From a virus: a DNA stretch of 46,435 bases. Shown in pieces: positions 1-46,435 of this stretch. Location: the IMG/VR virus record IMGVR_UViG_3300023110_000062, positions 1-46,435 of that record, one strand, 5' to 3'. The position numbers were made by a program, and so were the translations under genes. The first letter of the stretch is position 1; each line of letters starts with the position of its first letter. The notes under the pieces are model-generated. The model ran no database searches and had not been told where the DNA came from. It worked only from the letters and a program-made list of their open reading frames with translations.

Positions 1-151
1 CTCCACATTCCTCGCACAACATACTTACGCAGACATTGTTGCCTGCGGTTGCCTGTCCTTCTGAGACAGGCTTCCATTTACAGACAACAAGGTTTCTGTT
101 CTTACAGAATTGTAATCGCTCTCTTTCATTTAGCAAGTGGTTGAATTTCAT
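1..151 (-). CDS. Small Cys-containing protein, 3' end beyond window
   Basis: Only the first 50 codons are present; the reading frame runs off the left edge. The ATG at 151 follows a very strong ribosome-binding site (AGGAGGAAAA) in the 9-nt spacer after the nrdJ stop, so it is probably co-transcribed with the reductase. The visible peptide begins MKFNHLLNERERLQFCKNRN and has five cysteines, ending in a CEECG pair that looks like half of a zinc ribbon. No family is recognised. Its position suggests a role in nucleotide metabolism or replication, but that is only inference from context. Confidence 0.6.
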   Translation of the reverse strand, partial: MKFNHLLNERERLQFCKNRNLVVCKWKPVSEGQATAGNNVCVSMLCEECG

Positions 152-159
152 TTTTCCTC

Positions 160-2121
160 CTAGAGTTCACAATGATCTGAATCACAGAACTTGGTTCCTG
201 CGCCACCTTCGTCAGTTGAGAAACGCTGAACAGGTGTAATGTTCTTGGACATTTCTTCGTACTGCTCTCTGGTGATAGGCTCGTAAGGTGCCTGAACGTA
301 GCCGGTTTCTTCGTAGCGAAGGAATGAGACAGCCTTGAGTCTGCCTTCGTACATTTCAAGGGCAGTCTTGATGTCTGCTGCTTCTTCCGGCTTGAAGGTG
401 ACGGTAATAGACACAGAGTTATCAGCCCAGAAGTGCTGGTATTGCGCTGCGATCTCCAACTGTTCCCACATTGTGATCTCGCGCTTACCTTTCATGAAAT
501 GTTCTTCGTGAACAGGGAACTCGACACACATGGTATTTGGTGAGTAGTGGTCTGGCTCAATCTTGTAGCCTGCTTCTCTGAGTGCTGGTAGCATGTCGCT
601 GTCGGCAGCAAAGCGAATGCGACGAATGTAGAACTCATCCTCTGGGTAGTGGATTCCGGGTGTAGAGCCGTTGAGAAGAGAAACCGTTCCTGAAGGCTTG
701 ATAGAAGTCATTCTAACAGACTGCGGAATGCAGAGCCAATCAGAGTATTGCTTATCCAACTCACGGACATGTTCATAAGCATCATCGCACCAGTTTAGCA
801 TCTTACGACGACCAAACTTGTTGAAAGCCTGAACAACACCAGACTGAGAAAGACCGATTCGGCGGTTCTTTAACATTTTTGCGTTAGTCTCAGCCCAATG
901 GGTGTTTGCAAGAGTAACAGTCTTGCCGTAAAGGTAGGCAATTTTGAGTGTTGCGAGGTAATCCTCGTAGGTTTCGTGCTTGGCTGGGAAGGTCTCAACA
1001 AGACAGCACAACTCAGCGTCTTCCAACTGCTGCTCAACGCAGGGGTTGAAGCCCATAACGTTCTTATCGTCGTCACGGGGAGGATCGGCAAAGCGACCAC
1101 GGGTTCTTGCGTTGTCCAGCCAAATGTAGCCGGGCTCTCCGTTCTTCTGTGACTGCTCTGCGTGCCAAGTGTAGTCCTGACCAACAATAGCGTGGAAAGA
1201 GTTGTTTGAACCCCAACGATGGTGAGCCAACTTCTCAGAGTCGTTCTTCATCTGTAGGTAATCAAAGTCTTCGTGGTTACCAAGAGCCAACGCAGCAGAA
1301 CGACGAACGTTACCCGCTACCACACAGCGACCGATTAGGTTTTCTGTGTCTACAATGTCTACGGAGGTGATTGGCTGACCGATGCGTGGGGTATAAAGTT
1401 CGATTAGGCTCTCATGTAGTTCCTTGAGAGGTCCGTGACCGCTAGAAGTTCCACCAAATCCGTTGATTGGAGCACCATAGGGACGAATAGCGGAGTAATC
1501 AAAAGTGGGGACTTTAGCGCCAAAGAGGAAGCCATTTAGAAGAATCTTGACTGAATTGACCCAGCCTTCGCGGGAATCGTCAATGACGTAGTTCTCGTTT
1601 GTGAACTCTGGCTGCTGGACTGTTAGTGAGCCTGCACCAAGTGTGTCGAAACCAACACCAATACCCAACATAAGAGCGTCCATCATCCAAGCAAAGAGAT
1701 AACCACCCTTGCTGTTGAGTTCTCGGGTTGAGCGGAAAGCGCAATTGAATAGACCAGCAGCGGTACGTTCGTTTACGAACTTGGTTCCCATCATCCAAAG
1801 ACCACGACCGGGTGGTGTCCACTTTAGATTGAATAGACGATCGTAGGCGTCCTTTGCTGTCTTCTGTGCTTTGTTGTCGTTCCATTCAAGACCGAGACGA
1901 TAGACGTGCTGTTTCTGCATCTCAAACATGCCCTCAATAACGCGACGGCAGGTCTGGTACCATTCTTCAGTTCCGCTTGCGTTCTCGTCAAACTCGTTCA
2001 AACGGCGGGCATAGGTGCGTTTGAATGTTACATAGCCAAGCGGTCCCCAAGGAACTTCCTGTTCCTTGTACTGCTCTATGAATGTGTCTGATAGTTTAAA
2101 TCTACGAATGTGTGTTCTCAT
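160..2121 (-). CDS. nrdJ: Adenosylcobalamin-dependent (class II) ribonucleotide reductase, monomeric NrdJ type
   Basis: Reduces ribonucleotides to deoxyribonucleotides in the cytoplasm, using B12 as radical generator, to supply phage DNA synthesis. At 653 aa it is somewhat shorter than the well-studied Lactobacillus leichmannii monomeric enzyme but looks complete. Visible active-site features are Cys127 (FNCAF), the NPCVE motif with radical Cys361 and Glu363, the redox partner Cys in the ELCCLVETFP segment (372/373), and a C-terminal shuttle pair Cys646/Cys651 (CDSDHC). The RTPR-type C-terminal tail and absence of a neighbouring small subunit favour the monomeric class II form over class I NrdA. 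The ATG overlaps the helicase stop (ATGA) and has AAGGAG upstream, so translation is coupled to the helicase. Confidence 0.93.
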   Translation of the reverse strand: MRTHIRRFKLSDTFIEQYKEQEVPWGPLGYVTFKRTYARRLNEFDENASGTEEWYQTCRRVIEGMFEMQKQHVYRLGLEWNDNKAQKTAKDAYDRLFNLKWTPPGRGLWMMGTKFVNERTAAGLFNCAFRSTRELNSKGGYLFAWMMDALMLGIGVGFDTLGAGSLTVQQPEFTNENYVIDDSREGWVNSVKILLNGFLFGAKVPTFDYSAIRPYGAPINGFGGTSSGHGPLKELHESLIELYTPRIGQPITSVDIVDTENLIGRCVVAGNVRRSAALALGNHEDFDYLQMKNDSEKLAHHRWGSNNSFHAIVGQDYTWHAEQSQKNGEPGYIWLDNARTRGRFADPPRDDDKNVMGFNPCVEQQLEDAELCCLVETFPAKHETYEDYLATLKIAYLYGKTVTLANTHWAETNAKMLKNRRIGLSQSGVVQAFNKFGRRKMLNWCDDAYEHVRELDKQYSDWLCIPQSVRMTSIKPSGTVSLLNGSTPGIHYPEDEFYIRRIRFAADSDMLPALREAGYKIEPDHYSPNTMCVEFPVHEEHFMKGKREITMWEQLEIAAQYQHFWADNSVSITVTFKPEEAADIKTALEMYEGRLKAVSFLRYEETGYVQAPYEPITREQYEEMSKNITPVQRFSTDEGGAGTKFCDSDHCEL

Positions 2122-3515
2122 TTACTGTTACTCCTTATTTTTCTGAACTTGTCGTATTTGTTCTTTAGAATCTCTTTTTGCTCCTTGGCGCTAGTAACAA
2201 CGGGGCTACTGGCTATTTGTGGTCCTGCGCCAGAAGGAACAACTGGCTTGGGCAACATCTTGATGCACACATTTGAAGTGTCCATGAAGAGATCGTAGAC
2301 AAGACCGTCAGGTCCGTTACGATTTTTGGCGATAAACATCTTCGCCTTATTATTCTGCTTGTCCTCGATCGTTCGTGAAAGAGTGCAGATGAAGTCAGCA
2401 ACGAAGCACTTGTTGAATGCCTCGGAGATCTGCTCCATAGTCACAACCTCTGCGTTGAGTCCAGAGCGGTTGGTCTGAGAAGCAGTCCAAATGGGGCAGT
2501 TGAACTCGTTGGAAAGTCCTCGTAATTCCTCGTAGATTGACTCCAGTTCCGTCCGTTTTTCTTTTCGGACTACGACAGGACGTAGCAAATCTGCGTAGTC
2601 TACGATAATCATACCGGGCTCTATGCCCCTCTTTACTAGACGGGCAAGGTGTGCCTTGATGGTGTTCGTTGAGGCTGACTTGGTTGGGTATTCCTTGACG
2701 ATTAGTGTTCCGTCAAGATCCTTGATCTCTTCAAAGATCTCGTCCTTGAAGTTGGCTAGATCAGATAGAGGATACTTTGTGATGCAGGAGTCGTAGCGAC
2801 AAGCAACAACTGTGTCCTGCAACTCAAGGGTGTAGTGGACTACTGTCTTTCCTTCCTTGATTGCCTGAGAACCCAAATGAACCAAAGCCATTGACTTCCC
2901 AGCGCCAGTAGGAGCAATAACCACCCCCAATTCGTTCCTACCCAATCCGCCACTTGTAATTCTATCAATTTCGTTCCATCCTGTTGTTACTGGTAAACGG
3001 AACTTTGGCTTGTAGCGCTCTTCAAAGTCCGCAATAAAGTCGTGACCAAAGTTGTTCTCTGAACCCAACTTGAGCGCATCGTTGATTACCTTTGAGATCT
3101 CATCAAAAGAGCAGGTCTGTAGAAGTCCAACAGACTTCATCATTGCTTCCTTGAGTTTCTGCTTTCGGCAGAAGTCAAGTGAAGTCTCTTTAATGTAATC
3201 TACATCGTCGGAGATCTCGTTAGTGTGGATTCTCGCATAATAATCACGAACCTGCTGCTGTGTTACTTCTGATTCGCGGTCAAGTTCTGTTCGTAGCACC
3301 GAAATCATCGCATTTGTGGATGGATGCTTTCCGTACTTTGTCCTGTATTCTACGATCTTCGCAACAAACGTGCGAAGGTACTCAAGCTCTAGAAACTCAA
3401 CGTCTAGAACCTCAGTGATCTGATCTGCGAAGGGTCGATCCTCAAAAATGAGTTGAACGAGCCCCTCTTGGAAGGACTTTCCGTACCTTCCAAAGTCGGC
3501 TTTCTGTGCAAGCAT
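2118..3515 (-). CDS. 41: Replicative DNA helicase, DnaB/T4 gp41 family
   Basis: Hexameric 5'-3' helicase that opens the phage replication fork. The 465-aa product has a helical N-terminal domain (about 1-150) and a RecA-fold ATPase domain: Walker A APTGAGKS at 201-208, the catalytic-Glu strand YTLELQ at 228-233, Walker B MIIVDYADLL with Asp306, then a WTASQTNRS sensor segment. Length matches T4 gp41. ATG 3515 has a TAGGAGCATT ribosome-binding site. A sigma70-type promoter (-35 at 3563-3568, -10 at 3541-3546) lies directly upstream, consistent with early expression, and nrdJ overlaps its stop by 4 nt. A separate primase and helicase loader were not seen in this window. Confidence 0.9.
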   Translation of the reverse strand: MLAQKADFGRYGKSFQEGLVQLIFEDRPFADQITEVLDVEFLELEYLRTFVAKIVEYRTKYGKHPSTNAMISVLRTELDRESEVTQQQVRDYYARIHTNEISDDVDYIKETSLDFCRKQKLKEAMMKSVGLLQTCSFDEISKVINDALKLGSENNFGHDFIADFEERYKPKFRLPVTTGWNEIDRITSGGLGRNELGVVIAPTGAGKSMALVHLGSQAIKEGKTVVHYTLELQDTVVACRYDSCITKYPLSDLANFKDEIFEEIKDLDGTLIVKEYPTKSASTNTIKAHLARLVKRGIEPGMIIVDYADLLRPVVVRKEKRTELESIYEELRGLSNEFNCPIWTASQTNRSGLNAEVVTMEQISEAFNKCFVADFICTLSRTIEDKQNNKAKMFIAKNRNGPDGLVYDLFMDTSNVCIKMLPKPVVPSGAGPQIASSPVVTSAKEQKEILKNKYDKFRKIRSNSK

Positions 3516-3540
3516 AATGCTCCTAGGTCTCGCACTACTA

Positions 3541-3568
3541 AATATAACGCACGCAGATAAAAAGTCAA
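3541..3568 (-). promoter_or_regulatory. Sigma70-type promoter for helicase-nrdJ unit
   Basis: On the minus strand TTGACT (3563-3568), a 16-bp spacer and TATATT (3541-3546) lie just upstream of the helicase start at 3515. One mismatch to consensus in each hexamer. It lies within the 100-nt gap after the mosaic-protein gene, so the helicase-nrdJ pair can be transcribed independently. Confidence 0.6.
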
Positions 3569-3615
3569 GGCGAGTTAGACTTTATTTTTGCTCTTGACGA
3601 TGCCTAACTCTGATT

Positions 3616-4401
3616 CTACCAGTTCTTGCAGGACCAGTAGCGTGCTTTCAACTTGGAGCCGGGATTGTCACAGTTGTGGCGGGCGCGAAAATTCTTTCTA
3701 CGACCCTTTTGCTTGCGCTTGATCTTTAGACCGGCATCACCATAACGGATTATCTTCTCTGTTCCGCCATCACAAGCCTTGACAACAAATTTCTTTTTGC
3801 CGTGACCTGCTTCGCCTTTACGGATGCGGCGAGGAGAGTTACATTTCATCTTATCTTTTTCAGACTTCTTCTTTTTCTTTTCTGCGAGGACAGCTTGGTA
3901 TTCTTCTCTGATAATCTGCTCAAGATAAGCCTCGTTTTTTGGCATAAGTTTGTAGCAAGGAGTATTGTCACCCCAGAAACTAGTCATATGTGAACCCATA
4001 GGTCTGCCGGTATAATCTAGATTTGTTTTTGCATTACCAACATATTCGCCTGTTTTTGCGTGACACCAAAGATTTTTATTCATACAACCTTCCCAATCAC
4101 TAGGGCATTTAGGATGTTTTCGTGGTTCTACGGGCTTACTATGTGAAGCAGGATGAATATGCCCAGAACGACCTCCGCTGCCAACGCGAGCGCCGGGATA
4201 ATTATCAAAACTTTCTTCTAACTCTTCATCATCAGAACGATCAATGATATCGTCAATAGCATCAGATTGATCGCCATGCATCTTGACAGATTTCTTCAAC
4301 TGCTTGGAAATCTTCTTTAGTTTTTCTTCGTCAGCTTTGGTGTGTGATTCTTCAACTACCTCTTCGACAAGTCTTAGTAGTTCTGTTCTGGTAAGTTTCA
4401 T
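3616..4401 (-). CDS. Possible internally initiated 261-aa C-terminal product
   Basis: Within the mosaic gene, ATG 4401 is preceded by GAGGGAAATACT, a plausible ribosome-binding site, and the peptide begins MKLTRTELLRLVEEVVEE. That type of short amphipathic acidic start is shared with several head-block proteins here. The product would be nearly the same length as the 260-aa neighbour and, like it, acidic at the start and Cys/Lys-rich at the end. This may mean that two ancestral genes fused while the internal start survived. Not proven from sequence alone. Confidence 0.35.
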   Translation of the reverse strand: MKLTRTELLRLVEEVVEESHTKADEEKLKKISKQLKKSVKMHGDQSDAIDDIIDRSDDEELEESFDNYPGARVGSGGRSGHIHPASHSKPVEPRKHPKCPSDWEGCMNKNLWCHAKTGEYVGNAKTNLDYTGRPMGSHMTSFWGDNTPCYKLMPKNEAYLEQIIREEYQAVLAEKKKKKSEKDKMKCNSPRRIRKGEAGHGKKKFVVKACDGGTEKIIRYGDAGLKIKRKQKGRRKNFRARHNCDNPGSKLKARYWSCKNW

Positions 4402-6024
4402 AGTATTTCCCTCGCTATAAGTAGTTCTTGAATCAAACAGAGACTCATTCATTCCCTGCTCTTTCATATGTGCAAGATAAGTTGGGTGCCTTTTGGCTTT
4501 GCTATGAACATAAAAATCTTTATCGTTGGCGAGCCTTAGTAGAGCCTCTATCGGTGTACGGGGGTTTTTAGCAACCTGTTCTTTAACGGATGATTCTTCA
4601 TCATTTGCAAGTTTAGACAACAATTCGGGCGGCGTGGACTCATTGGTTGCAACTCCGAGTCTATTGTATTTATCGTCGCTATCTGCAAGTTTGAACAATA
4701 TTTCTCGTGGTAAGTTGGGATTACCTACAAGATCATTTATGACGTAAGTCTCTGTATCGTCAGCAAGCTTTACCAAGACATCTACCGGTGTGTTGAGATT
4801 TGCGGCAACCGAACCTCTAACAACCATATGCTTATCTTCTGAAAGTTTCCTTAGTATTTCAGGTGGCGTGTGATCTCTATCGGCAACACTTTGTCTAACA
4901 TAAGAATCTTTATCATTAGCTAGTTTTACTAGCAACTCAGGTGGTATATTTTCATTTCCAGCGACCCCGGATCTGACGCGAGCCTTCTCATCATCGGCAA
5001 GTTTTATTATGGTCTTCATCGGCGTTGAGGAGTTACCAGCAACCCACACTCTAATGTAAGTTTCTTCATCGCTAGCAAGTTTCTGCAACACCTCTGGTGG
5101 AGTAGAGGAATTTTTGGCGACTAGGGCTCTGATTTTGTGATTCTCGTCACTAGCAATCTTTCTTGCAACTTCTGGACTTAGCTCGTATTCGGCAACATTT
5201 GCAATAAAGTCAAGCTTCTCGCCTTCTCCCATATTTGCTATCGCTTTATCAAAAGCATCAGGATCTTTAGCAATCTTCTCTATTTGCTTCTTTGCTGGGT
5301 GTCTACCTGCAATAGAGTCTGCGTGTGCCTCCATAGCCCTAAGCGCAGGTAATGCTTGATCTCCCAAGATCTCTTTGTATTTTTCATAGTCTATTCCATT
5401 ATTGGCTGCGTCTACAGTTACTCCTCCGTAGTCTCCTCTGAAAACGGGCTCTCCTCCAGCGAAGCCAACTGAAAGTTTTGAAGTTGGATCTTGTCTTGGA
5501 TCTGCACCTTTTTTGATAACATAGTAGAGGACAATGTTGTTTCTTTTTCTAGCAACATAAGACAAGAAAAGGTTTTGTGATTGTGTTGCAGCGGTACACC
5601 AAGTGGTGCCCTTACCAAGCTGACACGAACTTTCGCGTGTGTGAGGCATAGCCACAACCCAGTCACCAAACTCACCAATATAAGTTGTTTCTTCGTCTTT
5701 CAAACGGCGGCGCTCTTCGCCCTTAGAGCCACCAAGGTCTTCTAAAGCCTGACGAAGAACGGCGGGTGTCTTGTAGGCATAAATGTCTGGTGACATCTTC
5801 TTTGCCTTCAGGCGCTGCTTTGCGGCGTCAAAAGATTGTACGACGCCAATAATGTCCTCGACTGGCTCATCACCTCTACGCTTCTGAATCCACTGAAGGT
5901 ATTGTGGGTTCTTGATTCCAGCATCATAAGCGGGCTGTAGTTCTGGGAATTTTGCAACAAGGTCTTCTGCCTTGCCCTCAAGAAAGAGCCTTAGTTCTTC
6001 CTTTATTGTGTGTTGGATGTTCAT
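3616..6024 (-). CDS. Mosaic protein: WCTAA domain, nine LRV-like repeats, basic Cys-rich C-terminus
   Basis: Function unknown. Using ATG 6024, which shares one base with the previous stop (TAATG), the product is 802 aa; the longer frame to 6105 lies inside the upstream gene and is rejected. In order: a helical N-terminus (1-120); a domain with GKGTTWCTAA and NLFLSY (about 122-170) of a type recurrent in phage proteins; nine tandem 26-residue repeats (283-516) of pattern PPExLxKLAxDExxxVRxxVAxNxxT, resembling leucine-rich-variant/HEAT-like repeats; an acidic linker; then a Cys/Lys-rich region ending RYWSCKNW, similar to small domains of unknown function in phages and giant viruses. An internal Met at residue 542 with its own ribosome-binding site may yield a separate 261-aa protein. 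The repeats suggest protein binding. Confidence 0.75.
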   Translation of the reverse strand: MNIQHTIKEELRLFLEGKAEDLVAKFPELQPAYDAGIKNPQYLQWIQKRRGDEPVEDIIGVVQSFDAAKQRLKAKKMSPDIYAYKTPAVLRQALEDLGGSKGEERRRLKDEETTYIGEFGDWVVAMPHTRESSCQLGKGTTWCTAATQSQNLFLSYVARKRNNIVLYYVIKKGADPRQDPTSKLSVGFAGGEPVFRGDYGGVTVDAANNGIDYEKYKEILGDQALPALRAMEAHADSIAGRHPAKKQIEKIAKDPDAFDKAIANMGEGEKLDFIANVAEYELSPEVARKIASDENHKIRALVAKNSSTPPEVLQKLASDEETYIRVWVAGNSSTPMKTIIKLADDEKARVRSGVAGNENIPPELLVKLANDKDSYVRQSVADRDHTPPEILRKLSEDKHMVVRGSVAANLNTPVDVLVKLADDTETYVINDLVGNPNLPREILFKLADSDDKYNRLGVATNESTPPELLSKLANDEESSVKEQVAKNPRTPIEALLRLANDKDFYVHSKAKRHPTYLAHMKEQGMNESLFDSRTTYSEGNTMKLTRTELLRLVEEVVEESHTKADEEKLKKISKQLKKSVKMHGDQSDAIDDIIDRSDDEELEESFDNYPGARVGSGGRSGHIHPASHSKPVEPRKHPKCPSDWEGCMNKNLWCHAKTGEYVGNAKTNLDYTGRPMGSHMTSFWGDNTPCYKLMPKNEAYLEQIIREEYQAVLAEKKKKKSEKDKMKCNSPRRIRKGEAGHGKKKFVVKACDGGTEKIIRYGDAGLKIKRKQKGRRKNFRARHNCDNPGSKLKARYWSCKNW
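4477..5178 (-). repeat. Nine tandem 78-bp coding repeats (26-aa LRV-like units)
   Basis: Nine consecutive 26-residue units occupy residues 283-516 of the mosaic protein. Conserved positions are the initial Pro, Leu/Ile at 4-5, KLA at 7-9, an acidic pair at 11-12, Val-Arg near 16-17 and V-A-x-N near 20-23. The DNA copies are diverged, so this is an old repeat domain and not a recent tandem expansion. Confidence 0.85.
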
Positions 6025-6806
6025 TATTTCTTTCCTGCTTTTGACTTCTTGCCCCAAGACTTGCCGCGACCTCGCTCTTTGCAGGCTGAAGGTGTTGGGC
6101 GACAAGAAGGATACTTAGAGCGCTTTTCTTTTCCAGATCGACCGCAAGGCTTGCACTTTCCTTTACGACAAGTGTTGCAATCAACCCAGCCGCCTTTCTT
6201 ACCGGGAGCGCCCTTGCGCTTGAACCAGTCTCTTAGATTGGACTCTTTGCTTGATTCGCTACCTGCTTTCTTTTTTTTTGCTTCCTCGATCGTTCCGAGT
6301 TTAGAGTAGTAGGCTGGATCTTCGTAGACATGATCTATAGCAATCTCGTGTGCTATCTCTTCGTCTGTTGTGTGTTCTAGTTCTACCTCAATTCCTCTAT
6401 CAATCTCGGCTTCGATCTGTTCTAGTGAAACGCCGTGTCTATCGGCAAGTTGCTGGTGGATTGACTCCATAGAGCCTTCCATTCCAGAAGTAAGACCGCC
6501 GGGAATGCGCTCTTTGAACTCTCTTAGAACAGCAGCGTGCTCTTCTGCGATAATTTGTAGTAAATGGTCGTCTAGTTCTAGACCTTCGTTCTTCTTAGAC
6601 TTATTGCCCCAGTTTTTAGCACCAACTTTGCGGCACTTGACGAGAGCACCAGAGGCATAAGCACTAGGCCACACGTCATAGCGAGCGCGAACCTTGTGGT
6701 AGCAAGCGTCACGCTTTGCTTTCTTCTTCTTTTTCTTCTTTTTTCTTTTCTCATCTAACGCAATCTCTTCAAGAGCGTCTTCGTCTATTTCATAAAGGTC
6801 TTCCAT
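6024..6806 (-). CDS. Cys/Lys-rich protein of unknown function, 260 aa
   Basis: The N-terminus is acidic (EDLYEIDEDALEEIALDE) and is followed at once by a nine-lysine-rich tract and a CYHKVRARY...WPSAYASGALVKCRKVGAKNWG segment, a motif recurrent in environmental phage proteins. The middle is acidic and helical. The C-terminus has a GGWVDCNTCRKGKCKPCGR zinc-ribbon-like cluster and a lysine/arginine tail, resembling a small viral domain of unknown function (a DUF5872-like family, recalled and not verified). The ATG at 6806 lies 17 nt after a late-type ACTATTTA element although the gene sits among replication genes; the next gene starts on its stop codon. A packaged nucleic-acid-binding protein is a reasonable guess only. 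Confidence 0.7.
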   Translation of the reverse strand: MEDLYEIDEDALEEIALDEKRKKKKKKKKAKRDACYHKVRARYDVWPSAYASGALVKCRKVGAKNWGNKSKKNEGLELDDHLLQIIAEEHAAVLREFKERIPGGLTSGMEGSMESIHQQLADRHGVSLEQIEAEIDRGIEVELEHTTDEEIAHEIAIDHVYEDPAYYSKLGTIEEAKKKKAGSESSKESNLRDWFKRKGAPGKKGGWVDCNTCRKGKCKPCGRSGKEKRSKYPSCRPTPSACKERGRGKSWGKKSKAGKK

Positions 6807-6823
6807 TTACCACACCTCGGTAG

Positions 6824-6831
6824 TAAATAGT
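6824..6831 (-). promoter_or_regulatory. Late-type ACTATTTA element before the 260-aa gene
   Basis: Coding-strand ACTATTTA (followed by CTAC) lies in the 26-nt gap before the 260-aa gene, 17 nt from its start. It is the same element found before many virion genes, and the only convincing intergenic copy within the replication block. Confidence 0.5.
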
Positions 6832-6832
6832 G

Positions 6833-7798
6833 CTACTTATCGTTACACTCCCTAGAAATTCGGTTTAGAAATGTCTTCAATTCTTCCCAGTTTAGTTCTC
6901 CAAAGCCGTCTTCCATCATTAGTTTCAGCAGTTCGGTCTTGTTGAAGTCACACTCAAAGTTCTCAAGGGCGTGATCGATAATCTGTGTGCCCTGAACGGA
7001 GATAAGCGGAGAGTACAACTGCATCATTTTGTAGTTGTGCTCAATAACTTTTTTTGACTCTCGGATGTTCTTATAGACTTTGAGTTTTGAGTCTGTGTTC
7101 TCGCAGTAATCGAGCAGTTCGTCAATCGTCACGCTTCGCTCTTCGCTCATAAAAGGCAACTTACCTGCAATCGTCTTGAAACCCACACGGCTGACGCCCG
7201 GAAGGTTATCGCTTGCGTCGCCAACCATAGCGCGAGCAAGAGCCATGTTTGTGGGGTGAATGCCGAGAGACTCAATAACGGTCTTCTTGGTCTCAATCTT
7301 ATCTGTGGTTGGGCGATAGACTACTGTCTCTTCGTTGCACAATTGAAGAAAGTCCTTGTCGTTGGAGACGATTACCTTCTGCCAACCCTTGTAATGCGGA
7401 GAGCCACACACATAAGAGATAATGTCGTCTGCTTCCACTCTTTCAAGAACAAGTTGAATGATCGGCATTTGATTGAAATACTCAATCGTTCGCATCTGCT
7501 GCCACAACTTGTTCTGTAGTTCTTCGTTCTCAGTTAGATTGTGAACGGCGCGATTGAGACGCAGAGGCTTTCGCCCTTCCTTATAGCCAGAGTCAAGAGA
7601 CTTGCGCTTTTGAGAACCATTTGGTCCGTCCCAGCAGATCACAATCTCATTTGGTTTGGTCATTCGGACCAACTTCTGTAGGATCTTCATAGATCCCTTG
7701 ATTCCGCCAATCGGCTGTCCGTGATTAGACAGACTCGGATCAACGATAAACGCCCTCAAGAACATGTTGAGGGCGTCAATAACTAGCACACGCTTCAT
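6833..7798 (-). CDS. 5'-3' exonuclease / RNase H, FEN family
   Basis: Removes RNA primers and 5' flaps during lagging-strand synthesis; equivalent to T4 RNase H or the separate 5' nuclease domain of Pol I. The 321-aa protein keeps the family's metal-binding acidic residues: Asp8 (VIDALN), Asp57 (CWDGPNG), Glu122-Asp124-Asp125 (VEADD), Asp147 and Asp149 (SNDKDF), and Asp194/Asp197 (GDASDNLPGV), followed by the helix-hairpin-helix region. Because the polymerase in this phage lacks a 5' nuclease domain, this protein should work with it. ATG 7798 has a GGAGG ribosome-binding site that sits in the 3' arm of a hairpin, and the gene has its own promoter. Confidence 0.88.
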   Translation of the reverse strand: MKRVLVIDALNMFLRAFIVDPSLSNHGQPIGGIKGSMKILQKLVRMTKPNEIVICWDGPNGSQKRKSLDSGYKEGRKPLRLNRAVHNLTENEELQNKLWQQMRTIEYFNQMPIIQLVLERVEADDIISYVCGSPHYKGWQKVIVSNDKDFLQLCNEETVVYRPTTDKIETKKTVIESLGIHPTNMALARAMVGDASDNLPGVSRVGFKTIAGKLPFMSEERSVTIDELLDYCENTDSKLKVYKNIRESKKVIEHNYKMMQLYSPLISVQGTQIIDHALENFECDFNKTELLKLMMEDGFGELNWEELKTFLNRISRECNDK

Positions 7799-7804
7799 AG
7801 TTTA

Positions 7805-7834
7805 CCTCCACCCCATAATCTAACAGGGTGGAGG
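7805..7834 (-). promoter_or_regulatory. Hairpin that sequesters the nuclease ribosome-binding site
   Basis: On the minus strand CCTCCACCC (7826-7834), a 12-nt loop and GGGTGGAGG (7805-7813) form a perfect 9-bp stem. The GGAGG ribosome-binding site of the nuclease gene lies in the 3' arm. No U-tract follows, so it is not a terminator. The promoter -10 element lies in the loop, so mRNA started there would lack the 5' arm. Confidence 0.65.
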
Positions 7835-7845
7835 CTCGCTGTCAA
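7817..7845 (-). promoter_or_regulatory. Sigma70-type promoter for the nuclease gene
   Basis: TTGACA (7840-7845), 17-bp spacer, TAGATT (7817-7822) on the minus strand. The -35 hexamer contains the TGA stop codon of the recA-like gene. Predicted start is near 7810, inside the 3' arm of the overlapping hairpin. Confidence 0.7.
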
Positions 7846-8954
7846 GAGGCTTTGTCTACTTCGTAGAAATCAGATGCCTCGCCTTCGCGCTTATCAAACT
7901 TCTGGACAACTACTTCATCCATGAAGTCCATAACGTGCTGTTTGAACTCAGGATCGTTTTCTAGGATCTCAGCCCATTTGCTTGGCTGGAACTTCTTGGT
8001 GTAACCTTTGTGCTCAAAGGTGTACCAAGAGCCAGCAACCTGCATAAAGCCTTTGAGAGCATCAAACCAACTCTCTTCATCCTGAACACCAATCTTGTCG
8101 GTTCCCCATAGAATGCGGAAGGCACAAGTTCTGCCCTGTGTTCCAAAGCGCGACTTTTCAAGTTTTACCTTGACCTCCGACCCAATGCGGAATCCGTTTT
8201 CGTCGTCAACGAATGCTTTCTTACTCTTGCGACCTGTGAGCCAGATGCGTAGAGAGTAGGAGTAGTGCATTGCCTTACCACCGGGAGTAATGTAGGGGGT
8301 CGTCATGGCAATCTGACGAGCCATTGGTCCCTGTGGAATGTTGGTCTTCAACTGATTGAGGACAAGGAATGTTGCCTGCTTATCAGCAAGCGGGACAATC
8401 AACTTAGACATTCCCTTCGCAAGAATGCGTGCCTTGGTGGCAACTGAAGACTGCGGATTGAAGTCTCCTTCTACATCTGAGATAGAAGGCGTGAATGCGA
8501 GAGAGTCCCAAATGAAGAGCATCTTGTCGCTGGCTGCCGCAAGAATGTCTTCAATTGTCTCAAGCACAAACTCTACAGAAGGTGTCTGAATGTACATTAG
8601 GGAACTCAGATCGCAGCCTGCTTTCTCCAAGAATGTGGGGTCAATTGCAGACTCGGAATCAAAGTAAACGACACCGATTCCCATCTTCTGTGCGTTCGCT
8701 GCTACCTGTGCGGCAAGGAATGACTTTCCTGTTGCCTCAAGTCCAGCAAGTTCTGTTACCTTACCAACTGGGATTCCTCCCAACTTACCCTTACAGATAA
8801 TTGAATCAAGCCAGCGTGAACCTGTGGGGATCCATTCTTTGACTTCTGTTGGGTTATCTTCTCTTAGATCGTGTGCGACATCACGACCTGCTTTTTTATT
8901 TATCATCGCACGGAGGTCGTCCATAGAAACACGACCAGCCTTTGTTTTAGCCAT
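7842..8954 (-). CDS. uvsX: RecA/UvsX-type recombinase
   Basis: Strand-exchange ATPase for recombination-dependent replication and repair. The 370-aa protein has Walker A GLEATGKS at 71-78, the catalytic-Glu region YFDSESAIDP (about 97-106), Walker B LFIWDSL around Asp150, and the DNA-binding loop region ending ITPGGKAMHYSYSLRIWL, as in RecA/UvsX proteins. ATG 8954 has AAGGAG upstream. It has its own promoter with a perfect TATAAT and is separated from the preceding gene by a terminator. The nuclease promoter begins inside its stop codon. Length is between E. coli RecA and T4 UvsX; the gene name follows phage convention. Confidence 0.92.
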   Translation of the reverse strand: MAKTKAGRVSMDDLRAMINKKAGRDVAHDLREDNPTEVKEWIPTGSRWLDSIICKGKLGGIPVGKVTELAGLEATGKSFLAAQVAANAQKMGIGVVYFDSESAIDPTFLEKAGCDLSSLMYIQTPSVEFVLETIEDILAAASDKMLFIWDSLAFTPSISDVEGDFNPQSSVATKARILAKGMSKLIVPLADKQATFLVLNQLKTNIPQGPMARQIAMTTPYITPGGKAMHYSYSLRIWLTGRKSKKAFVDDENGFRIGSEVKVKLEKSRFGTQGRTCAFRILWGTDKIGVQDEESWFDALKGFMQVAGSWYTFEHKGYTKKFQPSKWAEILENDPEFKQHVMDFMDEVVVQKFDKREGEASDFYEVDKAS

Positions 8955-9021
8955 ATTGTTCTCCTTTTATTTAATTTTCTTTTCTTTATTTTCTTTAATT
9001 TTGGGACAAAGCCCAGCAGTA

Positions 9022-9050
9022 ATTATAACACAGAACAACCAAAAGAACAA
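9022..9050 (-). promoter_or_regulatory. Sigma70-type promoter for recA/uvsX
   Basis: TTGTTC (9045-9050), 17-bp spacer, perfect TATAAT (9022-9027) on the minus strand, just downstream of the terminator at 9058-9081. The leader to the ATG at 8954 is about 60 nt, A/T-rich and ends in an AAGGAG ribosome-binding site. Confidence 0.7.
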
Positions 9051-9052
9051 GC

Positions 9053-9081
9053 AAAAACCCCCACCTTTTTAGGGGTGGGGG
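9053..9081 (-). terminator. Rho-independent terminator after the 209-aa gene
   Basis: Minus strand CCCCCACC (9074-9081), 8-nt loop, GGTGGGGG (9058-9065), followed by TTTTTG. The 8-bp GC-rich stem with U-tract lies 13 nt past the stop of the 209-aa gene. Confidence 0.8.
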
Positions 9082-9094
9082 CGATTGACCAAAA

Positions 9095-9724
9095 TCAGAC
9101 TGCAAATAGCTTTCGTTGCTTTATTGAATGTAAGTCAAAGCAACAAAAAGTAGGAATATCTTTTCCGCTTTCTCTGTTATAAAATGTCATTCCTTTTACA
9201 AAATCAGACATTTTAAGATCTCTATAATTGGGCTCGTTAGCTTTAATCCAATTCTCAAGGGTTTGGCGGCGCACAAAGCGTCTTCCAACATCATTTGGTG
9301 AACCTTTAGACGGCATTTTGGATTTCGTTTTGAAGCGGCTGGAATTTTTATTCCAAAAAGCTCCAATATCCTGATTTGTGACTCCGACATCAGCAAAAGT
9401 TCTATGACTTTCGTTGATAAAAAAGCCCTGCTTTCCTCCTTCAAGTTCAACTTTTTGTATACCATCAATTTTGTAACGTACAGAGTTTTCTGATATTCCA
9501 AAGTAGTATCCAATCATTCTTGGAGTAAATGGACCAGCATTTGTTGCACCAGACTCTACTGCTTCTTGAAGATTTTCTTCACTTAAAAAAGTGTTTATAT
9601 CATTTTGAACAAAAGAAGAAAACGCATTTGTACTAAATTCGATTTCTAAATTATCAAAATTTACGCTGCTGTAACGCTTCTTTAAAGCGTCTAGCTTAGC
9701 TAGAGTTAGCTTTGTTTTTGACAT
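9095..9724 (-). CDS. Protein of unknown function, 209 aa, possible helix-turn-helix
   Basis: No family recognised. The segment FTPRMIGYYFGISENSVRYK (about residues 66-85) has the spacing of a helix-turn-helix, so a DNA-binding regulator or accessory replication protein is possible. The protein is basic towards the C-terminus (SRFKTKSKMPSKG, GRRFVRRQTLENW). It lies 12 nt after the SSB gene with a strong AAAGGAGG ribosome-binding site and ends at a terminator, so it is the last gene of the SSB unit. It looks more A/T-rich in codon choice than its neighbours, which may indicate separate acquisition. Confidence 0.7.
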   Translation of the reverse strand: MSKTKLTLAKLDALKKRYSSVNFDNLEIEFSTNAFSSFVQNDINTFLSEENLQEAVESGATNAGPFTPRMIGYYFGISENSVRYKIDGIQKVELEGGKQGFFINESHRTFADVGVTNQDIGAFWNKNSSRFKTKSKMPSKGSPNDVGRRFVRRQTLENWIKANEPNYRDLKMSDFVKGMTFYNRESGKDIPTFCCFDLHSIKQRKLFAV

Positions 9725-9736
9725 ACTATCCTCCTT

Positions 9737-10504
9737 TTAGCCAGCCATTAGTTCGTCAAAAGCCTTATCGACGCTTGACTTCTGGTTGTTGTTGTACTGG
9801 GTGGTCTCTCGTGAGCGGGACTCAGCAGAGCCATCACTTGACATCATGTTGTTGAGAATCGTCTCAACTTCTGCTGTGCTGTGACGGGTGAAAAGTCCGT
9901 CAATGTCAGGCATGTTCTGTAGCAGACCGGGGATTGCATCTGCGTCATCAAGAAGTCCGCTGGTGTTGCGGCGCATCTTCATGTTGGTCTGTGGATAAGC
10001 ACCGGGACGTGTTGGCTTGGTGTAAGTGATTGTAATGTCGGTGCCCTCACTAACATCAGTAATGTCGCCGTATTCTGGGTCAAGAATGTAGCCGAGAAGT
10101 AGTTCGTAAGCGGTCTTGCCGTAGCCATAGACCTTTACACCCTCGGACTCAAGACCGCGAACAATCACGGGCGAGAAGTAGCGAGTGCGAACAAAGAGAG
10201 ACTTTGCAAGCTTCTTGGTCTCCTCGTCGTTATTCTCGGTTCCATCACGCCAGAGTGTTGAAGCAAACTCACAGATTGGACAAGCCTCACCGAAGTTGCG
10301 CTTTGGACACATAACACCAGCGCGGTGTCCTTCAATGTTGTAGTGGAAGAAGACTTCCTTTAGCGGATCTCCATCCGCAGTTGGGACAATTCGGATGTCC
10401 GTGTCACCCTCGTCTGGCTTGAACCAGACAGAGGTCTTGTCGCTAGTTCCTTCTCCACGAAGTGCGGCTAGCTTCTTCCGCATTAGTTCCATGTTAATTC
10501 CCAT
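9737..10504 (-). CDS. 32: Single-stranded DNA-binding protein, T4 gp32 type
   Basis: Coats ssDNA at the fork and loads recombination and replication proteins. The start is ATG 10504, with AAGGAGATTATT just before it; a longer frame to 10627 runs through two promoters and is rejected. The 255-aa product begins MGINMELMRKKL, like the gp32 basic N-terminal cooperativity region, and has a zinc site His54-Cys66-Cys75-Cys78 (MCP...ACPICE) with spacing close to T4 gp32. The C-terminal tail is short and mildly acidic (SSVDKAFDELMAG), the usual protein-interaction region. Two sigma70-type promoters lie upstream, suggesting strong early expression. Confidence 0.88.
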   Translation of the reverse strand: MGINMELMRKKLAALRGEGTSDKTSVWFKPDEGDTDIRIVPTADGDPLKEVFFHYNIEGHRAGVMCPKRNFGEACPICEFASTLWRDGTENNDEETKKLAKSLFVRTRYFSPVIVRGLESEGVKVYGYGKTAYELLLGYILDPEYGDITDVSEGTDITITYTKPTRPGAYPQTNMKMRRNTSGLLDDADAIPGLLQNMPDIDGLFTRHSTAEVETILNNMMSSDGSAESRSRETTQYNNNQKSSVDKAFDELMAG

Positions 10505-10555
10505 AATAATCTCCTTGTGTTGGGCTATAGTATGATGAGCGTTCCTCACCATCTG

Positions 10556-10584
10556 AATGTAACACGCTCTCCAAGTCCTGTCAA
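10556..10584 (-). promoter_or_regulatory. Sigma70-type promoter P2 for the SSB gene
   Basis: TTGACA (10579-10584), 17-bp spacer, TACATT (10556-10561) on the minus strand, about 52 nt before the SSB start. Perfect -35 and optimal spacing. Confidence 0.7.
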
Positions 10585-10632
10585 GCGTATTTTCTTGGGG
10601 TATGTCTGAGAGCTTCCCCTTGCTCAAGTTAT

Positions 10633-10661
10633 AAAGTAACGTGATCAGCCTGTGCTGTCAA
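10633..10661 (-). promoter_or_regulatory. Sigma70-type promoter P1 for the SSB gene
   Basis: TTGACA (10656-10661), 17-bp spacer, TACTTT (10633-10638) on the minus strand. The -35 contains the TGA stop of the tubulin-like gene, the same arrangement as at the nuclease promoter. The 153-nt gap 10505-10657 holds this promoter, P2 and the SSB ribosome-binding site. Confidence 0.6.
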
Positions 10662-11509
10662 GTGGTTTTTTGTCCTTGAATGAAGTTTGTGTGAGCCACG
10701 CAGAATCCGAAGTCGCTTTCGTAGGGTGACTCGTAGATTCCATAAGTCACATTTTTGAATGCGTTTCGGGGTTTGTTTTTTAGGCTCTCGACCACTCGGG
10801 AATGGAGTTTTCCATCCGTTTCCAAGCGGCTACTGGCTATACATAAATAGTACGCTACGTCGCGATCTTCCTCTAATTTGTAATACCAATTTTCACTTAA
10901 TTTGTCTATCGAAACCATGCCTACAGAGCGGATTCTCTGCACTTCTGAAGGCTTCGTCAAGTTGCCTACGATCGGGGTTGTGTGATCAAACACATTGAGG
11001 TAGTGAACAGCGTAATAAATGCTCTTGTTAATAGCCTCAAAGTATTTTTTTATTGGGATCTCGCCTATTGTCTTCTCAATTGCTGGATTGGAGAAGATAG
11101 TGAAACTATTAAACAATCCAGAGCGGGCATACTCCTGTAGAATGCCGAAAATTGCTCTCTCTTGCAGCCGTAACTCTCCAATCAGTAGGTCTACGTCCGG
11201 TCTAATGTAGAAAATGTCTATCTTCTTGTCTCTTATCTGCTGTAGAATAGCAAGTGTGTAGTTTGCTGAGAATGATGACCCGCAAAGAAACACTTGAACC
11301 CTGTCTTGTATCGCTTCTTTCGTCTTATAAGAGGATAGTGTAGGTGCCTCTTCCTCACAATCCTCTGCTTTTGCTACTCTTGGTAGCTTTCTGGTGTACT
11401 TTGTGTTCTCCTGACCTTCCGAGAACAAAAAACAATTATATTCTTTATGATCCTCAAACAGAGAGACCACATTACAGCCTGCTTCGCCTATGCCTATCAG
11501 CGAAATCAT
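10658..11509 (-). CDS. Divergent tubulin/FtsZ-family protein
   Basis: The 283-aa protein follows the FtsZ/tubulin order of elements. Residues 3-13 (SLIGIGEAGCN) match the first glycine-rich nucleotide loop; VFLCGSSFSANYT (73-85) sits where FtsZ has its GGGTGTG loop but has lost most glycines; IFYIRPDVDLL (99-109) aligns with the VVTKPF strand; FTIFSNPAIEKTIG (136-149) aligns with the IPNDKLL region including the guanine-contacting Asn141; YFEAINKSIYYAVHYL (156-171) matches the following core helix; GNLTKPSEVQ (182-191) sits at the synergy loop but lacks the catalytic NxDxxD. GTPase activity may therefore be weak or absent. Its ATG overlaps the polymerase stop (ATGA). Homology was judged by eye only. 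Confidence 0.55.
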   Translation of the reverse strand: MISLIGIGEAGCNVVSLFEDHKEYNCFLFSEGQENTKYTRKLPRVAKAEDCEEEAPTLSSYKTKEAIQDRVQVFLCGSSFSANYTLAILQQIRDKKIDIFYIRPDVDLLIGELRLQERAIFGILQEYARSGLFNSFTIFSNPAIEKTIGEIPIKKYFEAINKSIYYAVHYLNVFDHTTPIVGNLTKPSEVQRIRSVGMVSIDKLSENWYYKLEEDRDVAYYLCIASSRLETDGKLHSRVVESLKNKPRNAFKNVTYGIYESPYESDFGFCVAHTNFIQGQKTT

Positions 11510-12696
11510 AATTTCAATTCCTTAAGTTTCCCATAGTTCTTTCCAGCCTTCACATTTGCCATAAAACTACCAAGTTTGTTGTTCTGGAAGATTTCTTTTA
11601 GTTGCGGAACAAGGTGTTTGTCTTCGTCGTGTAGATCCAGAACGATTTCGTCGTGAACAATGAACGCAACGTGTGACTTTGTGCCTCTCAAAGCCTTATC
11701 CAACTCAACAGCGCGGTCAAGTGTGAGATCTGCTGTCGTGCTCTGAATGAGATAGTTGAACGCTCGTCTCTCATCCACCTCAATCTCCCTCCCAAATGGA
11801 GTAGTAACCTTATTATCCTTGTAACTCTCGTTCAGAACCTTGTCTCGGTTGTAGACGGAACCATTGAGAGACATGTCGTTGTTGTTGTAGAACGCCGAGA
11901 AGAACATTACCTTGGCTTCGTCACGATCGACAGGTGTGCTAGCATAAAGATGCCGCATGTTCCAGTGGTGAATGTCTTCCTGTGGCTGCTGGTGTCCAGA
12001 CAGAGCCAAGAATGTTCGGATCTCCGCTCCATTGTAGTCAAGAGAGACAAACCAGTCGTTTGTTGGCTTGATTAGTTCTCGGAACTTGGACTTCAAGGTA
12101 AGGATTGGATTGCTTGTTCTATTGGTCGTCAGACGCCCTGTAACCGTTCCAAAAAGGTTATAGTCAACGTAGGGTGACTTACGATTTATGAGCATTTTGA
12201 TGTCTTCTCGGTCGCTTGTCGTAGTCATTAGATGGCGGCAGCCATCGGCGTTGATCTTGAGACGCTGATAGCGGATCTTGTGAAGCAATTTGTAGATACG
12301 ATCAAGATGATCGTAGTTCGCTGGTTTCTCATAAGTGTCGAAGACGTGTTGGGTAATCTTGTTACGAATCTCGCAGAACTCCATCAAGAAATCTGATGGG
12401 ACGAGATCAAAGAAGCAGTTATCATGCAGATTGATTTTAGCAATCTGAAATGATTTCAGGTATGCCTTGAAAGTCTTCTGTATTTCTGTCAACTCTCCCT
12501 TTAAATACTCAGGGCAGGCACTTTGGAGGTTATTACCTCCAGTATAAAGCCAAGCATATTCAATTCTGTCGTCCTGAACAGAGCCAGTGTACTTCCAAGT
12601 CTTGGTCAGTCCGCTAGGGATGCTGTCGAAATGAAGTTTTCCGTCAACATAAACACCGACACATTCTGACTTGTCGTCAAGTGTCTGGAAAATCAT
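11506..12696 (-). CDS. polA: Family A DNA polymerase (Pol I type), polymerase domain only
   Basis: Replicative polymerase candidate, 396 aa. Visible motifs: TVTGRLT (184-190); motif A SLDYNGAEIR with catalytic Asp220; motif B R258-x3-K262-x3-F266-x3-Y270; motif C VHDEIVLD with catalytic Asp349. Phe266 is equivalent to E. coli Phe762. The Gly that normally follows the motif B Tyr is replaced by Asn271. The first 100 residues do not resemble a 3'-5' exonuclease and there is no 5' nuclease domain; the latter is encoded separately at 6833-7798. T4-type phages usually carry a family B polymerase, so replication and virion modules have different ancestry here. The ATG overlaps the preceding virion gene by 4 nt. 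Confidence 0.88.
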   Translation of the reverse strand: MIFQTLDDKSECVGVYVDGKLHFDSIPSGLTKTWKYTGSVQDDRIEYAWLYTGGNNLQSACPEYLKGELTEIQKTFKAYLKSFQIAKINLHDNCFFDLVPSDFLMEFCEIRNKITQHVFDTYEKPANYDHLDRIYKLLHKIRYQRLKINADGCRHLMTTTSDREDIKMLINRKSPYVDYNLFGTVTGRLTTNRTSNPILTLKSKFRELIKPTNDWFVSLDYNGAEIRTFLALSGHQQPQEDIHHWNMRHLYASTPVDRDEAKVMFFSAFYNNNDMSLNGSVYNRDKVLNESYKDNKVTTPFGREIEVDERRAFNYLIQSTTADLTLDRAVELDKALRGTKSHVAFIVHDEIVLDLHDEDKHLVPQLKEIFQNNKLGSFMANVKAGKNYGKLKELKL

Positions 12697-13886
12697 GTGT
12701 CCTCTCGTAGTCTTTGTGCCTTAACAACATAACTCAAGGATCCTCGGTAGTCAAATGGTTGAGAGATAAAAATCTCAAACTGCCTTAGTGCTTCTCGTAT
12801 ATTTTTAGCACTTGACAAATTTACCACATCGGTTATAATCTGATCTTGAGTGGCTTGAAGGTGTTTTGTTTCTTCTTCTAAAAATCTTAATTTACAATAT
12901 AATTTAATAAAATAACTTTCATTATATAAATTATTAATTTGATCTATTGTATAATTTTTAGGATTAGTAATTTTAGCACCTCCAGAACACTCATCATAAC
13001 TCATTGTTGAATAAGATAAGGAATTATATAATGCTAATAATTGTTGCTTGAAAGTTTGATAGTAGTTATATTCAGTTCGTGTGTAAGCAAAAGTAATGAT
13101 TTCATCAGTTGAGTTATAACCATAGGTTGCTGCATAGGCTTGCATTGCCTCTGAGTCTAAGTCAGCAACTATTCTCCAAGGAGCCAACATATCTACCATA
13201 AAACCAAAAGAATTACAAGCATTTAGATAATACTCAAAGTTTGGAGAGTTTATAAATGCGTCTATTTTTTGTTGATCGTTCTCGTAAGATAAATCTGCTA
13301 TCTCAATTGTGATACCATTTGTCAACATAGGATTAAATTTACTTTTCATAAATCCTGTTTTTGTCAAAGGATAATGTGATAAAGAATTATTACAGAAACT
13401 TTCTACAAAATTAATAAATGTTTCAAAGTCGTAAATTTCAAAATTTCTTTGATTTCTAAAAGTCGTCATGCCCTGAATAAGTTGCGCAACATATTGAGAA
13501 TAGGCTGTATCATGTGTCTGGTAAGCATCAAATGCCTTTAAGTTTGTCAGATATGGATCATTAAGCCTAATACTTCGTATTTGTGTTGCTTTTTTAAACT
13601 GCCTACTTAAATCAAAAAAAGCATCGTGTACAAATCCCATGACTCTTAAGTTAGAACTAGCGCCATCTGTGTTTGCAATTCTTTTAAATACAGTTAAGGA
13701 ATCTCTTGCTTGCATAGATACAAAATTTCTATTTACTTTTCCATACATTAATTTTTCAGCAAAGTTGAAGTTAACTAAGCAAGAGTAATTTTGAGATATA
13801 TCAAAAAGAGTATCTTTATAAATTACAGTTTTATCATACAAATTTCTTGTGCTTTCATTATTTGATTCTTTATAGAAAAAAGACAT
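12693..13886 (-). CDS. Probable baseplate/virion protein, 397 aa
   Basis: No family recognised with confidence. The protein is rich in Asn, Tyr and Phe, with many aromatic residues and no membrane segment or signal peptide. It follows the 1,104-aa-frame hub-like gene after 3 nt and is coupled to polA by an ATGA overlap. Its position at the end of the tail block suggests a baseplate component. The coding sequence is clearly more A/T-rich (runs such as 12890-12960) than polA next to it, so the module boundary between virion and replication genes probably falls at 12.69 kb. Confidence 0.65.
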   Translation of the reverse strand: MSFFYKESNNESTRNLYDKTVIYKDTLFDISQNYSCLVNFNFAEKLMYGKVNRNFVSMQARDSLTVFKRIANTDGASSNLRVMGFVHDAFFDLSRQFKKATQIRSIRLNDPYLTNLKAFDAYQTHDTAYSQYVAQLIQGMTTFRNQRNFEIYDFETFINFVESFCNNSLSHYPLTKTGFMKSKFNPMLTNGITIEIADLSYENDQQKIDAFINSPNFEYYLNACNSFGFMVDMLAPWRIVADLDSEAMQAYAATYGYNSTDEIITFAYTRTEYNYYQTFKQQLLALYNSLSYSTMSYDECSGGAKITNPKNYTIDQINNLYNESYFIKLYCKLRFLEEETKHLQATQDQIITDVVNLSSAKNIREALRQFEIFISQPFDYRGSLSYVVKAQRLREDT

Positions 13887-13889
13887 ATT

Positions 13890-16800
13890 TTATTCCGCCT
13901 CTGATGCTGTGGAAGGGTCACCTGTTGTTGCAGCAGTTGTAGCAGCCGGTGCTGCGGTTGTACCACCGGCTGCAGTTGATGGACTGATACCAGCAGAGAA
14001 AACTGTGCATTTATTGACAGCCTCGGCGCCCACATCTTTACGCTTTGTTTTTATTTTGTTTTTCTCGTATGATCCATCTGCACTAGCCACCCATTGAGCA
14101 ATAATTTGTGTATTGCCATCACCGGGCTTGATTGAATTAGTGCTTTTTATAACCATTAGATAGCCGCCAATGCCATACTTTGTTAAATCTTCATCTGCAG
14201 CGACTGTTGGATCAAAGCCCTTTGGTTCAATATAAATCATAGTACCGGGAAAAGTCTGAGGATTGAAAAAAGTATCTATACTTGCATTGTAAACTTCTCT
14301 CAACTGTGTTAAACCATCATAGCCTTCTTGCTCAAACCTTGTTGTTTTTAAGTACGGTGCATCTGTTCTAGAAAGAACAATGTTTTTGACAATCCCTTTA
14401 TCCTCTCCTAAAGTGTAATGGAACACAGATCTATCTTCATCCACAGACCTAATTCCAGTGTAATCTTGTTCGGGTGAGGCTGACCCAGCATAAAATATAT
14501 TGTAATTTATCATATGTTCAATATCTAGTTGGTTTCTCGGATCGTTTTTTGGACCAGAAATTGCCAATATTGGATATGAATCCGCAGGATCTGCTTTTTT
14601 ATGATCAAAATAGTTTTTTTCCATACCTTTATTTATAATAAGAGTTGTTAAATCATCTTTTGAACCGCTTACTGGTGGTAAAACATTGTAAGCAGTTACC
14701 ACTGTATTATTTAACTTGACTTTTTTATACTTTGTTGAGCTTGGGCACTTAGAGGAGTTCAAAAATGTCAACAAAAGTTCCATTATTAATTCATGTACAA
14801 ACTTTGAAAACGGATAATTTGATAAGTTTCTTGTGTTTATTTTTGAATCTAGAAATGATAAAAAATAGTTAAGACTTATTGGGATATCCCCAAGCGAGCA
14901 ATTGATTGGCTGTGCAGCAGTATTATTTAAAATTAAATTTAAAGGACCAAGCAAAATTCTAGCTTTTTCAAACTGAAGTTTTCTAGTAATGATAGTATTT
15001 TTTGATTTATTAAAGGTTTCTCTTACACTTTCTATTACAGAATCTAATTTGCCGTCTCCACCCTGCTCTTTAATAAATTTAACATATTCAGATGTATCAA
15101 AAGTCTTGTTTTCTAAACTTTCGCTAATGTTATCCATTATTATTTCTAGTATGTCTCCAAGATAATAATATGTAAAAATTGAATCGCTACCTATAGGAGG
15201 CGCATCTGGCGTTGCAGGATTTGATCCATTTGTTTCAGGAGCAGGAGTAGGAGATCCTGAGGCTGCGGGGGCTGAGCCTTCCGAAGGTGTTACCGGAGGA
15301 GCAGGGGGAGGTGGAGGTCCATCTTCATACAAGTTGTATCCTGTGGGATTTTTGTACCACTTTATTAGCTCACTAGGAGGTATTGTAACAACTTTAGTTT
15401 TGCCTTTTTCTGTTAGGTTTTTGTGAATTGAAGCCAAAGATTCTCTTCTAGATTGAAGAACAAATTGCTCATCTGCTGCCGTAAAAGCCTTAAATTGTGG
15501 ATTTGTCTGTAGAGTACACCCTAGTTGTGAGAAGTGATCTAAAAACAACATTCTTATTTGTTTTTCAATTCCCATAGAACCAAAAATATCGTATTCTTGA
15601 GTTCCAAAATAATTTTCCATGTAGGCTTGGTAATCAATCGAAAAAGTCACTGCACCAGTATCATCAAAATCGAATGTATGATTCACAGCGTTTAAATACA
15701 TACTAATTGAAGAATCATAAAGTGCGTCTTTTACCGTTTCACCTAAAGTTCTGATTGTTTCTTTTGAAGCTCCAGCACCCCAGCCAGTTACAACTTTAAT
15801 TCTAAAATTTATAAGGTCAGCATTTTTTCTTTCTTCTTCTGTCGTAACTTTAGCAGGATTTATTGTCCCTGTTTTTAATGCCAAATCAATATATCTAAAT
15901 TTATTTCCGTTTCCATCATCTCTTTCTCGCAGTAAATCGGAGAAAGAAGTGGCATATAAAACCAGCTTCGCTGAAATTGATCTTTTAGCTCCGAAAGGAC
16001 TGATTCCATCATATACAAAATCAAAACTTTTCATACCAACACCAAGCCCACGACCGCCTTGTTGGTCTCCTCTTCTTGAAATAAAAGAATTTAAATCATT
16101 TGCCACATTAGTGTCAAAATTTATTGGTATCTGCTGATCTAAGCCTTTATCAGTTGGTATTACTTTATATAATTTTATACCCGGAACTATTGCTGAAAGA
16201 TCTTTTTCTCGTAAGCCAAATAAAGCCTTTTGGTTTTTACTAACTGCAAGTGAATTAATATAACCAAAACCAGAGCCTTTAGAACAAATTGGTCTGTTAC
16301 CAGATTTTTCGATATATGGCAAAGGTAAGGCTTCGTCTGGTTCAAGTCTTTTATCTACCAAATCTTTTAATATTGAAGTTATGTAACACTGCTCAAAAAA
16401 TACAACATCTTCTGAAAGTCGCTGCACCTCTGAAGCATCTGCCTGTTGCTGATTTTTCTCTGCATCGGCACGAGCAGCTTCTGACATCTTCTTAACTGCT
16501 GCTGCATCTCCTGCGGCAGCTTTAGCAGCAGTACCGTATCCTGTTGAACGCCCCTCGGCAGCAAATGCTATCCGCTCTGTATCAGTGAGACTTGATGAAG
16601 GCTTTGGGGAACCCAGACTTTTTACTGCCATTACATATTCTGTGTTATATTGACCGTCTGAGTAATTTAAAAGAAAGTTCCTTCTAGTGATATAAATATC
16701 AAAAATTTCTTTGACAAGCTTGGTGCTAAAAGTAGGATTTTTTGATTCTGCTTGTTCAAATAACGAGACAACTTTAAGCTCCAAAGGAGTTGTTGGCTCC

Positions 16801-17186
16801 CCCATGCCATCATTGGCAGCTATTTCAGCCCTTGCTTGAAACATTAAATTCTTAATTTCTTCATAGCCAGAACCAATACTTGGATTGTTGATGATTTTAT
16901 TTATTTGTTCATTTAAGTCTTTAAGAGACAAGGCACTATCGGCAAGAATTAGATAAGATCTTTGTTTAGCAAATGGAGATATAACACCACCAGATTCCTC
17001 GTAGAGGTCCCAAAAATCATCAAAGCTGGGCTTTGTCTCATATCCCGATACTTTTAAATCTAATCCATCTACAAGACTTTCCCAATTTGCAGCTTCGTGT
17101 CGTTTTCTGAACTCTTCTTTAAACGCTTTCATGGCAGCAGTTCTATCTGTACTGCTTTCGCCAACAGTAAATACTTTATTCGACAT
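13890..17186 (-). CDS. Large baseplate/hub-type virion protein
   Basis: Start chosen at ATG 17186 (MSNKVFTVGE), which overlaps the LysM gene stop by 11 nt (ATGTCGAATAA) and has GGAG at good spacing; an in-frame ATG at 17204 is possible. About 1,098 aa. The N-terminal 250 residues are helical and charged; the middle contains beta-rich segments; a proline-rich linker (DGPPPPPAPPVTPSEG and following, near residue 620-670) separates two halves; the C-terminal region has IYIEPKGFDP and GIGGYLMVIKSTNSIKPG, reminiscent of hub proteins, and ends in an Ala/Thr-rich tail. Size and position after the tape measure, cap and LysM genes suggest the central hub, but I do not recognise a family with certainty. 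Confidence 0.6.
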   Translation of the reverse strand: MSNKVFTVGESSTDRTAAMKAFKEEFRKRHEAANWESLVDGLDLKVSGYETKPSFDDFWDLYEESGGVISPFAKQRSYLILADSALSLKDLNEQINKIINNPSIGSGYEEIKNLMFQARAEIAANDGMGEPTTPLELKVVSLFEQAESKNPTFSTKLVKEIFDIYITRRNFLLNYSDGQYNTEYVMAVKSLGSPKPSSSLTDTERIAFAAEGRSTGYGTAAKAAAGDAAAVKKMSEAARADAEKNQQQADASEVQRLSEDVVFFEQCYITSILKDLVDKRLEPDEALPLPYIEKSGNRPICSKGSGFGYINSLAVSKNQKALFGLREKDLSAIVPGIKLYKVIPTDKGLDQQIPINFDTNVANDLNSFISRRGDQQGGRGLGVGMKSFDFVYDGISPFGAKRSISAKLVLYATSFSDLLRERDDGNGNKFRYIDLALKTGTINPAKVTTEEERKNADLINFRIKVVTGWGAGASKETIRTLGETVKDALYDSSISMYLNAVNHTFDFDDTGAVTFSIDYQAYMENYFGTQEYDIFGSMGIEKQIRMLFLDHFSQLGCTLQTNPQFKAFTAADEQFVLQSRRESLASIHKNLTEKGKTKVVTIPPSELIKWYKNPTGYNLYEDGPPPPPAPPVTPSEGSAPAASGSPTPAPETNGSNPATPDAPPIGSDSIFTYYYLGDILEIIMDNISESLENKTFDTSEYVKFIKEQGGDGKLDSVIESVRETFNKSKNTIITRKLQFEKARILLGPLNLILNNTAAQPINCSLGDIPISLNYFLSFLDSKINTRNLSNYPFSKFVHELIMELLLTFLNSSKCPSSTKYKKVKLNNTVVTAYNVLPPVSGSKDDLTTLIINKGMEKNYFDHKKADPADSYPILAISGPKNDPRNQLDIEHMINYNIFYAGSASPEQDYTGIRSVDEDRSVFHYTLGEDKGIVKNIVLSRTDAPYLKTTRFEQEGYDGLTQLREVYNASIDTFFNPQTFPGTMIYIEPKGFDPTVAADEDLTKYGIGGYLMVIKSTNSIKPGDGNTQIIAQWVASADGSYEKNKIKTKRKDVGAEAVNKCTVFSAGISPSTAAGGTTAAPAATTAATTGDPSTASEAE

Positions 17187-17529
17187 CTGAAGACTCCAAG
17201 ACATCCAAAGCCGCGTTTAAATCAAGAGGAATATCTAGAAAATCTCCGGTATTGATAGACACTTCTGTAGGGTGCCCATTCCACCAAGCAATAACCCACC
17301 AATATCTTGCATCGCCGTAGTATTGATGAGCGAGTTTATAAAATCTATCACCATATGCCCATATATGACCAGCAGTATTTATATCCGCTCTTTCACTGAT
17401 TGTTGGGTGTCTGAATATTGGCGTTGCAAGGTGGGTTATTTTCTTTACACCTCTGCGCTCAAACAACTCTTTGTAGTGTTCGATTTCATTGACGATAGTT
17501 GGTGTTGTTCTATTTCTTTTCCCAGCCAT
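17176..17529 (-). CDS. LysM-like baseplate protein (gp53-like)
   Basis: A 117-aa protein whose central part reads IWAYGDRFYKLAHQYYGDAR then YWWVIAWWNG and a GDFLDIP ending, the pattern of a LysM-type fold in which an aromatic-rich helix follows YGD. Short LysM proteins of this kind sit in the hub or wedge of many contractile tails; T4 gp53 carries a comparable YGNPQLYWVLL motif. It lies 4 nt after the tube-cap-like gene and overlaps the next gene by 11 nt. A gp53-like wedge role and a spike-adaptor role cannot be told apart here. Confidence 0.65.
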   Translation of the reverse strand: MAGKRNRTTPTIVNEIEHYKELFERRGVKKITHLATPIFRHPTISERADINTAGHIWAYGDRFYKLAHQYYGDARYWWVIAWWNGHPTEVSINTGDFLDIPLDLNAALDVLESSDVE

Positions 17530-17533
17530 TGTG

Positions 17534-18628
17534 TTATCCTAGTAAATCCTCGTATTCAACTTCATATTCCGCCAAATCGGTAGCATCTCCAATAGCCTCA
17601 AAACTAGCTTCAAGGCTTTCGGCTACTCTATCTATTTGTTTTTCGTTTACCTTTTTTCCTTTTGCCATTCTTCTCATTGCTCTTCTAGCAGCAGCTCGCG
17701 CTTTGTCTGATTTTTGCTGTGCTGCGGAGGCAGTGCGGCGTTTTTCTTCAAGAGTTTTTTTGATTTCTCTCAGTTCTTCAAGAGACTTCCCGCGAGGTCT
17801 TTCACTGGGAGGTATTTTTAGTTCTGAAAGTTCGGGAGGACCACCCAAGCGTCCACCGGGTCTTTGTTCAGCGAATCCAACGGCAACATCATCCAAAAAA
17901 TTCTCACTTCTTTTATTTGTTAAACCATATGGGAAACCGCCTATGCTAGTTCCTGTTCCATATCCCAAAGTTTTTTCGTGAAGAGGGCTAAAACTAAGAT
18001 TAACATCGATTAATTTTGGAAGAATTGTGGTTCTAACTCCGCCCACACCGTCTGGATTTAATCCTTTTTCAAAAACACCATCAGTGCCTTCCAAGTTGTA
18101 GTTAACAGTACAGCTTGTTATTACTCCCAAAAGACCATTACTAGAGTTGTTGGTTGTTATATATTCATTAAAAGAATCAGTGCCTGTACCAAGATTCCCA
18201 GTTTTTCTATTTGAAGTTGATTTTTGCATTAAGTTCATAACTTTTATTCTAACAAGCGGAGTTTCTGAAAGAGTTAGGGCATCGTTGGCATCAGTATAAG
18301 ATGGATATAGCATTTGTAAAAAACTTTGAACTTTATCAAGGTTTTCAAACGCTTCGCTTTCAGATGCAGCAGGAATCTTCCAAGCAAGAGTTATTGATCT
18401 TGTTGTGTTTTTGTATTGATATATTGGATCAGTTCTACCAAATACTTCGGTAGGTGTGTAGTTAGGGCTAAAAGTATCGTTAAATGCTGTGATAAAAGCT
18501 TTGAAGAATACAGACGCTCCATTTCTTTCATTTCTAACTGATATTACTTGACCGTTATTTGCTAATGCATCGGAGCCATCAATTAAAAATTGTCCATCGT
18601 CTTTATATTTTCTAACGTCAAATGTCAT
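17534..18628 (-). CDS. Baseplate tail-tube initiator/cap-like protein (gp48/gp54 type)
   Basis: 364 aa. The region TPTEVFGRTDPIYQYKNTTR (about 58-77) followed by SITLAWKIPA, and LVRIKVMNL later, are of the type seen in proteins that cap the baseplate and start tail-tube polymerisation in contractile phages. The last 100 residues are charged and helical, rich in Arg, Lys and Glu. It follows the tape-measure gene, the position of genes 48 and 54 in T4. ATG 18628 has an AAGGAAAAAC ribosome-binding site. I cannot distinguish gp48 from gp54 ancestry, so no symbol is given. Confidence 0.5.
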   Translation of the reverse strand: MTFDVRKYKDDGQFLIDGSDALANNGQVISVRNERNGASVFFKAFITAFNDTFSPNYTPTEVFGRTDPIYQYKNTTRSITLAWKIPAASESEAFENLDKVQSFLQMLYPSYTDANDALTLSETPLVRIKVMNLMQKSTSNRKTGNLGTGTDSFNEYITTNNSSNGLLGVITSCTVNYNLEGTDGVFEKGLNPDGVGGVRTTILPKLIDVNLSFSPLHEKTLGYGTGTSIGGFPYGLTNKRSENFLDDVAVGFAEQRPGGRLGGPPELSELKIPPSERPRGKSLEELREIKKTLEEKRRTASAAQQKSDKARAAARRAMRRMAKGKKVNEKQIDRVAESLEASFEAIGDATDLAEYEVEYEDLLG

Positions 18629-18652
18629 TGTTTTTCCTTATTCTCAATTCAA

Positions 18653-21265
18653 TTACCCGTCCTGCCGTAATTGTTTTTCTACGTTGACGGTGGTGTCATT
18701 AGTGGCTTTTATATTGAAAGACGTTCTTTGTGCCTCTATGGCGCGGGTGCTGCGGTCGATCGCTGCAACAACATCGGCGTTTGAGTTAGCGCCATTTTGA
18801 GCAGCGGCTGCCGCTGCAGCATTGGCAGCAGCGGCATTAACCTGTGCGTTATTTCCAACTCCCATAGCTTGCATAATATTGTAACCTGCTTCTTCACCCG
18901 AGGTACGCGCTGGAGCGTATTCAAGATCAAATTCGTTAGCAAACGCTCCTTGCATTCCAGATGCTAGACCTCCTACAACGGGCATCATCTGGCTGGATAG
19001 CTGAATTGAATAGACAGCCGCTTCTGCATAGTTTCCGCCAGCGATAGAATTGAAAATACCCATTATTTTTTCTAAAGTTGCAATAAAAGGAGCAAGAAGA
19101 TAATAACCAAGCTTTGCAAAAATAATTATTCCTTTTAGCATCAAACCAAAAGATTTTGATATTTCTAAAGCAAGTGGTGCCAGTTCAAATAAATTATTTG
19201 CAAATTCTTTAATACCCTCTTGTGTTTTTGGATCTTTTAGGGCGTTTGAGAGTTGCTCAGCAATTTCATCAAATACATGGTATGATTCTTTTAATGAAGG
19301 CAATAAACTATAAAACGTATTTTCAAGTTTTTCCATAAAGCCTTGTAACTCTTGTGCTCTTTTCTCTGCAGTGACATATTCGTCTGAAGTTTTTTTAACA
19401 CTATCTGCAGCTAAATCAAAATTGCCACTCATGACCAATGCCAATTCAGATACATCTTGTAGCCCAGAAGACGCTGCAAGCATTTCTTGTTGGTAATATT
19501 CCATTTCATCAAAAGACAGCCCGGTTGACAAAATTGCTTGCTGAATCATCTTGAGTCGTTCTACGGGATCTGTTGTTGTTATCATTTCCATTGCATTAAG
19601 GAAGTTACCACCCAAAGCAGCGTTTAGTTTTCCAGCAGTAGAGGCTGCGCCCTCAAAAGTATCAAATTGTCTAGCTATTGCAACGAGTCTTCCAATTTCT
19701 ATTTGGCTATTCTTTGAGGCGATAGCCAAGTCTTTAAATACTTCGGTGCCTTCTCTACCAAACTTTGATATAAATCCAAGATTATCATTAAGTGATTGAC
19801 CTAATTCGGAAAATGGAATCTGCAAGTCTCTTGCCAAAAGTTCAAGTTCTCTTATTTGTTCTGTAGCTTGAGGAACATTAAATCCCATGGCTTTAGTCAT
19901 CATGACAAGGCTATTTGCTGTAGCCTCTGCAGACATACCAAGACGGTTCATAACTGCGGTAAACTCAACTAAAGCTTTTTGGTTTTCTGGGGTCTGTTTA
20001 GTAAAATCTTTGAAGCCAGTTACCAAAGCCTGTGTTGCTGCAACCATGTCCTCTGTTGTTACTCCTAGTGCTCTCATATCATTGGCGTTTGCCAACAAAG
20101 CTTTCGAGTTTTCTTCACTCAGATATGTTGTTCTTTGTATAAGCTTGTTTGCATCATATAGTTGCATATTGAATGTGATTATTTCTTTTGCCAAAAGAAC
20201 AAAAGAACCAATTGCAACAGCAATCACAGCAGCCACAGCGATAACTATGAGTATAAGTCCACCAGTTGCAACAGTAAGTCCCGTAACGGAAGCTCCTGCT
20301 GCTGCTGCAGATGAACCCATCGCTCCCGTTGCTGCCCCTGCTTCTGCAACTGCGGGTGCTGCTGCAGCCGCTGCTTCTCCAGTAGCAACGGTTGCAGCGC
20401 CAGTTGCCTCTAATGCGGGAGCGGCAGCTTCTGCGGCAGTTCCAACTGCTTCAACTGAACTCGATGCTGCTTCGGCGGCTTTTCCGGCTTCTGAAGCTGC
20501 ACCAGCAACTGATTTAGAGTCACCAGACATTTTAGCTAATCGACTTGCCTGATCTTTACTTAATTTCTCCATTTGACCCTTGGCTATGCTTCCAACTGGA
20601 TCTAGAATTTTTGATAAAAATCCTCCTTCACCTTCTTTGCTTTTTGCCATTACTTTGGCTATGTCAAACATATCGCCAGCGACACCTCTGAGTCCTCCAG
20701 CGATATCTCCAGATGCAATCCTTTTAATGGAACTAAGGGCACTAGAAAAACTATTATCAATAGCATCTAGATTTTTTTTTAATTGATCAGTTTCTTCTTT
20801 TTGTTTTTGTAGTTCTTTTGTTACTTTTTCTTGCTGGTCAGTATTCTCTTTTACTTTTTTATTTAGCTTTTCTTGATTTTTGTTGATTTCTTCTAGTTTT
20901 TCTGCTTGATCAGAATATTGTCTTGCTTTTTCTTTTTCAAGCTCAAGTTGCTTTTGGATAAGTTTTCTTTTAGCTTCTTGTTTCTTTTCAATTGTTGAAG
21001 ATGTTGCTGCCTCTTTTTCTAAAGCTTCAATTTCAGAGTTAAGAGTTGATAGAATTTTTTTTCTGCTTTCAAGAACTCTATCTAATTGTCTACCAAGCTC
21101 TGTGGCTTCACCAGCAGCCTGCTTATAATTCTCAATTGTTTGGGTACCAGTATCCTCAAGTTCTCTTTTTAGCTTAGAAAACTCATTAGCAAGTCCCCGA
21201 AGTCGCTCTAACGTCGGGTCAGGTGCCGGGGGGTCAAAAGGATCGCCTCCAAAAGGATCAGCCAT
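18653..21265 (-). CDS. Tail tape measure protein (gp29 role)
   Basis: 870 aa. A long coiled coil rich in Glu/Lys/Gln spans about residues 20-185, an Ala-rich stretch follows (about 245-320), then a strongly hydrophobic segment (GLILIVIAVAAVIAVAIGSF) around 335-355 and more helical sequence. This is the standard layout of tape measure proteins, which set tail length and may enter the membrane on ejection. It lies directly after the tail chaperone gene and its terminator, as expected. The start at 21265 lies 19 nt after a late-type element. The ORF is shorter than in many myophages, implying a fairly short tail. Confidence 0.85.
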   Translation of the reverse strand: MADPFGGDPFDPPAPDPTLERLRGLANEFSKLKRELEDTGTQTIENYKQAAGEATELGRQLDRVLESRKKILSTLNSEIEALEKEAATSSTIEKKQEAKRKLIQKQLELEKEKARQYSDQAEKLEEINKNQEKLNKKVKENTDQQEKVTKELQKQKEETDQLKKNLDAIDNSFSSALSSIKRIASGDIAGGLRGVAGDMFDIAKVMAKSKEGEGGFLSKILDPVGSIAKGQMEKLSKDQASRLAKMSGDSKSVAGAASEAGKAAEAASSSVEAVGTAAEAAAPALEATGAATVATGEAAAAAAPAVAEAGAATGAMGSSAAAAGASVTGLTVATGGLILIVIAVAAVIAVAIGSFVLLAKEIITFNMQLYDANKLIQRTTYLSEENSKALLANANDMRALGVTTEDMVAATQALVTGFKDFTKQTPENQKALVEFTAVMNRLGMSAEATANSLVMMTKAMGFNVPQATEQIRELELLARDLQIPFSELGQSLNDNLGFISKFGREGTEVFKDLAIASKNSQIEIGRLVAIARQFDTFEGAASTAGKLNAALGGNFLNAMEMITTTDPVERLKMIQQAILSTGLSFDEMEYYQQEMLAASSGLQDVSELALVMSGNFDLAADSVKKTSDEYVTAEKRAQELQGFMEKLENTFYSLLPSLKESYHVFDEIAEQLSNALKDPKTQEGIKEFANNLFELAPLALEISKSFGLMLKGIIIFAKLGYYLLAPFIATLEKIMGIFNSIAGGNYAEAAVYSIQLSSQMMPVVGGLASGMQGAFANEFDLEYAPARTSGEEAGYNIMQAMGVGNNAQVNAAAANAAAAAAAQNGANSNADVVAAIDRSTRAIEAQRTSFNIKATNDTTVNVEKQLRQDG

Positions 21266-21284
21266 AGAATAGTACCTCTCTCTA

Positions 21285-21292
21285 TAAATAGG
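21285..21292 (-). promoter_or_regulatory. Late-type element (CCTATTTATA) before the tape measure gene
   Basis: Coding-strand CCTATTTA followed by TAGAGAG, one base different from the ACTATTTA consensus. It lies 19 nt upstream of the tape measure start and just after the terminator at 21311-21326. Confidence 0.45.
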
Positions 21293-21300
21293 CTGGTGTC

Positions 21301-21326
21301 AAAAAGAAAAGGCAGCCCAAGCTGCC
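21301..21326 (-). terminator. Terminator between tail chaperone and tape measure genes
   Basis: Minus strand GGCAGC, 4-nt loop TTGG, GCTGCC (21311-21326), then TTTTCTTTTT. It begins 3 nt after the chaperone stop codon. It would lower tape-measure transcription relative to tube and chaperone, with the following late-type element restoring it. Confidence 0.7.
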
Positions 21327-21329
21327 AGT

Positions 21330-21572
21330 CTAGAAAGTCTTAATCATATTTGGCTGGTTGTTAGCTGTCAAAGTTTGAGTTTTTCCACTTCCACCCTGTG
21401 AAGCATTTCTGACTGCTTCTGCTTCCATCTCAAGTTGTTTGATAGTCCGCTGAACAAACCAGTCTCTGAGCCCTATAGGCAGGCTGTAAGCTTCAGAAAA
21501 ACTCCAGCCACCACTATGCTTCAAGAAAAAAATCTGTTCGTATATTGCTTCACTATACTCTTCGGTCAGGCC
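21330..21572 (-). CDS. Frameshift-encoded C-terminal extension of the tail chaperone
   Basis: This frame encodes 80 aa beginning GLTEEYSEAIYEQIFFLKHS and continuing GGWSFSEAYSLPIGLRDWF, and has no credible own start: the first candidate is a TTG at 21524 in mid-sequence with no ribosome-binding site. It continues in frame from the T7 run at 21573-21579 near the end of the gp26-like gene if the ribosome moves +1 or -2. The fusion would be about 350 aa. Tail assembly chaperones made in two forms by frameshifting, encoded between tube and tape measure, are a conserved feature of tailed phages, and a -2 shift has been described for phage Mu. Confidence 0.7.
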   Translation of the reverse strand, partial: GLTEEYSEAIYEQIFFLKHSGGWSFSEAYSLPIGLRDWFVQRTIKQLEMEAEAVRNASQGGSGKTQTLTANNQPNMIKTF

Positions 21573-22383
21573 AAAAAAAGTCCGCCGTGAGCGGCACCTC
21601 CATTTCTTGCGTGTGTCCGCACTCTTCGCAAGAAAACTCCTGAGTTAGATCAATGTTAGGTGTTGCCTTCTTTAATTCATTTCTAAGATATCTAGAATCC
21701 ATAGAAGGAATATTGTTGGCAACATATCTGATAGCATTATGAGACCGGTCGTCGTTAACACTAACAATAATGGCTTCTAATTGCTTAGAGATAATTTGAT
21801 CAGACTTTGATACCTTTGTTATGTTTGGTTCGTGCCTGCCAGTTAGTAATCTTGCAACAACTTTTACATCTGTTTTTGGCAAGAAGCAAGTAATTGTTCC
21901 GTCACCATTATCTATGGTATCAGTATCATCACCTACCCCACCTTCTTCTATGGTAGCATCATTCAAATCAAATGCATACTTTTGCTTTGTTTCACACGCA
22001 GGGCATTGAACTTGTGTTTTATATTCGCTACCATATCCAGAAACTCTAGCTGCAATTAGAATAGCGTTTCTATCGCCAATAAGCAGGTCCTTGGTAGATA
22101 TATTTTTATCCACTACGATACTATCGATTAATCTATCGACAGCTACGCCTTTCTTTAGTAGAGATCTGGAAGTGAGAATGTCTTCTTCCTTCGCAGTCAT
22201 CTGCTTGATTTCAATTGATTCTCTCCCATGTAGTGGGTGGCTTTGTGGATAAAAGCGACCTTGGGATGGTAAATCCACAAACTCTGTGGGAATTACAAAC
22301 GAGAAACCCCCACCACCCTGCTGGGGTGGGGGGCTCGTGTCAGGCTGTTGAACGCCGCCTAGGCGATCCTGATTTCTTGACAA
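21553..22383 (-). CDS. gp26-type baseplate hub/tail assembly chaperone, short form
   Basis: 276 aa. A Gly/Pro-rich start is followed by FVIPTEFVDLPSQGRFYP and a helical domain with TAKEEDILTSRSLLKKG, typical of the T4 gp26-like family of baseplate-hub/tail-assembly proteins. Two CxxC pairs (127/130 and 252/255) probably form a zinc ribbon around an acidic insertion. The first codon is TTG at 22383 with GCGAGGTG upstream; no ATG fits the conserved N-terminus. In frame 0 it stops at 21553 a few codons past a T7 run; a shift there adds a conserved extension. Location between tail tube and tape measure fits the chaperone role. Confidence 0.72.
   Translation of the reverse strand: MSRNQDRLGGVQQPDTSPPPQQGGGGFSFVIPTEFVDLPSQGRFYPQSHPLHGRESIEIKQMTAKEEDILTSRSLLKKGVAVDRLIDSIVVDKNISTKDLLIGDRNAILIAARVSGYGSEYKTQVQCPACETKQKYAFDLNDATIEEGGVGDDTDTIDNGDGTITCFLPKTDVKVVARLLTGRHEPNITKVSKSDQIISKQLEAIIVSVNDDRSHNAIRYVANNIPSMDSRYLRNELKKATPNIDLTQEFSCEECGHTQEMEVPLTADFFWPDRRV
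21573..21579 (-). other. Probable programmed ribosomal frameshift site (T7 run)
   Basis: Coding strand GAC TTT TTT TGG. After the second TTT, skipping one T (+1) or slipping back two (-2) reads GGC CTG ACC and enters the long open extension. The -2 route needs only re-pairing of tRNA-Phe on TTT. A -1 shift would stop almost at once at TGA. Confidence 0.65.
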
Positions 22384-22412
22384 TTTACACCTCGCGTTTT
22401 ATATTGTCTAAA

Positions 22413-23003
22413 TTATACCTTGAAGAATTCTCTCTGACCAGTTGAACCAGCCTTCTTGGAATCGCTAGCGGTTTCGACTCTTGCCCAATCATAACGAAGG
22501 GTGATAGAGACCTCAGTTAGATCGGAGTTACCGTAATCTAGTGAGTCGCCATACTTGATGTCCTGAATGAAGGGGTTCCAAAGAGTCCAAGTTTCTAGTG
22601 CGTTACCATCGGAGTCAATCTGGGTAACGGTAACCTGACCAAGTGAAGTAGCTGCCTTGGCCTTTGACATTGTACCAAGAGTCGTAACATCAGTTGGGGG
22701 AGCATAGCCGCCGTTAACAATAATGTCAGAGAAAGTAGCAGTCATGTCTGGATCAACTGGATCAACCATGGTAATTGTAACAGGATTCCAAGTTACACCA
22801 CCGGGATAGTAGAAAGTATGGTTTAGATACTTATGCTCATTTTCTGCAATGGTGAATGAAGGCTTTGCAGCAGTCTTGGCGTACCAAGCTACAGCACCAC
22901 CGGGGGTAGCAGCAACGCCACCAAATTCAACGATGAATCTATGGTTGCGCTTTGGATCTTTTAGAGTAGAGTTTTGTCCGAAATTAGTTGACCAGAATGG
23001 CAT
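22413..23003 (-). CDS. 19: Tail tube protein (gp19)
   Basis: Subunit of the inner tail tube through which DNA passes. The 196-aa protein starts MPFWSTNFGQNSTLKDPKRN, then RFIVEF, with YYPGGVTWNPVTITMVDP and a C-terminal ITLRYDWARVE strand, all characteristic of T4 gp19-like tubes (163 aa in T4; slightly longer here). It follows the sheath gene, as in T4, after a GC-rich hairpin and a weak late-type element. The start at 23003 has a CAGGAGAACC ribosome-binding site. Confidence 0.9.
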   Translation of the reverse strand: MPFWSTNFGQNSTLKDPKRNHRFIVEFGGVAATPGGAVAWYAKTAAKPSFTIAENEHKYLNHTFYYPGGVTWNPVTITMVDPVDPDMTATFSDIIVNGGYAPPTDVTTLGTMSKAKAATSLGQVTVTQIDSDGNALETWTLWNPFIQDIKYGDSLDYGNSDLTEVSITLRYDWARVETASDSKKAGSTGQREFFKV

Positions 23004-23027
23004 GTTTTAGGTTCTCCTGTGTATTCA

Positions 23028-23036
23028 TAAATAAGT
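23028..23036 (-). promoter_or_regulatory. Variant late-type element (ACTTATTTA) before tail tube gene
   Basis: Coding-strand ACTTATTTATG, the late-type element with one inserted base, 24 nt before the tail tube start and after the 23043-23059 hairpin. Weaker match than the others. Confidence 0.3.
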
Positions 23037-23042
23037 AGTAGG

Positions 23043-23059
23043 TGGGGGCAAAAGCCCCC
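23043..23059 (-). terminator. GC-rich hairpin after sheath gene
   Basis: GGGGGC, 4-nt loop, GCCCCC, immediately downstream of the sheath stop. On the minus strand it lacks a U-tract, so it may be a weak terminator, an RNA-processing site or an mRNA 3'-end stabiliser. Confidence 0.45.
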
Positions 23060-23064
23060 ATTTA

Positions 23065-26000
23065 TCAATCGTCAAATGATGCACCAGTTGAAGCAACGAT
23101 GAAGTCGATAGCGATGTACTCGATTGCTCTGGCTGGCTTAATCATAATCTTAGCGTACACAACATTCTGGTCTACAAGGTCAGGTGTTGTGGTGCTCTCG
23201 TCTAGAATGAGACGGTAATCAGTGATACCGAACTGAGTCTTGACGTTTGCAAGGAATGGCTCGATGAGACCCTTGAAGCGGTTCCAAGTTGCCTGTACGT
23301 TCTGCTCAAAGAGAATCTGAGTAGAAAGGATGGAGATCTGCTTCTTGAGGTAGATGACTAGACGACGCACGTTGATGCGGTCTAGAGCAGATGGGCGCTC
23401 CTGTAGGGTCTTCTGACCGAACACTACGATACCGGTGCTTGGGAAGCTGGCGATTGGGTTAATGCGTGCTTCGTAAAGAACGTCGCGCTCCTTGGAGGTT
23501 AGTCTGCGTGAGACGCTAGTGACAGGGATACCTGCTGCGCCGTCGGAGAGGCCACCTCTGTTGAAGCCTGCTGGAGCAAACCAGATTTGTGATGATCTCT
23601 CGGAGCTTGCAAGAACACCCATCATGGCAACAGTAGGTGGTACCCAAAGTGCCTGACCTGTACCCTCGTCTACAGTCTGTACCCATGGGTAGAATGTAGC
23701 ACCGTAGGATGAATCAATCTGGCGAGTACGAAGTTCGTTTGCTGCCTGTGATGGACTCTTGGTCTGTCGATCCTTGATATCTGCTTCGTACTGCTCGTGG
23801 GCTGGGAGGTATACACCGGGGAGGTCGATTAGGGCAAGAGCGTCAGCGCGTGCCTCACAGACATCAACCATGTGTGTAGTTAGACCTTCCTTAGTTAGAC
23901 CGGGAATTGCTAGCAAGTTCATATCTACAAACTCTGGGTCAGCAACTGTATCAATAGCGCGCTTGTAAGTATTGTAGATGTAGCTTGTAGTATCTGTGGC
24001 AGTTGCAGTCATACCAGCGTTGTATAGTGGGTCTGGCTTGGTGATGTCAAATCCATCGAAGCCGCCCCAAAGAGGCATTGTGAACTGGTCGTAACCAAGG
24101 TCAATAAGATCCTTATAGGTCTTACCTGCTTGAGCAGTGTAGCTTGTCTCGGTAGCGCGTGAACCGGATGAGTAGAAGGCACCGACGCTTCCGGTTATAA
24201 TGTCATCCATAGTGAAGATGTAATCTTGCTGGACAGCACCTGCAACGCTACCCCAGTTTCCAAGCTCACTAATCCATCTTCTGTGGTAATCAAGAACTGA
24301 TCTGTCACCACGGCTGCTGCCACGAGTTCTTGTGGTCTGCATACCGAAGTAAGCGTCTGTCTGGTCGGAAAGACCACCATCTGAAGCTGAGTGGCGTAGT
24401 CTTACTGCTGGCCAAAGTAGGGAGCCAGTGAAGTTACCTGTTGAGCCTGATAGTAGACCGTCAAAACCTGCTCCAAAGTCGTTGGCTGCATCGATGTATC
24501 TGTTAGTTAGGGCATCGTCGCTTGCAGAACCACTCCAATCAGTAATTGATGTGAAGTTGGGAGGACCGTAGTAGCCGAATGGAACAAGTGAGTTGGCATT
24601 CTGAATGTTGCCCTCATTGATGTCACTGACATATACAAATTTGGACTGATTTGGATACTCACCGTATAGTCTTAGTCTTCTTTCTGACTCGTTCCATTCG
24701 TAGTACTGGTCACCAATAACTCTTGAAATGTAGTTTGGTGAACGTGGGTCAAGAGTTACATTGTCGAATCTCTCTAGAACAACTGGGTTAGCGTCAGTGT
24801 CAGTTAGTGAGCGAAGAACAATAGAGAAAGTACCAAAGTCGCTGGTCTGTGTACCAGAGTAACGAATTTTCTCGATTGAAATCTTGACGTTCTTATGTAG
24901 CCACTCGCCGTGACCGCGACCCTTGAGCTTGAATAGCTTGTATGCCTGCTCTGGTACCCAAGAACCAGCATCACCGATATCCTGACCAATAACCCAGCCA
25001 GTCTGAGCTTCTTGGGTTGGGATGTTCATGCTGTTGGGTCCACTGGAACCATTTCTGATTGGAAGAATAACACCAAACATTTTCTTGGACTGAATCTCGT
25101 CTCCGGTGCTACCAGTGATAGATCCAACTTCATCCTGACCTTCGCGAAGTTCTTGACCGAATGTCTCACCAAGCCAGTAGTTTCGCTCTAGTGAGCCTTC
25201 ATAGAAATTTCCTTCAACAAGCTGGGGATTTGTATTGAATACCTTGCGAATAAATCTCTGGTCGGTATCGTCAAAGTTGAAGGAGAACTTTTCATCAGCA
25301 TCGCCTGTAACCTTAGAACCCTTGATAGTAGCGGTAAACAGCCCACTAGTATCAGACTCAATTACCATACCGATACCTTCTGCCTTGACTCCACTGTTAG
25401 CAAGAGAGCCAGAAAGTCTAATCTGGCTATCCTGATCCATGTACCAAACTGCACCTAGCATCGCTGAACCAAGATTGTCGGTGTTATCGCCACCGGTTCC
25501 ACAAGTATCGTTGGAGCTTGATGGGAATACCCAGAGACCGTAAGCACCGCCGTTGTCGGTTAGTAAGCCTGCGCCATCAACATCAGTTACAACCAAGTTT
25601 GAAACACTGGTGTAGGAAGCTGTAGTGACATTGAAGTTGGCATGGTCGAGACCAACCTTTGATCTAATTCTTGTACCCTGTTCATCAGAGCCAGTGATTA
25701 CATCATAGTTATCTGAGAGTGCGCTGTTGTATAGAGTGTACAAAGCATCACCAACAGCAACAGTAGTAACATCTACAGAATCAACATCGACTGATGCTGT
25801 TCTATTAGCGTCGAAAGTGGTACTAGTAGAGCCACTATCGTTGAAAACGACTAAGTAATCAACACCGGCAGCGTCTATTTGCAAATGTTGGTGTACAGAT
25901 GGCATACCACTAAAGTATAAGTTTAGCTGCGCAAATGTCTGTGCATCTGGGTTCTCAGTAGTTTTCCAACCAGCCTTACCAGCGTCGGTAGCGCTGTTAT

Positions 26001-26322
26001 GCTCTGAGCCAAGAAGGCGAACAAAAGTTACAGGAGCAACTGAAGCGTTTAGAAATGCCTTGGCTGCATAGGTGCTGTACATTGGTGATTGGTAGTTGCC
26101 ATCACGATAAACATCACCACCAGCGTTACCGGGAACAGTATCTCCGTACATGGTCAGGAAGTCAGAAAATGATTCTAGCTTGACTGGCTGCATTGCGAGA
26201 CCTCGAACAGAGCGTCCAATGACTACTGGACCAATAGCGTCAGGTCTGCGGGGGCGGAATGAGTTATCAATTTCGTTGATAAACACACCGGGAGATACAA
26301 ATTTGAAGTTTTTTACGGGCAT
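23065..26322 (-). CDS. 18: Contractile tail sheath protein (gp18)
   Basis: Sheath subunit that contracts around the tube. The N-terminus (SPGVFINEIDNSFRP, GPVVIGRSVRGLAMQPVKL) and the C-terminal region (YGATFYPWVQTVDEGTGQAL, VPPTVAMMGVLA, RRLVIYLKKQI, FEQNVQATWNRFKGLIEPFL) are diagnostic of phage sheath proteins. At 1,085 aa it is much longer than T4 gp18 (659 aa); the extra sequence is a beta-rich, Ser/Thr/Asp-rich middle section, probably surface-exposed domains. The start at 26322 follows a late-type element and a small 5' leader hairpin; a GC-rich hairpin follows the stop. Confidence 0.93.
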   Translation of the reverse strand: MPVKNFKFVSPGVFINEIDNSFRPRRPDAIGPVVIGRSVRGLAMQPVKLESFSDFLTMYGDTVPGNAGGDVYRDGNYQSPMYSTYAAKAFLNASVAPVTFVRLLGSEHNSATDAGKAGWKTTENPDAQTFAQLNLYFSGMPSVHQHLQIDAAGVDYLVVFNDSGSTSTTFDANRTASVDVDSVDVTTVAVGDALYTLYNSALSDNYDVITGSDEQGTRIRSKVGLDHANFNVTTASYTSVSNLVVTDVDGAGLLTDNGGAYGLWVFPSSSNDTCGTGGDNTDNLGSAMLGAVWYMDQDSQIRLSGSLANSGVKAEGIGMVIESDTSGLFTATIKGSKVTGDADEKFSFNFDDTDQRFIRKVFNTNPQLVEGNFYEGSLERNYWLGETFGQELREGQDEVGSITGSTGDEIQSKKMFGVILPIRNGSSGPNSMNIPTQEAQTGWVIGQDIGDAGSWVPEQAYKLFKLKGRGHGEWLHKNVKISIEKIRYSGTQTSDFGTFSIVLRSLTDTDANPVVLERFDNVTLDPRSPNYISRVIGDQYYEWNESERRLRLYGEYPNQSKFVYVSDINEGNIQNANSLVPFGYYGPPNFTSITDWSGSASDDALTNRYIDAANDFGAGFDGLLSGSTGNFTGSLLWPAVRLRHSASDGGLSDQTDAYFGMQTTRTRGSSRGDRSVLDYHRRWISELGNWGSVAGAVQQDYIFTMDDIITGSVGAFYSSGSRATETSYTAQAGKTYKDLIDLGYDQFTMPLWGGFDGFDITKPDPLYNAGMTATATDTTSYIYNTYKRAIDTVADPEFVDMNLLAIPGLTKEGLTTHMVDVCEARADALALIDLPGVYLPAHEQYEADIKDRQTKSPSQAANELRTRQIDSSYGATFYPWVQTVDEGTGQALWVPPTVAMMGVLASSERSSQIWFAPAGFNRGGLSDGAAGIPVTSVSRRLTSKERDVLYEARINPIASFPSTGIVVFGQKTLQERPSALDRINVRRLVIYLKKQISILSTQILFEQNVQATWNRFKGLIEPFLANVKTQFGITDYRLILDESTTTPDLVDQNVVYAKIMIKPARAIEYIAIDFIVASTGASFDD

Positions 26323-26349
26323 TAGGTATTCCTCACTTTTTAAATAAAC

Positions 26350-26363
26350 ATGCTATAAAGCAT
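26350..26363 (-). other. Small hairpin in the sheath gene leader
   Basis: ATGCT, 4-nt loop, AGCAT on the minus strand, followed by GTTTATTT. It lies between the late-type element (26377-26384) and the sheath start, so it would be in the 5' leader; too short to be a convincing terminator. Confidence 0.3.
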
Positions 26364-26376
26364 CATCAATCATGTT

Positions 26377-26384
26377 TAAATAGT
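26377..26384 (-). promoter_or_regulatory. Late-type ACTATTTA element before the sheath gene
   Basis: Exact coding-strand ACTATTTA, 54 nt before the sheath start, in the 94-nt gap after the gp15-like gene. Confidence 0.55.
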
Positions 26385-26416
26385 ATTGTTGTTTCTCAAA
26401 ACACTTCAGGATGTGA

Positions 26417-27304
26417 TTAGTCCATAAAAAAGTTGTCGTTACCTGCTGGAACTACTGTTTCTCTTGGGAAAGCAACCTCTACTATGCTCTCTTCTTTAGT
26501 TACGATAGGTCTGTCGTCACTATTTCCTTCACCAATTAGGTATCCTAGTACCTTGATGTTTACTTCGCTGGTGAATTGTCTTTCGTCTTCACCTAGATTG
26601 GCGACATTGTTAGACTGGTTGAAACCTTGGTCGATAAATGCTTCGTATAGATGTCCGTTTCTACGCATTACAAATGAATTTATTTGTCCTGTTCTCGTCA
26701 TGAAGGGTTGGGTAAGATCGTTCATTTGCTGTTGATATTCTGTCTTGACTATGATCTTGTAGTCGAGATTCACATAGATAGGGATAGGAATTGAAAGGGT
26801 TTCAATAACGACCTTCTTGTTCTCTCTCGGGAAGAATTTTTGCCTAGTTCCTGACGTGTTTGTGCGAGTATTGTTTACAACAGCAAAGTTTCGTGTCTTA
26901 TCTTGCTTAATACGCTTAGCAATGGTCATACGTCCAGTCCTGCCATTACGCTTATTAGAGAATATGTGAGCTTGAAAACCACCCTTGTTAGTTGGATCCT
27001 TGGTTATGGTAGTTCTTTCAACTGTGATTACAGGCAAGACAATAGCACCAGAATTATTGTTATTTGGATCTCGCAGATCTTTGTTATTCTTGATTTGAAA
27101 TGTACGCTCGGGTGTTTGCCAAAGAACAGGGACATTCTTGTAGCCTTCATTGGTTAATGTTGTTAAGCCAAGGTCTTCTTTAATCCAAGACATCATCGCA
27201 TAATCGATGTCTTCAATTCGAGAAGCAAGCATCCCTATCTCTTGTAGGGTAAACTCTTTCTGGTCTTCTGGGAGTTGTGCGAAATCAAAGTTATCAGGTA
27301 GCAT
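26417..27304 (-). CDS. 15: Tail sheath stabiliser/completion protein (gp15-like)
   Basis: Completes the tail and joins it to the neck. Start chosen at ATG 27304 (MLPDNFDFAQ), which overlaps the gp14-like stop by 11 nt and has AAGGGA upstream, giving 295 aa; the longer frame to 27349 lies inside gp14. Recognition rests on the central IPIPIYVNLDYKIIVKTEYQ, then QQMNDLTQPFMTR and the following beta-rich region with EVNIKVLGYLIG, which fit the gp15 pattern of a strand pair, helix and FEVNGWM-like strand, and on position between gp14 and sheath. Confidence 0.65.
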   Translation of the reverse strand: MLPDNFDFAQLPEDQKEFTLQEIGMLASRIEDIDYAMMSWIKEDLGLTTLTNEGYKNVPVLWQTPERTFQIKNNKDLRDPNNNNSGAIVLPVITVERTTITKDPTNKGGFQAHIFSNKRNGRTGRMTIAKRIKQDKTRNFAVVNNTRTNTSGTRQKFFPRENKKVVIETLSIPIPIYVNLDYKIIVKTEYQQQMNDLTQPFMTRTGQINSFVMRRNGHLYEAFIDQGFNQSNNVANLGEDERQFTSEVNIKVLGYLIGEGNSDDRPIVTKEESIVEVAFPRETVVPAGNDNFFMD

Positions 27305-27785
27305 CGAATAGTCCCTTGCGTGCTCTCTTACATAGAGCAGACACTTCAAATGTTTGGTTTACTTGACCGAATAGTTTTCTTTGTGTTGAGAGTTTCATAA
27401 TCTCGTAGTAGAGATCTCCATAGAGAACGAAGTCTCCCTCTCTTACAAAAACGTCTTGGTCTTCTGTTAGTCTGCGTTTATGGAAATGGACGGTAATTTG
27501 TGAAACGCTATCTATCCCCACTGAATCTAGGTAGGTTGTGTCTTCATTATCAAACTTAACGAGTGCGTAAATTCTTACGGGTGGTAGGAATGTTTTTTCT
27601 ATTGCCTCGCCATAAAGCTCGTGGAAGTTTGTTGTTTCGAGATCAATAGGATAGTAAAGGATCTGTTGTCCGATTACCTTTTCTACAAGTTCGTCATTGA
27701 CTTGCTTGACAAGATCGCGCTCCTTCTTACCAAGAAAGAGTGGAGGAGGTGGTGATGCTGGTCTAGACCATTCGTTATCTGACAT
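27294..27785 (-). CDS. 14: Neck/head-completion protein (gp14-like)
   Basis: 163 aa, shorter than T4 gp14 (256 aa). The order of features agrees: GQQILYYPID, LYGEAIEKTF, a beta strand with VSQITVHFHKRR, then REGDFVLYGDLYYEIMKLST and FGQVNQTFEVSALCK, matching the EGDLIYFP...LFEINWV and YQLGQNAIRKITAGK region of gp14. It begins 4 nt after the gp13-like stop and overlaps the gp15-like start. A pro-rich N-terminus (ASPPPPLFLG) precedes the fold. Confidence 0.65.
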   Translation of the reverse strand: MSDNEWSRPASPPPPLFLGKKERDLVKQVNDELVEKVIGQQILYYPIDLETTNFHELYGEAIEKTFLPPVRIYALVKFDNEDTTYLDSVGIDSVSQITVHFHKRRLTEDQDVFVREGDFVLYGDLYYEIMKLSTQRKLFGQVNQTFEVSALCKRARKGLFDAT

Positions 27786-27789
27786 TTAG

Positions 27790-29067
27790 TTATCCTACAA
27801 AGATAGGTAGTGGTGAGCGACGAAGAGTTTCTTCTGCTGCAACAACCTTCTCTTGTTCTTTCTTTGCGAGTTCTGGGTATTCGATTTCCTTCAGCATGTC
27901 TGTTAACTTCTGTCGTAGGTCATCTTTTTCTTTTTGTGCCTCGGATAGAAGGGAAGAATAGTTGAGCGTAACAGACTCGCCGGGAATTGGAACAGACTGG
28001 AACTTACCACGAATTTGTCCTAGCATTTCCTTGCATAAAGCGAGAGCATAGTTGCGAATCCACTGCTTACCCATAGAGTTTATGTTCTGATAAGGAATGT
28101 TATCGAATGGAAGTGTGTTTATGTTGTTGACGCCGTTTACGCCTGTGTTAGTGTCTCCGTTCTCACCCCAAGAGTTGTCTGTAATCCTAAAGCGAACCCA
28201 AACACGATCAAGATAACCAGCGAAGTTATCCTCTCCGCGTGGAGTTGGATAGAGTCTTAGCTTGTTATTTATAATCTCATAAGAGTAGTGGGAGGTTCTT
28301 GTGAAAAGGGAATCTTCGTACATGATGGCTTGTAGTTTGTTCTGCCATGTTGGAACAATTTCAAATGTAGAGTCGTCGGCATATTGGCCATAGGTTGAGT
28401 AGTTGCCCACAACGCCCATACCACCATAGTAGCCATAGAAGCGCCACATCGCGATTGGAGAGCGATAAAAAACCTTATCAATGATTACTCTGGAGTCTCC
28501 AACTTTTCCAGCGTATGGCACTGCATTACCCGCGTCGTCTAATCCTGTGTCAGAAGCAGAAGAAATAATTGACTGAAGGTCGTAGTCCTGCTGATTTTTA
28601 ACAGTTGTGAAAGAAGCGGAGTAGATTGGAGTAGTTCCACCAAACCCAGCCATGGTTGCCATTGCGTCACCAACCTTGTTGGCATAAGATAGGGTAATCT
28701 TGGTATACTGTAAGTTTACGCCATCTGGTCCTGAGAGGCTGTCGCCATTGTGGTCAAATGTGCCTGTAGCCTTTCCAAGCGCATCAGAAAGAACATTCTT
28801 GCCTTGGTGCATATTGAGGATGTATGAGTATTCTAGAACTGCTTCTTCGTATGCAGCATAAACATTTGCATTTGTAAGCTCGATATCAACAACATCGCCA
28901 CCAAGTCGCTTGTAAACAAAATCTACTTGCTTTGCAGCACCAGTAAGAAAGTATTGTGAATCACTGTAGATTCCAAACGGGACTGCTGCGGCTACTGCTG
29001 ACGGATCACCAGTAGATGAAAGAATTACTGCGCTAGTCTCGGAAAGTGGTTGTAAGTTTGTGGGCAT
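27790..29067 (-). CDS. 13: Neck protein (gp13-like)
   Basis: 425 aa versus 309 in T4. The C-terminal part, WIRNYALALCKEMLGQIRGK, FQSVPIPGESVTLNYSSLLSEAQ and the heptad-rich tail, matches the gp13 pattern in which an aromatic-Ala helix is followed by a PGG/N-Y segment and a long helix. An N-terminal helix with YAAYEEAVLEYSYILNMHQG is also typical of connector-type neck proteins. It starts a new unit: a terminator and a late-type element precede it, with a TAGGAGG ribosome-binding site. gp14- and gp15-like genes follow directly. Confidence 0.65.
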   Translation of the reverse strand: MPTNLQPLSETSAVILSSTGDPSAVAAAVPFGIYSDSQYFLTGAAKQVDFVYKRLGGDVVDIELTNANVYAAYEEAVLEYSYILNMHQGKNVLSDALGKATGTFDHNGDSLSGPDGVNLQYTKITLSYANKVGDAMATMAGFGGTTPIYSASFTTVKNQQDYDLQSIISSASDTGLDDAGNAVPYAGKVGDSRVIIDKVFYRSPIAMWRFYGYYGGMGVVGNYSTYGQYADDSTFEIVPTWQNKLQAIMYEDSLFTRTSHYSYEIINNKLRLYPTPRGEDNFAGYLDRVWVRFRITDNSWGENGDTNTGVNGVNNINTLPFDNIPYQNINSMGKQWIRNYALALCKEMLGQIRGKFQSVPIPGESVTLNYSSLLSEAQKEKDDLRQKLTDMLKEIEYPELAKKEQEKVVAAEETLRRSPLPIFVG

Positions 29068-29089
29068 TCATAGAGCCTCCTAGTCGTAG

Positions 29090-29097
29090 TAAATAGT
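29090..29097 (-). promoter_or_regulatory. Late-type ACTATTTA element before gp13
   Basis: Exact ACTATTTA followed by CTACGAC, 22 nt before the gp13-like start and 17 nt past the terminator stem at 29115-29138. Confidence 0.6.
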
Positions 29098-29109
29098 GAC
29101 AGCATAAAC

Positions 29110-29138
29110 AAAAACCCCCCCTACAATGAGTAGGGGGG
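29110..29138 (-). terminator. Terminator after the H1-like gene
   Basis: Minus strand CCCCCCTAC, loop TCATT, GTAGGGGGGG (29115-29138), followed by TTTTTG. Lies about 20 nt past the stop of the low-complexity gene. Confidence 0.8.
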
Positions 29139-29160
29139 AATATTGAAAAAGGAGGCAATA

Positions 29161-29469
29161 TTATTTTTTATCTGTAGTTTTCTTTGCGGTGGTCTTTCTA
29201 CGTGTTGTGGTTGTCTTTCTTGCTCTGGTTGTTTTCTTGGCAACAGGCTTTGCAACCTTTGGCACCTCTTCGACAACTGGCTCTTCGACAACTGGCTCTT
29301 CAACAACTGGTTTTTCAACAACTGGAGCGGCAACTACTGCTGCCTCCTCAACAACAGGTGCAGCCTCGGCTACAACTGGTGCTTGCTCAACAACAGGAGC
29401 GACCTCCGGGGAACCCAGAAGTCTTTCTTTGCGTGCGAGGAGTCTCGCTCTTTTCTTTCTACGACCCAT
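29161..29469 (-). CDS. Low-complexity histone-H1-like protein, 102 aa
   Basis: Three charge blocks are visible: a basic start (GRRKKRARLLARKERLL), a Pro/Val/Glu-rich middle with repeated PVVEEPVVEE units (about residues 22-70), and a Lys/Arg/Thr tail (KKTTRARKTTTTRRKTTAKK) like bacterial or eukaryotic H1 tails. No enzymatic domain. It follows the 154-aa gene by 13 nt in a two-gene unit directly after the major capsid gene and before a terminator. DNA condensation in the head or a flexible virion linker are possible roles; neither can be shown from sequence. Confidence 0.7.
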   Translation of the reverse strand: MGRRKKRARLLARKERLLGSPEVAPVVEQAPVVAEAAPVVEEAAVVAAPVVEKPVVEEPVVEEPVVEEVPKVAKPVAKKTTRARKTTTTRRKTTAKKTTDKK

Positions 29470-29482
29470 TAGTTACCTCTTA

Positions 29483-29947
29483 TCAAATGCTATCTGCTTT
29501 AGCCATGGTACTGGTGTTGAATGTCATGCCAGTAACATACCAATCAGTACCATCACAATGAAATTCAACGTAATCTCCGACAGTTGCGGCACCAGCGGAA
29601 GTGTCAAAAGTCAATTTAGAAGTGTTTTCAGTAACTTCAAAGGGTGTGCCTCCAGCGTCAATAGAACCACCCATATCAACATCATCATCTCCAGTTGTGA
29701 TAATTAGATCTTTGGTAGCCTCGTTATTGGAAGCTGTTGCCAAAACAATTCTGAAGTAATAGCCAGCAACCGGAGTAGGCAACTTAATACTAGCTGTGTA
29801 TGTGCTAATGTCTACAAAGTAAACCTCACCAGTTTCAGCAGTTCCAATTTCTTTAGTGTAAGCTGATGTAGTACCATCAGCAGTTGGAGTGATAGTCTCA
29901 ACTCTCATTTTAGAAGCGTTGTAAGCCGCTCTTCCTACTTTAGCCAT
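29483..29947 (-). CDS. Small beta-rich virion protein, 154 aa
   Basis: No named family. The sequence is beta-rich with Thr/Ala/Gly/Asp and contains GYYFRIVLATAS and a C-terminal FHCDGTDWYVTGM, which resembles the C-terminal module (LYxDGxxWFV) of the fibre-like proteins upstream. Placement just after the major capsid gene suggests a head decoration or other virion component. ATG 29947 has AAGGAGATTATA upstream and a late-type element 59 nt before it. Confidence 0.65.
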   Translation of the reverse strand: MAKVGRAAYNASKMRVETITPTADGTTSAYTKEIGTAETGEVYFVDISTYTASIKLPTPVAGYYFRIVLATASNNEATKDLIITTGDDDVDMGGSIDAGGTPFEVTENTSKLTFDTSAGAATVGDYVEFHCDGTDWYVTGMTFNTSTMAKADSI

Positions 29948-30006
29948 ATTATAATCTCCTTTTAAATATGCTTTAATACTCGATGTATAACATCGCGAAT
30001 TCGTAG

Positions 30007-30014
30007 TAAATAGT
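30007..30014 (-). promoter_or_regulatory. Late-type ACTATTTA element after the capsid gene terminator
   Basis: Exact ACTATTTA followed by CTACGAA, 59 nt before the 154-aa gene and about 30 nt past the terminator U-tract. Confidence 0.6.
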
Positions 30015-30043
30015 ATGGTATTTTATTAAAAGCCTCGCACAAT

Positions 30044-30072
30044 AAAAAAACCCCCCGCCTTATGGCGGGGGG
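30044..30072 (-). terminator. Strong terminator after the major capsid gene
   Basis: Minus strand CCCCCCGCC, loop ATAA, GGCGGGGGG (30051-30072), followed by seven T. A 9-bp all-GC stem with perfect U-tract, 22 nt past the capsid stop. Confidence 0.9.
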
Positions 30073-30094
30073 CTTAGTTTGGGTTAGTTAGCTA

Positions 30095-31978
30095 TCAAGC
30101 GCCAGACTCACCTAGGAGACCACGTACAACGACTAGACCGTACATATCTGGACGAACCATTTGCTTCGCGTAACGGGTCATAACGCCCTTACGTGGTACG
30201 AAGTCTTCTGGTCCGAAGATTGTTGGGGTAGTCTGTAGTGGGACGTATGGAGCATAGACGTAGCCGCTTTCGAGGAAGCTAGCACCACGACGACCAACTA
30301 GTAAAACGTTGCGTAGGAAGTAGGGGTCAACGATGACATCAAACTTCTTGCTGAGTGAGCCGACCTTGAGAGCGCCGATGGAGCCCTTCTCATCGGTGTG
30401 AGTGACGCTTGCACGGAAGCCAGCGGTGAACTCAAGGATGTTGGCAACCTCGGGTCCGCAGACGACGAAGTTAGCACCACCACGTAGAGTCTTACGGTGG
30501 ATCTGTGCGGAGACATCGTTGATGGTCTCAACGAGGGTCTCGTACCACTCAGAGACGGTACCGGTGAAGTCAGGAGCAGCAGAAGTTGCACCTAGCTCGT
30601 TTCCGTTGGAATCAACGAAGAGACCGGGAGCGCGGCTCCAGTAACGGGTAGCAGCGGTGGCACCGTTAACGAGGTCAGCAAGGATCTCACGGTCAATCTC
30701 TAGAGCAATCTGCTCGGAGAGGATTGAGGTAAGCTCAACCTCAGCATCCAAGTTGTGGTATGCGTTAAGGTCCTGACCTAGCTCTGGGGTCCACTTAGCC
30801 TTGAGCTTCTTGCTCTGAGCGGTGACCGCGATGGAATCGACCTTGATGTCGATTTCTGGAATGTCAGCGTTCTTCTCAAGTGGGAAGAGGTCGCCAACGA
30901 CTGCGCCTACGGTGCTAGCAGCATCAATCTGATCCTGTAGTGGGTAAACAAAGTCAGCAGCAGCAAGGGTGGTACCAACGACTGCAGCAGCCGATTCGGC
31001 GGTAACAACAGAGCTTCCACCGATAATGACGTAACGAATTGCTTCGCCGCCATCAGAAGCCAACATGCTGTCTGCATTAGAAACGCGGGTGGTCAAACGA
31101 CGGATCTGGTCAACATTGTTGGTGTCAAGTGAGCCTGAAGTAATACCACCGTGGTTCGCAAGTGCAGTGATAAAGGTATCACTTAGGGTTCTCGCGCGGT
31201 CTGAACCTCTAGCGAGTGGTGCAAGCACGAACGCTGAAAGGTTGTTGAAGTCAGGGTCACCGAGTGCTGAATCGTGATCTGCAGTTGAAACATCAAGAAC
31301 AGCAACACCAAAGGTGCTGTCAGTAATGGAGAGAAGATCGGGGTCGTACTGAATCTTCTTCTTGTCAGCATCGCTAACTGCACCATCAAGTATAAAGGTT
31401 CTAAGAACAGCGTTGGTGGTATCACTTGCAACAGTGGTGCTGTTTGAACCAGTTGCGCTGGCGTAAGCGTAGCCGGTAGCGCCATCACGAAGAGGTCCAC
31501 CGAAGCCGCGCTTGTTGGTAGCGTCAACTAGATCAACACCATCGACAACCTCGGAACCAACTTGGTTGGTACCGTAGATTGACTTGGCAACACGGTTACC
31601 GAGACGATCGGTCTGGGAGCCACTCTCACCAAGATCACCGGAGAAGGTGAAGTCAAGGAAGAAGATGAGTCCGCTGGGGAGGCTCATTGGCTGAACGCTG
31701 ACGAGATCGTTGGCGATAAGACCAGCGAAAACGCGGCGAACGATTGGGAATGCGACGGCGGCGAAGCCCTCGACTGAACCAGCGCCGAGAGTGGTGCTCT
31801 CGCGGAGTAGCTCCTTGGCTTGGTTCTCAAGTAGGCGAGCCATTGAGTTCTGCTGACGCTCGGACTCAATGCCCTCTAGGAGACCGGTCTTCTTCCACTT
31901 GGTAAGAAGAGCGTGGGACTCAGCACGCATATCACGATTGACAACGCCTTCGGTCAATCTTTCAACAATACTAGACAT
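30095..31978 (-). CDS. 23: Major capsid protein (gp23)
   Basis: HK97-fold shell subunit. The 627-aa product has the gp23 hallmark region: LLEGIESERQQNSMARLLEN, then FPIVRRVFAGLIANDLVSVQ and PMSLPSGLIFFLDF (residues 33-110). A likely gp21 cleavage site fits the T4 LxE rule at LRE60|S61, giving a mature chain of about 567 aa. It is longer than T4 gp23 (521 aa), with extra sequence in the middle (about 120-300). The gene follows the scaffold gene by 28 nt with a strong AAGGAGG ribosome-binding site and ends at a strong terminator, as expected for the most abundant virion protein. Confidence 0.95.
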   Translation of the reverse strand: MSSIVERLTEGVVNRDMRAESHALLTKWKKTGLLEGIESERQQNSMARLLENQAKELLRESTTLGAGSVEGFAAVAFPIVRRVFAGLIANDLVSVQPMSLPSGLIFFLDFTFSGDLGESGSQTDRLGNRVAKSIYGTNQVGSEVVDGVDLVDATNKRGFGGPLRDGATGYAYASATGSNSTTVASDTTNAVLRTFILDGAVSDADKKKIQYDPDLLSITDSTFGVAVLDVSTADHDSALGDPDFNNLSAFVLAPLARGSDRARTLSDTFITALANHGGITSGSLDTNNVDQIRRLTTRVSNADSMLASDGGEAIRYVIIGGSSVVTAESAAAVVGTTLAAADFVYPLQDQIDAASTVGAVVGDLFPLEKNADIPEIDIKVDSIAVTAQSKKLKAKWTPELGQDLNAYHNLDAEVELTSILSEQIALEIDREILADLVNGATAATRYWSRAPGLFVDSNGNELGATSAAPDFTGTVSEWYETLVETINDVSAQIHRKTLRGGANFVVCGPEVANILEFTAGFRASVTHTDEKGSIGALKVGSLSKKFDVIVDPYFLRNVLLVGRRGASFLESGYVYAPYVPLQTTPTIFGPEDFVPRKGVMTRYAKQMVRPDMYGLVVVRGLLGESGA

Positions 31979-32006
31979 AATTATAAATCCTCCTTAAATT
32001 TTTGAT

Positions 32007-33245
32007 TTATTCTAAACCTGCTAGTTTACGCATTCTTGCTTGGAAAGGATCCACTTTGGGCTCTTCCTTGCGAGATGCACGGATAATGGAAGTTGGACGG
32101 GTGATAGCTTCGCTTAGTGATTGTGGTCCTCTCTGGGGAGTGGACGCCACTGTGCTTTGAAGGGTCTCGTGGATTGTCTTCGCTTCCTCAACCGAACCAG
32201 CCTTAGAAATCGCTTCGACAATTCTTTCTTTTTGTCGCTCATTCAGGGAGGTATTTCTCAGCGTGCGGTTGGTGTAAAGGAGACGCGCATTACTAAGATT
32301 TACATCCTGCACGTTTTCCTTAAGTGATTCAACTACTCCTTGGTAGTTGGAAAGATTTTCTTTTAGTTTCTTGTTCTCGAACACTAGCTCTTCTTGAGCC
32401 TTCTTAAGTGCTTCGAGTTCTTCTGCGACCTCGGTGCTGCGGCGGTGTGCCATCTCTAGCTCCATCTGGTGCTTCATGTCGTCGTCAGAACGACCAGCCC
32501 AACCAGAGAGCGTAGCACCCATGTCTACGGTAAGTTTTTCCATAATTGCATCAAGCATGTCATCGGAGAGTTCCTCGTAAAGATCTTCGTCTTCTTCAAG
32601 ACCCTTACGTCGGGGGTCACCGCCCTTGCCATAGTGAGATCTTTCTAGTTCTTTCTGTCTCCGGGCGGCTTTCGCTTTCTTCGTGCGTTCCACGCTCGCA
32701 GCCTCGCTTCCGGGCACATCCTTGAGATCACCTGTGGGACCTTTCATAACACCCTCTTCGACTTCTTCCTCTTCTTCGGAAAGCATAGCAGCGACCATCT
32801 CCATGATGGACTCTTCGTCAAGTTCGAGTTCTTCATCCATTGGCTCTTCGTCTGCTTCTTCTTCATCTTCTTCGTTTAGTGTTTCTTCTTCGACACCCTC
32901 ACGAAGTTGCTTTAGAGCCTCGGCAAGTTCGGCAAAGTCAACAGTAACCTCTGTCTCGTCGCCTTCGTTTACGCCGTCGAGTTCAGCAACGTCTTCTGTG
33001 AAAGCGTCGGGGACACCTTCTGCAATCTCGTCAGCATTGACTTCCTCTTCCATAGCGCCTTCGGCGTCGGCAGAGGGTTCGTCACCACCTAAAAGGGCAC
33101 CAAGCTCATCCTGCTCAAGAAGTTGGTTGAGGGTTGACTTGACCTCTTCTGAATACTTGTCGATAATGGTGGCTTCCGCATTTTTCATTGCGGCTTCCTT
33201 CAACGCCTTGGCGTCTACAATTGCTTGCTCTAATAGTGAAGACAT
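32007..33245 (-). CDS. 22: Prohead scaffold core protein (gp22-like)
   Basis: Internal scaffold around which the capsid assembles and which the prohead protease destroys. The product, 412 aa from ATG 33245, is extremely acidic (long Glu/Asp runs near 65-170), with a coiled coil near 275-330 and a basic end (RASRKEEPKVDPFQARMRKL). It lies immediately before the capsid gene, as gp22 does in T4, and is longer than T4 gp22 (269 aa). A TTG two codons upstream is in frame, but ATG 33245 is better placed after AGGAG. A late-type element lies 47 nt upstream. Confidence 0.8.
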   Translation of the reverse strand: MSSLLEQAIVDAKALKEAAMKNAEATIIDKYSEEVKSTLNQLLEQDELGALLGGDEPSADAEGAMEEEVNADEIAEGVPDAFTEDVAELDGVNEGDETEVTVDFAELAEALKQLREGVEEETLNEEDEEEADEEPMDEELELDEESIMEMVAAMLSEEEEEVEEGVMKGPTGDLKDVPGSEAASVERTKKAKAARRQKELERSHYGKGGDPRRKGLEEDEDLYEELSDDMLDAIMEKLTVDMGATLSGWAGRSDDDMKHQMELEMAHRRSTEVAEELEALKKAQEELVFENKKLKENLSNYQGVVESLKENVQDVNLSNARLLYTNRTLRNTSLNERQKERIVEAISKAGSVEEAKTIHETLQSTVASTPQRGPQSLSEAITRPTSIIRASRKEEPKVDPFQARMRKLAGLE

Positions 33246-33292
33246 TAACAAAAACTCCTATAATAATAGTTTTTCAATCTAACTAGTAACAA

Positions 33293-33300
33293 TAAATAGT
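33293..33300 (-). promoter_or_regulatory. Late-type ACTATTTA element before gp22-gp23
   Basis: Exact ACTATTTA followed by TTGTTAC, 47 nt before the scaffold start, in the 62-nt gap after the 574-aa fibre-like gene. Confidence 0.55.
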
Positions 33301-33307
33301 AAACGCA

Positions 33308-35032
33308 CTAGAAAGAGCCGCTTTTAGCGATAATAGCCCAACCATAATTTGATCCACCAAAGTCTGCGGCAACGATTTCCATAAACGCGCCCTGTGGTGT
33401 TAGATCTTTTGTTGCAACACTATCGATTGTGTCACTACCAGAGACATGAACTTCGCCTGTTCCTGTTCTCTTGATTGTCAATGTAAGCCCAATATCACTT
33501 GCGCCAATAGTTGGCAAACTAGCGGTTGCAACAGAAGAATTGTTCATTATAACTATTTCGTCTCCTATCACTATGGAATAGCTTGCAGTGTGGACCGAAG
33601 TAGAAACAAATACAGAACCTTGGGTTTTTAAATTTCCATTAACGTCTAGGTCTTGTTCTGGGGTTGTTGTATTTATCCCTACTCTGTTCTGAGATGAAGA
33701 GACAAAGATTGTGTTGTCTTGAACAGATTGGTCCGAATCGTTACCGATGAATAGATAACCCTTATCTAAGTTTGGCGTTGCGTTTGTTCTGCCTGCACCA
33801 CCAACTCTGATAAGACCAGACGCATCGACCTTTGCAACTTTGCCGATGTTTTGTAGTAGATTGCCAGAGCCAGTCGGGGCAACATTTGTAAAACTACCAG
33901 ATACGCCACCAGAACCAGTCTGAACGTAAAGTGTATCTCCGAGAGAGAAAGCAGATGTATCTACTCCGTTTAGCCTACCAAATGTTGCGATTCTAACTGG
34001 TTGTCCGTTTGGGATAGAACCATCGGCAACAAAACCAAACGCTGGCATCTTGGCTGGATCATCACAAGCAGCGAGAGCAACTGTGGGCGTGTTTCCTGAA
34101 ACGCCCTTGAGATAAACAACATTACCTTTTACCAGATCAGCACCTTCGTCGTTAACGCCGGTAAATGCAACCGCTCCGTCCATAAAATTGAAGAAAGCAT
34201 TTTCATAACGAGTATCCGTATCACCGATGTCATACTGCTCGTCGGCTAATGGCATTATGTTGGCTGTTGATGCTGTACCATTTAGGATAGTTGAGCCGGT
34301 TACGAAAAGAGTGTTAGAACTAAACGTTAGATTAGATGAAGCACCAAAGTTACCACCATCGTTGAACTGTATCTGTGTATTGAGTCCAGCAGGCGAAGTA
34401 TCTGGGATTGCATCACCAAAGTAAGTTGTCAAGTTTGCCATTGTTATTGACTTATTTACACCGGAATCTGAAACTAACATTGTGTCTGTTATCTCTAAAT
34501 CTCCAGATGTCATTGTACCTAAACCTGAAAGATCAACTTTGACGCCTGAATTTGCGCGTGCAAGAGCAGGCGCAGTGTCCAACTTGATTCTTACATTATT
34601 GCTTCCATCATCTTCTAGACCTTGACCAAGATTTATGTTTGTTGCCCCAACGTTTGTCAAGCCAGTAGCGTCTCCATAGAACTCTGAACCGGAAATAGTA
34701 GAAGACGCAGAGATTGCGCCTGTTACGGTTAGCAGAGAACCATCAAATAGCAAATTGGCTTCGCCCTGAACTGTCGTAGAATCAACTGAAGTAAGAACTC
34801 TGTTATCTCCTGATGAGTTGTAGGTGTCAATAGGCGAGGATGTGAGACCAGATAATTGTGAGCCATCACCATAAAAGATTGAGGCAGAGAGCCCAGAAGA
34901 TGCTGTAACCATTTGGGAGAAAGTCTTTGTGCCCCCAATAGTCTGATCAGAGTGGTCATCAACCATGTCCTCAATTGTGCCTTGTGTTGGTCCGCTGAAC
35001 TCAACATTTCCTTTGATAACGTTATAAGCCAT
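33308..35032 (-). CDS. Fibre-like virion protein, 574 aa
   Basis: Begins MAYNVIKGNVEFSGPTQGTI and contains GTKTFSQ and FYGDGSQLSGL motifs found in tail-fibre and appendage proteins of many phages. Repetitive beta-rich sequence with Ser/Gly/Thr/Asp; VGINTTTPEQDLDVNGNL resembles the segment that precedes fibre tip or chaperone domains. The C-terminus (LTIKRTGTGEVHVSGSDTID and beyond) is a diverged copy of the end module in the neighbouring fibre-like proteins. Receptor binding is plausible but unproven; a head fibre is the alternative, given the position between gp21 and gp22. Confidence 0.7.
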   Translation of the reverse strand: MAYNVIKGNVEFSGPTQGTIEDMVDDHSDQTIGGTKTFSQMVTASSGLSASIFYGDGSQLSGLTSSPIDTYNSSGDNRVLTSVDSTTVQGEANLLFDGSLLTVTGAISASSTISGSEFYGDATGLTNVGATNINLGQGLEDDGSNNVRIKLDTAPALARANSGVKVDLSGLGTMTSGDLEITDTMLVSDSGVNKSITMANLTTYFGDAIPDTSPAGLNTQIQFNDGGNFGASSNLTFSSNTLFVTGSTILNGTASTANIMPLADEQYDIGDTDTRYENAFFNFMDGAVAFTGVNDEGADLVKGNVVYLKGVSGNTPTVALAACDDPAKMPAFGFVADGSIPNGQPVRIATFGRLNGVDTSAFSLGDTLYVQTGSGGVSGSFTNVAPTGSGNLLQNIGKVAKVDASGLIRVGGAGRTNATPNLDKGYLFIGNDSDQSVQDNTIFVSSSQNRVGINTTTPEQDLDVNGNLKTQGSVFVSTSVHTASYSIVIGDEIVIMNNSSVATASLPTIGASDIGLTLTIKRTGTGEVHVSGSDTIDSVATKDLTPQGAFMEIVAADFGGSNYGWAIIAKSGSF

Positions 35033-35061
35033 ACAAAATTCCTTTTGTTTTATGTTCTCAA

Positions 35062-35069
35062 TAAATAGT
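35062..35069 (-). promoter_or_regulatory. Late-type ACTATTTA element before the 574-aa gene
   Basis: Exact ACTATTTA (TTGACTATTTATTG context), 29 nt before the start and directly after the terminator at 35082-35108. Confidence 0.55.
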
Positions 35070-35075
35070 CAATAC

Positions 35076-35108
35076 AAAAAAGGATGCCCCCCATAAAGGA
35101 GGGCATCC
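35076..35108 (-). terminator. Terminator after the 354-aa repeat gene
   Basis: Minus strand GGATGCCC...GGGCATCC stem (35082-35108), at least 8 bp, followed by six T. It lies about 20 nt past the stop of the 354-aa gene. Confidence 0.85.
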
Positions 35109-35129
35109 AAATAATAGCAATCGAAAATA

Positions 35130-36194
35130 CTATAGGATGATGAAACTACCAAGACCAATGTAGACTAGATCGACTGCTGCACCGGGAGACTCTAGGGTAA
35201 TAGAAGTTTCTGTAGCATCGATAACATCTGTACCTGTACGAGTAATGGTAAAGGTCTCGCCCTCTGCCATTCTTGTTTTCACTCTAAAGGTATCTCCGTT
35301 AGATAGTCCACTGCCGGTTGGTAGAGTTACAGCTACACCATCAGCAGAAGCGGTCATGAAGTTAATACCAGCGGTGAGGGCGCTGCCATCTGTAATAGCT
35401 GTAACAGCATTAGCAGAAACGGTTAGGCTATTTCCGGATACAGTCAAACCAGAACCAGCAAGGTTAGTGATGATAGTTCCACCACCAATTTCAAGTCCAC
35501 CACCGGAAATGTTGCCTGAACCAGAGATAGTGCTAGTAGACTCAATGGAGCCACCCTGAACAAGACCATCTGTTGAAAGAAGTGAGCCATAAACTGGTCC
35601 AGAACCAGAAATAATAGATCCTGTAATCTGCTGAGCGGAAAGATGCCCGCTTCCATCGACCGTAAAGCCAGTCATAGTGATGGTACCCATAGTTAGATCA
35701 CCAGAGCCATCAATTGAGGTAGCACCTGCGATAGCGCCAGCGTTGGAAATACCGCCGCTGTTAGCATCAAGGGAGCCAACAGATGCAGCGCCATCGGTTG
35801 AGACAGAACCACCGGAGATAGCACCAGAACCAGAGATTGTGGTGGCACCACCAAGAGCACCAGCAAGTGTTAGACCGCCTGCGGTTAATGTTGCAGAGCC
35901 ATCGGTCAAAGAACCACCAGTGACAGCGCCATCGGTCGAGACAGAACCACCAGAGATAGCACCAGAACCAGAGATTGTGGTGGCACCACCAAGAGCACCA
36001 GCAAGTGTTAAGCCTCCTGAAGATAGTGTTGCAGTACCGTCAGTCAAAGAACCACCAGTGACAGCGCCGTCAACAGCAACAGAAGCACCTTGTAGCTGTC
36101 CTGAACCAGAAATAGTGCTCTCACCAATGAGAGCTTCTTCAAATGTGGTTGAACCACTTAGTCGGGCTACGCCCAACTGAAATTTGTAAGCCAT
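35130..36194 (-). CDS. Gly/Ser/Thr-rich repeat virion protein, 354 aa
   Basis: Built from short ISGSGxISGG and DGxVTGGSLTDG units, including two nearly identical 46-residue repeats (138 bp) around residues 43-134. This is a beta-helical or fibrous pattern. The end (FRVKTRMAEGETFTITRTGT, DVIDATETSITLESPGAA, LVYIGLGSFII) is the shared C-terminal module of the local fibre-like family. ATG 36194 has TTAGGAGG upstream. It forms its own unit between a late-type element and a terminator. The repeats could drive length variation. Confidence 0.7.
   Translation of the reverse strand: MAYKFQLGVARLSGSTTFEEALIGESTISGSGQLQGASVAVDGAVTGGSLTDGTATLSSGGLTLAGALGGATTISGSGAISGGSVSTDGAVTGGSLTDGSATLTAGGLTLAGALGGATTISGSGAISGGSVSTDGAASVGSLDANSGGISNAGAIAGATSIDGSGDLTMGTITMTGFTVDGSGHLSAQQITGSIISGSGPVYGSLLSTDGLVQGGSIESTSTISGSGNISGGGLEIGGGTIITNLAGSGLTVSGNSLTVSANAVTAITDGSALTAGINFMTASADGVAVTLPTGSGLSNGDTFRVKTRMAEGETFTITRTGTDVIDATETSITLESPGAAVDLVYIGLGSFIIL
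35791..36066 (-). repeat. Two tandem 138-bp repeats in the 354-aa gene
   Basis: Copies at 35791-35928 and 35929-36066 are nearly identical in DNA, each encoding a 46-residue unit; partial, more diverged copies flank them. High identity suggests recent duplication or ongoing unequal recombination. Confidence 0.85.
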
Positions 36195-36259
36195 TTATAA
36201 AATCCTCCTAAGTAAATGGAAAGTGTATAGGTATAGATACACCAATACCTCTACATCTA

Positions 36260-36267
36260 TAAATAGT
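36260..36267 (-). promoter_or_regulatory. Late-type ACTATTTA element before the 354-aa gene
   Basis: Exact ACTATTTA (TACTATTTATAG), 65 nt before the start. Downstream, a 7-bp inverted repeat TATAGAT/ATCTATA overlaps its end and could form a leader hairpin. Confidence 0.5.
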
Positions 36268-36277
36268 ATGTAAGCTA

Positions 36278-37402
36278 CTAGACGATAAAGAACTTAGAAG
36301 ATCCGTCTGTGTAAAGCCGCAAAGCTGCATGAGGAGATTCTAAAACTAATGAATTCCTTCCGTCAATTGTGTCCGCGCCCGTGGGTAGAATTGTGATTGT
36401 GTGAAGATCCGCATTACCACCTTCATCTTTAATAATAAAACTTTGTCCATCAGTAAACCCAGAAGCTGCTGGCAAGCGCACTTCTAAGTCAGCAGATGCC
36501 GAGATACCAAGAATAGTGTTACTAACTGAAGAGGTTGTTGTGGATGTAATTGCGTTTCTTGATAGGGTGTTGCCGGTGATGGTTACTGTTACATCATCGC
36601 CAGAGTTTGTTGCTGTTACGCCTGCTCCAACAAAGTTTAGAGATGACAGGCTTGTAGTTAAATCTGAGCCCTCGTCCTTTACTGTGATTGACCCGCCAGA
36701 TCCAGAAGCTTCTGTGATGAGAGTGTCTGTGTATTTACCGATGTAGATGAAGCCGCGAGCGTAAGTTGGAACAGCAGTCGATATATAATCCTGAACAAAG
36801 ATGACGCCATTGTAGTAGTCGGGCGACCACTCAATTGGGCTTGTTGTTGGAATCTGCAACCCTCCGTCATCAGGGTGTGCTGTATAGATCTGGAGACCGT
36901 AGTTGTTTCCTGTCTGCGGACCAAACGAGGGGTTTACAAGTTGTAGTCCGCCGTTACTTTGATGAATAACTTGATTATCAACAAAGAAACCAGTGCCAGC
37001 AGCAGGGTTAGAGGAGCTTGCTTCGTAACTGCTTGTTAGGACAAGCTGATAGCCGTGTGGACCAGATGTTTGTGCCTCATCACCACCACCAAAACCAACA
37101 TCACCAAACGATCCTGTATTAGCATCGTAAGTTGTGCCAGCGATAGACTGAACGTAGAATTCAACATACTCTACTACTGTTGGTCCACCATCGGAAGCAC
37201 TAAACCTTTGATAAAGAGTGTCGGTTGTAACAGTCTGAGGAATTGCTTCGCCAAGAATTGTAGAAACATTTATCTGAACGTTAGACGGAATAGTCTCGTT
37301 GTAGATCTCTCTCAGGTTAGAGGTATGCGCTTTGCCCGCAAGCTTCTTTGCTGCGGCAAACGTTAGAGTCTGGTTGGTCGAGCCTGTTCCGGGTACTGCC
37401 AT
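36278..37402 (-). CDS. Fibre-like virion protein, 374 aa
   Basis: Starts on the last base of the preceding stop (TAATG) and is thus coupled to the 1,302-aa gene. The N-terminus (FAAAKKLAGKAHTSNLREIY) is helical, the rest beta-rich with aromatic Gly segments. The C-terminal 60 residues (FIIKDEGGNADLHTITILPT, DTIDGRNSLVLESPHAALRL, YTDGSSKFFIV) are the clearest example of the module shared with neighbouring genes. Likely part of an appendage together with the upstream large protein. Confidence 0.7.
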   Translation of the reverse strand: MAVPGTGSTNQTLTFAAAKKLAGKAHTSNLREIYNETIPSNVQINVSTILGEAIPQTVTTDTLYQRFSASDGGPTVVEYVEFYVQSIAGTTYDANTGSFGDVGFGGGDEAQTSGPHGYQLVLTSSYEASSSNPAAGTGFFVDNQVIHQSNGGLQLVNPSFGPQTGNNYGLQIYTAHPDDGGLQIPTTSPIEWSPDYYNGVIFVQDYISTAVPTYARGFIYIGKYTDTLITEASGSGGSITVKDEGSDLTTSLSSLNFVGAGVTATNSGDDVTVTITGNTLSRNAITSTTTSSVSNTILGISASADLEVRLPAASGFTDGQSFIIKDEGGNADLHTITILPTGADTIDGRNSLVLESPHAALRLYTDGSSKFFIV

Positions 37403-40400
37403 TAGCTGTATGCCACCTGTAGTCTAGATAAATACCCAATCCAATCTTTATGGGCTGAAATTTTTAGTACAACCAATTCAGTTCCGCCACCTGTTCCAAG
37501 CAACGACTCGCCATTAAAGTTACAAACAACTGATGTACCACCGGCTGAGATGTTAACTGCTGGGTTTCCGGGTGCAGCGCCATCGAGAGCACCAGCACCA
37601 TCTACTAGAGGATTGTTGCTTGAGTAAGCTGTACCAACATCAAGCCAAGCGGTCTTTCCAGAGATCTTGGCCTCTAGATAGATGTTTCCGTTTGCACCGA
37701 GGGAGGTTGCTTTCTTGACAAGTGAGCCAGAGCCGTACATGGTGATCGTGACACTGCTTCTATCATTTGCCGTGTTGTTCTCGAAGTAACGGTAGATTGT
37801 TCTTACACTTGATGATAGAGTGGAGTAGTTGGGGTTTGATGGTGGTGCTTGTAGAGAACCGCCATCAGCAGCGTTTCTTGTGTCGCCTGCATTACCGATC
37901 TGGAATGGGGAGATAAGGTAACCATTTACGGAAACCAAGCCGTCGTTGTAGGCAGGATAGGTTGCACCATCGTTGACAGAGTTTTGTGAATCCCAGACAT
38001 TAGAAGATGAGGTAATGTCGGCTTGTGTTGCGTAGTTGCCAGAAATAATTCTGTAAGTTTCTGTGTTGTAGTATTCGTCGGTGTTTAGGTTGGTGCTGCC
38101 AACAGAGCCAGAGTAGACCATGAAAGAGGTCTTTGACTGAGAGTCAGTGTTGAGAGTAGACTTGAATGGGTGTATTACTCTCGATGTGACGGCAACGTCG
38201 TAATCAGTGAACAACCCAAGACCACCAGAGATCGAGGTGAGGGAATCAAATAGGACTGTTCCTGTTACTTGAATGTCTTGCTGCTCACAATTTGTTGTGT
38301 CGTTAAGGGCAGGAAGAGAAACAGAAGATGCTGCTGTGTCTTGCGTAGCAACACCACTACCGCTGATTCTTATGTTCGTAATAGAGCAGTTTGTTGTAGT
38401 TGGGAATGAAACGGCTGTTCCATTCTGGTAGACATTTCTGTAGACGTTCTGTGCTGTGTATAGATAAGAGCCAGTTGGACGAGAAGCAAAGTAACCAATG
38501 CCAGACTGGTAGTAAACATCTGTGTGTCCAAAGTTTGTAATTTCTAGACTGCCGGTCGATAGTGTGGTAGAATCTGTGTCAACGGTCCACTCAACATAGT
38601 TTGTTGTTGTGTCGCTTCCGCCAATTCTATGAATTACTCTCGCGTAGTTCCAGCCAACGTTCTGATCGTTTGCTCCGATCTCGTAGTCACCTGTTCTATA
38701 GGGCTTTGTGTAGTCTGGAATGTCGTCGGTCGTTGTGCTGAAACCAACTGAAGAGACGCTGAAACCTGAACCATTGCCGTTGAAATCATTAGAAATAGCA
38801 TTGAGAGTAGTAGATAAATCTACGGAATGCACTTCTGTGCCGTTGACTTCTAGAACAAGTGAGCCCGTGTATGCATCTTTAAAAGCATTTGCAGGGTAAT
38901 TGTTACCATTACTACCGACATCTTCGTTTAGCTCTCCAGCCAAGGTTGGCTTGCTTGAGAACACGCCACGACGATCACCACTTAGAGAATACAGATCGTT
39001 GGAATCATAATCAGTAAGCCCAATCGAAGAACCTGTAGCGTTGCTGTAGCCTGAGATGGTGTTGGAAGCACCAAATGACAACTTGGCATCAGATACACCA
39101 GAGTTGTTTGCATCTACATCATCGAGGGCTGGCGCTTCAGTGGCTGTGTTTATAGTCGCCCCAAGTTGGAAATCTAGCTGTGAAATGTAACCAGCCCAAC
39201 TTTCATCGGCTTCAATTTTTAGAACGATGTATTCGCCGTTTGCGACACTTGCTGTGCCGAATGTAATGTGGTGTACGTTGTTGCCTGAGTCAGTATCATT
39301 TGCTGCACCAGCGATAAGAGCACCATCGCCATCGGTAACACTGCCGTAAACGAAGTCCTGTGAAATGTCCATCCAGCCTGTTGATGCTGGGATCTTGGCG
39401 TAGAAGTGAATGTTGGATGTATCGAGAGCAGCATTGGAATAAGAAGTTGCGTTCTTTGTAGAAGTTACCTTTATGTCTCTCTTGGTAACACCGCTTGAGT
39501 TAGTGAGAACACGGAAGAAAGTTCTAGTTCCGGTTACGCCAGAGTAATCTGGCTGTCCTGTTTCTGTGTTGGCAATCGAGCTAAAGTCGCCACTTGCAGG
39601 AATGTCACCATCAACAGGGCTATAAAGTCTCTGGTTGAAGTAGAGTAGACCATCGGTGTGACCAGCAGCACCGCCACCTGTCATGTGGTTCTGAGAGTTC
39701 CAGATTGATGCGGCAGCATCGACTGCACCTTGGGTGTCGTAAGAGCCTGAAGTCTTACGGAAAGATTCGTCGTGGAACTTCTCGCTAGTGTTTGTACTAG
39801 CTAGTGTTCTATTATCAACTAGGAAGCCGTTACCTGTTGTAGCAGATCCTGTACTTGAGATAGTTGCTTTTAGTGGGTGGGTTACTGTAACGTTTGTTGT
39901 AACTGCTCCGTTGAAGAGATTATCAACGTCTGCGTTGACATCTAGTGAGCCGGTAATTCCTAGAGTTTTTGTGTTGTCCTCGGATACACCGATGTCGGGA
40001 ACTGACTGTGCTGATGGTGTTGAGGAGTTAGAAACGCTGAATGAAATAGGCGTGCCTGACGCAGCGTAGACATTTCTGTAGAGATTGAGAATGTCTGCTT
40101 TGTAGTTGGCTGTAGCGTTTGTGTTGTATTGCACACCTGAGAGATACTTTGAGCCAACAAGCGTGATGTCTTCTATTCTTGGGTTTGAGATCGCAAGATC
40201 ATCAACAGCACCGGAAGGATCGTTTATCCATTCGATGTAATTTGTTTCATTATCTGTTGAGCCTACAGTGTGGATAACTCGGAGATAGTTCCAGCCGGTT
40301 TTCATGCTACCAGAAGAAATCTGGTATTTTGCTGTTCTGTGTTTGAAGATGTACCACTCGGATCCGTTACCATCAAAACTTGATGCTGTGACAGAAACGT

Positions 40401-41310
40401 TGACAAACCCTGAACCGCTTGTTAGGCTTTCCGCTGATCCAGTTGCTGGGTTTCCTGTTCCGGCAAATCCAGAAAGATCAACTGAGTGAATCACTGTTCC
40501 GTTCAGTTCTAGTTTTAGAGTTCCTGTTTCTCCGTTTCCAAACGCACCGGATGCATAAGCAACATTTCCATTTGTTACACTCTCAGCTACATTGTAGTTA
40601 ATTGTGCCGGTGATGTCTTGCTCATTGCTGTAAACACCAAGTCTAAAGTTTGAGCCACTTGTGGCAACACTGTAACTACCGCTTCTATCTACGGCGTCAA
40701 ACCCTGCTTGTGTGCCAGAAGATGTGTAATCTGTAACTGGGTAGGAGGAACCAAAAGAAAGTTTGGCAGTCACGCCATCAGTTGATTGTTCGTTGATTGC
40801 TCTTACAACTGGGGCAGGAGTTGGGGCTAGGATCTTGAGAACTTCATTAAAGCGATCGATTGGTGTACCAATTGGTGTACTGGTTGTAAAATCTGTGTAA
40901 AGTCCATCAGTATAATCACCATCTTCGGCGGGACCGATAGTGCCACCGGAGCCGCCCGCTGATGAAGTGAGAACAATATCATTGTTTGAATCTATTGCTA
41001 GATAAGAAGCACTTGTCGCTGTTCCTGCTGAGAGCCCAGTTATGTGTAAAGATGAAGCAGTAACAGGGGCGTTAACATATAAGCGAGTTCCATTGAATCT
41101 TAGGTTTGGTTCTCCAACTAAACTTTGTGCTGTCGAGCCAATTGTTACTACATAATCTGTTGTGCCATTCGCGGTAACCCTAGCAACATTAGAAATGTTT
41201 GTTCCGTCTCCATGTAAAGAGCCAGAGATAATGTTATCTGCTGGCTCTCCGCCTAAAGGACCAAAGTAAGATGGAGCCCTGACATTTCCTGTTAAGTGAT
41301 TTTTCGCCAT
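37402..41310 (-). CDS. Large fibre/appendage protein with internal duplication, 1,302 aa
   Basis: The N-terminus (LTGNVRAPSYFGPLGGEPAD, SGSLHGDGTNISNV) resembles virion-attachment regions of phage fibres. Two long copies of one unit follow, roughly residues 160-720 and 745-1300. Paired landmarks are AKLSFGSS / AKLSFGAS, LKLELNGTVIHSVDLS / LVLEVNGTEVHSVDLS, ASIWNSQNHM / SNVWDSQNSV, and YNDGL-like segments. The copies are clearly diverged. No enzymatic motif is visible. It is probably the main host-contact appendage here, but tail versus head location is unresolved. Confidence 0.72.
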   Translation of the reverse strand: MAKNHLTGNVRAPSYFGPLGGEPADNIISGSLHGDGTNISNVARVTANGTTDYVVTIGSTAQSLVGEPNLRFNGTRLYVNAPVTASSLHITGLSAGTATSASYLAIDSNNDIVLTSSAGGSGGTIGPAEDGDYTDGLYTDFTTSTPIGTPIDRFNEVLKILAPTPAPVVRAINEQSTDGVTAKLSFGSSYPVTDYTSSGTQAGFDAVDRSGSYSVATSGSNFRLGVYSNEQDITGTINYNVAESVTNGNVAYASGAFGNGETGTLKLELNGTVIHSVDLSGFAGTGNPATGSAESLTSGSGFVNVSVTASSFDGNGSEWYIFKHRTAKYQISSGSMKTGWNYLRVIHTVGSTDNETNYIEWINDPSGAVDDLAISNPRIEDITLVGSKYLSGVQYNTNATANYKADILNLYRNVYAASGTPISFSVSNSSTPSAQSVPDIGVSEDNTKTLGITGSLDVNADVDNLFNGAVTTNVTVTHPLKATISSTGSATTGNGFLVDNRTLASTNTSEKFHDESFRKTSGSYDTQGAVDAAASIWNSQNHMTGGGAAGHTDGLLYFNQRLYSPVDGDIPASGDFSSIANTETGQPDYSGVTGTRTFFRVLTNSSGVTKRDIKVTSTKNATSYSNAALDTSNIHFYAKIPASTGWMDISQDFVYGSVTDGDGALIAGAANDTDSGNNVHHITFGTASVANGEYIVLKIEADESWAGYISQLDFQLGATINTATEAPALDDVDANNSGVSDAKLSFGASNTISGYSNATGSSIGLTDYDSNDLYSLSGDRRGVFSSKPTLAGELNEDVGSNGNNYPANAFKDAYTGSLVLEVNGTEVHSVDLSTTLNAISNDFNGNGSGFSVSSVGFSTTTDDIPDYTKPYRTGDYEIGANDQNVGWNYARVIHRIGGSDTTTNYVEWTVDTDSTTLSTGSLEITNFGHTDVYYQSGIGYFASRPTGSYLYTAQNVYRNVYQNGTAVSFPTTTNCSITNIRISGSGVATQDTAASSVSLPALNDTTNCEQQDIQVTGTVLFDSLTSISGGLGLFTDYDVAVTSRVIHPFKSTLNTDSQSKTSFMVYSGSVGSTNLNTDEYYNTETYRIISGNYATQADITSSSNVWDSQNSVNDGATYPAYNDGLVSVNGYLISPFQIGNAGDTRNAADGGSLQAPPSNPNYSTLSSSVRTIYRYFENNTANDRSSVTITMYGSGSLVKKATSLGANGNIYLEAKISGKTAWLDVGTAYSSNNPLVDGAGALDGAAPGNPAVNISAGGTSVVCNFNGESLLGTGGGTELVVLKISAHKDWIGYLSRLQVAYS

Positions 41311-41328
41311 ACGAAGCTCTCTCCATTA

Positions 41329-41994
41329 CTAGAATACAAACCAATTTGTGCCATTTGAATAAAGGCTAATGGCAGGCGAAGAACCAGTTATTTCATAGAA
41401 ACCATTTCCATCAATAGTATCTCCGCTTGAAGCCGAAAGTGTTATAGCACCTCCTCTAGAAGAAAGCTCGTCTTTTACTAACAACAATGCACCAACACCA
41501 GCATCAGACGCTGAGTGGATTCTATACTCCAAAGCACCTGCTCCTCCAAATCCAAGAATATAATCGCTTGTAGAAGAAGTTCCAGCAGAAGTAACGCTTC
41601 TGTAATTTACTCTTAGACCTTGGGTGATTATTTGACTAGTAGAAGGCGTAACTTGAAAAGTTGAAGGACTTGATGCGTCACCAACGTAAAGACTACCAGT
41701 TATTTGATGGGTGTCATCATTGCTATTTCCAAAAATAGTAGATCCAGAAATAGTATCTGTTTGATTTACAACAAAGGTGCTTGCCGTAAGAACCCCTTGC
41801 ACAACAAGAGTTCCACTTAGGAGTAGCGTGTTGGGAGAATAAACACCATATGAAGAAGTATAAAATACTAATTTTGCTGAACCACTGGTTGCATTTGTTC
41901 CAGTAAGAAATTGTAAAGAGCCGGTTGGTCCAGCCGCTTGACCACCAGTGCTTGTGTCTTCACAATTGACATATGCCCATCCAAATTGAGCCAT
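41329..41994 (-). CDS. Small fibre-like virion protein, 221 aa
   Basis: Begins MAQFGWAYVNCEDTSTGGQA and is Ser/Thr/Gly-rich with beta character (ISGSTIFGNSNDDTHQITGS, LYVGDASSPSTFQV), like the shaft of trimeric fibres. Its C-terminus (LLLVKDELSSRGGAITLSAS, DTIDGNGFYEITGSSPAISL, YSNGTNWFVF) carries the shared module. The start has AAGGAGTTTT upstream; spacing of 12 nt from the 138-aa gene and 18 nt to the large fibre gene indicates one operon. Confidence 0.7.
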   Translation of the reverse strand: MAQFGWAYVNCEDTSTGGQAAGPTGSLQFLTGTNATSGSAKLVFYTSSYGVYSPNTLLLSGTLVVQGVLTASTFVVNQTDTISGSTIFGNSNDDTHQITGSLYVGDASSPSTFQVTPSTSQIITQGLRVNYRSVTSAGTSSTSDYILGFGGAGALEYRIHSASDAGVGALLLVKDELSSRGGAITLSASSGDTIDGNGFYEITGSSPAISLYSNGTNWFVF

Positions 41995-42006
41995 TATAAA
42001 ACTCCT

Positions 42007-42423
42007 TTAGAATGTGCTACAAGCAGCATAACATCTGACATCTGCGGTGGTCCCAACAAAAGCAACTCTATCAACACCTACAATTTCAAAAGTCCTCAAT
42101 TCACGATCATCGGCTGACTGAGAGCCTTCAGCAGTGCCAGAATCAGCAACTGTTATAGTCAGCGCTGTGTCGGTACCGATAGCGTGAAGTGGAGCCCACT
42201 TTTCAAATGCGTGATTGTAGCCATAGAGAGTAACTGTTAGGTTGGTGCTAACATTCTTGTCAACCAACATAACGTGTAAGTATCTTTGATTTTCTGTGGC
42301 GTATCCGTCTGTGACAGCATCTAGAGAAGCCTCTGTGACAACATCAACTTCTCCACCTTGAACACCTACTAAAGTTTTGGGTCCTCTCGTGCGACCCCAG
42401 CTTGTTGCTTTCAATACTGACAT
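42007..42423 (-). CDS. Virion protein of unknown function, 138 aa
   Basis: Beta-rich with a short N-terminal basic stretch (ATSWGRTRGPKT). No family recognised. It opens the fibre-like operon, directly after a late-type element, with a strong ACGGAGG ribosome-binding site, which fits an abundant structural protein. Possibly a decoration or adaptor protein; there is no direct evidence. Confidence 0.65.
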   Translation of the reverse strand: MSVLKATSWGRTRGPKTLVGVQGGEVDVVTEASLDAVTDGYATENQRYLHVMLVDKNVSTNLTVTLYGYNHAFEKWAPLHAIGTDTALTITVADSGTAEGSQSADDRELRTFEIVGVDRVAFVGTTADVRCYAACSTF

Positions 42424-42453
42424 AAGAATCCTCCGTATTTACATAGTCGTAAA

Positions 42454-42461
42454 TAAATAGT
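42454..42461 (-). promoter_or_regulatory. Late-type ACTATTTA element before the fibre-like operon
   Basis: Exact ACTATTTA followed by TTTACGAC, 30 nt before the 138-aa gene and immediately after the bS21-like stop. Confidence 0.6.
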
Positions 42462-42462
42462 C

Positions 42463-42711
42463 TCAACTATTTCTTTCGCGAGCGGTATCTTTAGCCTTTT
42501 GCTTTAAAACATTACGCTTTTGGCGGCGTATAGCTGCCTGCTTTGCATGTCTTTTGACATCGGATGGTTTCTTGAAATATCTTCTATCTCTAACTTGTTC
42601 AAGAATTTTTGCCTTCTTGCACTTTTTTATAAATTTACGAATCATCTTTTCGTGGTTGCCACGACACTCACGCGCATTTACAACTACATTAGCGCCCTTT
42701 CTTTTGCTCAT
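42463..42711 (-). CDS. rpsU: Ribosomal protein bS21 homologue
   Basis: 82 aa. After about 20 extra N-terminal residues the sequence follows bS21: MIRKFIKKCKKAKILEQVRD (23-42), then RRYFKKPSDVKRHAKQAAIR (43-62) and a lysine/arginine-rich helix. In bacteria bS21 binds the 30S subunit near the anti-Shine-Dalgarno helix and affects initiation. Phage copies are known from several environmental phages and are thought to replace the host protein and favour phage mRNAs. It lies within the head operon, 8 nt after the scaffold-like gene, so it is likely expressed late. Some similarity could come from general basic composition, but the KxxKKAxxLxxVRxRxxFxKPS pattern is specific. Confidence 0.82.
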   Translation of the reverse strand: MSKRKGANVVVNARECRGNHEKMIRKFIKKCKKAKILEQVRDRRYFKKPSDVKRHAKQAAIRRQKRNVLKQKAKDTARERNS

Positions 42712-42719
42712 TTGTATTC

Positions 42720-43145
42720 CTATTTAAGTGCTTGCCAAATTTTACCAGCATTACCCATAATTGAACTGATGTCTACACCTGCATCATTAGGATCATCACC
42801 TAAAACATTTGGTCTATGTGTTTCACCCACAGCGCCACCTTGTCTTAATGGCTCTGTACCTTCAAAAAGATCAACTCCATTGAAAGCTTCGTTGCCAATT
42901 GAATCAAGTAACTTCTTACGATGCTCTTGTAGCTTCTGATTCACCTCTTGGGTCTTGCGCTTCATTTGCAAGTCTTCATTAAGTAGGTTGTCTTTTGATT
43001 TCTTGTTCTCGACAATTGGTTGGCGTGTCATGCCTGAGGCAACCTGCGCCACAACCTCTGTGAGAAGTCCCTCTTCTATGAGCACCTCTTGGATACATTC
43101 TTTGACGACTGGCTTGATTAATTTTTTGAGTTGTTCTTTGTTCAT
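42720..43145 (-). CDS. Small prohead-associated protein of unknown function, 141 aa
   Basis: Starts on the gp21 stop (ATGA overlap). The N-terminus MNKEQLKKLIKPVVKECIQE and following VLIEEGLLTE is amphipathic and contains LxE-type sites (LIE|E, LTE|V) for a gp21-like protease. The rest is charged and helical with a Gly/Asp-rich segment. Position next to the protease suggests a scaffold-core or packaged internal protein, by analogy with T4 gp67/gp68. No sequence homology to those is claimed. Confidence 0.6.
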   Translation of the reverse strand: MNKEQLKKLIKPVVKECIQEVLIEEGLLTEVVAQVASGMTRQPIVENKKSKDNLLNEDLQMKRKTQEVNQKLQEHRKKLLDSIGNEAFNGVDLFEGTEPLRQGGAVGETHRPNVLGDDPNDAGVDISSIMGNAGKIWQALK

Positions 43146-43741
43146 GATTCCTTCAAAACTTCGTTTAGTAATCTGTTGATGCGATCTGCTTTTGTAAAGA
43201 CCTGATTAGTGTATTCTTTACCCTCTTTCATCATAAAAGCGTTAGGGGTTGAAGGCTCTGACACAAAGTCGAAGCAAATTAGTTGGAAGTCTTCTTGGAC
43301 AACGACCTTACCTGTTGATTCTGAAACAGATCCCATACCGCGAGAAGAAATGCCAAGCTTGACGCCTGATTCTACGAGAGACTTAAGAACCTGACCCGAC
43401 GGCGTGTTAAGAACCTTGATCTTACCCATTACGTTGTTGCCTTCCATCCAGATCTCTGTGACCAAGTGGCAAGCATTCTGTAGGTTGATTACCTGACTAT
43501 CGGGGTGATCTAATTCGCCTAGCGCTCTGTTTTCTTTCACTAGTTTCTGATAGTTCTGAACCTCTCGGGCTAAAACCTTGTAGGGGTAGACACGACCATT
43601 GCCGTTCTGAACGTCGGCTTCTTGCAACTTACCCACAAGGTAAGTCATTCCGTTAGCGACATCCCTTCTTTCCTCTTCGGTAAGAAGGTCTTGGCAAACA
43701 CCGCCTTCACATAGTTCGTAGTATTCTCGTAGTAGTTTCAT
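43142..43741 (-). CDS. 21: Prohead core protease (gp21)
   Basis: Serine-type protease that processes scaffold and capsid proteins inside the prohead. The 199-aa product shows the T4 gp21 landmarks: NGNGRVYP (46-53), GELDHP with catalytic His79, and GISSRGMGS (130-138) holding the catalytic Ser. Length is close to T4 gp21 (212 aa). The N-terminus includes LLTE|EE, a possible self-processing site. It lies downstream of a GC-rich hairpin and is coupled to the next gene by ATGA. In T4 gp21 directly precedes gp22; here about 10 kb of other genes intervene. Confidence 0.9.
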   Translation of the reverse strand: MKLLREYYELCEGGVCQDLLTEEERRDVANGMTYLVGKLQEADVQNGNGRVYPYKVLAREVQNYQKLVKENRALGELDHPDSQVINLQNACHLVTEIWMEGNNVMGKIKVLNTPSGQVLKSLVESGVKLGISSRGMGSVSESTGKVVVQEDFQLICFDFVSEPSTPNAFMMKEGKEYTNQVFTKADRINRLLNEVLKES

Positions 43742-43762
43742 TTTTATTCTCTCAAAAGTAAA

Positions 43763-43784
43763 GTGCGGGCGTTACCCGCGCGAG
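43763..43784 (-). other. GC-rich hairpin upstream of gp21
   Basis: Minus strand GCGGG, loop TAACG, CCCGC, followed by ACTTTACTTTTG, in the gap before the gp21 start. The stem is short and the T-tract interrupted, so it may be a leaky terminator or processing site. Confidence 0.4.
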
Positions 43785-43850
43785 TTAGGAGCCTTTACAG
43801 CAACGACGGACTGGTTGTAGTCCCCATTTAGATAGTAGAAAGTTGTTCAT
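43785..43850 (-). CDS. Possible 21-aa microprotein
   Basis: ATG 43850 shares a base with the upstream stop (TAATG), the same coupling used by neighbouring genes, and has GGAG 7 nt before it. It encodes MNNFLLSKWGLQPVRRCCKG plus Ser and then stops. A short hydrophobic start is followed by a basic CC-containing end. It occupies most of the otherwise unexplained 108-nt gap before gp21. Could be a chance frame. Confidence 0.4.
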   Translation of the reverse strand: MNNFLLSKWGLQPVRRCCKGS

Positions 43851-44191
43851 TATTCTTCTCCGAAAAAGTTATCTTGTTTGTAGTTGTGCTTTATCATGAT
43901 TCCTTCATCGGAGAACACCATATTGAGAACATAGGATGTTGCGGACGAGAGACAACCAAGCAAGAAAGCATTGACTAGTGTAACGTCAAACGTAAATAGT
44001 TCGGTCCAAGGAGAAAGCAGGACTAAAAACCATCCGACGTGAAATCCCATGCACATAGGGCAGTGAAAAACCTTGCCGTAGCCCCTGTAGGATTGCTTCT
44101 GAGGGCGTAGTTTTTTTAGTATGGGCATGTCACTATAGACTAAAATTTGTGTTAGTCCGTAGGCGATTAGGACGAATAATAAGAGTTCCAT
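43850..44191 (-). CDS. Membrane protein with CPMCMGFHVG motif, 113 aa
   Basis: Three hydrophobic segments are visible (about 1-17, 52-62 with 65-75, and 76-95). Between the first two is VFHCPMCMGFHVGWF with Cys44, Cys47 and His51, a possible metal or redox site; this motif with flanking membrane helices resembles a small family of phage and bacterial proteins of unknown function (DUF1360-like, recalled and not checked). Coupled by TAATG to the 230-aa membrane protein upstream. Its role in the head operon is unclear. Confidence 0.65.
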   Translation of the reverse strand: MELLLFVLIAYGLTQILVYSDMPILKKLRPQKQSYRGYGKVFHCPMCMGFHVGWFLVLLSPWTELFTFDVTLVNAFLLGCLSSATSYVLNMVFSDEGIMIKHNYKQDNFFGEE

Positions 44192-44883
44192 TATGGGTTA
44201 CCTTGTAAATAATTTTTTAACCACGCGAGGGATTTCTTAATATAACTAATTGTATCAAAACTGCCCTCTCCTACATCTAATGTACTTTCAAAAAGTTGGT
44301 ACAATGATTGAATAGCTGATGAATCAGTAATCCCTGCTTTCTGAGCTAATTCTTTAAAGAAATTTGAAAGTCCTCCTGCTGCTTCAGCACCTTTATAGAT
44401 TTCATTAGCCGCTGCGCCTACGCAGATTATAAAAACTATAAATCCAGAGATAAAATCAACTTTTTCTTTATATTCGTTTGCTTGGTTTGGATCGGCAACT
44501 TTAGCATCTATTAAGTGTTTTACAATCCTATTCATTCCTAAAGTGCCTAGTGTCTTAGTAGCCTCTTCAAGTCCTTTTTCCCATTTTGTAAAAACCTGAC
44601 TTTGCGTTCCAGTAAATACTTCTTTCATCCAATTAGCAAATTTAAACAAAAGGGAACCTAAACCCAAACCACCAATCAATTTTATAAAAATACTTACGGC
44701 AATTCCTGTTGCAATTACCTCATTTAAATCTTGCTCATCATTTATTTCGTCTTTAACATTTTTTTCGATTTCATCAAAATCAAACATAGATGCGATTACT
44801 TTAGAAGGAACTGATGTATCCACATTTTCTTCTAAAATAAATTTGTCCCAGTTTTCCATTATGACTTTCATATCATTTGACAT
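44191..44883 (-). CDS. Probable membrane protein, 230 aa
   Basis: Two hydrophobic stretches (VIATGIAVSIFIKLIGGLGL near 55-75, and FISGFIVFIICVGAA near 143-158) suggest membrane insertion, perhaps as a two-helix hairpin. The N-terminus MKVIMENWDKFILEENVD resembles the short acidic leader of T4 internal head proteins (MKTYQEFIAE|A), with an ILE|E match to the gp21 site. Function not recognised. Coding sequence is more A/T-rich than its neighbours. Coupled to the next gene by a TAATG overlap. Confidence 0.6.
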   Translation of the reverse strand: MSNDMKVIMENWDKFILEENVDTSVPSKVIASMFDFDEIEKNVKDEINDEQDLNEVIATGIAVSIFIKLIGGLGLGSLLFKFANWMKEVFTGTQSQVFTKWEKGLEEATKTLGTLGMNRIVKHLIDAKVADPNQANEYKEKVDFISGFIVFIICVGAAANEIYKGAEAAGGLSNFFKELAQKAGITDSSAIQSLYQLFESTLDVGEGSFDTISYIKKSLAWLKNYLQGNP

Positions 44884-44892
44884 AACGGTCTC

Positions 44893-45465
44893 CTAGATTG
44901 TGTACATGTAAGAGAAGGTGTAGGGGTCTCGGATGTAGCCCTTGCGGATAGAGCCTTGCTCGTCGTGGTGTGGGACTTCGCCAAGTTCGGTAGAGTCTGT
45001 CTTATCGGGATCAGCGTATTCGTCTTCAACACCAGCCACAACTGCCTCTACATTATCGTAGTAGGGCTTCTCTTCTTTGATAAACTTCTCAATGCTTACA
45101 AGCGCAAACTTGGCGGCATTTAGTTTGCCGTCTGCTGCTTCTTGTAGTTGCGCTTCCATAGCGCCGTAGAATGAACCACCTTGGATAGACTCAGGAATGA
45201 CGATGCCCTTTCTGGCAAGGTGACTGAATAGGCGGTTCTGTGCGCCGTAGGTGAAATCAGTCTGTGTCTGCTTAGGGAACGCAGTAATCTTCTTGTCCTT
45301 TCCAGATAAAACGATGTCGATGTCTCCGTGGTCGAAGATCATTAGATCTCCGCTTAGAGACTTACGAATGTTTAGTTCTAAGGTTACGGTAGGAGGAGGG
45401 GTCTTGGGCTTAATTGTAACCTTGACCGGCTCTGGGATTGGGACAATTCTAACTGTTACTGCCAT
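44893..45465 (-). CDS. Protein of unknown function, 190 aa, head block
   Basis: No family recognised. An N-terminal beta-rich half (VTLELNIRKSLSGDLMIFDH, DIDIVLSGKDKKITAFPK) is followed by a helical middle and an acidic linker (VEDEYADPDKTDSTELGEVP), ending in YIRDPYTFSYMYTI. It overlaps the 276-aa gene by 17 nt and precedes the membrane-protein genes, so it belongs to the head-assembly operon. Confidence 0.65.
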   Translation of the reverse strand: MAVTVRIVPIPEPVKVTIKPKTPPPTVTLELNIRKSLSGDLMIFDHGDIDIVLSGKDKKITAFPKQTQTDFTYGAQNRLFSHLARKGIVIPESIQGGSFYGAMEAQLQEAADGKLNAAKFALVSIEKFIKEEKPYYDNVEAVVAGVEDEYADPDKTDSTELGEVPHHDEQGSIRKGYIRDPYTFSYMYTI

Positions 45466-46279
45466 CGTCGTAGATTTCCTTTACGAGTTCCTGTGTCTTT
45501 AAGATAGTCAACAGGGTTGTTTCATTTAAGCTTGTTTCTCCAGATAGGCTCTCAAGACGTTCCTTAACAGCGTTGGTCTTCTTGACCATTTCTGGATCAT
45601 TAGCGATCTCTTCTACCTTGACTGCCTCTGATAGGGACTGCTTTAGTCTGCCGAGTTCTCTGTTGAGATAAATCTTGGTCTCAAGTTCGTCGTGAGAGAA
45701 AGAAGAGATGTAGTGGTTGAGTAGTTCTTTTTGTTCTCGGAGCAAAGAGCCGTTGTATTTCTCGTTGAACTTCTTGGTGAAAGTCACAAATGTAAGTGAG
45801 TCAAGTGGTTCAAGGTTCTGCTCTTCTAGTTTGCCTACCATTCCTTCAATGATCTTTGACTCAAGCATTACTTTTTGCTTTGGTGAGTCAGTGTTGAACA
45901 TTTTCGCGATAGTTGCGAGAGACTTGTAGTTGGGGACAAAGTTGTTGAAAGTAGCAGGAGTTAGTTCCTTGTTGATGTCGTTAATGACTTCGGTCTGCTG
46001 CTTGAAAAGACCATCGGGATCGATAAGGCGTTTTGCTGCCATTACTGCTTCAAGAATCTTTTGACTTGTGTTCTCGTCAAGATCTTGGTTTTCATAAAGT
46101 GAGCGATAGCACTCAAGGTCTTTCTTTAGAAGAGAGTCGCCTGTAAAGTGTCTGCGAACGATAGAGACAACTTTTGCTTTCCGTTCTTGATCGCCCTTGA
46201 TGATTGCGGTTGTTGCTTCGCGGGCGAGGGCTTCAAAAACGAAGGCTGTGTTCCTCTTCTTATTGTGTTTATTCTTCAT
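45449..46279 (-). CDS. Helical protein of unknown function, 276 aa, head block
   Basis: Start chosen at ATG 46279 (MKNKHNKKRNTAFVFEALAR), which overlaps the previous stop by 11 nt and has GGAG upstream; a longer frame to 46315 lies in the neighbour. The protein is mostly helical and highly charged, with no membrane segment. Position upstream of the prohead protease suggests a head assembly or prohead core role; I do not recognise the family. Confidence 0.65.
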   Translation of the reverse strand: MKNKHNKKRNTAFVFEALAREATTAIIKGDQERKAKVVSIVRRHFTGDSLLKKDLECYRSLYENQDLDENTSQKILEAVMAAKRLIDPDGLFKQQTEVINDINKELTPATFNNFVPNYKSLATIAKMFNTDSPKQKVMLESKIIEGMVGKLEEQNLEPLDSLTFVTFTKKFNEKYNGSLLREQKELLNHYISSFSHDELETKIYLNRELGRLKQSLSEAVKVEEIANDPEMVKKTNAVKERLESLSGETSLNETTLLTILKTQELVKEIYDDGSNS

Positions 46280-46435
46280 TGTTGGTCTCCGTAACCTTGT
46301 TCTCCAAAGATTCAATTAGCATCTTGACTGAGTTGTTTACTTCAAGAAGAGAGGTTTCCTCTTCCTGTTCTCTGAGGTAAATAGGGTCTTGCTCCTCATA
46401 AATGCCTCTGGCTAGTGATCTTAGTTCTGGGGCAC
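46269..46435 (-). CDS. C-terminal part of an unknown acidic protein, 5' end beyond window
   Basis: The last 54 codons are present, ending VTETNNEE and stop. The visible peptide (APELRSLARGIYEEQDPIYL, then Glu-rich helix) is acidic and probably a coiled coil. The gene ends in an 11-nt overlap with the next gene. Position suggests the head block, perhaps near the portal gene, but too little is visible for a name. Confidence 0.55.
   Translation of the reverse strand, partial: APELRSLARGIYEEQDPIYLREQEEETSLLEVNNSVKMLIESLENKVTETNNEE

Follow-up and report, generated by a model that had tools for sequence, protein, structure and literature searches.

A putative sigma-70-type promoter nested in a hairpin predicted to hide the Shine-Dalgarno sequence of the gene behind recA in an uncultured phage lineage

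Two reviews describe several genes of bacteriophage T4 (e, soc, 49 and I-TevI) as having the ribosome-binding site (RBS) enclosed in a helix on long early transcripts, whereas their late transcripts start where one strand of the helix is left out and can be translated; for e, synthesis from the long transcripts is 100-fold lower (PMC3014915, PMC2988022). Similar combinations of a promoter with a hidden RBS are reported for mobE of phage Aeh1 and for segB, I-TevII and I-TevIII (PMC2988022).

The transposase genes of IS10, IS50 and IS200 resemble the locus described here by arrangement alone. Davis, Simons and Kleckner reportedly described the protection of IS10 and IS50 from read-through in 1985; in IS10 an inverted repeat is said to hide the RBS, leaving read-through transcripts poorly translated and transcripts of the promoter without one of the arms. 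For tnpA of IS200 the RBS is described as sequestered in a stem-loop that an inverted repeat of the 5' region forms, with no mention of a promoter nested within it (PMC12594629). A full-text literature search, with most subscription papers outside its coverage, returned no description of a promoter, a terminator and a Shine-Dalgarno sequence (SD) combined in one hairpin.

Here we analyse a virus record from IMG/VR (IMGVR_UViG_3300023110_000062, positions 1 to 46,435), referred to below, as the whole stretch of 46,435 nt, as the window. Its gene content includes a tail sheath, a major head protein, a ribonucleotide reductase, a DnaB-like helicase, a RecA-like recombinase, a gp32-like protein and a FEN-type exonuclease (FEN). 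The recA and FEN genes both lie on the minus strand, separated by 43 bp, and between them on that strand the sequence reads TTGACA-N14-TG-N-TAGATT, followed by a 3' arm that contains the SD, the whole element occupying about 50 bases. The relevant features are:

9057-9082, minus strand: intrinsic-terminator-like hairpin before recA, 9 pairs and a T-run (terminator scan)
9022-9027, minus strand: candidate -10 (TATAAT) of recA, with TG at 9030-9029; read from the sequence, absent from the output of the consensus promoter scan
8954-7842, minus strand: recA-like recombinase (PF00154), the upstream gene; its stop TGA (7844-7842) overlaps the -35
7845-7840, minus strand: -35 hexamer TTGACA (sequence, consensus scan)
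7834-7826, minus strand: 5' arm CCTCCACCC, within the spacer between -35 and -10; 7835-7823 counting wobble pairs
7822-7817, minus strand: -10 hexamer TAGATT, preceded by TG (7825-7824); most relatives have TATATT here; forms the hairpin loop
7813-7805, minus strand: 3' arm GGGTGGAGG (sequence, fold)
7810, minus strand: predicted transcription start, 7 nt past the -10 and within the 3' arm, placed by promoter geometry
7809-7805, minus strand: SD of FEN, GGAGG, the last five bases of the 3' arm, six bases before the ATG
7798-6833, minus strand: FEN-type 5'-3' exonuclease (PF02739; C-terminal PF01367 below cut-off), ATG at 7798

The original prediction had placed a perfect stem around the -10, with the nuclease RBS in its 3' arm and the -35 beyond its 5' arm, and each of these elements proved correct: CCTCCACCC is perfectly complementary to GGGTGGAGG over 9 bp, with 12 nt between the arms. 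Folded as RNA (-23.7 kcal/mol, z -5.5; 1 of 200 shuffles was as good), the element forms 13 pairs, wobbles included, and its loop coincides exactly with the -10 hexamer. The putative promoter is of sigma-70 type, with a 17-nt spacer and 10 of 12 consensus matches. In read-through mRNA the SD of FEN has a predicted probability of being unpaired of 0.000, making it the most buried of the 33 called genes scored, and its predicted accessibility in the promoter's own transcript is only moderate (0.23). A start near 7810, which the -10 spacing suggests in agreement with the original prediction, would leave the 5' arm (7834-7826) outside that transcript, which would begin close to the SD.

We favour, at a probability of roughly 0.7, the reading that this promoter-nested hairpin hides the SD and thereby insulates FEN from read-through. 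Transcripts begun at recA would carry both arms, CCUCCACCC would fold with GGGUGGAGG, and FEN, its SD hidden, would be poorly translated from such messages. Polymerase starting at the element's own promoter would instead make RNA from about 7810, within the 3' arm; this RNA, without the 5' arm, would expose the SD and be translated, tying the dose of FEN to its own promoter. The likely source of the read-through transcripts is the candidate recA promoter, and because the terminator scan reported no terminator-like site in the gap between recA and FEN, the site before recA standing upstream, recA transcripts should reach FEN. The analysis establishes the anatomy of the element, its conservation and covariation, the strand bias of its wobble pairs and the predicted burial of the SD; promoter use, read-through from recA and the size of the translation block are the parts of this scheme that we infer.

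As in T4 e, soc, 49 and I-TevI, the SD is predicted to lie in a helix on upstream transcripts and the gene's own promoter would yield transcripts without the 5' strand; geometry, covariation and conservation all fit such an SD-sequestering nested promoter, supporting the likeness to T4 e that had been proposed at the outset. The T4 genes are driven by late promoters (TATAAATA) and so switch between early and late, whereas the window has a TTGACA/extended -10 promoter whose -10 is itself the loop. The T4 late promoter is absent from the element, whose promoter reads TTGACA-N17-TAGATT with TG (TATATT or similar in relatives), and we do not class the element as a T4 late-gene switch because its promoter is of sigma-70 type and those of T4 are late. 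Also unlike the T4 late-promoter genes, it precedes a replication nuclease. The genes mobE, segB, I-TevII and I-TevIII encode homing endonucleases, whereas the element studied here stands mostly beside recA and is followed by FEN in some loci and by other genes elsewhere. The logic is therefore one already known; new are the lineage, the host-type promoter, the -10 as loop, and the retention of the element beside recA whatever gene follows. A form of control described chiefly for T4 late genes and mobile endonucleases would thus extend to an uncultured phage lineage, a replication gene and a host-type promoter, with comparative evidence that is unusually clean. If the reading is true, crowded phage genomes can set a strong promoter right behind a gene without upstream messages adding to the dose of the next, and the element offers a ready-made, compact insulated promoter for tests on plasmids.

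Interrogation of viral_contigs with the FEN sequence retrieved 80 loci, from which two with the FEN start missing (L054 and L062) were dropped, so that the close-relative set comprises the window and 78 loci, 79 in all; L081, a copy of the window, was excluded from all sets. TTGACA-N38-42-ATG precedes FEN in 51 of the 79, in 26 distinct sequences, 25 of which contain the stem. The exception (L055/L056), a TTGACA-N17-TACATT match without a stem, was for that reason left out of the 25-row alignment. In these rows, chosen for holding TTGACA, the hexamer is intact throughout (25/25), and the G and T before the -10 and the T, A and T at its positions 1, 2 and 6 are invariant. Over ten pairs, 97.6% of the pair cells are standard, against 49-61% paired in slid registers. 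Four pairs have changed on both sides, in seven such cells, a count as high as which was found in none of 500 shuffles: CCTCCACTC/GAGTGGAGG, CCTCCAGCC/GGCTGGAGG, CCCCCACCT/AGGTGGAGG and CCTCCTCCC/GGGAGGAGG. On the FEN tree these compensated changes fall on four separate branches (L029; L035+L037; L040; L046+L048+L051). Uncompensated stem mismatches also occur in the window's clade (L015, L017, L026, L040 and L047).

The stem accompanies the promoter even where a gene other than FEN comes next or the spacing from recA varies. Many of the 28 loci lacking the FEN-adjacent form carry the element directly behind recA and before a different gene. Searching with 14 RecA sequences brought in a further 77 loci, and the recA stops examined came to 156 including the window; four were too short, leaving 152 testable. 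A promoter lies at -8 to +60 of the recA stop in 129 of these and is missing from 23, in 12 of which a nested promoter-hairpin stands further down, behind an extra gene. Because many loci were one contig fetched twice, the 129 promoters were grouped into 64 clusters, 61 of which have a 17-nt spacer. Stem letters vary between lineages (CCTCCACCC, GCCCTCCTAC and CCCTCCGATT among others), and over the 64 clusters the duplex between spacer and 3' side averages -18.6 kcal/mol for cognate against -12.6 kcal/mol for non-cognate combinations (0 of 20,000 permutations). The original prediction would have been refuted by a lack of conservation of the complementary arm in related phages; the arm is conserved, as seen both in the pairing of the close relatives and in these stronger cognate duplexes, and the covariation that it had proposed to look for is present.

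Sixty clusters have a recognisable SD, which is predicted to pair with the spacer (P > 0.5) in 52 of them. The predicted median probability of an unpaired SD is 0.00 for read-through RNA, 0.33 for shuffled spacers and 0.46 for the promoter's own transcript. In the other eight (L059, L066, L072, L078, L104, L111, L122 and L128) the promoter is kept and the SD is unburied. The pattern used recovered no SD in four clusters (L073, L126, L156 and L157); the promoters of L073 and L156, within coding sequence, look false. FEN follows recA with no promoter-hairpin between them in L060, L065 and L156. Given the clusters without burial, and the absence of the hairpin from these three loci and from L055/L056, insulation or separate control of FEN is common rather than essential.

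A promoter-like match alone is no rarer than chance (2 in the window, against 3.9 in shuffles), and the weight of the promoter call accordingly comes from its conservation. The stem is more distinctive: a scan of the window for nested stems found 9 bp only at the recA-FEN site, the others having 6-8 bp, and this was the sole site at which, in our judgement, an SD and a start codon are suitably placed. In a related 191-kb contig (the record of L031), 58 TTGACA-N16-18-TAnnnT sites were scanned for pairs around the -10; the recA-FEN site has 13, ten of them Watson-Crick, and the other 57 have at most six Watson-Crick pairs. Stems on this contig were scored by place, since shuffle z-scores are misleading for C-rich spacers.

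An alternative that we consider rather unlikely is that the hairpin is an intrinsic terminator built around a promoter, which ends recA transcripts and buries the SD as a by-product of overlap. With Rho-independent terminators the element shares a G+C-rich stem and, in sister lineages, a T-run: beyond the window's clade, T makes up on average 0.69 of the bases that follow the SD (29 clusters), against 0.31 for 48 other SD-bearing genes of the same locus group. By our own reading, L126 and L157 have the stem followed by a T-run with the likely SD beyond it, and terminator-like hairpins were noted by eye between recA and FEN in distant relatives (Microcystis phage Mel-JY01 and LR756508). The window's own site differs from such terminators in holding a promoter and an SD and in having no T-run, the bases 3' of its stem being TAAACT; the terminator scan reported nothing there, and the T fraction of its clade (0.36, 20 clusters) compares with a background of 0.28 (15 genes). 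Because T-rich bases follow the SD only outside the window's clade, the hairpin may serve for termination as well as masking in sister lineages, and in the window's clade most likely for masking alone. RBS masking is accordingly our best reading for the window's clade, and perhaps only half of the story for the family.

Translational coupling, in which the ribosome finishing recA would open the hairpin so that FEN is translated from the joint mRNA, we regard as improbable. The window's 5' arm begins 7-10 nt past the recA stop, close enough to be reached by a ribosome terminating there, but over the 52 hairpin clusters this distance ranges from 2 to 48 nt, the arm always lying between the -35 and the -10. 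This combination of a variable distance and a fixed place in the spacer points to the promoter, not the terminating ribosome, as the constraint; moreover, the structure persists behind other upstream genes, its place in the promoter being what stays constant.

It is very improbable that the dyad acts as DNA, as the operator of a regulator or as a cruciform exposing the -10, with no role for an RNA hairpin. The dyad does hug the -10 exactly, and in a relative 6-bp dyads also surround the -10 of some tRNA promoters, where there is no SD to hide. However, the arm letters differ widely across lineages, unlike a protein site, and the 3' arm coincides with the SD in the 52 of 60 clusters noted above. 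Within the stems, G-U and A-C combinations, scored symmetrically, stand at 35:4 in the window's clade, 45:5 in the others and 80:9 in total (counts in which related rows are not independent), an excess unexpected for a DNA dyad and one that points to RNA of the coding direction. Chance complementarity of a C-rich spacer to a G-rich SD, without function, is scarcely credible, even though CCTCC opposite GGAGG takes just five bases and a modest CCTCC excess occurs elsewhere (see below), given the compensated changes and the permutation tests.

We advance, as a tentative proposal at clearly less than even odds, that these phages use a compact class of self-insulating promoters, roughly 50 bp long: a single hairpin overlying a sigma-70 promoter would end or silence upstream messages and start a translatable one, and the module would travel with its promoter instead of with a particular gene and recur, at low frequency, even in phages lacking these genes. 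In such a class the 5' arm would be the spacer between -35 and -10, the loop would hold the -10 and the 3' arm would be the SD, often followed by a T-run, with pairing kept while the letters turn over. Generality was assessed by comparing CCTCC in the spacer with all SSWSS words in viral_contigs. Among the matches listed, loci without recA, FEN, dnaB or gp32 homologs have CCTCC at 9 of 82 sites against 2.6 expected, possibly an undercount since further CCTCC loci could not be told apart; and the 25 CCTCC sites overall, again among the matches listed, exceed permuted sites in extra pairs (equalled in 32 of 5,000 permutations). We claim no general phage rule, because the CCTCC excess is modest. 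One locus without a homolog of these four genes, L193 (7059-7102, minus strand), carries an almost perfect nested hairpin (TCCTCCTAAGAC..GTCTTAGGAGGATTTTTTATG) of some 17 pairs, together with a T-run. Two further candidates were set aside: a CTAGGT/ACCTAG or CTGGGT/ACCCAG stem at the dnaB promoter of relatives, since the window's own dnaB promoter has no such stem, and a conserved gp32-leader hairpin, suspected in relatives and unconfirmed by pattern search.

Several observations lie outside this argument. Comparison of the window with Rfam gave no family at gathering scores, and ARAGORN found no tRNA in it. In the region 11506-13886 (minus strand) the DNA polymerase A match is restricted to a 396-aa ORF; the next ORF upstream, of 397 aa, overlaps it by 4 bases and matches no Pfam family, so that two genes may share the polymerase between them. 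A second hairpin (7750-7776, minus strand), of 11 pairs including wobbles, falls within the beginning of the FEN coding sequence, some 22 nt past the ATG; at least 11 pairs are kept in 46 of 54 close relatives, but it overlaps a conserved protein motif.

In L019 (3077-4000), 924 bp separate the recA stop from FEN, and the hairpin-promoter is followed, at the position of the FEN ATG, by an inserted ORF that by eye resembles a GIY-YIG homing endonuclease (MKSGIYQIKNLTNNKIYI). Short sequences with a common end in L009, L044, L045 and L052 look like remnants of this ORF. In L063 (1744-1800) and L064, ATC seems to be the start codon of the gene behind the hairpin, as aligned by eye with the GTG, TTG and ATG starts of relatives behind GGAGGGCTTT; start codons behind the hairpin in other relatives appear to be GTG, TTG or perhaps CTG. 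The only match of the RecA query in the GTDB collection, L358 (CP070664.1), lies in a WOR-3 metagenome-assembled genome and is probably phage DNA in the bin; WOR-3 was not accepted as host, since a single genome_contigs match in a metagenome bin proves no host.

The record of L031 carries, in L167-L170 (contig 33-55 kb), a closely packed row of strong, near-identical promoters (TTGACA-N17-TACATT), roughly one per small gene. In L168, from the same record, a short hairpin lies within about 5-17 nt upstream of most tRNA genes, and for those at 16187 (Met), 17367 (Leu) and 18771 (Pro) the promoter -10 lies in the loop between 6-bp arms (CCCTCC, CCTCTC and CCCCTC), with no SD.
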